Origin: Ferroacidibacillus organovorans
Lineage (GTDB): Bacteria; Bacillota; Bacilli; Alicyclobacillales; SLC66
Direction of reading: 5' to 3'
NCBI RefSeq assembly: GCF_001642725.1
Contig: NZ_LSUQ01000026.1
Span: 1-35,464, forward strand
DNA length: 35,464 nucleotides
Shown: positions 1 to 35,464 of the stretch, one piece after another
Position numbering within the stretch: the first letter of the stretch is position 1
How the letters are laid out: the number at the start of each line of letters is the position of its first letter
Notes under the pieces: model-generated
Databases searched by the model: none
Told to the model about the DNA's origin: nothing
The model's input: only the letters and a program-made list of their open reading frames with translations
Translations under genes and position numbers: made by a program

Positions 1-38
1 CTGCACACCTATGTATAGCGTGCGAGTCTCCGTGTCTC

Positions 39-67
39 TTGCATGGCACCGTCAACTGTGGTAAATT
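39..67 (+). promoter_or_regulatory. Likely sigma-A promoter of tRNA-Leu
   Basis: TTGCAT at 39-44 and TAAATT at 62-67 are separated by exactly 17 bases. This places the transcription start near 73-75, about ten bases before the tRNA begins. The match to the vegetative consensus is good at the -35 and fair at the -10. No experimental start is known. Confidence 0.55.
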
Positions 68-84
68 AAGTAGGCGATTGACAT

Positions 85-171
85 GCGGTCGTGGCGGAAT
101 TGGCAGACGCGCAAGATTCAGGTTCTTGTGCCCGTCAGGGCGTGGAGGTTCAAGTCCTCTCGACCGCACCA
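85..171 (+). tRNA. tRNA-Leu (anticodon CAG)
   Basis: The acceptor stem GCGGTCG (85-91) pairs with CGACCGC (161-167), followed by discriminator A and an encoded CCA at 169-171. The anticodon stem CAAGA/TCTTG encloses a seven-base loop TTCAGGT, giving anticodon CAG, which reads CUG leucine codons. A long variable arm (CCCGTCAGGG region) marks a class II tRNA, as expected for leucine. The TTCAAGT T-loop is intact. It sits alone between its own promoter and terminator. Confidence 0.97.
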
Positions 172-180
172 CCTTTAAAA

Positions 181-210
181 GGCTACGCGATTCGTGTAGT
201 CTTTTTGTTT
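181..210 (+). terminator. Rho-independent terminator after tRNA-Leu
   Basis: A nine-pair stem GGCTACGCG / CGTGTAGTC, with two G-U pairs and a three-base loop ATT, is followed at once by TTTTTGTTT. It ends the tRNA transcript and separates it from acpS, which begins 60 bases later. Confidence 0.8.
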
Positions 211-269
211 CGTTGCGCACCGGGCAACGCGCAAAGTTCAAAATTTTCGCAGAGAGGGAGGCGCGCTTC

Positions 270-656
270 ATGCACCTCTTGCACGGGATCGATTTGATCG
301 AGATTGAGCGGATGCACAACTTTCTCAATCAGCCAAAACGCCTCGCACGCATTTTTACCCCCCAAGAGATCGCGCACGCAAACCCATTCTCTGCAAAGCG
401 GCAAATGGAATGGTATGCAGGCCGCTTCGCGGCAAAAGAGGCTGCGATCAAGGCGCTCTACAGCGTAGAAAAGCGCACTCCGATCCGTTTTCTTCACATT
501 GAAGTAACCTCCACTGTAAGCGGCGCTCCGCACATGACCCTTCACGCAAACGCGCTTGACGTCGTCACACGACTCAGCATCTCAGAAATCACCCTTAGCA
601 TCACCCACAATCGCGATCACGCACTCGCCTCCGTGATCATGCTGCGCAAAGCATAA
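270..656 (+). CDS. acpS: Holo-[acyl-carrier-protein] synthase
   Basis: This 128-aa protein transfers 4'-phosphopantetheine from CoA to a serine of acyl carrier protein, activating fatty acid synthesis in the cytosol. The N-terminus has the family signature HGIDLIEIERM with the metal-binding Asp8, and FAAKEAAIKAL supplies the second conserved acidic residue, Glu57. Length is normal for AcpS. The frame stays open upstream through the tRNA, but ATG at 270 is chosen because it follows a purine-rich ribosome site GAGAGGGAGG at 252-261 and begins exactly where the family does. It lies between the tRNA terminator and the germination operon, with no obvious partner gene on either side. Confidence 0.95.
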   Translation: MHLLHGIDLIEIERMHNFLNQPKRLARIFTPQEIAHANPFSAKRQMEWYAGRFAAKEAAIKALYSVEKRTPIRFLHIEVTSTVSGAPHMTLHANALDVVTRLSISEITLSITHNRDHALASVIMLRKA

Positions 657-737
657 AACTCCCCGCATCGGCAGACCCTACCAAATGAATGTCGACAGGA
701 TGCCCGGTCGATACACCATGCGGTGGAGGGATGCGCG

Positions 738-2936
738 ATGTTCAAACAGCGGCTCGTACGCGTACTCGCCTGGATCATCAACCTCTCCGAAGGTCCATCT
801 CCTTTTCGCGGACGTTTCAGCCTCAGTCCGAGCGCGTATGGGCGTGAAGGAACGGATGAAACGAGCTACGCCGAAGCGATGCGTGGCAACACAGAAAAAC
901 AGAATGAAAAATCCCACGAGCGATCTGAACACGGGCAACCAAGGACCGGCTACGTTGACAAAACGATGATCGAAAAAACTCTCGCCAAAACGTTTGGCCT
1001 GCGCCAACAAACCGGTGCATCAACAAAGGATCGCGGTTCGTCAAGCCGCGATCAAACAACTCCTGATGAAATAGCACAGAAAAGTGATCAAGCACAAGAT
1101 GAAGAACAAGCGCAACAAACCTATCAAAGTGTGAGCGAGCGCCGGGAAAAGCGCATCACGTCAGACGACACGACCGCAAATCCTCAGAATAACGCAGTCG
1201 ATCCTAGGCACCCCTTGCCTGCGTCACTCGCAGAGCAGGAGACGTACATCCGAAAACTGCTCCACGCGGAGCGCAACGCCGATATGGTGTTTGCTGAACA
1301 TTTTACAGCCGCCCACCAGCGCGTGCTTCTCGTCTATTCAAGTGTGACTGTAAAGGAACCGGCCATCGAGCAATTCATCTTGCAAGTGTTTCCGCACATT
1401 CACGAACCGCTCGAAGACATGACGACGCTCGCTCACCTCTTGCCGTGCGCCAATTGGTCGCTTGAGAGTGAAATGAGCAACCTGCCCGATCAGGTGATCG
1501 CCGGGAAGATTCTTCTCTTTATGGGTTTTTCTGAAGTGTTGACCTGTTCGTTTGCAGAGTTTAAAGCGCGCGAGATTGGCCAACCCGTCAACGAGTCGAT
1601 CATTCGCGGCCCCCAAGAAGCGTTCACCGAAGACCTGAATTACAACATGTCGATCATGCGCCGCGTCGTCCACTGCAAAGAACTCATTTTGCAAGTGAAA
1701 CAACTGCAAGACATCGGGTCGACGCGCGTGTGCGTCATGCACATCTCCGGGTTTACCAACCCCAAACTCGTCGATGAAGTCAATCGTCGACTCGATCATA
1801 TCGGTCGCATCTCGCTCGACGCCGTTGGCATCGTCATGCAGTTGATCGAAGATCATCCGTACTCGATTCTCCCGACGAGCCTCTACAGTGAGCGGCCCGA
1901 TTTTATCGCGCGCTACCTCTATCGCGGCTGCGTCGCGATCATCGTCGAGAATAAGCCGTTGGGACTCTTGGCGCCGACCACATTCCTCATGCAAATTGAA
2001 ACGTCAGATGACTTGTACCAGCGGTTTTGGTTTGTCAACTTCTTGCGCGTGCTGCGCGTCATCGCCATTTTTAACGCGCTTCTGCTTCCAGGGCTCTACA
2101 TCGCGCTCGTGAATTTTCAACAGGAGATGATCCCATCCGATCTCATGCTCACCATCTATTCGGCCCGTCAGAATGTGCCATTCCCGACGATCATCGAGGT
2201 CTTGATCCTCGAACTCGGTTTTGAACTGATCCGTGAAGCGTCGCTGCGCGTCCCAAAGGTGATCGGACCAACGGTTGGCATCGTCGGAGCGCTGATCCTC
2301 GGTCAATCGGCGGTGCAAGCAGATCTCGTGACACCGCTCGTCGTCATTTTAATTTCGATCACGGGCCTCAGTTCGTATGCCGTGCCAAACGTCGAACTCA
2401 ATTTTTCGATTCGCTACCTGCGCTTTATCTTTACATTTATGAGCTGGATTTTTGGTTTGTTCGGACTGGGGTGCACGCTGTTGATCTTGCTTATCTACGT
2501 CGCTTCCATGCAATCCTTCGGGGTACCCTACCTCACGCCTCTGTCACCGTATCGCCCGAAAGAAGAAGGTTTCTTTCGAAAAAACGTCATCAAGTACGAC
2601 GAACTCCCAGGGTCGCTGCGCAGTCGGCCCACCTTAAATGAGACGTCACAAAAGAAGGATCGCATGGCGCCGCAAACCGTATCAACGAACGTGGATAGCG
2701 CTCAGGGAACTCCACAAGAGCGGCCGCAAGATGCGCAATCAGGAAAGGCTGATCAAGCGCAAGCCTCTTCGAACAGACCCTGGCGCACCAAGCGTAACGT
2801 GCGAAAAATTGGAACCGGGTCATCCTCGAAGGATGATCCATCCCAAAAGAGTGAATCCACAGCGGCGAGTGCATCCTCAACCACCAGCACCTCCCAAGCG
2901 GGGACGGCCGACGCGAGCGGGGGGTCGACCGCATGA
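738..2936 (+). CDS. Spore germinant receptor A subunit (GerA family) with long N- and C-terminal extensions
   Basis: The A subunit of a nutrient germinant receptor, sited in the inner spore membrane. The conserved part begins near residue 165 with the soluble N-terminal domain. The membrane core follows at about 435-600, with family segments such as RGPQEAFTEDLNYNMS, NVPFPTIIEVLILELGFELI and GFELIREASLRVPKVIGP. At 732 aa it is about 250 longer than GerAA of B. subtilis. The extra length is a hydrophilic Q/E/S/T-rich N-terminal tail of about 160 residues and a C-terminal S/T/K/Q-rich tail of about 110. ATG 738 is preferred over GTG 723 because GGTGGAGGG at 722-730 is the ribosome site and overlaps that GTG. 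A weak sigma-G-like pair (TGAATG at 686, GATACAC at 710) lies upstream. The stop overlaps the B subunit start. Confidence 0.95.
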   Translation: MFKQRLVRVLAWIINLSEGPSPFRGRFSLSPSAYGREGTDETSYAEAMRGNTEKQNEKSHERSEHGQPRTGYVDKTMIEKTLAKTFGLRQQTGASTKDRGSSSRDQTTPDEIAQKSDQAQDEEQAQQTYQSVSERREKRITSDDTTANPQNNAVDPRHPLPASLAEQETYIRKLLHAERNADMVFAEHFTAAHQRVLLVYSSVTVKEPAIEQFILQVFPHIHEPLEDMTTLAHLLPCANWSLESEMSNLPDQVIAGKILLFMGFSEVLTCSFAEFKAREIGQPVNESIIRGPQEAFTEDLNYNMSIMRRVVHCKELILQVKQLQDIGSTRVCVMHISGFTNPKLVDEVNRRLDHIGRISLDAVGIVMQLIEDHPYSILPTSLYSERPDFIARYLYRGCVAIIVENKPLGLLAPTTFLMQIETSDDLYQRFWFVNFLRVLRVIAIFNALLLPGLYIALVNFQQEMIPSDLMLTIYSARQNVPFPTIIEVLILELGFELIREASLRVPKVIGPTVGIVGALILGQSAVQADLVTPLVVILISITGLSSYAVPNVELNFSIRYLRFIFTFMSWIFGLFGLGCTLLILLIYVASMQSFGVPYLTPLSPYRPKEEGFFRKNVIKYDELPGSLRSRPTLNETSQKKDRMAPQTVSTNVDSAQGTPQERPQDAQSGKADQAQASSNRPWRTKRNVRKIGTGSSSKDDPSQKSESTAASASSTTSTSQAGTADASGGSTA

Positions 2937-4090
2937 TTCAAGAAGGTCGCATCAGCAACCTACACCTTGCCGCGATTGTCGCGGTTGTCATCCTCAGTAA
3001 GGCGCTCAATCCATTTTTTGTGATTCTCGTGCACTACGGACACTCGGCGGCTGGACTGCTCGGCATGCTCTCTGCGACGATCATGTTTTTGTTTGTCCTA
3101 CCCCTTTTCGTTGCGGCAAAAACGAACCACAGCTTTGTCGGATTGGCGAAGATCAATCTCGGGAATTTCCTCGGCACGCTGATCGGCGCTTCTTCCCTTG
3201 TGCTGCTCTATTTAGACGCGTGTGTCAGCATGCGCGCAGACATTGAACAGGTGCAACTCGTCTTTCTCCCCCAGACGCCGCCCACTGTCATCGATTACGT
3301 CTTTCTCATCTTCATGCTTTTTGGCGCCTATATGGGGCTGGAAGTGATCGCCCGCGCGACGCTGATCACCTATACCGTCGTCGTCACGACGATCCTGATC
3401 CTCACGATCCTTACCACCTCGCAGTGGGATACAACCAGCTTCTTTCCGCCGCTAGGACCTGGAATCGGCACGCTCGCAAAGCAAGGCGTCCTGCACGCAG
3501 GATACTTTGGAGAAATCATCCTTTTTTTTATGCTGCGCCCCTTTCTCCGCACCTACGCGCAGTTTAAACGCGGGTTGCTCTGGGGGTATGGCACCGCCGT
3601 GTCCATGGTGGTCGTGGGGCTCTATATCACCCAGTTCATGCTGCCCTACCCAACCGACGATCACCTTTACTATCTTTTCATCGAGGTTGGAAAACTGCTG
3701 TATTTCGGTCGTTTTTTCCAACACATCGAAGCGATTTTCGCGCTGTCTTGGCTCCCCGTCTCACTTCTTCGCATGACCATTTTTCTGTTCGTCATATGCC
3801 TCCAACTCGCGGAACTATGCAACACCACAAACTACCGAAGGTTTCTCTTACCCACCGGTTTTCTGATCTATCTCGGCTCTTTTGTGCCGCCAAGCCTTGA
3901 GGCGGCGATCGATTTTAAAGACATCTGGCTCCAGCAGCGAACATTCCCCTTGTATGGCGGGTTCGCACTCCTCGTCGGAATCGTCAGCTTGATCCGCAAG
4001 CGACACAAACAAGCAGATCAAGGCAGCGCTGAGAAGAAGAGCGACCAATCGCCAAGAAGGGGGGGCAGAAAGCGTGCGCGCTTCGCTTAA
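2933..4090 (+). CDS. Spore germinant receptor B subunit (spore permease family)
   Basis: A 385-aa polytopic membrane protein of the GerAB/spore permease family, related to amino-acid/polyamine transporters and thought to form the ligand-sensing part of the receptor. About ten hydrophobic helices are visible, starting with LHLAAIVAVVILSKALNPFF. Length matches the family (about 365). ATG at 2933 overlaps the A-subunit stop by four bases (ATGA), implying translational coupling. The last 30 residues are strongly basic (RKRHKQADQ, RRGGRKRAR), consistent with a cytoplasmic tail. Its 3' end overlaps the C-subunit start by 17 bases. Confidence 0.94.
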   Translation: MIQEGRISNLHLAAIVAVVILSKALNPFFVILVHYGHSAAGLLGMLSATIMFLFVLPLFVAAKTNHSFVGLAKINLGNFLGTLIGASSLVLLYLDACVSMRADIEQVQLVFLPQTPPTVIDYVFLIFMLFGAYMGLEVIARATLITYTVVVTTILILTILTTSQWDTTSFFPPLGPGIGTLAKQGVLHAGYFGEIILFFMLRPFLRTYAQFKRGLLWGYGTAVSMVVVGLYITQFMLPYPTDDHLYYLFIEVGKLLYFGRFFQHIEAIFALSWLPVSLLRMTIFLFVICLQLAELCNTTNYRRFLLPTGFLIYLGSFVPPSLEAAIDFKDIWLQQRTFPLYGGFALLVGIVSLIRKRHKQADQGSAEKKSDQSPRRGGRKRARFA

Positions 4091-5342
4091 CCGAAAATCC
4101 CATCGCGTCACTCGCCGCTCCCTGGCGCTCTCTCTTTTGTTCGCGTCAAGTTTTGCGCTGACCGGCTGTTGGGACAGTCACGAACTGGAGGATCTCACCT
4201 TTATCAGCATCGTCGGCGTGGATGAGGCGCCGCAAAAAAACAACCTGCAAATCTCGTTTCAGTACGAGGCGCCGCTCTCGATCCAGGGTTCCAACCCAAA
4301 CGTCGCTCAGGCGAAAAACATTGTCGCGACGTTTGTCACGCCAAGCTTCGGCGCGGCGAGAAACCTCGCCAACATCACGACCGATCGGCAGCTTTCACTG
4401 CTTCAGTGCAAAGCGATCATTCTCTCAGAAGCGCTCATCAAACACGAAGACGCGATTGAACTGATGGAGGCCTTGGTGCGCGAACGCGATTTTCGTCGCG
4501 ATATTGCCGTCATCACAAGCCTTGATCCGATCGAAAAGATCATGCACGTGAATCGCAGCAAACTCGGCAGTTCGTCTGCGCGCACACTCGAAAATTTGCG
4601 GAATCAGGTCACCTACACGAGCCTTGTTCCAAAAACCACCCTGAACGATTTTTTTATCCGTGTCGAGTCGGGGAACACGCTGCCGATCACACCGCTGATC
4701 GCGATCAAATCGCGCCTCAGCAAAACATCTCAGCTAAAGAACGAGGATGAGGTTTACGCGGGACAAGTCCCGCTCGATCATGGCGATAATCCGGTTGAGG
4801 CGATGGGCGCAGAAGTGTATCAAAACAACCTCGGCGTCGGGCGTTTGACTGGCGCAGAAGTGCGCATCTACGCGATCATGCGAAATAAGACCGGTCAGTT
4901 TATCAAAAGTTTCGACGACCCTGTCAAACACGGTGCGCGTGACGCCGTCCTGATCAAACAGTACTATTCGCCACACGTCACGGCGCATCTCGACAAGACC
5001 CAGTTGCATATCCTCATTGACGTACCCCTTCAGGCGTCATTGATCGGCACGAATGCAGGCGTTGATTTTGTGCAGAACGCTCGTTACACGCGCCTTCTCG
5101 AGCGAGGGTTAGAGCGCCATTTGGAACAGGAAACGTATGCCCTTTTGCGCCGCTGCCAGACCGCGTTTCACGGCGATATTTTCGGATTTTCTGGCGCCTT
5201 AAAAACCAGGTTTCTCACAGATCAAGGCTGGAAAGCGTTTCACTATGTGCAGAAATTCAATCACGCTAAGTTCACCGTTCGCTACCATATTCTCATGAGT
5301 TCGTTTGGCAAGCAGCGCGCGCCCGCGAACATTACAGAATAA
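4074..5342 (+). CDS. Spore germinant receptor C subunit (GerC lipoprotein)
   Basis: A 422-aa lipoprotein. The N-terminus is basic, then a hydrophobic stretch LALSLLFASSFALTGC gives a lipobox with Cys32 as the lipid-anchored residue. It is followed by WDSHELEDLTFISIVGVDEA, typical of the GerAC family, which begins its mature part with a CWD(R/S)xEL motif. The protein would sit on the outer face of the inner spore membrane. GTG at 4074 follows a G-rich ribosome site (AGAAGGGGGGG, 4055-4065) inside the end of the B subunit gene. It is slightly longer than most family members (about 370-400). Confidence 0.94.
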   Translation: MRASLNRKSHRVTRRSLALSLLFASSFALTGCWDSHELEDLTFISIVGVDEAPQKNNLQISFQYEAPLSIQGSNPNVAQAKNIVATFVTPSFGAARNLANITTDRQLSLLQCKAIILSEALIKHEDAIELMEALVRERDFRRDIAVITSLDPIEKIMHVNRSKLGSSSARTLENLRNQVTYTSLVPKTTLNDFFIRVESGNTLPITPLIAIKSRLSKTSQLKNEDEVYAGQVPLDHGDNPVEAMGAEVYQNNLGVGRLTGAEVRIYAIMRNKTGQFIKSFDDPVKHGARDAVLIKQYYSPHVTAHLDKTQLHILIDVPLQASLIGTNAGVDFVQNARYTRLLERGLERHLEQETYALLRRCQTAFHGDIFGFSGALKTRFLTDQGWKAFHYVQKFNHAKFTVRYHILMSSFGKQRAPANITE

Positions 5343-5355
5343 GGAGACCGTCCCG

Positions 5356-5394
5356 ATGTACGCTGCGAGAAAAAGAAGGTCGGTGCAACTGTGA
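5356..5394 (+). other. Possible 12-codon leader ORF before the small germination-operon gene
   Basis: An AAGGAG ribosome site at 5341-5346 lies directly after the C-subunit stop and is followed by ATG at 5356. The frame encodes MYAARKRRSVQL and stops at 5392-5394, overlapping the GTG start (5391) of the next gene. The arrangement would couple translation into the downstream gene. It could also be the displaced start of that gene after a frameshift, or chance. Nothing else supports it as a functional peptide. Confidence 0.3.
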
Positions 5395-5582
5395 TATTCT
5401 TTTTGCGATTCTATTTGCCGATGATGATCGTGTTCGTATTTTCCGGACCCGTCGTTCCCTACTTGTGGAAAAAAGAACGCGCCTCTTCGATCATCCTCGC
5501 ACTACTCATTCTCTTTACAATCAGTCTCGCCATTCTCGTCCTCATCGAGTATACGCACTGGAATTCCACCCTGCCGTGGTGA
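5391..5582 (+). CDS. Small two-helix membrane protein; candidate germinant receptor D subunit
   Basis: This 63-aa protein consists of two hydrophobic helices, about residues 3-25 (FFLRFYLPMMIVFVFSG...) and 32-54 (SSIILALLILFTISLAILVL), joined by a short basic turn WKKERA. It is the fourth gene of the germinant receptor operon, 48 bases after the C subunit. Short two-helix proteins encoded beside germinant receptors are known in Bacillus as D subunits that modulate receptor function. Position, size and topology fit that role, but no sequence motif proves it. GTG at 5391 has AGAAGG ten bases upstream. No clear terminator follows. Confidence 0.6.
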   Translation: MIFFLRFYLPMMIVFVFSGPVVPYLWKKERASSIILALLILFTISLAILVLIEYTHWNSTLPW

Positions 5583-5662
5583 GCGTGCAGGATTTTCCTG
5601 AACCAACTGTGCATAAGCGCGCTGCTACGTCACACTCGCGCTCCATCACTTCGGAAATGCGT

Positions 5663-6796
5663 TCACAAAACGCCTGTCGCGCCGCCGATGTACGCGTTTG
5701 CAGGATAGCCGTTTTGCTCCCAGTACCCATCGACGCGCGTCGCGTCAAAGCGAATGCGGTTGAGCCACTTGATCGACTTATAGCCGTACATCTCCGGCAC
5801 AAACAAGCGCAGTGGATACCCTTGCTGTACAGGGAGCGGCTCGCCGTTGATCGCGTACAGCAGCAGCACGTCAGAGACTGTCGCCTGCGCCATCGTGAGA
5901 CTCTCCGTATACACCCCGTCTGCCGAAAAAAAGGTGACATACTTCGCATCTGACGTCGGCGCAACGCTCCGTATCACCTCGCGTAGCGACACGCCCGTAA
6001 ACATGAGGTTCGGCACAACCCAGCCTGTCACACACTGAAAATTGCGCGCGATGCGCTCCTGTGGCATGGCCTTCAGATCTGCAAGCGTCAGGGTCAAGGG
6101 TTTTCCGACGAGTCCGTCGATCTGCAAGCGATACGTCTGTTCTTTTAGCGCTGGATACGATCCCGTGACCGTATAGTACTCAGGAAACGGCGGAATCGCA
6201 CTCCCCTTTGAGGCTTTTGAACCAAGCGCGAGCAGCGTTTCGGCCGGTCTTCGTCCACCAACTGCGAGCGCGACAAAACTGCCGAGCACGCCAAGCGCGC
6301 TATAGCGAAGAAAGTGACGGCGACTCCAATCGACGCGGCGGGTGATCACTGAATCGCGCGCTTTTGTGCCGATGGAAAAGAGCCGCATCGCAACATGGAT
6401 GACGATCCAACCCGCCATGATGTACGCGAAATCTCCGTGAAGCGTAAATGCGAGTCCGCGCCACGTCGCGGGAAAGAGGGCGATCAGCCAGAGCGCGAGC
6501 CCTGTCAGCGTAATGGCGCCAAGCAGCACCTGCGTCATGATCCAGTCGAGACGACGTACCCTTTTCCCTTTTGGAAGTCGGGCAACGAGGGGAAGCAAAA
6601 GGGCGAGTCCGAGCAGAATTCCGGCCGTGATGTGAAGATCGAGCAGCAGCGGTAGTACAGGGATGAGCACGGTGTGAACCTGCGGGAGAAAGAGCAGGAG
6701 ACCTGTGACGAGGAGAACACAAAATGCTGTGAGTGCAAACCAATGTGTTCGCACGTAGATCATGGGCCATTTACCGTGCGCGAAGGCGCGCTTCAT
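5663..6796 (-). CDS. Membrane cytochrome b561-type domain fused to a sulfite-oxidase-like molybdopterin domain
   Basis: A 377-aa fusion (numbered from ATG 6796). The first 150 residues hold four hydrophobic helices with spaced histidines (His18, His55, His120, His134) suited to bind b-type heme, as in b561-like domains. SRRHFLR (158-164) plus a hydrophobic segment resembles a twin-arginine signal. The rest is an oxidoreductase molybdopterin-binding domain of the sulfite oxidase/YedY class: NFQCVTGW places the molybdenum-ligand Cys255, and YGYKSIKWLNRI is a typical later motif. The likely design is an extracytoplasmic molybdoenzyme passing electrons to a membrane heme. The substrate is unknown; sulfite or an S-oxide is a guess from the family. 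ATG 6796 is chosen because GGGGAGTGA lies eight bases upstream; GTG 6808 is possible. It follows putative oxyanion transport genes on the same strand. Confidence 0.85.
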   Translation of the reverse strand: MKRAFAHGKWPMIYVRTHWFALTAFCVLLVTGLLLFLPQVHTVLIPVLPLLLDLHITAGILLGLALLLPLVARLPKGKRVRRLDWIMTQVLLGAITLTGLALWLIALFPATWRGLAFTLHGDFAYIMAGWIVIHVAMRLFSIGTKARDSVITRRVDWSRRHFLRYSALGVLGSFVALAVGGRRPAETLLALGSKASKGSAIPPFPEYYTVTGSYPALKEQTYRLQIDGLVGKPLTLTLADLKAMPQERIARNFQCVTGWVVPNLMFTGVSLREVIRSVAPTSDAKYVTFFSADGVYTESLTMAQATVSDVLLLYAINGEPLPVQQGYPLRLFVPEMYGYKSIKWLNRIRFDATRVDGYWEQNGYPANAYIGGATGVL

Positions 6797-6888
6797 GGAT
6801 TCGTTCACTCCCCGCGTCGCCGCACGACCATCGATCGATCAAAAGAGCGGCTGCTTTCCCTTTGATACGATCGATTCTACATAGTGGA

Positions 6889-6900
6889 TTCACGCGTGAA
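6889..6900. repeat. 12-bp perfect palindrome TTCACGCGTGAA, part of a 14-bp direct repeat
   Basis: TTCACGCGTGAA is self-complementary and lies in the 134-bp gap before the b561 fusion gene. ACGCGTGAACCGTT occurs exactly at 6892-6905 and again at 6946-6959, the second copy inside the end of the permease gene. The palindrome lies about ten bases upstream, on the minus strand, of a -10-like TAGAAT (6879-6874), so an operator for the fusion gene is plausible. No protein partner is identified. Confidence 0.45.
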
Positions 6901-6930
6901 CCGTTTTTACGTGACCATTCCGTGACATTT

Positions 6931-7710
6931 TCACATCAGGCCTGAACGCGTGAACCGTTGCAAAAAAGAGGCGAGAAGGCTGACCAAAACGCCCAATCCG
7001 ACGAGCAGGACAGACAGCGGAACAATTTGCGCAAGTCCGCCAGAAATAAACGATACCCAAGCGTAGATCGGCAGCGTGTAGGGATGATATGCCATCATGA
7101 GCGTCGCCCCAAACTCACCGATCGCGCGCGCAAACGTCAGGACGGCGCCGACGCCAATCGCGTCTTTGCAAATTGGGAGCAGCACATGCCAAAAATAGGC
7201 CCAAGAATCTCCTCCTAGCGTCTGTGTCGCTTCGAGATACTCTTTTGGCACTTCTGTCATCGCCTGTGAAACACTCAGAATGAGAAAAGGACTCGCGACA
7301 AAAAGTTGCGCAAGCACAACCCCCACGCTACTTCCGGTGAGAGAGACGCCAAACGCACTAAACCACGCGCCAAGCGGCGTGTTTGGTCCATACAGCATGA
7401 GTTCCGCCATCCCGCCGATGAGCGACGGGATGATCAGAGGGATCAAGAGGAATCCATGAAGTGTCTGTCGAATCAAACGCGGCGCACGCGAAAGCGCAAA
7501 ACTCGCGGGAACACCAAAGAGCATGGCGCAAAACGTTGTGAGCGCCGCCGTCTGCAATGACGTTTCAAGCGCCGGGAAAAATGCCGGATCCGAAACCAGG
7601 CTCTGAAACGACAGCGCATTTCGTGAGTGAAAAAGTGCACCGAGCGGCGCAAGGATAAAACTGAACGGAATGATCAGCAAAAGCGAATGAATAGGCGCGC
7701 GTTTTCTCAC
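6931..7710 (-). CDS. Molybdate/tungstate-type ABC transporter permease
   Basis: A 259-aa integral membrane protein with about six helices. It carries the ABC-permease EAA loop (EATQTLGGDSWAYFWHVLLP), which docks on the ATPase, and the ModB/WtpB-type signature ARAIGEFGATLMMAYHP. It would import an oxyanion delivered by the binding protein encoded six bases upstream. GTG 7710 follows the binding-protein stop with no strong ribosome site, suggesting coupled translation. No ATPase gene follows; the next gene on this strand is the b561/molybdopterin fusion. Whether the substrate is molybdate or tungstate cannot be told from the permease. Confidence 0.88.
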   Translation of the reverse strand: MRKRAPIHSLLLIIPFSFILAPLGALFHSRNALSFQSLVSDPAFFPALETSLQTAALTTFCAMLFGVPASFALSRAPRLIRQTLHGFLLIPLIIPSLIGGMAELMLYGPNTPLGAWFSAFGVSLTGSSVGVVLAQLFVASPFLILSVSQAMTEVPKEYLEATQTLGGDSWAYFWHVLLPICKDAIGVGAVLTFARAIGEFGATLMMAYHPYTLPIYAWVSFISGGLAQIVPLSVLLVGLGVLVSLLASFLQRFTRSGLM

Positions 7711-7716
7711 GTTCCG

Positions 7717-8817
7717 TTACGCGTGGACACTGCCCTTTGTAGGTGTCAGGTCTTTTTGCAAAACGGTCGGGATCGCTGAACGAAGTCCATACGCAGTATG
7801 AGGCATCGCCGTAAACCCTTCTCGCAAAAGAATTTTGTTCGCAGGTCCCGAGAGCAAGTCGTTGACGAAGGCAATCGCCGCCGCCTTATGCTTGGCGTTT
7901 GTGGGAATCGAGATGGTAAACACGATCGGTTCCGCGTGGGACGTCTTACCTTTTTGTGTCCACGTTGCGTTGTGATAAAAAGCAGACTCTGCCGGATCGC
8001 CGAGGTTGATCGCGTTTGGCAGTGTGATATAAGGCACATGCCACTCTTTTGCCTCATGCAAAAAGGCGACCGCCGCATCGACTTGACCTGTCTTCAATTG
8101 CGCGAGCAGCGCTTCTTCCGGGAAGATCTGTTTTGGGTTTAGCGCGCTGCCGATGATGCGCGATGAGAGCGTTTTGTTGTGATAGAAACGTTCAGCCAAT
8201 TGGAGCATCTCGACGGTCATGACGCCTTTTGGATCGATCGTCGGATCCGTGCGGCCGAGGCGAAAGCCCTTTTGTTCGAGAACAGAGTACCAGGGCAGGC
8301 GATGCGCTGCGGCGAGACGAAGGTCTTTGGCGTAGCGACTGGTCGGGTTATAAGCGATCACCAATTGATCTTTGGCGAGTGTGATGTACCAGGTTTCGAG
8401 ATTGTGGTTGGTCTTTCCCATGAGCAAGGACGTATTGACAGAAGGCGCCGCGCTGATAAACACGTCAGGCTGCCCCAATCCGTTTCTCATCATTTGGGCG
8501 AGCGCGACGGATCCCATGCCTTTGCCCTGGTACGTATCCCCTGTCATCTTATCAAACTGTGGCCCGATCGCCTGTTCCATGACCTGCGTCATCGATCCCG
8601 CGTAGTATACCTTTAGCGGAGTATGCGCGACGGACGTCGCCGCGCGACGTGCCAAATGTTTCGGCTGTGTCCCTTGTTGCGCGGTGTGCGAAGCTGTGTT
8701 TTTCGTTGTGCCAAACGCGTGAGTCGCGCCCAGTGTGCCTGCCAAAAGCGTCAAACTTGCAATTGAAAAGAGTGTAAACCGAATTTTTCGCTGTCCTCGT
8801 ATTGAATCATTTTTCAT
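7717..8817 (-). CDS. Molybdate/tungstate-type ABC transporter substrate-binding protein
   Basis: A 366-aa secreted binding protein. A basic start and hydrophobic segment (FTLFSIASLTLLAGTLGATHAFG) form a signal peptide without a clear lipobox cysteine. The mature part starts near residue 67 with LKVYYAGSMTQVMEQAIGP and has GRTDPTIDPKGVMTVEM, which resembles the WtpA/ModA class II proteins that bind oxyanions. The stretch of about 40 residues between signal and fold is low-complexity (HTAQQGTQPKHLARRAA). ATG 8817 has a strong AAGGAGAG ribosome site at 8829-8836. It lies 45 bases after the HTH regulator gene and six bases before the permease gene. Confidence 0.87.
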   Translation of the reverse strand: MKNDSIRGQRKIRFTLFSIASLTLLAGTLGATHAFGTTKNTASHTAQQGTQPKHLARRAATSVAHTPLKVYYAGSMTQVMEQAIGPQFDKMTGDTYQGKGMGSVALAQMMRNGLGQPDVFISAAPSVNTSLLMGKTNHNLETWYITLAKDQLVIAYNPTSRYAKDLRLAAAHRLPWYSVLEQKGFRLGRTDPTIDPKGVMTVEMLQLAERFYHNKTLSSRIIGSALNPKQIFPEEALLAQLKTGQVDAAVAFLHEAKEWHVPYITLPNAINLGDPAESAFYHNATWTQKGKTSHAEPIVFTISIPTNAKHKAAAIAFVNDLLSGPANKILLREGFTAMPHTAYGLRSAIPTVLQKDLTPTKGSVHA

Positions 8818-8862
8818 AAAGTATCCGTCTCTCCTTCACTATCAATCGTGCTATGTCGATGG

Positions 8863-9909
8863 TTATGTAAGCATGCGACCAAGGGTCGACACGTCATAGG
8901 GACCGCTGATTTTTAGTGTCGCCAAAAAACGATCGGACGCGAGCGTTTGCAGCGCGTGTGAAACGACCGGATGGACTAAATCCACCGCAAACGACAGCAC
9001 AGACGAATCCTCGCTCAGTGACACAAAATCAAGGTTGCACGCGTACGCCTCCGGTTCTGGCATGACGCCTAGATCCGCAAAGCGACACGCCACAGCTTCT
9101 GCGACATGCGCGTGCGACGGGAGTTCCACATCGTATCCCGCAAGTGTGTCTACGTGTGCGTCATTTTCGTGTGACCAGCGATCAAGCGCCTGACGAGCAC
9201 CGGCGCCGCGCGGTCGATTGACCAGGCGCATCGCCTTGATGCGCTCAGCGTCAGGCGGTGCAAAACGCTCCCCCGCAAAGCCAAATCCGAGTCGATAGCG
9301 CGTGAATTGCAGGCGCGCTTTGACCTCTTTGTCTTCGTCAAAAGACAGCCCCTGACCGAAATGCGTCGCGACGGCATGCACCCTTTTTTCGGCGAGGTAC
9401 GCACGCGCCGTTTGATTGTCGCAGTTGATCCAGTACGCGACCGTTTTCCCTGCGGCGAGATTGATCGCCTGTACCCAGAGTCCAAGCGCACTGTCACAGC
9501 CAGCCACCAAAAAGACTTCGTCAGGATGAGCGCCATACGCCGCATTCATGACGCGGATGTGCGCGCCTCTTACTTCTGATACGCGCGCGTTTGGAAGCAC
9601 CGCATCCAATCGGCGGTTGCCTTCTTGGCGTCCAGCGTGAACAACCGTTTGCCCCGCGATTCGGGCAAGGATCAACGGATCGCCCACGCGCATGCCGGGC
9701 ATGTGAAAGGAAGGTCTCTCATCAAGAAAAAAGAGGTCTTCTACGCGACAGTGAAAAATTTGCGCGAGCGTAAGCGCCGTCGCCGTGTTTGGAATGACCG
9801 CGCCTTTTTCGATCGCACTGAGCGCCTGACGCGTAACGCCTGTGCGCAGCGCGAGATCCTCTTGCGTTAGCGATGCGCGCTGGCGCATCTCCCGCAGCCT
9901 GTTTTGCAT
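8863..9909 (-). CDS. XRE-type HTH regulator with PBP-like molybdate-binding domain
   Basis: A 348-aa protein. Residues 1-60 form a Cro/CI-type helix-turn-helix (LTQEDLALRTGVTRQALSAI). The rest resembles the PBP-like domain (the type found with molybdopterin-biosynthesis proteins), with motifs such as VFLVAGCDSALGLWVQAINL and an LGFGFAGERF segment. Such proteins are thought to sense oxyanion or cofactor status and control uptake. It is the first gene of a minus-strand run: regulator, binding protein, permease, molybdopterin-domain fusion. ATG 9909 has GAGAGGGGC upstream. Ligand and operator are not shown by the sequence. Confidence 0.8.
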   Translation of the reverse strand: MQNRLREMRQRASLTQEDLALRTGVTRQALSAIEKGAVIPNTATALTLAQIFHCRVEDLFFLDERPSFHMPGMRVGDPLILARIAGQTVVHAGRQEGNRRLDAVLPNARVSEVRGAHIRVMNAAYGAHPDEVFLVAGCDSALGLWVQAINLAAGKTVAYWINCDNQTARAYLAEKRVHAVATHFGQGLSFDEDKEVKARLQFTRYRLGFGFAGERFAPPDAERIKAMRLVNRPRGAGARQALDRWSHENDAHVDTLAGYDVELPSHAHVAEAVACRFADLGVMPEPEAYACNLDFVSLSEDSSVLSFAVDLVHPVVSHALQTLASDRFLATLKISGPYDVSTLGRMLT

Positions 9910-9980
9910 GGATGCCCCTCTCTTAAACTCCGAATAGCAAACAAAGAAAACATGAAGGTAAAAATAATTGCACGCTATAG

Positions 9981-10009
9981 ATCATGAAGGAAGGTGGGTG
10001 ATCTGTCAA
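9981..10009 (-). promoter_or_regulatory. Candidate sigma-A promoter of the oxyanion transport operon
   Basis: On the minus strand a perfect TTGACA (10009-10004) is followed after 17 bases by CATGAT (9986-9981), a four-of-six match. A short inverted repeat GATCA...TGATC lies between the -35 and the -10. Transcription would start near 9974, giving a 65-base leader before the regulator start. Confidence 0.5.
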
Positions 10010-10053
10010 GTGCGATCCCAACCACCTGCGCGAGCGCACCCATTCAGGCATTT

Positions 10054-10800
10054 TTAGTCAGCCAAGATCGCCGCGAACACTTCAGCTTGCCGCTCATAAA
10101 AGCAGAGATCCGCGCGTTCGTCGAGGTCGGTTGGCTCAAGGTTGATGACGACACGCTTTGCAGCGTGCGATGCGTACTGCGGGAGGCTGGCGACCGGCTC
10201 CACGGTCAGGCTGCTTCCGATGATCAAAAGGAGATCTGCGCGTGCAACCGCGTAAAACGCCTCTTGGTAGTGACGCACAGGTTGCTCAAACAGCACGATA
10301 TCCGGTTGCAGAATTTCCTGACAGTCACCGCCTTTTAGCGTGTACGCGTGACAGTGCGGAACGTCATTCGCAAGAATTGCGTCGAGCGTGTAGCGCGCGC
10401 CACAGCGTGGACAAAACGCCGCATGAATATTTCCATGTAACTCAAGCACATGAGCGCTTCCCGCCGCCGCGTGGAGTCCGTCCACATTCTGTGTGAGAAT
10501 CGTGATGTCCTTTCCCATGCGCTCGAGTTCCGCCAGCGCGAGATGCCCCGGATTGGGTTTTGCCGCGAGGAATTCAGGACGCAGAAAAACAGCCTTATAC
10601 TCGGGCCAGAACCCCTCCGGGTCGGCGCGATAAAACGAGTCAGACATGCGTTGCGCGCGCGTCTCGTCCTCAAAGAAACCACCTGCGCTGCGAAAGTCAG
10701 GGATGCCTGATTCGGTGCTCATTCCCGCTCCCGTGAGAACAACCAGGCGCTTGCTCGCTTCGATTAATGATCTCAAAAGCGCAACTTTTGAAGGATTCAC
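10054..10800 (-). CDS. Sirtuin, NAD-dependent protein deacylase
   Basis: A 248-aa Sir2-family protein that removes acetyl or acyl groups from lysines using NAD+. The motifs are in order: GAGMSTESGIPDFRS (24-38), TQNVDGLH (103-110), catalytic His122 in ELHGN, and GSSLTVEP. Zinc-ligand cysteines are Cys130, Cys133, Cys150 and Cys160. The last pair is C-x9-C rather than the usual C-x2-C, an insertion in the zinc module. GTG 10800 overlaps the stop of the acetyltransferase gene by four bases, so the two products are probably made together. This pairing suggests the sirtuin reverses the acylations made by its partner. Confidence 0.93.
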   Translation of the reverse strand: MNPSKVALLRSLIEASKRLVVLTGAGMSTESGIPDFRSAGGFFEDETRAQRMSDSFYRADPEGFWPEYKAVFLRPEFLAAKPNPGHLALAELERMGKDITILTQNVDGLHAAAGSAHVLELHGNIHAAFCPRCGARYTLDAILANDVPHCHAYTLKGGDCQEILQPDIVLFEQPVRHYQEAFYAVARADLLLIIGSSLTVEPVASLPQYASHAAKRVVINLEPTDLDERADLCFYERQAEVFAAILAD

Positions 10801-13283
10801 GAGGTTTCGCCCCCACTCCTAGCATCCGGATGAAACAAAAAGCTAATGCGCTTTGCCTGAACAAAAACATGATCGCCCCGCACGGTGATGCACCCAAGGG
10901 TCAGCGCGCTTATCTCCGGGCTCTCATCAACAAGCGTCGAGATGCGCAAGAGAAGCTCTGAAAGTGATCGCGCGGGAGGCGGGAACTCGTCCACCCCAGC
11001 GGGCGCCAAAGCAGCGCTTTGCAGCGCGCGCAGTTTCAGCGCGTGTAACGCCAGTTCGCGCGCATCCACATCGGTGAGCGGCGTGATGCGAAGCGCGTCC
11101 GGATCGCGTGGGAGCACGTCTGACGGGCTGCCGTCTTCTCCGTCATTTAGCGTTAGCAAAAGCCCGAAGAGCGGATCGGATACGACGCGCAAAGAGAACA
11201 CATTTTCATCACTCCTCCCGCCTTCTGCTGCAACAGATCGCATAGCGTTAGGCGTCTGCCCCTGATCGTCAAGGTCAACGCCACACAAGTTCATAAGCGT
11301 GCGCGCAGATTCCCCACAAAGCCTATCGGCACGCGATTTGCAGGCGATCATCTCTGCGCGAATCGCCGCGTGATCCCATCCTTCAAATTCGGGAATGGAG
11401 CCGCGACTCTCCGCTTTGCGAAACGCGTACTCAGCCACTTTAGAGAGCGCGCGTACCGCCTGTTCTGGAAACGGATAGATCGGAATCGCGACGCCGCCCA
11501 CTGCAATGGCGCGCGGTTTTTCTTCGCCCATCATCAACAGATTGGCCACCACAGGCTTTTGCTCATCCTGCGCGCTATCCGCGTAAACTTCGTTTACAGC
11601 CTCGCCGATTGCCCGTAACACCGCCCCTTCATCCACGACGCCAACGGGTGTGAAAATCACGATCACTGCGTCGACGGCAGGATCGCGCAGGACATGGGGC
11701 AGCACATCACGGTAGCTGTTTGCCAATTCTTCAAATCCGAGGTTGACAAGCGGGCCGACAAACTGGAGCCCTTCGCGCGTAAGCGTATCTGCCGCGATCA
11801 CAGCGCCACCCGCCGTATTCGTCACGATGGCGACACGTCGTCCGCGCGGCATGCGCTTTGTCGAAAGCAGTGCGGCGACGTCAAAGATGTCTTGGAGCGT
11901 ATCCACGCGAATGATGCCGGTCTGACGAAACAGCGCATCGACGAGCAGATCCGATGCGATCTGTGTGGTCTGACGCGTATCTGAGAGCGCGACGCCCGCC
12001 GCTGTGCGCGCGCTCTTGACGACGAGTATCGGTTTGTTTGGCGCCATTCTGCGTACAATGCGCGAGAATTTACGCGGATTTCCAAACGACTCCAAATAAA
12101 GCGCAACCATCTCCGTCTCCGGATCATCTTCCCAATACTGAAGAAGGTCATTGCCAGAAACGTCAGCTCGATTGCCAAGGCTTACAAACGAAGCGATGCC
12201 AACGCCTATGCGCGTTGCGTATTCCAGAATCGCGACGCCAAGCGCTCCCGAGTGGCTTGCGATGGCTAGGGCGCCACGCTTTGGCATGACAGGTGAGAAG
12301 CTGGCGTTGAGCGATACATCGCAATCGGTGTTGACAACGCCCATCCCATTTGGCCCAAGCAGCCGCCCTCCTGCCCCGCGCACGAGCGCTACCATCTCTT
12401 CTTGGCGCGCTGCACCTTGCGCGTCCGCCTCGGCAAATCCAGATGACGCAACCATAATGGCGCGAATGCCCGCTTGAACGCATGATGCGACAACCGTCGA
12501 TGCCTGTTTTGCTGGCACGACGATGACAGCGAGATCGATTGGATCGGGGATTTCGGCCACATCCTGATAGGCGCGTACACCCGAGATCGCATACGCAGTC
12601 GGATTAACCGGGAAAACGGCGCCTTGATACGCTGACAGCAAGATGTGCCGCAGCAACAGGTGTCCAAGGCGCACGGGATTGCGCGACGCACCGATGAGCG
12701 CGATTGCGCGGGGACGAAAAAAAGGCGCGAGAGAGCGAGCTGTCGCCGCCTTTTCACGGCTCTCGCGCAAGTGACGACTCTGTTCTGTCAGCGCCAGCGG
12801 AAGTTCATAGCGAATGGTCGTAAACGTCGCGTCGCTCTTGACCGCATAGCCACTCTGGCGAAAAACATGCTGCATCGCGGTGTTTTCGCGAAGCACATGC
12901 GCCTCAAACCGCGTGATGCCATGCCGCCAGGCATGCTCTGCCAGATGCTCCAAAAGAAGCGTTCCCAGACCCATATTTCGCAACTGGTCATCAACGAGAA
13001 ACGCGACTTCTGCCATCGCATCTTCACCGCGCATGTAGTGGCCCATCGCGAGCGTCTCCTCCCTCGCGATGCAAAGGAGCGTGATTCCCTGCGCGCCGCC
13101 GTCCGCAATCATTCCGCGGATCATCGCGTCACTCACATGCTTTACGACGTGCATGAATCGCGCGTATAGACTATCTCTTGACACGCGCTCATACAGTGAG
13201 CGAATGCGTGCCACGTCGTCCTCCGACTGGGTGGCGACCACCATGGTTGCCACGCGTCCGTCACGTAAGATGATGCGCGTCAT
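10797..13283 (-). CDS. GNAT plus ADP-forming acyl-CoA-synthetase-like protein acetyltransferase (Pat-like, GNAT at N-terminus)
   Basis: An 828-aa protein. Residues 1-165 are a GNAT domain with the acetyl-CoA loop LRNMGLG (101-107). A CoA-binding domain starts near 190 (FFRPRAIALIGASRNP) and a succinyl-CoA-ligase-like region follows. This matches Pat-type protein lysine acetyltransferases in the order with GNAT first. The synthetase part looks inactive: where active ADP-forming enzymes have SHTG, this has SDTR (434-437), losing the phospho-histidine. The C-terminal ATP-grasp region seems to lack its ATP-binding first half, with only about 30 residues between LMNLCGV and VSDPLFG. A sensing or scaffold role for that part is inferred. 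ATG 13283 is chosen over 13307 because GAGGGAGGGG precedes it. It overlaps the DUF309 gene by 23 bases and the sirtuin by four. Confidence 0.85.
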   Translation of the reverse strand: MTRIILRDGRVATMVVATQSEDDVARIRSLYERVSRDSLYARFMHVVKHVSDAMIRGMIADGGAQGITLLCIAREETLAMGHYMRGEDAMAEVAFLVDDQLRNMGLGTLLLEHLAEHAWRHGITRFEAHVLRENTAMQHVFRQSGYAVKSDATFTTIRYELPLALTEQSRHLRESREKAATARSLAPFFRPRAIALIGASRNPVRLGHLLLRHILLSAYQGAVFPVNPTAYAISGVRAYQDVAEIPDPIDLAVIVVPAKQASTVVASCVQAGIRAIMVASSGFAEADAQGAARQEEMVALVRGAGGRLLGPNGMGVVNTDCDVSLNASFSPVMPKRGALAIASHSGALGVAILEYATRIGVGIASFVSLGNRADVSGNDLLQYWEDDPETEMVALYLESFGNPRKFSRIVRRMAPNKPILVVKSARTAAGVALSDTRQTTQIASDLLVDALFRQTGIIRVDTLQDIFDVAALLSTKRMPRGRRVAIVTNTAGGAVIAADTLTREGLQFVGPLVNLGFEELANSYRDVLPHVLRDPAVDAVIVIFTPVGVVDEGAVLRAIGEAVNEVYADSAQDEQKPVVANLLMMGEEKPRAIAVGGVAIPIYPFPEQAVRALSKVAEYAFRKAESRGSIPEFEGWDHAAIRAEMIACKSRADRLCGESARTLMNLCGVDLDDQGQTPNAMRSVAAEGGRSDENVFSLRVVSDPLFGLLLTLNDGEDGSPSDVLPRDPDALRITPLTDVDARELALHALKLRALQSAALAPAGVDEFPPPARSLSELLLRISTLVDESPEISALTLGCITVRGDHVFVQAKRISFLFHPDARSGGETS

Positions 13284-13731
13284 CGCGATCCCCTCCCTCA
13301 GCCTCATCGCCGTGAAGCGGTGGAAGTGTCATCGTCTTGACTTGCTCTGCAAGATTAGAATCGAGAATGCGCAGTGTCACAATCGGCAGTTGAAGCAATG
13401 CAATCCGCTGCTCGGGGACGACGCGTTCAAATAAATCGCGTGGAAGATGATCAAAGACGCGCTGTGTGTCGCGAAGGAGCGACTCGATATCGATTTGTTC
13501 ATAGACCGGCCGAATCGATTGCATATACGCTTTTGCGCGCAGCCACATTGGGTAGGCGCCGCGCACATTTCCATTTTCGAGATGATAGAGACAGACTGCC
13601 GCTTGAATGAGTCCTTTGAGAGCCTCTGGTCGCCCCGAATCAAGCCATAAAGATTCACCGTATTCGTGACAGAGGAAATAGTCGCGTCGAATGTTATAGC
13701 AGTGAAGATACGCAAGCAGCCGCTCGTCCAA
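13261..13731 (-). CDS. DUF309 family protein (YpuF-like)
   Basis: A small helical protein of the DUF309 family, recognised by RRDYFLCHEYGESLW and LIQAAVCLYHLENGNVRGA, which correspond to the family's F-x-HE-x-x-E-x-W and L-x-Q-x-AV-x-x-YH motifs. The biochemical role of this family is unknown. The frame is open further upstream (ATG 13791 and 13830 overlap the preceding gene), but TTG 13731 is preferred: GAAGGG lies nine bases before it, and family members begin about ten residues before the HE motif. It sits between the GGDEF gene and the acetyltransferase gene, overlapping the latter by 23 bases. Confidence 0.72.
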   Translation of the reverse strand: MDERLLAYLHCYNIRRDYFLCHEYGESLWLDSGRPEALKGLIQAAVCLYHLENGNVRGAYPMWLRAKAYMQSIRPVYEQIDIESLLRDTQRVFDHLPRDLFERVVPEQRIALLQLPIVTLRILDSNLAEQVKTMTLPPLHGDEAEGGDRDDAHHLT

Positions 13732-13777
13732 TGTCAAAATCCCTTCATGGCGCGATGCGCGTCGCGCGAGATGTGTC

Positions 13778-15046
13778 TCACTCGATCGCATACGCGACAA
13801 CCCGATTTTTGCCACTTCTCTTTGCCGCATAGAGCGCGTGATCCGCGTGAATCAAGAGTGTCTCTGGAAGCTGGCCATCTTTTGGCGCATACGCAAATCC
13901 GATGCTCGGGGTGACCCTGATTGTCCAATCATCATAGAGAATCTTTTCAGATAGCGCCGCGAGAACATGTTCTGCAAAGGACTGCGCCTCATCCAGTGAA
14001 GTGAGTCTACATACAACAACGCAAAACTCATCGCCTCCCAACCGAAACGCGCTCACGTGCTTGCTCTCGATCTCTTGCAAGCGCTCGGAAACACCGCAAA
14101 TCAGCGCATCGCCTGCGTGATGGCCATACGTGTCATTCACGCGCTTGAACTCATCCAAATCAATTAAAAGAATGGCGACACCTAAATGTGGCTTGCTTGC
14201 CGCGAGACACGCTTTGATGTGCGCGTCAAGACTTCTGCGATTTAGTAGGTGCGTCAATGGATCGTGGTACGCCAAAAACTCAACCTGCGCTTTCGCATTC
14301 TTTTCCTCGGTGATGTCTGTGGTGATCCCAAAAACGCCGACAATTTGCCCGTTGATGGTCATCGGCACGTATGTCACACTGAGTTGAATGTTACTACCTG
14401 ACTTGTGAATGGTAACCATCTCGAAGGTCGAAGCGGTTCCTTTCAGCGCCTGTCGAAAATTTCGGATCGCCGTCACGCGATCATCCGGGTGAACGTATTT
14501 GAGCGAAGAGCTCCCGATCAACTCATCTGCAGAGTATCCGGTCAACCGCTCCGTCGCCGGATTGACCTGCGTAAAGACACCGCTCCCATCCATCGCGTAG
14601 ATTGCATTCGGGTTGAATTCAAACAAGGAGCGAAAGCGCTGCTCGTTGATGCGAACCAATTCCCACGCCTTGCGAATCTCCGTGACGTCTCGCCCAACGA
14701 CCAGCACGCCGACCCACTCACCCGCCTCATAAATCGGTTTTGCGTGTACTTCAAGGTGAATATATTCATTGTTTGCATTTTTAAATTGGAAATCGGTTGC
14801 AATACCGTCGATATGATTGGGAAGCATAAAAAAGCGATCCTTGATACGCGCTTGATCGCTTGGGTGAAGATAAGAAAACGCACTTTTATGAAGTAATTCG
14901 TCAACGCCATAGCCGAGTTTAAAATGATGGGACGGAGATGCGTACACATAGTTTCCTTCGCGGTCAAGGAATACGATCATGTCCGTCATATTTTCAGCAA
15001 TCAGGCGATACATTTGCTCGCGGTTAGGCGTAAACGACAAGTTCAT
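13778..15046 (-). CDS. Diguanylate cyclase with two PAS domains
   Basis: A 422-aa soluble protein without membrane segments. PAS domain 1 spans about 8-125, PAS domain 2 about 135-250, and a GGDEF domain about 255-420. The catalytic motif is intact (RLGGDEFCVV, GGDEF at 337-341), as are the metal-binding DLDEFKRVND and HHAGD segments, so it should make c-di-GMP from two GTP. The inhibitory RxxD site normally just upstream of GGDEF is absent (ESKH there), so classic product inhibition is not expected. The PAS domains may sense a small ligand, redox state or oxygen. ATG 15046 has AAGGAGA upstream. It heads the run GGDEF-DUF309-acetyltransferase-sirtuin. Confidence 0.93.
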   Translation of the reverse strand: MNLSFTPNREQMYRLIAENMTDMIVFLDREGNYVYASPSHHFKLGYGVDELLHKSAFSYLHPSDQARIKDRFFMLPNHIDGIATDFQFKNANNEYIHLEVHAKPIYEAGEWVGVLVVGRDVTEIRKAWELVRINEQRFRSLFEFNPNAIYAMDGSGVFTQVNPATERLTGYSADELIGSSSLKYVHPDDRVTAIRNFRQALKGTASTFEMVTIHKSGSNIQLSVTYVPMTINGQIVGVFGITTDITEEKNAKAQVEFLAYHDPLTHLLNRRSLDAHIKACLAASKPHLGVAILLIDLDEFKRVNDTYGHHAGDALICGVSERLQEIESKHVSAFRLGGDEFCVVVCRLTSLDEAQSFAEHVLAALSEKILYDDWTIRVTPSIGFAYAPKDGQLPETLLIHADHALYAAKRSGKNRVVAYAIE

Positions 15047-15125
15047 TCTCCTTGGGCCAAAAGCCTTATGATCGAACCTTGTCTCTAATTCTATAACAAT
15101 TTAGAAAGTCTTGGAATAGCGTTTC

Positions 15126-15449
15126 TCACAGTGCGCGAAATTCGTGAACCCAAAATGTGAGGTCAGGTCCAAAATGCGCATTCGAATGCATTTCCGACAG
15201 GTGACGATGGTACGCTGAGAGCGTTTCATAGCCTTCCTTTTGCGCATCTTCATCCGAAATGTCGCGAAACTGTTGAGTGTACACCGCAGTCAGTTCAAAG
15301 GGATGGCCCGCAAGGGTGAAGCGATCACCTGGGTCGCCATAGCGTTTGCTTCTGCGTTGAGCGCGTTTGGATCCGTCGAGCGCTTTTTTTGTATCCATCG
15401 GATCCGTGATCAAACGCTCCAGAGAACGGGGTTGTGGAACATTTTCCAT
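15126..15449 (-). CDS. ASCH domain protein
   Basis: A 107-aa protein with a beta-barrel ASCH-like core: YGDPGDRFTLAGHPFELTAV, then VYTQQFRDISDEDAQKEGY and a histidine-containing helix YHRHLSEMH. The ASCH fold is related to PUA domains and is usually linked to RNA or nucleotide binding. ATG 15449 has a strong CAGGAGG ribosome site. It lies directly downstream of rnpB on the same strand. The first 40 residues are very basic (KRAQRRSKR), consistent with nucleic-acid contact. No specific substrate can be named. Confidence 0.72.
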   Translation of the reverse strand: MENVPQPRSLERLITDPMDTKKALDGSKRAQRRSKRYGDPGDRFTLAGHPFELTAVYTQQFRDISDEDAQKEGYETLSAYHRHLSEMHSNAHFGPDLTFWVHEFRAL

Positions 15450-15468
15450 TCGCGAAACCTCCTGTTTT

Positions 15469-15509
15469 GTACGCGTGGCGTGATGTACATTTCGTACGCG
15501 TGATGTACA
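15469..15509. repeat. Two direct repeats with a 20-bp period before the ASCH gene
   Basis: GCGTGATGTACA occurs exactly at 15478-15489 and 15498-15509, a 20-bp period or two helical turns. GTACGCGTG precedes or overlaps each copy (15469-15477 and 15494-15502). The block lies just upstream of the ASCH ribosome site, between rnpB and the gene. It looks like a paired operator, or a duplication of one. Confidence 0.5.
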
Positions 15510-15579
15510 CAGTGTTTGCGCGCGCTGTGAATCCTACCCGAGGAAATACGCTATAAAAGAGAGCAATAAAAAATAATGA

Positions 15580-15993
15580 GCGCGAGCAAGCAATAAGCCG
15601 AGTTCTGTCTCCTCACGTACTCAGACAGCCATCAACGTTCATGGCCTCGCACGAATTGAGGTGGCAATCATCTATCTAGGCGACGCATCTCTGCGCCACT
15701 CAAGCAACCTACCCGAGTGCGTGGCGGGTCACCACAATGCACTCCTATGCGGTCTTGCTCCAGGTGGGGTTTACCTAGCCGACGCGTCACCGCGCCGCTG
15801 GTGCGCTCTTACCGCACCGTTGCATCCTTGCCTGTGAAGCATCACTGCTCCCATCGGCGGTCTCCATTTCTGTGGCACTTTCCTTAGGATTGCTCCCACT
15901 GGGGGTTACCCAGCACCACGCCCTGTGGAGCTCGGACTTTCCTCCCGTGCGACCTTTCGGTGCTGCACCGGCGATTGCCTCGCTTACTCGCGC
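15580..15993 (-). ncRNA. rnpB: RNase P RNA (type A-like)
   Basis: The catalytic RNA of RNase P, which matures tRNA 5' ends. On the minus strand it holds the universal CR-I segment GAGGAAAGTCCGAGCTCCA, then the GGTAAACCCCACC element that pairs with tRNA CCA, then AGATAGATGATTGCC and the 3' ACAGAACTCGGCTTAT. The ends pair as helix P1: GCGCGAGTAAGC (15993-15982) with GCTTGCTCGCGC (15591-15580). Helices seen after the L15 loop (GGAGTGCA paired with TGCACTC-like bases) and a P13/P14-like GGTGCGGTAAGAGCGCACC resemble the ancestral type A layout of E. coli rather than type B of Bacillus. Ends are good to a few bases. Confidence 0.95.
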
Positions 15994-15999
15994 CTGCCT

Positions 16000-16029
16000 G
16001 TTATATCATAGAGCATGGGATTGTTGCAA
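16000..16029 (-). promoter_or_regulatory. Promoter of rnpB
   Basis: On the minus strand TTGCAA (16029-16024) and TATAAC (16005-16000) are separated by 18 bases. The predicted start, near 15993-15994, coincides with the first pair of helix P1. The fit between promoter geometry and RNA 5' end supports both calls. Confidence 0.65.
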
Positions 16030-16078
16030 TCGCGCTTTTTCTCAACGCGATCATTTTCTTCCAATTCCACACTGAGGT

Positions 16079-16104
16079 TGAACCTGTTGGGGTGCACATG
16101 CGTC
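16079..16104 (+). promoter_or_regulatory. ECF-type promoter, probably autoregulatory
   Basis: TGAACC (16079-16084), a 16-base spacer and CGTC (16101-16104) match the TGAAAC-N16-CGT pattern of ECF sigma factors. It lies 23 bases before the GTG start of an ECF sigma gene, so autoregulation is likely. The A/C-rich -35 differs from typical vegetative promoters nearby. Confidence 0.6.
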
Positions 16105-16127
16105 TCTTTTTTTAGAGCCACGAGGAG

Positions 16128-16679
16128 GTGGACGGCGCGCGATACGACGACCCTGCACTGCTTGAGCTTGTGGAACGGGCGATGCGCGGGGAGCAAAACG
16201 CGATCAGCGATTTAATTCGAACATCTGCGCGCCTCGCCTACCCCGTGGCATACGGCATTTTGCAAAATCGCCACGACGCTGAGGATGCCGTGTCTGAAGC
16301 GATGTATAAAGTCATCAAAAACTTACACCGCGTCGAGACGAGCGCCGCATACCGCGGCTGGCTCACCACACTGACGAGTCGAACCGCAATCGATCTGAGT
16401 CGGCGGCGGGCGCGGCGCCAGGCACGCGAAGAAGTGCATGAGCATGTTCCCGAAACTCAGGCGCACGACACAGACGCAAGCGATCGGCTCGCCCTACGGG
16501 AGGCGCTGGCAGAACTCACTCCAGAGCATCGCGCAGTCTTACTCTTGCGTGAGCGTGACGGATATGATTACAAAGAAATCAGCGTCATGTTACAACTTCC
16601 GCTCGGCACCGTTAAATCGCGCCTCGCCTATGCGCGAAAGGCGCTTGAAAAACAATTGGAGATCCCACTTAACGAGTGA
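16128..16679 (+). CDS. ECF-type RNA polymerase sigma factor
   Basis: A 183-aa sigma factor. Region 2 spans about 30-98 (VAYGILQNRHDAEDAVSEAM, then WLTTLTSRTAIDLSRRRAR) for -10 recognition. Region 4 spans about 125-175 (LAELTPEHRAVLLLRERDGY, then LGTVKSRLAYARKALEK) for -35 recognition. No region 3, as expected for ECF. GTG 16128 is used because no other start is nearby and family members begin similarly, but its AGGAGG (16123-16128) overlaps the GTG. ATG 16182 is an alternative that would cut into the usual N-terminal helix. The gene is followed by a two-helix membrane protein overlapping by four bases, the expected place for an anti-sigma factor. Confidence 0.88.
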   Translation: MDGARYDDPALLELVERAMRGEQNAISDLIRTSARLAYPVAYGILQNRHDAEDAVSEAMYKVIKNLHRVETSAAYRGWLTTLTSRTAIDLSRRRARRQAREEVHEHVPETQAHDTDASDRLALREALAELTPEHRAVLLLRERDGYDYKEISVMLQLPLGTVKSRLAYARKALEKQLEIPLNE

Positions 16680-17092
16680 TGATAGGATGTGAGCCATTGA
16701 AAATTCGGATTCCTCACCTTCAAGAAAAACCGTTGGCAGAACTTGAGGATTCAGTCAAATCACACGTACTCGCGGCGTTTGAAGAAGTTGCGGACGAGGC
16801 GTGGATCGAACAACTGGTCTGCGCGCTGCAAACCAAGTTAAGTCGGCGGACGCAGCGGGCCATTCGCGTGACGGCCTGGATCAGCGCTGTCGGCTTCCTC
16901 TCTCCGCTCGTGCTCTTTATCGCGTTTCTCGTGAGCCCGTTTTGGCGCGTGACAACGTCCTTCATGACCATTGCACCACACGCGCTCGCGTTAAAGTCGG
17001 GCGCTCTCCCACTACTTGGCGGTCTTGCGCTTATCGCTTTTTGCGTCCTCCTGACCCTCTTCGCCGTGCGGCTTGTCCGGGTATCGACATGA
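16676..17092 (+). CDS. Two-helix membrane protein, putative anti-sigma factor
   Basis: A 138-aa protein with an N-terminal cytoplasmic part (about 1-63, acidic then basic) and two membrane helices near 67-89 (WISAVGFLSPLVLFIAFLV) and 107-132 (ALPLLGGLALIAFCVLLTLF). It overlaps the ECF sigma gene by four bases (GTG inside GAGTGA; ATG 16679 and TTG 16696 are other possible starts) and the next gene by four (ATGA). Anti-sigma factors usually sit here, yet the HxxxCxxC zinc motif is absent and no known anti-sigma domain is recognised. Role is inferred from position only. Confidence 0.6.
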   Translation: MMIGCEPLKIRIPHLQEKPLAELEDSVKSHVLAAFEEVADEAWIEQLVCALQTKLSRRTQRAIRVTAWISAVGFLSPLVLFIAFLVSPFWRVTTSFMTIAPHALALKSGALPLLGGLALIAFCVLLTLFAVRLVRVST

Positions 17093-17961
17093 GACATACC
17101 GCTTTTCACACCACGCGTAGCGTGCGCACAGTCACACTCACATTCGTCTTGATCGGTTTTTTGCTCTTTTGCCTATTTCCACTGCGCCTCGCGCATGCGA
17201 ACAGCGTGAAAAGCGATCCGCGCGCGAGCGCATTAACCGTGTCTACAGCGCAAAATGTAGACGCGATACTCGCGATTGGCCACTCTGTCACCATCCTCGG
17301 AACGGTTAGCAACACCGTTGCCGTTTTTATGGGAAACGTAACGGTTGGCCCACACGCGCAGATCGGCTTGATCCTCGACATTGGCGGCGTTGTCCATCTT
17401 GCGCCTGGCGCCACCGTGAGCGAAGGAATTTTTGTCATTGACAATCACCGCCAGACCCTTTCCGCACTCACATTTGGCGGCTTGATGAGCCTCGCCGTTT
17501 ATGGGTTTCGCATTGTCTTGGCCGCTTTTTTGTTCATCTGGTTGCTCGCTTCCGGCTATTTCATCGCTCGCCGCCACACGCCGTCAAATCATCTAGCATT
17601 TGAGCGGCCACTTCGCATCTTTTTTGCCGGATTAACCATGACCGTCATCCCGCTTCTCCTCTGCGCTGTGACGGTTCATATTCTCAGTCTCTGGCCGATT
17701 ACAGCGATCATTGTGCTGGTCTATCTCCTCAGCGCACTTGTAGGCATGGCGGTGCGCGCGGTCGCGATTGGGCGAATGATTGCAAAAACGCTCGCTGAGA
17801 CAGATCGCAAAGCCCCACTGTACGGCGCGTTGGCCGTCCTGTTGCTCACCAACGTCCCGCTCATCGGGCTTTTGATTCTCCTGCTTTTCATCGTGGATTC
17901 CGTCGGGTTATCCCTGTTCTTGCTGCGCATGAAAGCAAGATCGATGCGTCACGAAAAATAG
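17089..17961 (+). CDS. Membrane protein with signal peptide, bactofilin-like repeats and about four helices
   Basis: A 290-aa protein. Residues 12-38 (VTLTFVLIGFLLFCLFPLRL, then AHAN) form a signal peptide with likely cleavage after AHA. Residues 60-120 show short turn-strand units rich in G, V and T (LAIGHSVTILGTVSNTVAVF, NVTVGPHAQIGLI, VVHLAPGATVSEGIFV), similar to beta-helix polymer-forming domains. The rest holds about four hydrophobic helices ending in a basic tail. Possibly an envelope structural or sensing protein under the ECF sigma factor. No specific family is recognised. Its start overlaps the previous stop (ATGA), and its end overlaps trmK on the other strand by 13 bases. Confidence 0.65.
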   Translation: MRHTAFHTTRSVRTVTLTFVLIGFLLFCLFPLRLAHANSVKSDPRASALTVSTAQNVDAILAIGHSVTILGTVSNTVAVFMGNVTVGPHAQIGLILDIGGVVHLAPGATVSEGIFVIDNHRQTLSALTFGGLMSLAVYGFRIVLAAFLFIWLLASGYFIARRHTPSNHLAFERPLRIFFAGLTMTVIPLLLCAVTVHILSLWPITAIIVLVYLLSALVGMAVRAVAIGRMIAKTLAETDRKAPLYGALAVLLLTNVPLIGLLILLLFIVDSVGLSLFLLRMKARSMRHEK

Positions 17962-18722
17962 CGTTCACGCAGCGCGCGCAGTGCAGCACGCTCCGCCTCG
18001 ATCAAAGCGCGACGCGCTCGCGCATCCTCTGTGCCGCCGCGATTCAGGGCAAGCAGGATGCGTTCGCGCTCGTCAATCTCCAGTTCCAACGCTTCGTGCG
18101 CGAGTCGGCAGCCACTCCGAAGCGGAACTTCGCCGAGCACATACGTCATGCGTTCATCCACCGGGAGCGTCTCAAAAGGCGGCAGCCTAAGTAGCTTCTC
18201 TTGCACGTCTGCCTCATCGCAAAGCGCACTGTCCCCCACATCATACGAGAGGCACGTATAGCTTACACCGCGATCCACCATGCGCACATCTGCGCGCATG
18301 GTCCACCCCAACTGCTTCGCCAGATAGCGTAGAGTCCCTGCCGAGTCCATCGGTTGCAGTACCACGCGAAACCTGTTTTGCGCGATGTGTGGCAACGCGT
18401 GCGCAGCGGTCAAAATCGCATACATCGTCTTTCCACCCATTCCGGCAATCGTCACCGCGTCAATCTCCCCACGGTGAATCGGCGCAAATCCATTCCCGAG
18501 ACGACAGTCGATGCGCGTCTCAAGCGCTGCTTCCTTTACTTGATGGCGACTGGCTGAAAGTGGCCCTTCCACCACTTCAACGGCAATGGCGGCATTCACC
18601 TGCCCCTGCCTGACGAGCGCAATCGGCAACCCTGCGTGATCACTTCCAAGGTCTGCAACGCAGTTGCGCATACCGACGAGTGACGCAACGCGACGAAGCC
18701 GCAGTGAAAGTCCTTGATTCAT
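17949..18722 (-). CDS. trmK: tRNA (adenine-N1)-methyltransferase TrmK (m1A22)
   Basis: A 257-aa SAM-dependent methyltransferase that modifies A22 in the D-arm of certain tRNAs. SAM motif I is VADLGSDHAGLPI (about 22-34) and AGMGGKTMY (about 93-101) follows, both typical of the TrmK family. The C-terminal third is charged and predicted helical (coiled). ATG 18722 has AAGGAG eight bases upstream. In Bacillus this gene lies close downstream of sigA; here an acyl-CoA dehydrogenase gene sits between. Its 3' end overlaps the converging membrane protein gene by 13 bases. Confidence 0.92.
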   Translation of the reverse strand: MNQGLSLRLRRVASLVGMRNCVADLGSDHAGLPIALVRQGQVNAAIAVEVVEGPLSASRHQVKEAALETRIDCRLGNGFAPIHRGEIDAVTIAGMGGKTMYAILTAAHALPHIAQNRFRVVLQPMDSAGTLRYLAKQLGWTMRADVRMVDRGVSYTCLSYDVGDSALCDEADVQEKLLRLPPFETLPVDERMTYVLGEVPLRSGCRLAHEALELEIDERERILLALNRGGTEDARARRALIEAERAALRALRERYFS

Positions 18723-18782
18723 CCAAAAACTCCTTAGCTGTCATTCCCTCTCACCTACGCGGTGCACGAGCAGTCTGGCATG

Positions 18783-19925
18783 TTAACAGCCGATCTGCCG
18801 AGCAATCACCAACCTCTGAATTTCAGACGTGCCTTCGCCAATCTCCATCAGCTTCGCATCGCGAAAATAGCGTTCAACCGGAAAATCAGAGACGTAGCCG
18901 GCACCGCCATGGATCTGCACCGCCTGATCGCATGTCCGCACACACGTTTCCGATGCAAACAGTTTGGCCATCGCCGCCTCTTTTGAAAAAGACCTTCCCT
19001 GATCCTTGAGCCACGCCGCACGCAGTACTGCCGTGCGCGCAAGTTCAAGATGCATCGCCATATCGGCCAATTTAAACTGGATCGCCTGCATTTTTGAGAG
19101 CGAGTGCCCGAATTGAACGCGCTCCTTGGCGTAGCGAAGCGCCGCTTCGTATGCGGCGCGCGCAATGCCAACCGATAGGGCGCCGATGCTGATACGACCG
19201 CCGTCAAGCGTTTTTAAAAACTGCTTAAACCCTTCCGTCTCCGAGCCCAAGCGATTGCCTAAAGGAATTCTCACCTCGTCAAACGCTAACTCCGTCGTGT
19301 CACTGCCGCGCAAGCCCATTTTTTCATACGTGCGAAGGATCGCAAACCCATCAGAATCGGTTGGTACGATGAACGCGCCGATTTGCTTTTTACCGCGTGA
19401 ATCCTCGCCTGTCACCGCAGTGACGATGACACACTTCGCATAAGAGGCGTTGGTGATGTAACATTTTGATCCCGTGATGAAATACGCATCATCGACTCGT
19501 TTTGCCCGCGTCTGTGTTCCACCCGCATCCGATCCGGCAGACGGCTCCGTCAACCCGAACGAGCCTAGCGCCTCCCCCCGCGCGAGGGGCACCAAATAGG
19601 TTTCCTTCTGTTCAACGGTCCCAAACGCTTGCAGTGGGCCACACCCGAGGCTGACGTGCGCGGCATAGCTGAGACCGGTACTCCCGCACGCCCGACCGAT
19701 TTCTTCGACGGCCAACGCGTAACTGACGGTATCTGCCCCCGCTCCACCATACGCCTCATCAATCGGGAGACCGAGCAAGCCGAGCTTCCCCATTTTCCGA
19801 AATGTTTCAATTGGAAACCGCCCTGTGCGATCCACCTCTTGTGCCAGCGGTTCAATTTCAGCTGTTGCAAACTCGCGCACCATGTCGCGAATCATCGACT
19901 GCTCATTCGAAAGATCAAAATCCAT
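18783..19925 (-). CDS. Acyl-CoA dehydrogenase
   Basis: A 380-aa FAD-dependent acyl-CoA dehydrogenase that oxidises an acyl-CoA to the 2-enoyl-CoA. Domain signatures are clear: LGSFGLTEPSAGSDAGGTQT for FAD/substrate, CYITNASYAKCVIVTA, and near the C-terminus QIHGGAGYVSDFPVERYFRD followed by EGTSEIQR. The catalytic glutamate is expected in EGT, as in short- and branched-chain enzymes. ATG 19925 is chosen over GTG 19946 because AAAGGGGCG lies before it and family starts align there. It lies between the sigA terminator and trmK, with no strong terminator before trmK. Chain-length preference is not known. Confidence 0.93.
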   Translation of the reverse strand: MDFDLSNEQSMIRDMVREFATAEIEPLAQEVDRTGRFPIETFRKMGKLGLLGLPIDEAYGGAGADTVSYALAVEEIGRACGSTGLSYAAHVSLGCGPLQAFGTVEQKETYLVPLARGEALGSFGLTEPSAGSDAGGTQTRAKRVDDAYFITGSKCYITNASYAKCVIVTAVTGEDSRGKKQIGAFIVPTDSDGFAILRTYEKMGLRGSDTTELAFDEVRIPLGNRLGSETEGFKQFLKTLDGGRISIGALSVGIARAAYEAALRYAKERVQFGHSLSKMQAIQFKLADMAMHLELARTAVLRAAWLKDQGRSFSKEAAMAKLFASETCVRTCDQAVQIHGGAGYVSDFPVERYFRDAKLMEIGEGTSEIQRLVIARQIGC

Positions 19926-19974
19926 TGTGGACGCCCCTTTGACCAACCGTTAGGTAGCTACCCATTCAGCATAT

Positions 19975-20008
19975 CAAAACACACAGCGCCGTCAATCGCT
20001 GTGTGTTT
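19975..20008 (-). terminator. Terminator after sigA
   Basis: A perfect 12-bp stem (19977-19988 with 19997-20008; AAACACACAGCG and its complement) has an eight-base loop and, on the minus strand, ends in TTTTG. It separates sigA from the acyl-CoA dehydrogenase gene. The adjacent T-run is short, so some readthrough is possible. Confidence 0.75.
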
Positions 20009-20072
20009 GCTGCCTGTCTATATGCTGTGAATAAAACCGTTGACGGTGCCCGTGTTTGCAGAGTGAATCACA

Positions 20073-21245
20073 TTATTCGAGAAAGTCTTTCAAACGCTTG
20101 CTGCGACTCGGGTGACGCAGCTTTCGCAGTGCCTTCGCCTCGATTTGACGAATTCGTTCGCGCGTCACACCAAACACTTTACCCACTTCTTCAAGTGTGC
20201 GCGTACGACCGTCATCGAGACCAAAGCGCAGGCGCAGCACATTCTCTTCCCGCTCCGTCAGCGTATCGAGAACATCTTCCAACTGCTCCTTGAGAAGTTC
20301 ATACGCCGCCGCATCCGCTGGCGCCAACGCGTCATCGTCAGGGATAAAATCGCCAAGATGCGAGTCATCCTCTTCGCCAATCGGCGTTTCAAGAGAAACA
20401 GGCTCTTGAGCAATTTTTTGAATCTCACGCACTTTTTCAGGACTCATGTCCATCTCTGACGCAATCTCTTCCGCGCTTGGCTCGCGCCCGAGTTCCTGCA
20501 GCAATTGTCGAGAGATTCGGATTAACTTGTTGATCGTCTCGACCATGTGAACGGGAATTCGAATGGTTCGCGCCTGATCGGCAATCGCGCGTGTGATCGC
20601 CTGCCGAATCCACCACGTCGCGTACGTGCTAAACTTGTAGCCTTTGCTATAGTCAAACTTTTCGACTGCTTTCATGAGGCCCATGTTGCCTTCTTGGATT
20701 AAGTCAAGAAACAACATCCCACGCCCAACGTAGCGTTTGGCGATACTGACGACAAGGCGCAGATTCGCTTCCGCCAATCGCCGCTTTGCCTCTTCATCAT
20801 CCTGCTCAATCCGTTTCGCGAGTTGAATCTCATCGTCTGCCGACAAGAGCGGAACGCGACCAATCTCCTTTAGATACATGCGAACCGGATCGTTGATCTT
20901 GACGCCTGCCGGCACAGTCAAATCAGACAGGTCAAGCTCTTCTTCGCCACGCGCATCGTCTTCGGTCAATTCGCGCTCTTCTGTGCCGAGTTCATCCTCG
21001 TCTTCATCCTCATCGTCCACATCTTCATCCACGACATCCGCCTCATTGAGCACCTCGATGCCAAGGTCTGCGAGTTGATCGAAAAACTCTTCAATCTGTT
21101 CCGCATCCTGCTCAAAAGGAGACATTCTTGTCATAATTTCTGTATACGCGAGATGACCACGTTTTTTCCCGGCGGACAAAAGATGCTCGCGCACTTCCTC
21201 CAGCGTGGTTTCAAGCCTCGCCTCATCGCGCACCTCTTTACTCAT
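20073..21245 (-). CDS. sigA: RNA polymerase principal sigma factor SigA (RpoD)
   Basis: The 390-aa vegetative sigma factor. It has region 1.1, an acidic stretch near 73-95, region 1.2 ([18 protein letters not shown]), region 2 ([20 protein letters not shown], binds -10), region 3, and region 4 ([20 protein letters not shown] then [12 protein letters not shown], binds -35). Length fits SigA of Bacilli (about 370-375). ATG 21245 follows CAAGGGGAG. It lies 94 bases after dnaG, as in the Bacillus dnaG-sigA operon. A strong terminator follows. Confidence 0.98.
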
Positions 21246-21339
21246 CGTCCGCTCCCCCTTGTCTTCGCATCATCCGCGTAAAGCACCCTTGCGCAGGCGC
21301 CAAAACAGCGAACGCCTTACCACACGTGACGCTTTCCAT

Positions 21340-23139
21340 CTACGCCAGTTGACTGCGAAGTCGTTTTAACTCTTCTTGCGCCGCCCTCATCGCTTCCAAA
21401 TCCCCACGCGCGAAGGACGCCTTGATTTCGTTTTCCAAGTGCTCAATCTCGGGACTCGCCCTAAAGCGTTCAAGACACTGAAGGTAGTCCTGTACAGCCG
21501 CTTCTTCGTCATTGCCTTTCTGCAATTCAGGCGTTCTTGAAAGAAGCCTCGCCGCATAATTCACAGCGGAAGGATCGTCAAGCGACGAAAGAAACGCCGC
21601 CGCATCCGCCTCCATATGCGTACCATAAAACGAAACTAGATACGCCTGAAGTGCGCTTTGTTCAGGAAGCGGAAACTCTCCTTGAAACGTTTCGGCGATT
21701 CGTAGCGCCACACTGCGATCACTCAACATGCGAAGCAGCAACTGGTCAGCTGCCACCTCATGTTTCAGCGGTAGGCGTTTTACAGGCGCTGCCTGGGACA
21801 CGCTGCTCCCGGGCATAAACTGCACCCGTTTCCCTTTGGTCTCAAGAGCGCGACGCAGGCGTGAGACATCTTCACGGAGTGCTTCGATCGGACTTTGGTA
21901 CGTTTCTGCAAGGTACGCAAGCGCCTCTTCACGTTCCACGGCGCTTTCATCCTTCGCCAGAATCGCCTCAGCATCTTTCACGTAAGCGAGACGGCCACTC
22001 GTCAAATGGTTTGGGTGACTGCGCGTCAAATGATGCAGTTCAAACATCAACCCAGACACAGCCGCATCCAACACCTCAACGTGAAAAGCACTCGCATCAC
22101 GCGTTTTTAGATATTCATCCGGATCGATTCCGCTCGGTAGTCGCGCCACACGCACGGCCAAGCCTGCCTGCCGTAGAATCGGAAGATTGCGCGCCGCGGC
22201 ACGCTGTCCCGCCTCGTCTCCGTCATAGAGCAGTACGACCTCATCCGCGATGCGCTTTAAAATAACCGCCTGTTCGGACGTAAGCGCTGTGCCGAGTGCG
22301 GCCACTGCATTCTCGACGCCCGCCTGATGGAGCGCCAAAACATCCATATATCCTTCGGCCAGAAGTACCAATCCTGACTTTCGGATGGCGCGTCGCGCGC
22401 GATGAAACCCGTATAAAAGCTGCCCCTTTTGAAAGAGCGATGTTTCGGCTGTGTTCAAGTACTTCGGTTCTTCGCCTCCGAGCGTGCGGGCGCCAAAACC
22501 GACGACACGTCCCTGAGCATCCCAAATGGGGTACATGACGCGATGCCGAAAGCGATCACGCAACAAACCTGAACGTTCCACTGCCAAGTTTGTCTCCAAG
22601 AGAATTTCGCGTGAGACCTGTCTTTTTTGCAAAAAGTCAACCAAGGTCTGCTCCCCTTGCGGGGCGTAGCCCAATTGATAGTCCATGATGATTTTCTTGC
22701 TCAAGTTGCGGCCTAAAAGATAGGTGAGCCCTTGCATACCCGCATCATGATTCATTACAATGTGGTTATAGAACTTTGCAGCGAGATCGAGTGCGCGCAA
22801 ACGCTCCGATCGATCAGATCCTTCACCTAGTTCAGCTTGAAGCCATTCATTGGGAAAGGGCAGTCTCGCTTGTTCAGCCAATCGACGAACAGCTTCAACA
22901 AACGGGAGTTGCTCCATTTCCATGACAAACGTAATCGCGCTACCACCAGCGCCACAACCGAAACAGTGATAAAATCCTTTTGCCGGATGCACGTGAAACG
23001 ATGGCGAACGCTCAGCGTGAAAGGGGCACAAGCCCACATAGGATCTCCCCGATCGCTTTAAGCGAACATATTCGGAGATCACATCGACAAGATTAATACG
23101 GTCACGCAAGAGGGCTAAAAACTCGTCAGGTACACGCAC
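21340..23139 (-). CDS. dnaG: DNA primase DnaG
   Basis: The 599-aa primase that makes RNA primers at the replication fork. The N-terminal CHC2 zinc site has Cys38, His41, Cys59 and Cys62 (LCPFHAERSPSFHV, HCFGCGAGG). The TOPRIM catalytic centre has Glu262 (LLAEGYMDVLAL) and Asp306/Asp308 (LLYDGDEAG). The C-terminal helicase-binding domain follows. GTG 23139 is preferred over ATG 23181: AGGGGAGG (23154-23147) lies seven bases before it, and the protein then starts MRVPDEFLALLRDR like other primases. The upstream ATG would also coincide with the predicted transcription start. Confidence 0.97.
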   Translation of the reverse strand: MRVPDEFLALLRDRINLVDVISEYVRLKRSGRSYVGLCPFHAERSPSFHVHPAKGFYHCFGCGAGGSAITFVMEMEQLPFVEAVRRLAEQARLPFPNEWLQAELGEGSDRSERLRALDLAAKFYNHIVMNHDAGMQGLTYLLGRNLSKKIIMDYQLGYAPQGEQTLVDFLQKRQVSREILLETNLAVERSGLLRDRFRHRVMYPIWDAQGRVVGFGARTLGGEEPKYLNTAETSLFQKGQLLYGFHRARRAIRKSGLVLLAEGYMDVLALHQAGVENAVAALGTALTSEQAVILKRIADEVVLLYDGDEAGQRAAARNLPILRQAGLAVRVARLPSGIDPDEYLKTRDASAFHVEVLDAAVSGLMFELHHLTRSHPNHLTSGRLAYVKDAEAILAKDESAVEREEALAYLAETYQSPIEALREDVSRLRRALETKGKRVQFMPGSSVSQAAPVKRLPLKHEVAADQLLLRMLSDRSVALRIAETFQGEFPLPEQSALQAYLVSFYGTHMEADAAAFLSSLDDPSAVNYAARLLSRTPELQKGNDEEAAVQDYLQCLERFRASPEIEHLENEIKASFARGDLEAMRAAQEELKRLRSQLA

Positions 23140-23185
23140 GACAACGCCTCCCCTTGCCAAGACGTCGTTGTCTGTCTTCATTTCA

Positions 23186-23215
23186 CTTATAGAATCTTAA
23201 TTCGCCAAGATTCAA
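23186..23215 (-). promoter_or_regulatory. Promoter of dnaG-sigA containing a 7-bp inverted repeat
   Basis: On the minus strand TTGAAT (23215-23210) and TATAAG (23191-23186) are 18 bases apart. Between and across them lies a perfect inverted repeat GAATCTT-N8-AAGATTC (23192-23213), filling the spacer and touching both hexamers. Transcription would start near 23179. The rest of the gap to ppsR (23216-23448) is AT-rich and shows no gene and no strong terminator. Confidence 0.55.
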
Positions 23216-23448
23216 CACATTTCCTGCCTCATCGCGCAAGAATTTCTCGCACGGCCCTCCCCGTACACAAACTGTTCGACATTTGACTAGTCTGTGTATT
23301 CATTTCCAATTCTAAACATCTGCTGATCTTACCTTTTCTACACACTATAGATGTACGCAACTTGACGAAAATAATCCTTCTTCCCGCATGCGAAATCCAC
23401 ACTTTACAAAAAGTTTTCACGTCTGGACCACACGTCCGCGCCATCCCG

Positions 23449-24279
23449 TCAAGAATATGGGATAGCGCGCGACTTCGGCCACTCTAAAAGTGTCATCACT
23501 TTGCTGGCCGTTTCTTCGACGGCAAGCTTTGAGACATCAATGACAGGACACCCGACGCGCCGCATCACATCATCTGCGAAGCGCAACTCCTCAAGGATGC
23601 GCGCCTGGCTTGCGTAGCTCGCCGACTCGGTGAGACCGAGCGCGCGCAAGCGCTCCTGACGAATCTCATTAAGCTCCTCAGCCCGAATGGTGAGACCAAT
23701 CACACGCCCGTGCGGGAGCGCAAACAGTTCTTCAGGCGGCTGCACCTCAGGAACCAGCGGGACATTTGCGACGCGCAGTCGCCGATGCGCCAAATACATG
23801 CTGAGCGGCGTTTTCGACGTGCGCGAAACGCCAATCAATACAACATCCGCACGCGCAAGTCCGCGCGAGTCACGTCCGTCATCATACTTGACCGCAAACT
23901 CAATTGCTTCAACGCGCCGGAAGTAGTCATCGTCCAGTTGATGGATCAGTCCAGGACGCAGCGCTGGCAGCGCGTTGAACACATCTTCAAACGCGGTCAT
24001 CATTGGCCCCATGATGTCAACCGCCCGCACATTCGCACGCGCCGCCGCCTCGCGCATCGATTCGCGCAGCGCAGGAAGAATCAGCGTATACGCGATAAAT
24101 CCGGCAACCTCTGCCGCCGCCGCCACGATCTCCTCGATCGCCTCCACGTGGTCGACATATGAAATGCGCCGAATATCAAAGTGCCCTTGATCAAATTGAC
24201 TGGCCGCAGCTCTGACGACAAATTCAGCCGTCTCGCCGACCGAATCGGAAACGACATAGACAACGCGTGATCGATTCAC
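23449..24279 (-). CDS. Pyruvate, phosphate dikinase regulatory protein (DUF299, YqfL/PpsR type)
   Basis: A 276-aa bifunctional kinase/phosphorylase of the DUF299 family, which controls pyruvate-phosphate dikinase or PEP synthetase by reversible phosphorylation. It starts with RVVYVVSDSVGETAE and has the P-loop-like GVSRTSKTPLS (about 150-160), both family signatures. GTG 24279 is chosen because GAGGAGGAA (24292-24284) is just upstream, which avoids overlap with ccpN. It is 34 bases after ccpN, matching the Bacillus ccpN-yqfL pair. No target kinase or dikinase gene is in this window. Confidence 0.92.
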   Translation of the reverse strand: MNRSRVVYVVSDSVGETAEFVVRAAASQFDQGHFDIRRISYVDHVEAIEEIVAAAAEVAGFIAYTLILPALRESMREAAARANVRAVDIMGPMMTAFEDVFNALPALRPGLIHQLDDDYFRRVEAIEFAVKYDDGRDSRGLARADVVLIGVSRTSKTPLSMYLAHRRLRVANVPLVPEVQPPEELFALPHGRVIGLTIRAEELNEIRQERLRALGLTESASYASQARILEELRFADDVMRRVGCPVIDVSKLAVEETASKVMTLLEWPKSRAIPYS

Positions 24280-24313
24280 ACCGTTCCTCCTCGATTCCTT
24301 TTTTGCACAACGC

Positions 24314-24952
24314 TTAGACCTGTTTTGATTCTCCGAGTTCGACAAACAGCCTTGTGATGGTCGTTTTGGTTACCCTGCCGACCACTTCCCACTGCCCGCT
24401 CGCCACTTCAGACGGAATAACGACTGGAAGTGAATCAATCTGCGCGTGAATCAAGAGCTTCCCCGCGTCATAAATCGACGTTTCTGGTTTCACCGTATAA
24501 ATGTTTGGCATGCGCGTCATCGCAATCGAAATCGGGACTTCCTTTAAGGTCGTCTGGCCAATCGCTAACTTCAGGAGATCTTTGCGCGAAAGCACGCCAC
24601 AGAGAATGCCCCCGTCGCGCACCACAAAAAGCGTCCCGACATCTTCCAAGAACATGGTGACTGTCGCATCGTACGCGGTCGTCTGTTCATGAACGACGAT
24701 CGGCACCGACTTATAATCACGCACGAGCGATTTGCGAAGCAGTTCCCCGAATACGCTAGCCGTCTGATTGCCTACATAGAAGTACCCGACACGCGGTCGC
24801 GCGTCAAGAATTCCCGAAAGTGTCAGCACCGTGAGATCAGGGCGCAGCGTTGCGCGTGTAAAGTTCAGGAGTTCAGCGATCTTCTCACCGGTAATCGGCC
24901 CATTCTCACGAACGATTGCGATGATTTGTTCTTGTCGTTTGGAGAGATCGAT
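24314..24952 (-). CDS. ccpN: CcpN-type repressor (HTH plus two CBS domains), start unclear
   Basis: The transcriptional repressor of gluconeogenic genes. In this frame the coding sense runs from about 24952 to 24314 (212 aa, the size of B. subtilis CcpN). An N-terminal winged HTH (residues 1-55, KRQEQIIAIVRENGPITGEK) is followed by CBS domains (MFLEDVGTLFVV, SRKDLLKL, ITRLFVEL). No ATG, GTG or TTG lies in frame before GTG 24829, which would delete the HTH. In-frame TGA at 24961-24959 lies just before the HTH. A GTG at 24962 is one base out of frame across a CCCC run. A one-base error, an ATC start or a real frameshift are possible. See findings. Confidence 0.8.
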   Translation of the reverse strand: MDLSKRQEQIIAIVRENGPITGEKIAELLNFTRATLRPDLTVLTLSGILDARPRVGYFYVGNQTASVFGELLRKSLVRDYKSVPIVVHEQTTAYDATVTMFLEDVGTLFVVRDGGILCGVLSRKDLLKLAIGQTTLKEVPISIAMTRMPNIYTVKPETSIYDAGKLLIHAQIDSLPVVIPSEVASGQWEVVGRVTKTTITRLFVELGESKQV

Positions 24953-24974
24953 AGGGGTTCACCTACGCTTCCCG

Positions 24975-25004
24975 TTGTTAAGCAAACCGCTCCCGTGATA
25001 TGAT
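24975..25004 (+). promoter_or_regulatory. Promoter of the 72-aa membrane protein gene
   Basis: TTGTTA (24975-24980) and TATGAT (24999-25004) are 18 bases apart, with an extended TGA before the -10. Start would fall near 25011, with an AGGAG ribosome site at 25024-25028. It lies opposite the start region of ccpN, so the two units are divergent. Confidence 0.6.
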
Positions 25005-25036
25005 GCAGACGAGGGTCTTTAAAAGGAGAATGCCAT

Positions 25037-25255
25037 TTGCACAGTCTGCTTCATCTCGGTCTTGGTGCCATCCTCGTGCTCGCCTGTGGCGCTGCCACCG
25101 CGCGATTTACTTCGTTTAGCACTCCTGCAGAACCGTTTGCCTGGAATATGTCTCTTTTAAAGCGAAGAGCGTTTTGGATCGGCGTTTTTGTTGGACTTAT
25201 GTTTCTTTACTCTGATTATAAGTTTGATAAAGCGTTTGTACATCCAATCGCGTAA
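25037..25255 (+). CDS. Small two-helix membrane protein of unknown function
   Basis: A 72-aa protein with two hydrophobic stretches (about 3-21, LLHLGLGAILVLACGAA; 47-60, WIGVFVGLMFLYS) and a short basic loop (LLKRRAFW). No family is recognised. TTG 25037 is preferred: AGGAG at 25024-25028 is eight bases upstream, and an ATG at 25030 opens only a short frame. It has its own promoter and terminator and lies in the gap between recO and ccpN, on the strand opposite to its neighbours, where Bacillus has glyQ-glyS. Confidence 0.6.
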   Translation: MHSLLHLGLGAILVLACGAATARFTSFSTPAEPFAWNMSLLKRRAFWIGVFVGLMFLYSDYKFDKAFVHPIA

Positions 25256-25281
25256 TCATCGTATCTCCGCTGCATGGATCT

Positions 25282-25313
25282 CCGTCTGCCAAGTTTTGCG
25301 CAGGCGGTTTTTT
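25282..25313 (+). terminator. Rho-independent terminator of the 72-aa gene
   Basis: Stem CCGTCTGC (25282-25289) pairs with GCAGGCGG (25300-25307), eight pairs with one G-U, and is followed by TTTTTT. It sits 27 bases after the stop codon and 50 bases before the end of recO on the other strand. Confidence 0.85.
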
Positions 25314-25364
25314 CTTGTGACACGATCTACGAGTGTAGAATGCTACCACGAAAAAGCGACCGTT

Positions 25365-26156
25365 TCAAGATTCATCAAACATTTTCCTCATTTGCGTGAG
25401 AACGCGAAGAGGTTTTGAAGAAATGCCTGCTTGTTCCTCTAGAATCGCAAAGAGAACGCGCAATAAGGTATTTACGGTTGTTTCTCTTAGGTCTATGGTG
25501 TTCACACGCATGAGAGGGACATGAACCATTTTTCGCATCAAGGACGTTTGCCGTGCCGACAGATACGTTCCTGTCTGCTCACCCACCGCGCACGCAGTGC
25601 AAAGATACCCCGTTTCGCGAAAACTGTAAACCACTTCACCTTTTTCGCCACAGCGCAAACAAGAATCGCCTTCCAAGTCAATACCAAGCGCACGCGCCGC
25701 GCGAAATCCAAAGTGACAGAGTACGCCGGCCGCTGATTGCGACGGAAGCAAGCGAAGGGCCGCCTCTAATTCGCGAAACAGCTCGCCGTTTCTGTCCGCA
25801 CCTTCCATGCCTTCCGTCGCGCGCATCCAGTCACACATGATGAGTGCATAAAGCGAACACGCGGGATCTGCGGTGACGTCTTGATGACCTTTTAGAATTT
25901 GCGCTTGCTTTACCTCAAATAGAGCGTGCTGCCCGCGTGCTTGTGCGTTCAAAAAAGTGCTCGGACGTACATAATAGATTCCGAGCGTCAAGGGGAGCAA
26001 CGCATGCGCAAGCTCGTTTGCGGACGTTGCCGCGCCATAGGCGATACAACGCATAATTCCTATTTTTTCACTAAAAAGGGTTACCAAAAGATGTTTCTCA
26101 CCATACCGTTTCGCATCAAGAACAATGGCGCGAATCGTCTCAAACGTCAGGCTCAT
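25365..26156 (-). CDS. recO: DNA repair protein RecO
   Basis: A 263-aa protein that loads RecA with RecF and RecR and anneals single strands. It has an N-terminal OB fold (SLTFETIRAIVLDAKRYGEK) and a C-terminal helical domain with a zinc site (CLRCGEKGEVVYSF then GYLCTAC). ATG 26156 is used because GGGGAGAGG sits just before it; a longer start at 26183 lacks a site. It overlaps yqzL by 17 bases, as often in the era-yqzL-recO cluster. Confidence 0.95.
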   Translation of the reverse strand: MSLTFETIRAIVLDAKRYGEKHLLVTLFSEKIGIMRCIAYGAATSANELAHALLPLTLGIYYVRPSTFLNAQARGQHALFEVKQAQILKGHQDVTADPACSLYALIMCDWMRATEGMEGADRNGELFRELEAALRLLPSQSAAGVLCHFGFRAARALGIDLEGDSCLRCGEKGEVVYSFRETGYLCTACAVGEQTGTYLSARQTSLMRKMVHVPLMRVNTIDLRETTVNTLLRVLFAILEEQAGISSKPLRVLTQMRKMFDES

Positions 26157-26280
26157 ACCTCTCCCCGTTTTCACCTGCATCATCTTGCACGTCTCGCTTT
26201 AGTGACTCATGCTCCTTCAATAATAAATACGCGTCAATCTCGCCTGTCAATGAAAAATAATTCCACAGAAAATCCCTCAT
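26140..26280 (-). CDS. yqzL: YqzL family small protein
   Basis: A 46-aa protein matching YqzL, a short Firmicutes protein always found between era and recO. MRDFLWNYFSLTGEIDAYLL corresponds to the family motif, and the tail is acidic. Function is unknown. ATG 26280 is chosen (GGAAAGG upstream); ATG 26289 adds three residues. The gene overlaps recO by 17 bases. Short genes like this are easily missed. Confidence 0.82.
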   Translation of the reverse strand: MRDFLWNYFSLTGEIDAYLLLKEHESLKRDVQDDAGENGERYEPDV

Positions 26281-26415
26281 CGCGCTCATCCTTTCCACGT
26301 TACCCGCTTGAACCAGCAGAAACGTTGCACAGGGTTCGCAACGTGACGCGTGTGATTCTAGCGTTTGTAGAAGATGGTTCGATATACGATGAATAACTTG
26401 GAAACCGTGGCGCAC

Positions 26416-27324
26416 CTATTCCTGATGGAAGCCAAACGTTCGCAACATGTTCGCTTGATTGCGCCAGTCCTTTTTCACTTTTACCCACAGTTCGAGGTAG
26501 GTTTTTGAGCCGAGTAGCGCCTCGATGTCTTGCCTTGCAAGCGTTCCAACGCGCTTTAACAAGTCGCCGTTTTTCCCAATCAAGATCCCCTTTTGGGAAT
26601 TTCGCTCCGTATAAATCGTCGCGTACACATGGATCTGATCAACATCTTCTTTATACTCAAACGTGTCAATACCGACTGCCACCGAGTGCGGAATTTCTTC
26701 GCGTGTGATTTGGAGTACCTTCTCGCGAATCAATTCCGCCACAAGCATGCGATCCGGGTGATCGGTCACCACATCCTCGGGGTAAAAAAACGGACCTTCC
26801 GGCAGCTTGGCATAGAGCAGCGAGAGCAGGCGCGGAAGTTGGTCGCCTGTCCTTGCAGAAATGGGCACGATCTCAAGGAATAATTCCTCTTTGGCGATCT
26901 GTGCGATACGTTCGAGCAGGCGATCTTTGGCCACCGTATCAACTTTATTCAACGCAAGCATCGCGGGTGTCTTGGCCTTCGCAATTTTTTCAAAAACGAG
27001 CTGTTCCGCGGCGGAGTGCGGATGCGAAGCATCGATGACGCAGAGCGCGACATCCACTTCGCGAATCGAATTCTCTGCCACATCGACCATGTACTCACCC
27101 AGTCGATGCTTGGGGCGATGAATGCCTGGCGTATCAAGAAAGACGATTTGTCCTTCGCTGCGCGTCACGATGCCGCGAATGCTTGTGCGGGTCGTCTGCG
27201 GTTTGTTCGACATGATAGCGATTTTTTGGCCGACAAACCGATTGATGAGCGTGGATTTTCCGGCATTGGGCGGACCTACCAGTGCCACAAATCCGGACTT
27301 TCGCTGTGCATCCGTTTTATTCAC
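26416..27324 (-). CDS. era: GTPase Era
   Basis: A 302-aa GTPase that binds 16S rRNA and the 30S subunit during ribosome maturation. Motifs in order: GPPNAGKST (G1, about 17-25), TTRTSIRG (G2), DTPG (G3), NKVD (G4), SAR (G5), and a C-terminal KH domain with KGILIGKNGDLLKRVG. GTG 27324 follows AAAGGAGG, while the longer open frame upstream lies inside cdd. It overlaps cdd by eight bases, as usual in Bacilli. Length is normal (about 300). Confidence 0.97.
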   Translation of the reverse strand: MNKTDAQRKSGFVALVGPPNAGKSTLINRFVGQKIAIMSNKPQTTRTSIRGIVTRSEGQIVFLDTPGIHRPKHRLGEYMVDVAENSIREVDVALCVIDASHPHSAAEQLVFEKIAKAKTPAMLALNKVDTVAKDRLLERIAQIAKEELFLEIVPISARTGDQLPRLLSLLYAKLPEGPFFYPEDVVTDHPDRMLVAELIREKVLQITREEIPHSVAVGIDTFEYKEDVDQIHVYATIYTERNSQKGILIGKNGDLLKRVGTLARQDIEALLGSKTYLELWVKVKKDWRNQANMLRTFGFHQE

Positions 27325-27745
27325 CTTGTAGCGCCTCCTTTGAAAAGGCAAATGGCAGAAGATCGGCGACACTCGTAACAAGCGACTGACCAGCGGTGTT
27401 GTAGAGCGTGACGCGGGTCTTTGCGTCACAGAATTCGGCCATCACTTGCCGACACGCGCCACATGGCGCAACCGGTCGATCTCCTTCTGCGACGACGGCG
27501 ATTTCCTGCACATCGCGAAATCCTTGCGCTATCATAGAGAAAATCGCCGTGCGCTCCGCACAGTTGGTAAGTCCATAGGATGCGTTCTCAACATTGCATC
27601 CAGTGATCAACTGGCCATTTTCCAAACGGATGACAGCGCCGACGCGAAATCCAGAATACGGGACGTACGCCCGCTGGCGCGCTGCCATCGCGTGTGTGAA
27701 AAGTTCATCTGTATTTGTAGGATGCTCATCCTTCATGTCTTGCAT
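27317..27745 (-). CDS. cdd: Cytidine deaminase
   Basis: A 142-aa zinc hydrolase converting cytidine to uridine in pyrimidine salvage. Zinc ligands are Cys62, Cys95 and Cys98, with catalytic Glu64 (NCAERTAIF, APCGACRQVM); the NVENASYG motif binds the substrate. It is the tetrameric class, judged by length. ATG 27745 is used (AAGGAG upstream); ATG 27736 is also possible. It overlaps dgkA by 20 bases and era by eight. Confidence 0.95.
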   Translation of the reverse strand: MQDMKDEHPTNTDELFTHAMAARQRAYVPYSGFRVGAVIRLENGQLITGCNVENASYGLTNCAERTAIFSMIAQGFRDVQEIAVVAEGDRPVAPCGACRQVMAEFCDAKTRVTLYNTAGQSLVTSVADLLPFAFSKEALQGE

Positions 27746-28229
27746 CATTCTCCTTTTTGGTGTGGCGCATTCGCAGCGCATAACTGCTTACGCCAACGAT
27801 CAGACAGAGTAATCCGACGAGAATGACGCCGAGATACGGTGGATTCAAAAGCGTGTTTAAGGATCGCCAGTGAACCGGAGTAAACTTGTCATAAAAAACG
27901 AGATACGCTTCCACCAGCGCATTGGCAGCGGCGATAAAGACGGCCGCTGCGGCAACGTCTTTGGCGATCTTTGCTGCCGGATGGCGCTCTTTGGTGAGAT
28001 GATCGACCACATGTTCGACCGCTGTGTTTACCAATTCCAGGCAGATGACCAGCGAAATGGCAAACAGCACCGACATGATCTCAGAAATGGAGACTCTGAC
28101 AAATACGCACAGCACGATGACCGCAAACGCTGCAATAAAGTGAATCCGCATGTTGCGCTGCGTCGCAAGCGCGTGTGCGAGCCCCTCGAGTGCATAGCGA
28201 AAGCTGTTGACGAGCGTGCGCACGCTCAC
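27726..28229 (-). CDS. dgkA: Diacylglycerol kinase-family protein (undecaprenol kinase)
   Basis: A membrane lipid kinase of the DgkA family, which in Gram-positive cells phosphorylates undecaprenol. It shows the signature ELVNTAVEHVVDHLT and three core helices. At 167 aa it is about 40 longer than B. subtilis DgkA. The extra C-terminal part holds an additional helix (LGVILVGLLCLIVGVSSYAL). GTG 28229 overlaps the ybeY stop (GTGA), so coupling is likely. The tail helix may be a topology anchor. Confidence 0.93.
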   Translation of the reverse strand: MSVRTLVNSFRYALEGLAHALATQRNMRIHFIAAFAVIVLCVFVRVSISEIMSVLFAISLVICLELVNTAVEHVVDHLTKERHPAAKIAKDVAAAAVFIAAANALVEAYLVFYDKFTPVHWRSLNTLLNPPYLGVILVGLLCLIVGVSSYALRMRHTKKENDARHEG

Positions 28230-28717
28230 CGCGTAAACCTGAGCGCCGCCAGAATCTCTTCTTGCATGCGCATCATCGTCGCTTCCTCGTCAGCCGTCTG
28301 ATGGTCATATCCGAGCAGATGGAACATGCCGTGCGCAGTGAGAAAGGCGAGCTCCCGTTCAACGGAGTGTCCGTATTCCAGCGCCTGTCGTTCTACCCTC
28401 TCCCAGCAGATGATCAGATCGCCAAGCATCTGACGCTCATCGATCGCTTCAAACTCGGCCTCGCCCTCTGTCGTTTCAAGCAGCGAAAAGGACAACACAT
28501 CCGTCGGCGCGTCGATCATGCGATACGTGTTGTTATACTTTTGTATCGTATCCTCATCCACCACCGTAATCGATACCTCTGCAGGCGCGAGGTCTTCAGC
28601 GACGGCAATCGCCGCGCAAACGCGCTCCATGATCTCGCTCATTCCCTCTTCGCGAGGCACCAAAACCTCAAACGCGATGCGCACCAACATGTCTTCCGTC
28701 GATTCGTTGGGTTCCAT
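28226..28717 (-). CDS. ybeY: rRNA maturation RNase YbeY
   Basis: A 163-aa metal-dependent endoribonuclease involved in 16S rRNA 3' processing and ribosome quality control. The zinc motif HGMFHLLGYDH gives His129, His133 and His139, and SFSLLE and LGDLIIC precede it. It lies between pgpH and dgkA, as in Bacillus. Confidence 0.96.
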   Translation of the reverse strand: MEPNESTEDMLVRIAFEVLVPREEGMSEIMERVCAAIAVAEDLAPAEVSITVVDEDTIQKYNNTYRMIDAPTDVLSFSLLETTEGEAEFEAIDERQMLGDLIICWERVERQALEYGHSVERELAFLTAHGMFHLLGYDHQTADEEATMMRMQEEILAALRFTR

Positions 28718-28742
28718 AGTCTATCCGCTCCAAGAGTTCGGT

Positions 28743-30860
28743 CTATCGATTCTTTTGCGCCAAAAGCTTTTCCGGATCAGGGTACTCAATTCGCTCGTGA
28801 TACACCCCTTGCAGCGTACGCATAAACGCAGCCGTCATCTTATCGAGGTCGCGGAGTGTGATGTCACATTGATCCAGTTGTCCGTCTTGCAATCGGTCTT
28901 TGATAATCTTGCGAATCATCGCCTCAATGCGCGGCGGCGTCGGTTTTTGCATCGAGCGCACCGCAGCCTCCACGGCGTCACAGATCATGACGATCGCCGC
29001 CTCGCGCGACTGTGGTTTTGGCCCAGGGTAGCGAAACTGATCGATATCCGGTTGTGCGTGCTTATCTTCTTCTACCGCTTTGTTATAAAAGTACCACAAG
29101 ACGGTCGTACCGTGATGCTGTGCACAAATCGCGGTGACCGGTTCCGGCAACCTATACTCGTTTAACATGGCGAGTCCATCCGATACATGAGATGTCACAA
29201 TCAAATAAGAGAGACTCGCCGCAACTTTATCGTGCGGATTATCCCCGCCGATTTGATTCTCGATAAAAAAAGCGGGTCTTCTCATTTTACCCACATCGTG
29301 GAAATACGCGCCAACGCGACAGATGAGCGCGTCGGCTCCAATCGCCTCGGCGGCCGACTCCGCAAGATTGCCAACGATCAGACTGTGGTGATATGTCCCC
29401 GGCGCTTCAAGCAGCAAACGGCGCAGGAGCGGGTGATTCGGATTGGCGAGTTCAAGGAGACCAATGTGCGTCGTGACGCGAAAAATTGTCTCGAGATACG
29501 GCATGAGCCCGATGCTGAAAATGCCAGAAAGCAATCCGCCAACGACGCCATAGAGCAGATCATACGACACACCGCGGATCGACGTGGAACTCGGGATAAG
29601 CAGATGCATGATGCCGATCGCGGCAAAATTGATCCCTGCCGCCAAAAACCCAGCGCGCATGAACACGCCACGATTCTGGACCCGCGAAGTTGCCATCGTT
29701 GCCCCGAGCGACCCCATCAGCGCGACAAAAAATGGCGCGAACGCAAACCCGTACGCAGAAGAGGCGAGCAGCGCGACGAGTAAAGAAGACAAGAGCGCGA
29801 GTGACGTGCCAAAAAACAGGCTGATCATCATGCTGCCCATGGCAAACGGCACGGCGTCGACGAGCGACGGTGCAAACCCTGCGTTAACCGCCGTCTTGCT
29901 CACGCGGATCAGTACGATCAAAAGGGTGAGCAAAAGCGCATAGAGGAGAAGATGGAGATTATCCTTTGCAATTCGGCCCCGTCGCATCTGAATAAAAATG
30001 CCGATCGCGATAACCAAGAGCAGAACAAACAGCAGGTATCCTGCTTCCATCGCATAATCCGGCTCGTTTTTGAGCATCTTCAGGTCTTTCATTTGACTGA
30101 GCGTAGCTGGCGTTACGAGCTGCCCGCGACGCAAAATGACATCCCCGCGATTGATCCAGACATCAGGGACATTTCGCTCTGCATTCAAGCGCGCCTGCTG
30201 TGTCAGCACGGGATCATACACAAGATTAGGTTTGACGACCGCGAGCAGGAGTTTTGCGATCGCCATGCGATCTTTGATGTTAACGTCGAGCGTGACGAGT
30301 TGTTGATCGATCATCATCGCTGCATTTTTCATGTCTGACGCAGAAAAAGGCCCGCCCAACACCGTTTGAACGATGCGAATCGAATCCCCCGACAATTCAT
30401 TGAACTCAAGCGGCGTCGCCTGAAGGAGTGTTGTGAATACACTCCCATCAACCCCCGGCGGGGCGCTCGCCTTTAATGTCAAAAGGCGCTCCGCCATCGT
30501 GAGCGATTTATCCGATAGAACCGTCTGTGTCGTTACGAAGAGTCGCTCAAGAATCGACACCGCGCTTTGCTCGATCGCCGGATTGACATCGTACCGTGGC
30601 GACACCTGCTGCGCCGCGGCAATGCGCGCCTGCTGTGTGGCGTACGTATCCACCGCATCCGTCGGCGCGACGATCGTCGACTGACTGACTTGCCCCACCG
30701 AAAAGGAATAGCGCTGAGGCAAGACCGCGCCAATCAACAAAGCATAGATGACGACAACAAGCTCTCCATAAATCGCGGCCCGCATTCTGCGACTTTTGTG
30801 AAAAGGGAGCGACGTGAGAAATTGGATCAAACGGTTCTGCGTGCGCGCAGTACGCTTCAT
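28743..30860 (-). CDS. pgpH: Membrane HD-family cyclic-di-AMP phosphodiesterase (PgpH/YqfF)
   Basis: A 705-aa protein of the 7TMR-HD family, which cleaves c-di-AMP. It has an N-terminal helix, a large extracellular domain (about 60-280), seven helices (about 290-470) and a cytosolic HD domain with HHSLIVGNLAESAAEA and GAYFHDVGKMRRPAFF. Length matches PgpH (711). ATG 30860 follows the phoH stop by seven bases; a longer frame reading back into phoH is not used. In this window the GGDEF protein makes a different nucleotide, c-di-GMP. Confidence 0.94.
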   Translation of the reverse strand: MKRTARTQNRLIQFLTSLPFHKSRRMRAAIYGELVVVIYALLIGAVLPQRYSFSVGQVSQSTIVAPTDAVDTYATQQARIAAAQQVSPRYDVNPAIEQSAVSILERLFVTTQTVLSDKSLTMAERLLTLKASAPPGVDGSVFTTLLQATPLEFNELSGDSIRIVQTVLGGPFSASDMKNAAMMIDQQLVTLDVNIKDRMAIAKLLLAVVKPNLVYDPVLTQQARLNAERNVPDVWINRGDVILRRGQLVTPATLSQMKDLKMLKNEPDYAMEAGYLLFVLLLVIAIGIFIQMRRGRIAKDNLHLLLYALLLTLLIVLIRVSKTAVNAGFAPSLVDAVPFAMGSMMISLFFGTSLALLSSLLVALLASSAYGFAFAPFFVALMGSLGATMATSRVQNRGVFMRAGFLAAGINFAAIGIMHLLIPSSTSIRGVSYDLLYGVVGGLLSGIFSIGLMPYLETIFRVTTHIGLLELANPNHPLLRRLLLEAPGTYHHSLIVGNLAESAAEAIGADALICRVGAYFHDVGKMRRPAFFIENQIGGDNPHDKVAASLSYLIVTSHVSDGLAMLNEYRLPEPVTAICAQHHGTTVLWYFYNKAVEEDKHAQPDIDQFRYPGPKPQSREAAIVMICDAVEAAVRSMQKPTPPRIEAMIRKIIKDRLQDGQLDQCDITLRDLDKMTAAFMRTLQGVYHERIEYPDPEKLLAQKNR

Positions 30861-30867
30861 GGATCCA

Positions 30868-31848
30868 TCATCCGAGGTCGGCCTCGTCTTCTGCCGCGTA
30901 TGCGCGAATAATGCGTTGAACAAGCGGATGGCGCACAACGTCCGCCTCATCCAACTCAATAAACGAAATCTCGTCAATTCCGCTCAAAATGCGTGCCGCT
31001 TCTTTCAATCCCGAGCGTTTTCCGCGCGGGAGATCAATCTGAGTGACGTCACCTGTTATGACCATCTTCGCGCTGTGACCGAGTCGCGTGAGAAACATTT
31101 TCATCTGCTCTGGCGTCGTGTTCTGCGCTTCATCAAGAATCACAAACGCTTCATCAAGTGTCCGCCCGCGCATATAGGCGAGAGGCGCAACTTCAACCAA
31201 TCCGCGCTCCATCGAGCGCGCCAACTGCTCAGGCCCCATCACATCGTGGAGAGCGTCATAGAGCGGTCGCAGATACGGGTCTACTTTCTCTTGAAGATCG
31301 CCCGGCAAGAAGCCGAGGTTCTCCCCCGCTTCGACCGCAGGCCGTGTCAAAATGATACGTTTGACTTCCGAACGCTTCAAACTCAAAAAAGCAAGCACGA
31401 CCGCCATATAGGTTTTTCCTGTTCCAGCAGGCCCAATTCCAAAAACAATATCGTGTTTGCGAATCGCATCCACATAGCGTCTTTGACCAAGCGTTTTGAT
31501 GCGAATGCTTTTGCCGCGAAACGTCTGTGCGATCTCTTCTGTATACATCTCTAAAAGAGCGCGAACTTGTCCCGTTTTTGAAAGGGTGATCGCATAAGCG
31601 ATGTCCCTTTCTGTAAGTCCATATCCTTTGTGGGAAAGGGCTGTGAGCACGTCAAACAGTTCGCCCAGTTCGGCCACATCCGATTCTTTTCCAGTCAACG
31701 TAATCTCATTGCCTCGGCTGATCACTTGACACGAAAAGGCTTGGTCCAATGCACGCAAATGTGCATCGTGTGGCCCGAGGATCGCTCTTGCCTCTTCATT
31801 GTCTCGCAGGACAATTTTTCGTGATGACGTCACGCTCGCTTCGCTCAA
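30868..31848 (-). CDS. phoH: PhoH-family P-loop ATPase
   Basis: A 326-aa protein with Walker A GPAGTGKT (139-146), FVILDEAQNTTPEQMKMFLT (Walker B and following), and TGDVTQIDLPRGKRSG. A KH-like N-terminal part is common in the family. Exact cellular role is unclear. TTG 31848 is used with GGGAGAGAAG upstream; GTG 31833 is an alternative. It lies between yqfD and pgpH as in Bacillus. Confidence 0.94.
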   Translation of the reverse strand: MSEASVTSSRKIVLRDNEEARAILGPHDAHLRALDQAFSCQVISRGNEITLTGKESDVAELGELFDVLTALSHKGYGLTERDIAYAITLSKTGQVRALLEMYTEEIAQTFRGKSIRIKTLGQRRYVDAIRKHDIVFGIGPAGTGKTYMAVVLAFLSLKRSEVKRIILTRPAVEAGENLGFLPGDLQEKVDPYLRPLYDALHDVMGPEQLARSMERGLVEVAPLAYMRGRTLDEAFVILDEAQNTTPEQMKMFLTRLGHSAKMVITGDVTQIDLPRGKRSGLKEAARILSGIDEISFIELDEADVVRHPLVQRIIRAYAAEDEADLG

Positions 31849-31928
31849 AAGGCGTCTTCTCTCCCATCAAAAAAAGTTCCAGCGCCGTACATTTTCGCAC
31901 TATCTTCCATTGCGGTACCCATCCGTCA

Positions 31929-33089
31929 TTAAAGTTGCGCTGGCTTGCCGATGTCTTCAATCGCTTCAGACCAGATGATTACATCTAGCTTACCATGCTG
32001 AACTTGAGACTGTAAAACGGTCTGCCTCACAATCCGCGTTCGATCCGGCGCCTTTTGTGAAATCTCACGCGCGACGAGTTCTTTTGCGTTCACAAGAAGT
32101 TGTGCCGGTGTCTCTGTAAGCTTGTGAACGGAAGCCTGATAGATGGTCTCTTTGCGCAGCGAAAATGGAAGTGTGACGCCGCCGATCGTGATCGGCTCCG
32201 TAACATCCTGCACCTGCTTGTGTGTGTAATCTGCGCGAGCAAACCCCCAGACCGGCAAAACCAGATGGGGAAAGACGAGCGCGTAGCGTACGACATGCTC
32301 TCCTGTGAGCGTGGATACGGTTGTCGTCACGGGAAGCGATACGGTGGAGCGATACCAAACGTACGCTTCGACCATTCCGGCCGCGCGAATTTTTTTTCCG
32401 CTCTCAAGTTGTCCGCTGATGAGAACCGTGCCAGGCGTGACAAACTGGCCTGGTTTGACCAGCGGTTGTCCTGCGTCTGCCAACACGGAAGACACCACGC
32501 CTGGAACACTCGCTACAATATTTTGCGGCGTCGTGAGTGGCGGCTTTGAAAGTGGCGTACGTGGAATTATTTTGACAAAAATCGATGTGCCTTCAATCCG
32601 CACGCCCGCCCACGCGATTTCTGGAATTTTATCTAAAAGAGCGAGTTGAATCGAGTCTTGGTCAAGGAGATTCCAAAGCGTGCTGCCCTTTGTAATGTGC
32701 ATGGACCGAAGAGCGCTCATGACAACTTCCGGCTGATCAGTTCCCTCGATCTCCACATGCCAGACAAAGCTTGAGAGCATGTACAACGCAAAGACAAAAA
32801 AAAGGGCGCCACCGACAAACACCTTTCGCCGCATTGCGCGCCACGCGAGAAACGGTATGCCTACTTTGCGAAAAAAACGTAAACGTATGCGATTTTTTCG
32901 AGCAACCGCCAGTACCGTCTTTACGCTTTTAAGCCCGATGGACATGCGATAGCCAAGTGGATCCTGTCGAACATCCCAAATCGCCGCGCCTGCGCGAACC
33001 GCATCAGCGAGAACGACACTTTTTGCGTCATCCATCACGAGTACGATTACATAACCTCGCAGTGCATCTGAGAGTTTTGCTGTCATCAC
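31929..33089 (-). CDS. yqfD: Sporulation protein YqfD
   Basis: A 386-aa sporulation protein of the YqfD family, with one N-proximal membrane helix (VFVGGALFFVFALYMLSSFV, about 89-108) and an extracytoplasmic part. In B. subtilis it is expressed in the mother cell under sigma-E and is required for sporulation. GTG 33089 and ATG 33086 both follow AAAGGGGAG. It lies 28 bases after yqfC and forms one unit with it. Confidence 0.92.
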   Translation of the reverse strand: MMTAKLSDALRGYVIVLVMDDAKSVVLADAVRAGAAIWDVRQDPLGYRMSIGLKSVKTVLAVARKNRIRLRFFRKVGIPFLAWRAMRRKVFVGGALFFVFALYMLSSFVWHVEIEGTDQPEVVMSALRSMHITKGSTLWNLLDQDSIQLALLDKIPEIAWAGVRIEGTSIFVKIIPRTPLSKPPLTTPQNIVASVPGVVSSVLADAGQPLVKPGQFVTPGTVLISGQLESGKKIRAAGMVEAYVWYRSTVSLPVTTTVSTLTGEHVVRYALVFPHLVLPVWGFARADYTHKQVQDVTEPITIGGVTLPFSLRKETIYQASVHKLTETPAQLLVNAKELVAREISQKAPDRTRIVRQTVLQSQVQHGKLDVIIWSEAIEDIGKPAQL

Positions 33090-33117
33090 GCGGCTCCCCT
33101 TTAAAGGCCACTTCTTC

Positions 33118-33399
33118 CTAGTTGCGCCAGGCCGTTGCCAGAATTCGTCCCTCGATCACAATTTCTTCAGGATAGATGGAGCGGATCTCCATCCCTTCAC
33201 CCTGCAAAACCAGTTCTTGATCAACAAACGCGATACAAATTTCTTGACTCCCATAGGAGCGAATGCCGGTGTAGTTCTCAACCACCGCTTGCATGTCCTT
33301 GATCAGCGTGACACGCGGTAAACGCGACAGCGTGTCTTTGGGAATTTGAAGAACATCTCCCGCAAAGCGCTCTGTGCGCTCTCGCCATGTTCGGCGCAT
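33118..33399 (-). CDS. yqfC: Sporulation protein YqfC
   Basis: A 93-aa protein of the YqfC/YabP-like family, with IPKDTLSRLPRVTLIKDMQA and YPEEIVIEGRI. Mother-cell expressed in Bacillus. ATG 33399 has a strong GAGGAGGG site. Its promoter must lie in the 40 bases after the yqeY terminator; a CATAGAAG there (33430-33423) is only a weak sigma-E-like -10. Confidence 0.92.
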   Translation of the reverse strand: MRRTWRERTERFAGDVLQIPKDTLSRLPRVTLIKDMQAVVENYTGIRSYGSQEICIAFVDQELVLQGEGMEIRSIYPEEIVIEGRILATAWRN

Positions 33400-33437
33400 G
33401 GGACATCCCTCCTCACATGACTTCTATGCAGAAAATG

Positions 33438-33477
33438 AAAAAAAAGACCGCAGAGGCGTGTCGCATCCTCTACGGTC
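33438..33477 (-). terminator. Terminator after yqeY
   Basis: On the minus strand GACCG-T-AGAGG pairs with CCTCT-G-CGGTC across a ten-base loop (one T-G-like mismatch), followed by eight T. It closes the rpsU-yqeY unit before yqfC. Confidence 0.9.
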
Positions 33478-33507
33478 TGTCAGGGATCGTGCATTGTGAA
33501 ACTTAGA

Positions 33508-33942
33508 TCAGGAAAGTGACTCCTGCACAAGCCGGTTGATCGTGCGCCCATCTGCGCGATCTGCCAGTTTGCCCATCACCACAGGCATCACCTTTTTAAG
33601 ATCAGCCTTAGATGACGCCCCCGTCTCTTGAATGACCTGCATGATCACGGCGCGAATCTCGGTTTCTGATAGCTCCTCTGGCAGATAGCCTTTTAAAACC
33701 GCGAGTTCCGCCTCCATCTCAGCCACAAAGTCTGGCCTTCCCGAACCGGCCGCCGCGAGCGCATCCTGCCGCTGCTTCACTTCTTTTTTAAACACGTTAT
33801 TCCAATCTTTTTCTGTCAACTCTCGCCGTTCATCAATCGCTATGTTTTTTGCAGCTGACTTTACCATGCGCAGTACACTGACGCGCACTTTATCCTTGGC
33901 GATCAGCGCGTCTTTAATATCCCGGTCAATCGTTTCCATCAT
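33508..33942 (-). CDS. yqeY: GatB/YqeY domain protein
   Basis: A 144-aa protein of the YqeY family, related to the tail domain of GatB that contacts tRNA. It has VRVSVLRMVKSAAKNIAID and the typical C-terminal LADRADGRTINRLVQ. Its function is not settled. It follows rpsU on the same strand, a common pairing. ATG 33942 or 33939, with GGGGAG upstream. Confidence 0.93.
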   Translation of the reverse strand: MMETIDRDIKDALIAKDKVRVSVLRMVKSAAKNIAIDERRELTEKDWNNVFKKEVKQRQDALAAAGSGRPDFVAEMEAELAVLKGYLPEELSETEIRAVIMQVIQETGASSKADLKKVMPVVMGKLADRADGRTINRLVQESLS

Positions 33943-33981
33943 GCGCTTTCACTCCCCACAATCCTGCGTAAACATGATAAA

Positions 33982-34003
33982 CGACCACCGTTGCCAATGG
34001 TCG
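33982..34003 (-). terminator. Stem-loop between rpsU and yqeY, possible attenuator
   Basis: On the minus strand CGACCATTG pairs with CGGTGGTCG (two G-U pairs) around a GCAA tetraloop, then TTTATC. The T-run is weak, so partial termination that lowers yqeY relative to rpsU is more likely than full stop. Confidence 0.5.
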
Positions 34004-34069
34004 CTGAATGTTATTAGAGTTGTCCAAACGCGAAAGAAAGCGAACGCAATCCATATGGACCATGACAAC

Positions 34070-34246
34070 TTAGAATTTTTTCTTCTTACGGGCCTCAATC
34101 TCTTTTTTCTTGCGGGCCACACTCGGCTTGTCATACTGCTTACGTTTTCTGACTTCAGCGAGGATCCCGTCTTTGGCTGTCGCGCGCTTAAATCGTTTCA
34201 AAGCGCTCTCCAAAGACTCGTTCTTCCGAATTTTAATCTCGGACAT
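34070..34246 (-). CDS. rpsU: 30S ribosomal protein S21
   Basis: A 58-aa basic protein read directly from the sequence: it starts [20 protein letters not shown], continues with [18 protein letters not shown] and ends in a lysine-rich tail. S21 joins the 30S platform and helps initiation. ATG 34246 follows GAGGGAGGG. Its own consensus promoter lies just upstream. Confidence 0.96.
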
Positions 34247-34304
34247 GGTTTTCCCTCCCTCCGCGAAGCCATACCGCTAAAATACCCTACGCACATCATT
34301 AAGC

Positions 34305-34334
34305 ATTATAGGCGAAAGCCAAGCAGAGTGTCAA
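34305..34334 (-). promoter_or_regulatory. Consensus sigma-A promoter of rpsU
   Basis: Perfect TTGACA (34334-34329) and perfect TATAAT (34310-34305) with an 18-base spacer. The -35 overlaps the stop codon of the preceding exonuclease gene (34331-34333). The leader to the rpsU start is about 50 bases. Confidence 0.9.
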
Positions 34335-35095
34335 CTCATAGGCTGTTCATGAACACGCCGTTCGAGCACGTACAGACGCTCCCAGAGCGGCCCAAATGTG
34401 GAGACGCCGAGCGCCTGTAATAGATGGATCTGACGCGCCCACACACATGCGGTCATCCGCGCGTCGCCAAGCGCAGTGTGCCGTTCTGTGACGGGGATTT
34501 CATACAGTTCAAGCAGTGCGTCAAGGCTTGGGTACTTCTTTAGATCGTGCACACAAAGCGACACTTTCCCAGTGTCAATGATGTGTTGCTGGAGCTCTAT
34601 GGCAAAGTGACGACGAAGCGCCGCGTTGATGAATTTCACATCGTGACCCGCATGATGCGCGACAATCACGCGATCGCCGATAAATTGCAAAAAAGCCTGC
34701 AATGCAAGTTCAAGCGGCGGCGCATCGCGCAAAACCTCTTCCGTTATCCCGGTCAAATCGCGCACGACTTGTGGAATTTCATCCCCCTGTCGCAGTTTTA
34801 CGAAGGTGTGAAACTCGCGCACGCTTGCCGTTTGGTCGAACAGCACGGCCGCAAGCGACAGCAAGCGATCCTGCTGCACCTCAAACCCGGTCGTCTCCGT
34901 GTCGATCACCGCATAGGGCGCCTGCGTCAACTGCAAGTCGGACATCTCATGCTCATGAATCGCGCGCAGCGTCGCACGCATCTCGACTTGCGCTTGCAGA
35001 GACTCTGCATTTTCAAGTCCGCGATCAAGCTCCGTATTGGAGTTTCCAAAAAGGTGCTTCAATACACGAATGCGTTCGAACCCCACATGGTTCAC
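34331..35095 (-). CDS. DEDDh 3'-5' exonuclease (DnaQ/PolC epsilon-like)
   Basis: A 254-aa protein. The exonuclease domain spans about 58-230: DTETTG (Exo I), HAGHDVKFIN (Exo II) and HTALGDAR (Exo III), with all acidic residues and the final histidine present. About 55 charged residues precede it. GTG 35095 overlaps the stop of the DUF294 gene (GTGA), so the pair is coupled. Such pairs with DUF294 nucleotidyltransferase genes are common. Substrate unknown. Confidence 0.88.
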   Translation of the reverse strand: MNHVGFERIRVLKHLFGNSNTELDRGLENAESLQAQVEMRATLRAIHEHEMSDLQLTQAPYAVIDTETTGFEVQQDRLLSLAAVLFDQTASVREFHTFVKLRQGDEIPQVVRDLTGITEEVLRDAPPLELALQAFLQFIGDRVIVAHHAGHDVKFINAALRRHFAIELQQHIIDTGKVSLCVHDLKKYPSLDALLELYEIPVTERHTALGDARMTACVWARQIHLLQALGVSTFGPLWERLYVLERRVHEQPMS

Positions 35096-35464
35096 CCCGA
35101 TCGCGCGAATTGCTTCGCCGTCATTTGTTGGAGAGATTTGGCGGTTCGCAGCGCGTCTTTCAAACGTCGACGCGAAGGATCATCAAGTTCTGAGAGCGAA
35201 ATTCGGTCATCCATCGTTTTTCTCTCTTCATAGAGACGCAGGTGATGCCCGACACGCGCGTCAAGGGTCGTCACGAACGCCTCCTTCACGCGATCAGCGA
35301 GTTCCTCAGACCACACCCGCTGTGACGTAAGCGCCTCAATCCGCGACAGCGTTTGGGGGACGTTGATCAAAACGCTGTGCGCCCAGAGGCGGACGCTGTT
35401 GACAAGCGGCGTGTAGAGCCCCTCTTTCACATGAAAGTAACCTTTTCCGCTCACACCTTCAAGG
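35092..35464 (-). CDS. DUF294 C-terminal (putative nucleotidyltransferase substrate-binding) domain, partial
   Basis: The 3' part of a gene that runs off the window edge; about 124 residues are visible. VKEGLYTPLVNSVRLWAH and RLKDALRTAKSLQQMTAKQF match the DUF294 C-terminal domain found after CBS and nucleotidyltransferase domains. Start lies outside the window. Coupled to the exonuclease by a four-base overlap. Confidence 0.72.
   Translation of the reverse strand, partial: LEGVSGKGYFHVKEGLYTPLVNSVRLWAHSVLINVPQTLSRIEALTSQRVWSEELADRVKEAFVTTLDARVGHHLRLYEERKTMDDRISLSELDDPSRRRLKDALRTAKSLQQMTAKQFARSG

Follow-up and report, generated by a model that had tools for sequence, protein, structure and literature searches.

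In the 35,464-nucleotide stretch of Ferroacidibacillus organovorans DNA analyzed here (the window), the genes for a putative lysine acetyltransferase, GNAT-ACS, and a sirtuin, SirA, overlap at the end of a tightly packed cluster that also encodes a PAS-PAS-GGDEF protein and a DUF309 protein. The cluster is probably explained by an old acylation pair, writer and eraser, that has become part of a young four-gene operon at the level of the host genus. The locus thereby offers a genomic case of a type II GNAT with a cognate sirtuin.

All four genes are located on the minus strand. The first encodes the PAS-PAS-GGDEF protein of 422 aa (13778–15046; PF00990, 1.2e-39, and two PAS domains), followed by the DUF309 protein of 156 aa with a TTG start (13261–13731; PF03745, 9.6e-16), GNAT-ACS of 828 aa (10797–13283; Succ_CoA_lig, 5.5e-47, CoA_binding_2, and GNAT) and SirA of 248 aa (10054–10800; PF02146 (SIR2), 1.4e-41; NCBIfam PRK00481.1-4, 276 bits, above the cut-off). 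The initial annotation had described four minus-strand genes of these families packed with a gap of about 46 and overlaps of 23 and 4 bases. All the ORFs were found to be present with family matches far above chance, and the packing was reproduced with the assigned starts TTG 13731 (DUF309), ATG 13283 (GNAT-ACS), and GTG 10800 (SIR2), on which the spacing depends: a 46-nt gap between the GGDEF and DUF309 genes, a 23-nt overlap between DUF309 and GNAT-ACS, and a 4-nt overlap between GNAT-ACS and SirA. The RBS-like sequence GGGAGGGG precedes ATG 13283. The same junction spacing is kept in the sister species (G001), in which the last overlap reads ATGA versus GTGA in the window. Between the host genome (G000) and G001, purifying selection acts on all four genes, with dN/dS values of 0.07 (GGDEF), 0.12 (DUF309), 0.11 (GNAT-ACS), and 0.09 (sirtuin). 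Upstream of the cluster, also on the minus strand, lie a 107-aa ORF without a Pfam or NCBIfam match (15126–15449) and rnpB, the class A RNase P RNA gene (15579–15990; Rfam RF00010, 289 bits, 3.7e-94). Downstream, on the same strand, an HTH and PBP-like regulator (8863–9909) is the first of a set of tungstate/molybdate transport genes. The region 5663–9909 comprises this regulator, a tungstate/molybdate-type binding protein and permease, and, after the permease, a molybdopterin oxidoreductase with a fused cytochrome b561-like portion.

The four-gene order was found only in G000 and G001, two genomes being too few to tell neutral drift from selection. The expectation that the order would be conserved in relatives held for this one sister species and failed for every relative outside the genus; wide conservation was rejected, as DUF309, where present, is located elsewhere and no GGDEF orthologue was detected at E ≤ 1e-60 in those relatives. 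DUF309 is single-copy in G000. Of 41 relatives, 27 carry it; it adjoins GNAT-ACS only in G000 and G001 and is placed elsewhere in the other 25. In three genomes of genus g4 (G004, G011, and G015), rnpB directly precedes DUF309 in the same orientation, 79–118 nt away; as in the window, genes for a sigma factor and TrmK are found close by. The same g4 genomes carry GNAT-ACS-SirA at a separate place, near an HTH-PBP regulator and a solute-binding gene; in the window these two genes come after SirA, matching the g4 neighborhood. Judged by gene order, the ancestral position of DUF309 would be directly behind rnpB. Since rnpB-DUF309 and GNAT-ACS-SirA lie apart in g4, the junction of DUF309 to the writer-eraser pair in the window looks like a recent rearrangement of two older blocks.

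The TTG start of DUF309 at 13731 agrees with homologues beginning M-D-x-R-L at that residue, and it is supported by G001, in which a 2-nt indel shifts the upstream ATG into a different frame. Most DUF309 homologues extend no further than LPPLH-x-DEA, and the C-terminus of the G031 protein is LPPLHDDEAQP; the window protein runs on as EGGDRDDAHHLT, and this tail of the last ∼12 residues is the GNAT-ACS RBS and first codons in the other frame. Because the tail reads through the RBS and start of GNAT-ACS, the 23-nt overlap is best read as a stop codon lost where DUF309 meets GNAT-ACS. The four-gene order would thus illustrate how a design-like overlapping operon can come from a recent rearrangement. 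Neither sequence nor profile searches linked DUF309 to a solved structure, and no informative papers on it were found.

The GGDEF gene and the 107-aa ORF sit between rnpB and DUF309. An orthologue of the GGDEF protein was detected only in G001 (89% identity), with none at E ≤ 1e-60 in 39 other relatives, and by this distribution the GGDEF gene would be the newest part of the cluster, acquired in the host genus. Its signature is intact (RLGGDEF), an RxxD inhibitory site was not seen by eye, and the protein is predicted to be an active diguanylate cyclase. Homologues of the 107-aa ORF were found in G001 (77%) and, at unlinked places, in G004, G009, and G011 of the family. In G001, the 107-aa ORF is set apart from the GGDEF gene by a terminator-like hairpin with a T-run and by a short additional stretch; the ORF is probably on its own transcript, and it was rejected as an operon member on the basis of this intervening sequence. 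Upstream of the GGDEF gene, conservation between G000 and G001 starts at ATTCCAAGACTTTCT..ATTGTTATAGAAT, the TTCCAA-17-TAGAAT block (15088–15116, minus strand), read by eye as a candidate cluster promoter. Its −35 element is weak, and it is absent from the list of the consensus promoter and terminator scan, the matches of which were no commoner than in shuffles. The HTH-PBP regulator gene after SirA has its own promoter-like TTGACA-17-CATGAT at 10009–9981. A single transcript from the GGDEF gene to the sirtuin gene is likely in the host genus.

The initial annotation had gone on to infer that the four genes form one circuit of c-di-GMP and protein acylation. In such a circuit, c-di-GMP would tune SirA or GNAT-ACS, or acetylation would control the cyclase, with DUF309 as an adaptor. 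In Escherichia coli, CobB-L is inhibited by c-di-GMP via an N-terminal R-x8-R-x3-E motif, and CobB deacetylates and activates the cyclase DgcZ (reviews PMC11139211, PMC8603916). Along with this precedent, the tight packing conserved in both species of the genus and the low dN/dS of the GGDEF gene (0.07), a sign of strong purifying selection, speak for such a circuit. However, the arrangement is restricted to the host genus, the writer-eraser pairs of all other genera are without GGDEF and DUF309 genes, the R-x8-R-x3-E pattern (PMC11139211) is absent from the SirA sequence, and SirA is devoid of the long N-terminal tail. CobB-style c-di-GMP binding by SirA was rejected on the absence of the motif. 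With a precedent in E. coli but co-location within one genus as the evidence here, the circuit was not supported beyond the genus and appears unlikely within it. Quite improbable, too, is an arrangement in which the new cyclase heads the acylation operon such that c-di-GMP is wired in via shared transcription, perhaps with cross-regulation, and DUF309 is a coupling factor. In the preferred reading, that of an old pair in a young operon, DUF309 and the GGDEF gene would be passengers rather than parts of the acylation module.

The pairing of writer and eraser was surveyed in 59 genomes of the host's order, SirA being counted at 47% identity or more. Full-length GNAT-ACS was present in 37 genomes and SirA in 32: both occurred in 30, GNAT-ACS alone in 7, SirA alone in 2, and neither in 20 (Fisher p of 6e-8, not corrected for shared descent). 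The two genes were adjacent, by their coordinates, in 21 of the 30 genomes having both, as 14 tandem, four divergent (G029, G032, G046, and G058), and three convergent (G035, G038, and G050) pairs; SirA was placed downstream in 13 of the tandem pairs and upstream in G057. The pair is old and has been kept together across related bacteria, and the persistence of adjacency through rearrangement, in three geometries, argues for selection on the linkage. The pairing is not obligate, since GNAT-ACS occurs without SirA in seven genomes and SirA without GNAT-ACS in two. That the adjacency is due to chance, or is purely positional and functionally meaningless, would agree with the unlinked genes in 9 of the 30 genomes and with a four-gene join that looks like a rearrangement accident. 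It is nevertheless very unlikely, as the two genes remain neighbors across several genera and in three geometries and, in another lineage, the same writer family lies beside an unrelated deacetylase. The writer-eraser association suggested earlier for the window is borne out by the co-occurrence (30 of the 37 GNAT-ACS genomes and 30 of the 32 SirA genomes), the 21 adjacent pairs, and the HDAC pairing in that lineage.

A GNAT-less version of the ACS protein was found in 10 of the 59 genomes, all belonging to genus g10, and SirA was absent from all 10. At g10 loci L069–L072 and L064, the place of the sirtuin gene is taken by a thioredoxin (C9) gene, a thioredoxin reductase (C4) gene, or both, which adjoin the gene for the GNAT-less ACS protein; in G034, they adjoin that for full-length GNAT-ACS. 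In genus g7, a gene of the acetyl-CoA hydrolase/CoA-transferase family is present upstream of GNAT-ACS, which fits a tie to acyl-CoA metabolism.

The unrelated deacetylase was encountered in Sulfobacillus-type loci, the GNAT-ACS of which is 42–46% identical to that of the window. In all five of these loci (L036–L040), the divergent, head-to-head neighbor of GNAT-ACS is an HDAC-family (AcuC-type) protein; the L037 copy matches PF00850 at 6e-84, and the other four cluster with it. The window sirtuin, used as a query at 1e-15, gave no match in the five Sulfobacillus-type genomes, the assembly completeness of which is not given. No HDAC (PF00850) was found in the 59 genomes of the host's order, G000 included, in a search in which control genomes gave matches. 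As the Sulfobacillus-type writer pairs with an HDAC in genomes without a sirtuin match and the host's order is without HDAC, the eraser beside GNAT-ACS seems to have been exchanged for one of an unrelated family, sirtuin versus HDAC. This natural swap of an NAD+-dependent sirtuin for a Zn-dependent AcuC-type eraser, or the reverse, next to the same writer would make the gain from NAD+-coupled deacylation directly testable. The HDAC result also ruled out an HDAC as the alternative eraser in those genomes of the host's order that have GNAT-ACS without SirA. Likewise, the window locus was rejected as an acuABC-type operon of AcuA and HDAC-family AcuC, no PF00850 protein being present.

GNAT-ACS is laid out like a type II bacterial GNAT and is predicted to be a lysine acetyltransferase. 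Its N-terminal GNAT domain is followed by CoA-binding, succinyl-CoA-ligase-like, and partial or degenerate ATP-grasp domains. The best PDB matches of the GNAT domain were 4nxy and 4u5y, entries titled ‘Acyl-CoA synthetase’, which we take to be the GNAT domain of Streptomyces lividans SlPatA. The acetyl-CoA P-loop (R/Q-x-x-G-x-G/A) is present as R-N-M-G-L-G in the window, and relatives show K/R/Q/G-x-x-G-x-G variants, mostly Q-x-K-G-x-G. The SHTG histidine motif of ADP-forming acyl-CoA synthetases, located by alignment through 2csu and 4xyl, reads SDTRQ, and the histidine is replaced in every full-length GNAT-ACS relative of the host's order; L043, L044, and L046, large rearranged ORFs representing off-frame calls, were omitted from the motif reading. 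Type II GNATs are defined by the N-terminal GNAT-ACS layout together with the missing histidine, and their ACS domain is described as acyl-CoA sensing (review PMC8556138). It is extremely improbable that GNAT-ACS is a working ADP-forming acyl-CoA synthetase supplying the acyl donor to its own GNAT domain: although it scores well for TIGR02717, the alpha domain of acetate-CoA ligase (377 bits, under the cut-off of 567), and weakly matches an ATP-grasp domain, the phospho-acceptor histidine is replaced in the order's full-length proteins and the ATP-grasp part is incomplete, covering residues 704–816 only.

Motif alignment revealed that SirA keeps the GAG-x-S NAD motif, QN-[IV]-D, the catalytic His, and the four Zn cysteines. 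The position of the Y-x-x-R acyl-pocket motif known from CobB reads Y-K-A-V, with no R in the aligned region. Because SirA has no Y-x-x-R, it is more likely to remove acetyl or other short-chain acyl groups than succinyl groups. Most genomes also encode a second, more distant sirtuin, which could serve as an eraser as well. In G000, this second sirtuin lies ∼2 kb from an AcsA-like gene (G000:C7:26498-28282 and 30525-31061), and G040 harbors five sirtuin-family genes (L060).

In the proposed mechanism, GNAT-ACS would move acetyl or other short acyl groups from acyl-CoA onto lysines of client proteins, its catalytically dead synthetase domain would sense acyl-CoA, and the adjacent NAD+-dependent SirA would remove the acyl groups. 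The clients would most likely be AMP-forming acyl-CoA synthetases. G000 harbors two AcsA-class genes above the cut-off and several other AMP-forming ligases; the C17 AcsA copy has the canonical PKTRSGK, and the best-scoring AcsA (C85:328-2163; L187) has PKTRSAK where the acetylated-lysine motif is usually PKTRSGK. The writer and eraser genes would have been selected to stay together and, in the host genus, would be translationally coupled. The four-gene operon would have arisen when the pair was joined to DUF309 and the GGDEF gene was acquired between rnpB and DUF309, and transcription of all four genes would probably start at a promoter immediately before the GGDEF gene.

No description of a type II GNAT paired with an adjacent sirtuin was found in the literature searched, coverage of which was incomplete. 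The type I Pat of Salmonella and E. coli likewise combines a GNAT with a dead ACS domain and is counteracted by a sirtuin, CobB, but its domain order is the reverse of that in the window GNAT-ACS. To our knowledge, the Pat and CobB genes of these bacteria are not described as adjacent. The GNAT domain of the type II SlPatA is the nearest PDB match of the window protein; here, in contrast, the eraser gene adjoins that of the writer, overlapping it by 4 nt in the host genus, and a collagen-like C-terminal region as in SlPatA was not noticed in the window GNAT-ACS. No link between a sirtuin and a diguanylate cyclase is known other than the CobB-DgcZ loop of E. coli (PMC11139211, PMC8603916), but that loop is post-translational, involves no shared operon, and has in CobB-L a motif that the window sirtuin does not share. 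In acuABC of Bacillus subtilis, the adjacent genes of the writer AcuA and the HDAC eraser AcuC (PMC8556138, PMC13121692) encode a lysine acetylation writer and eraser as neighbors, as in the window; AcuA, however, is a small GNAT without an ACS domain, and the eraser of the window is a sirtuin.
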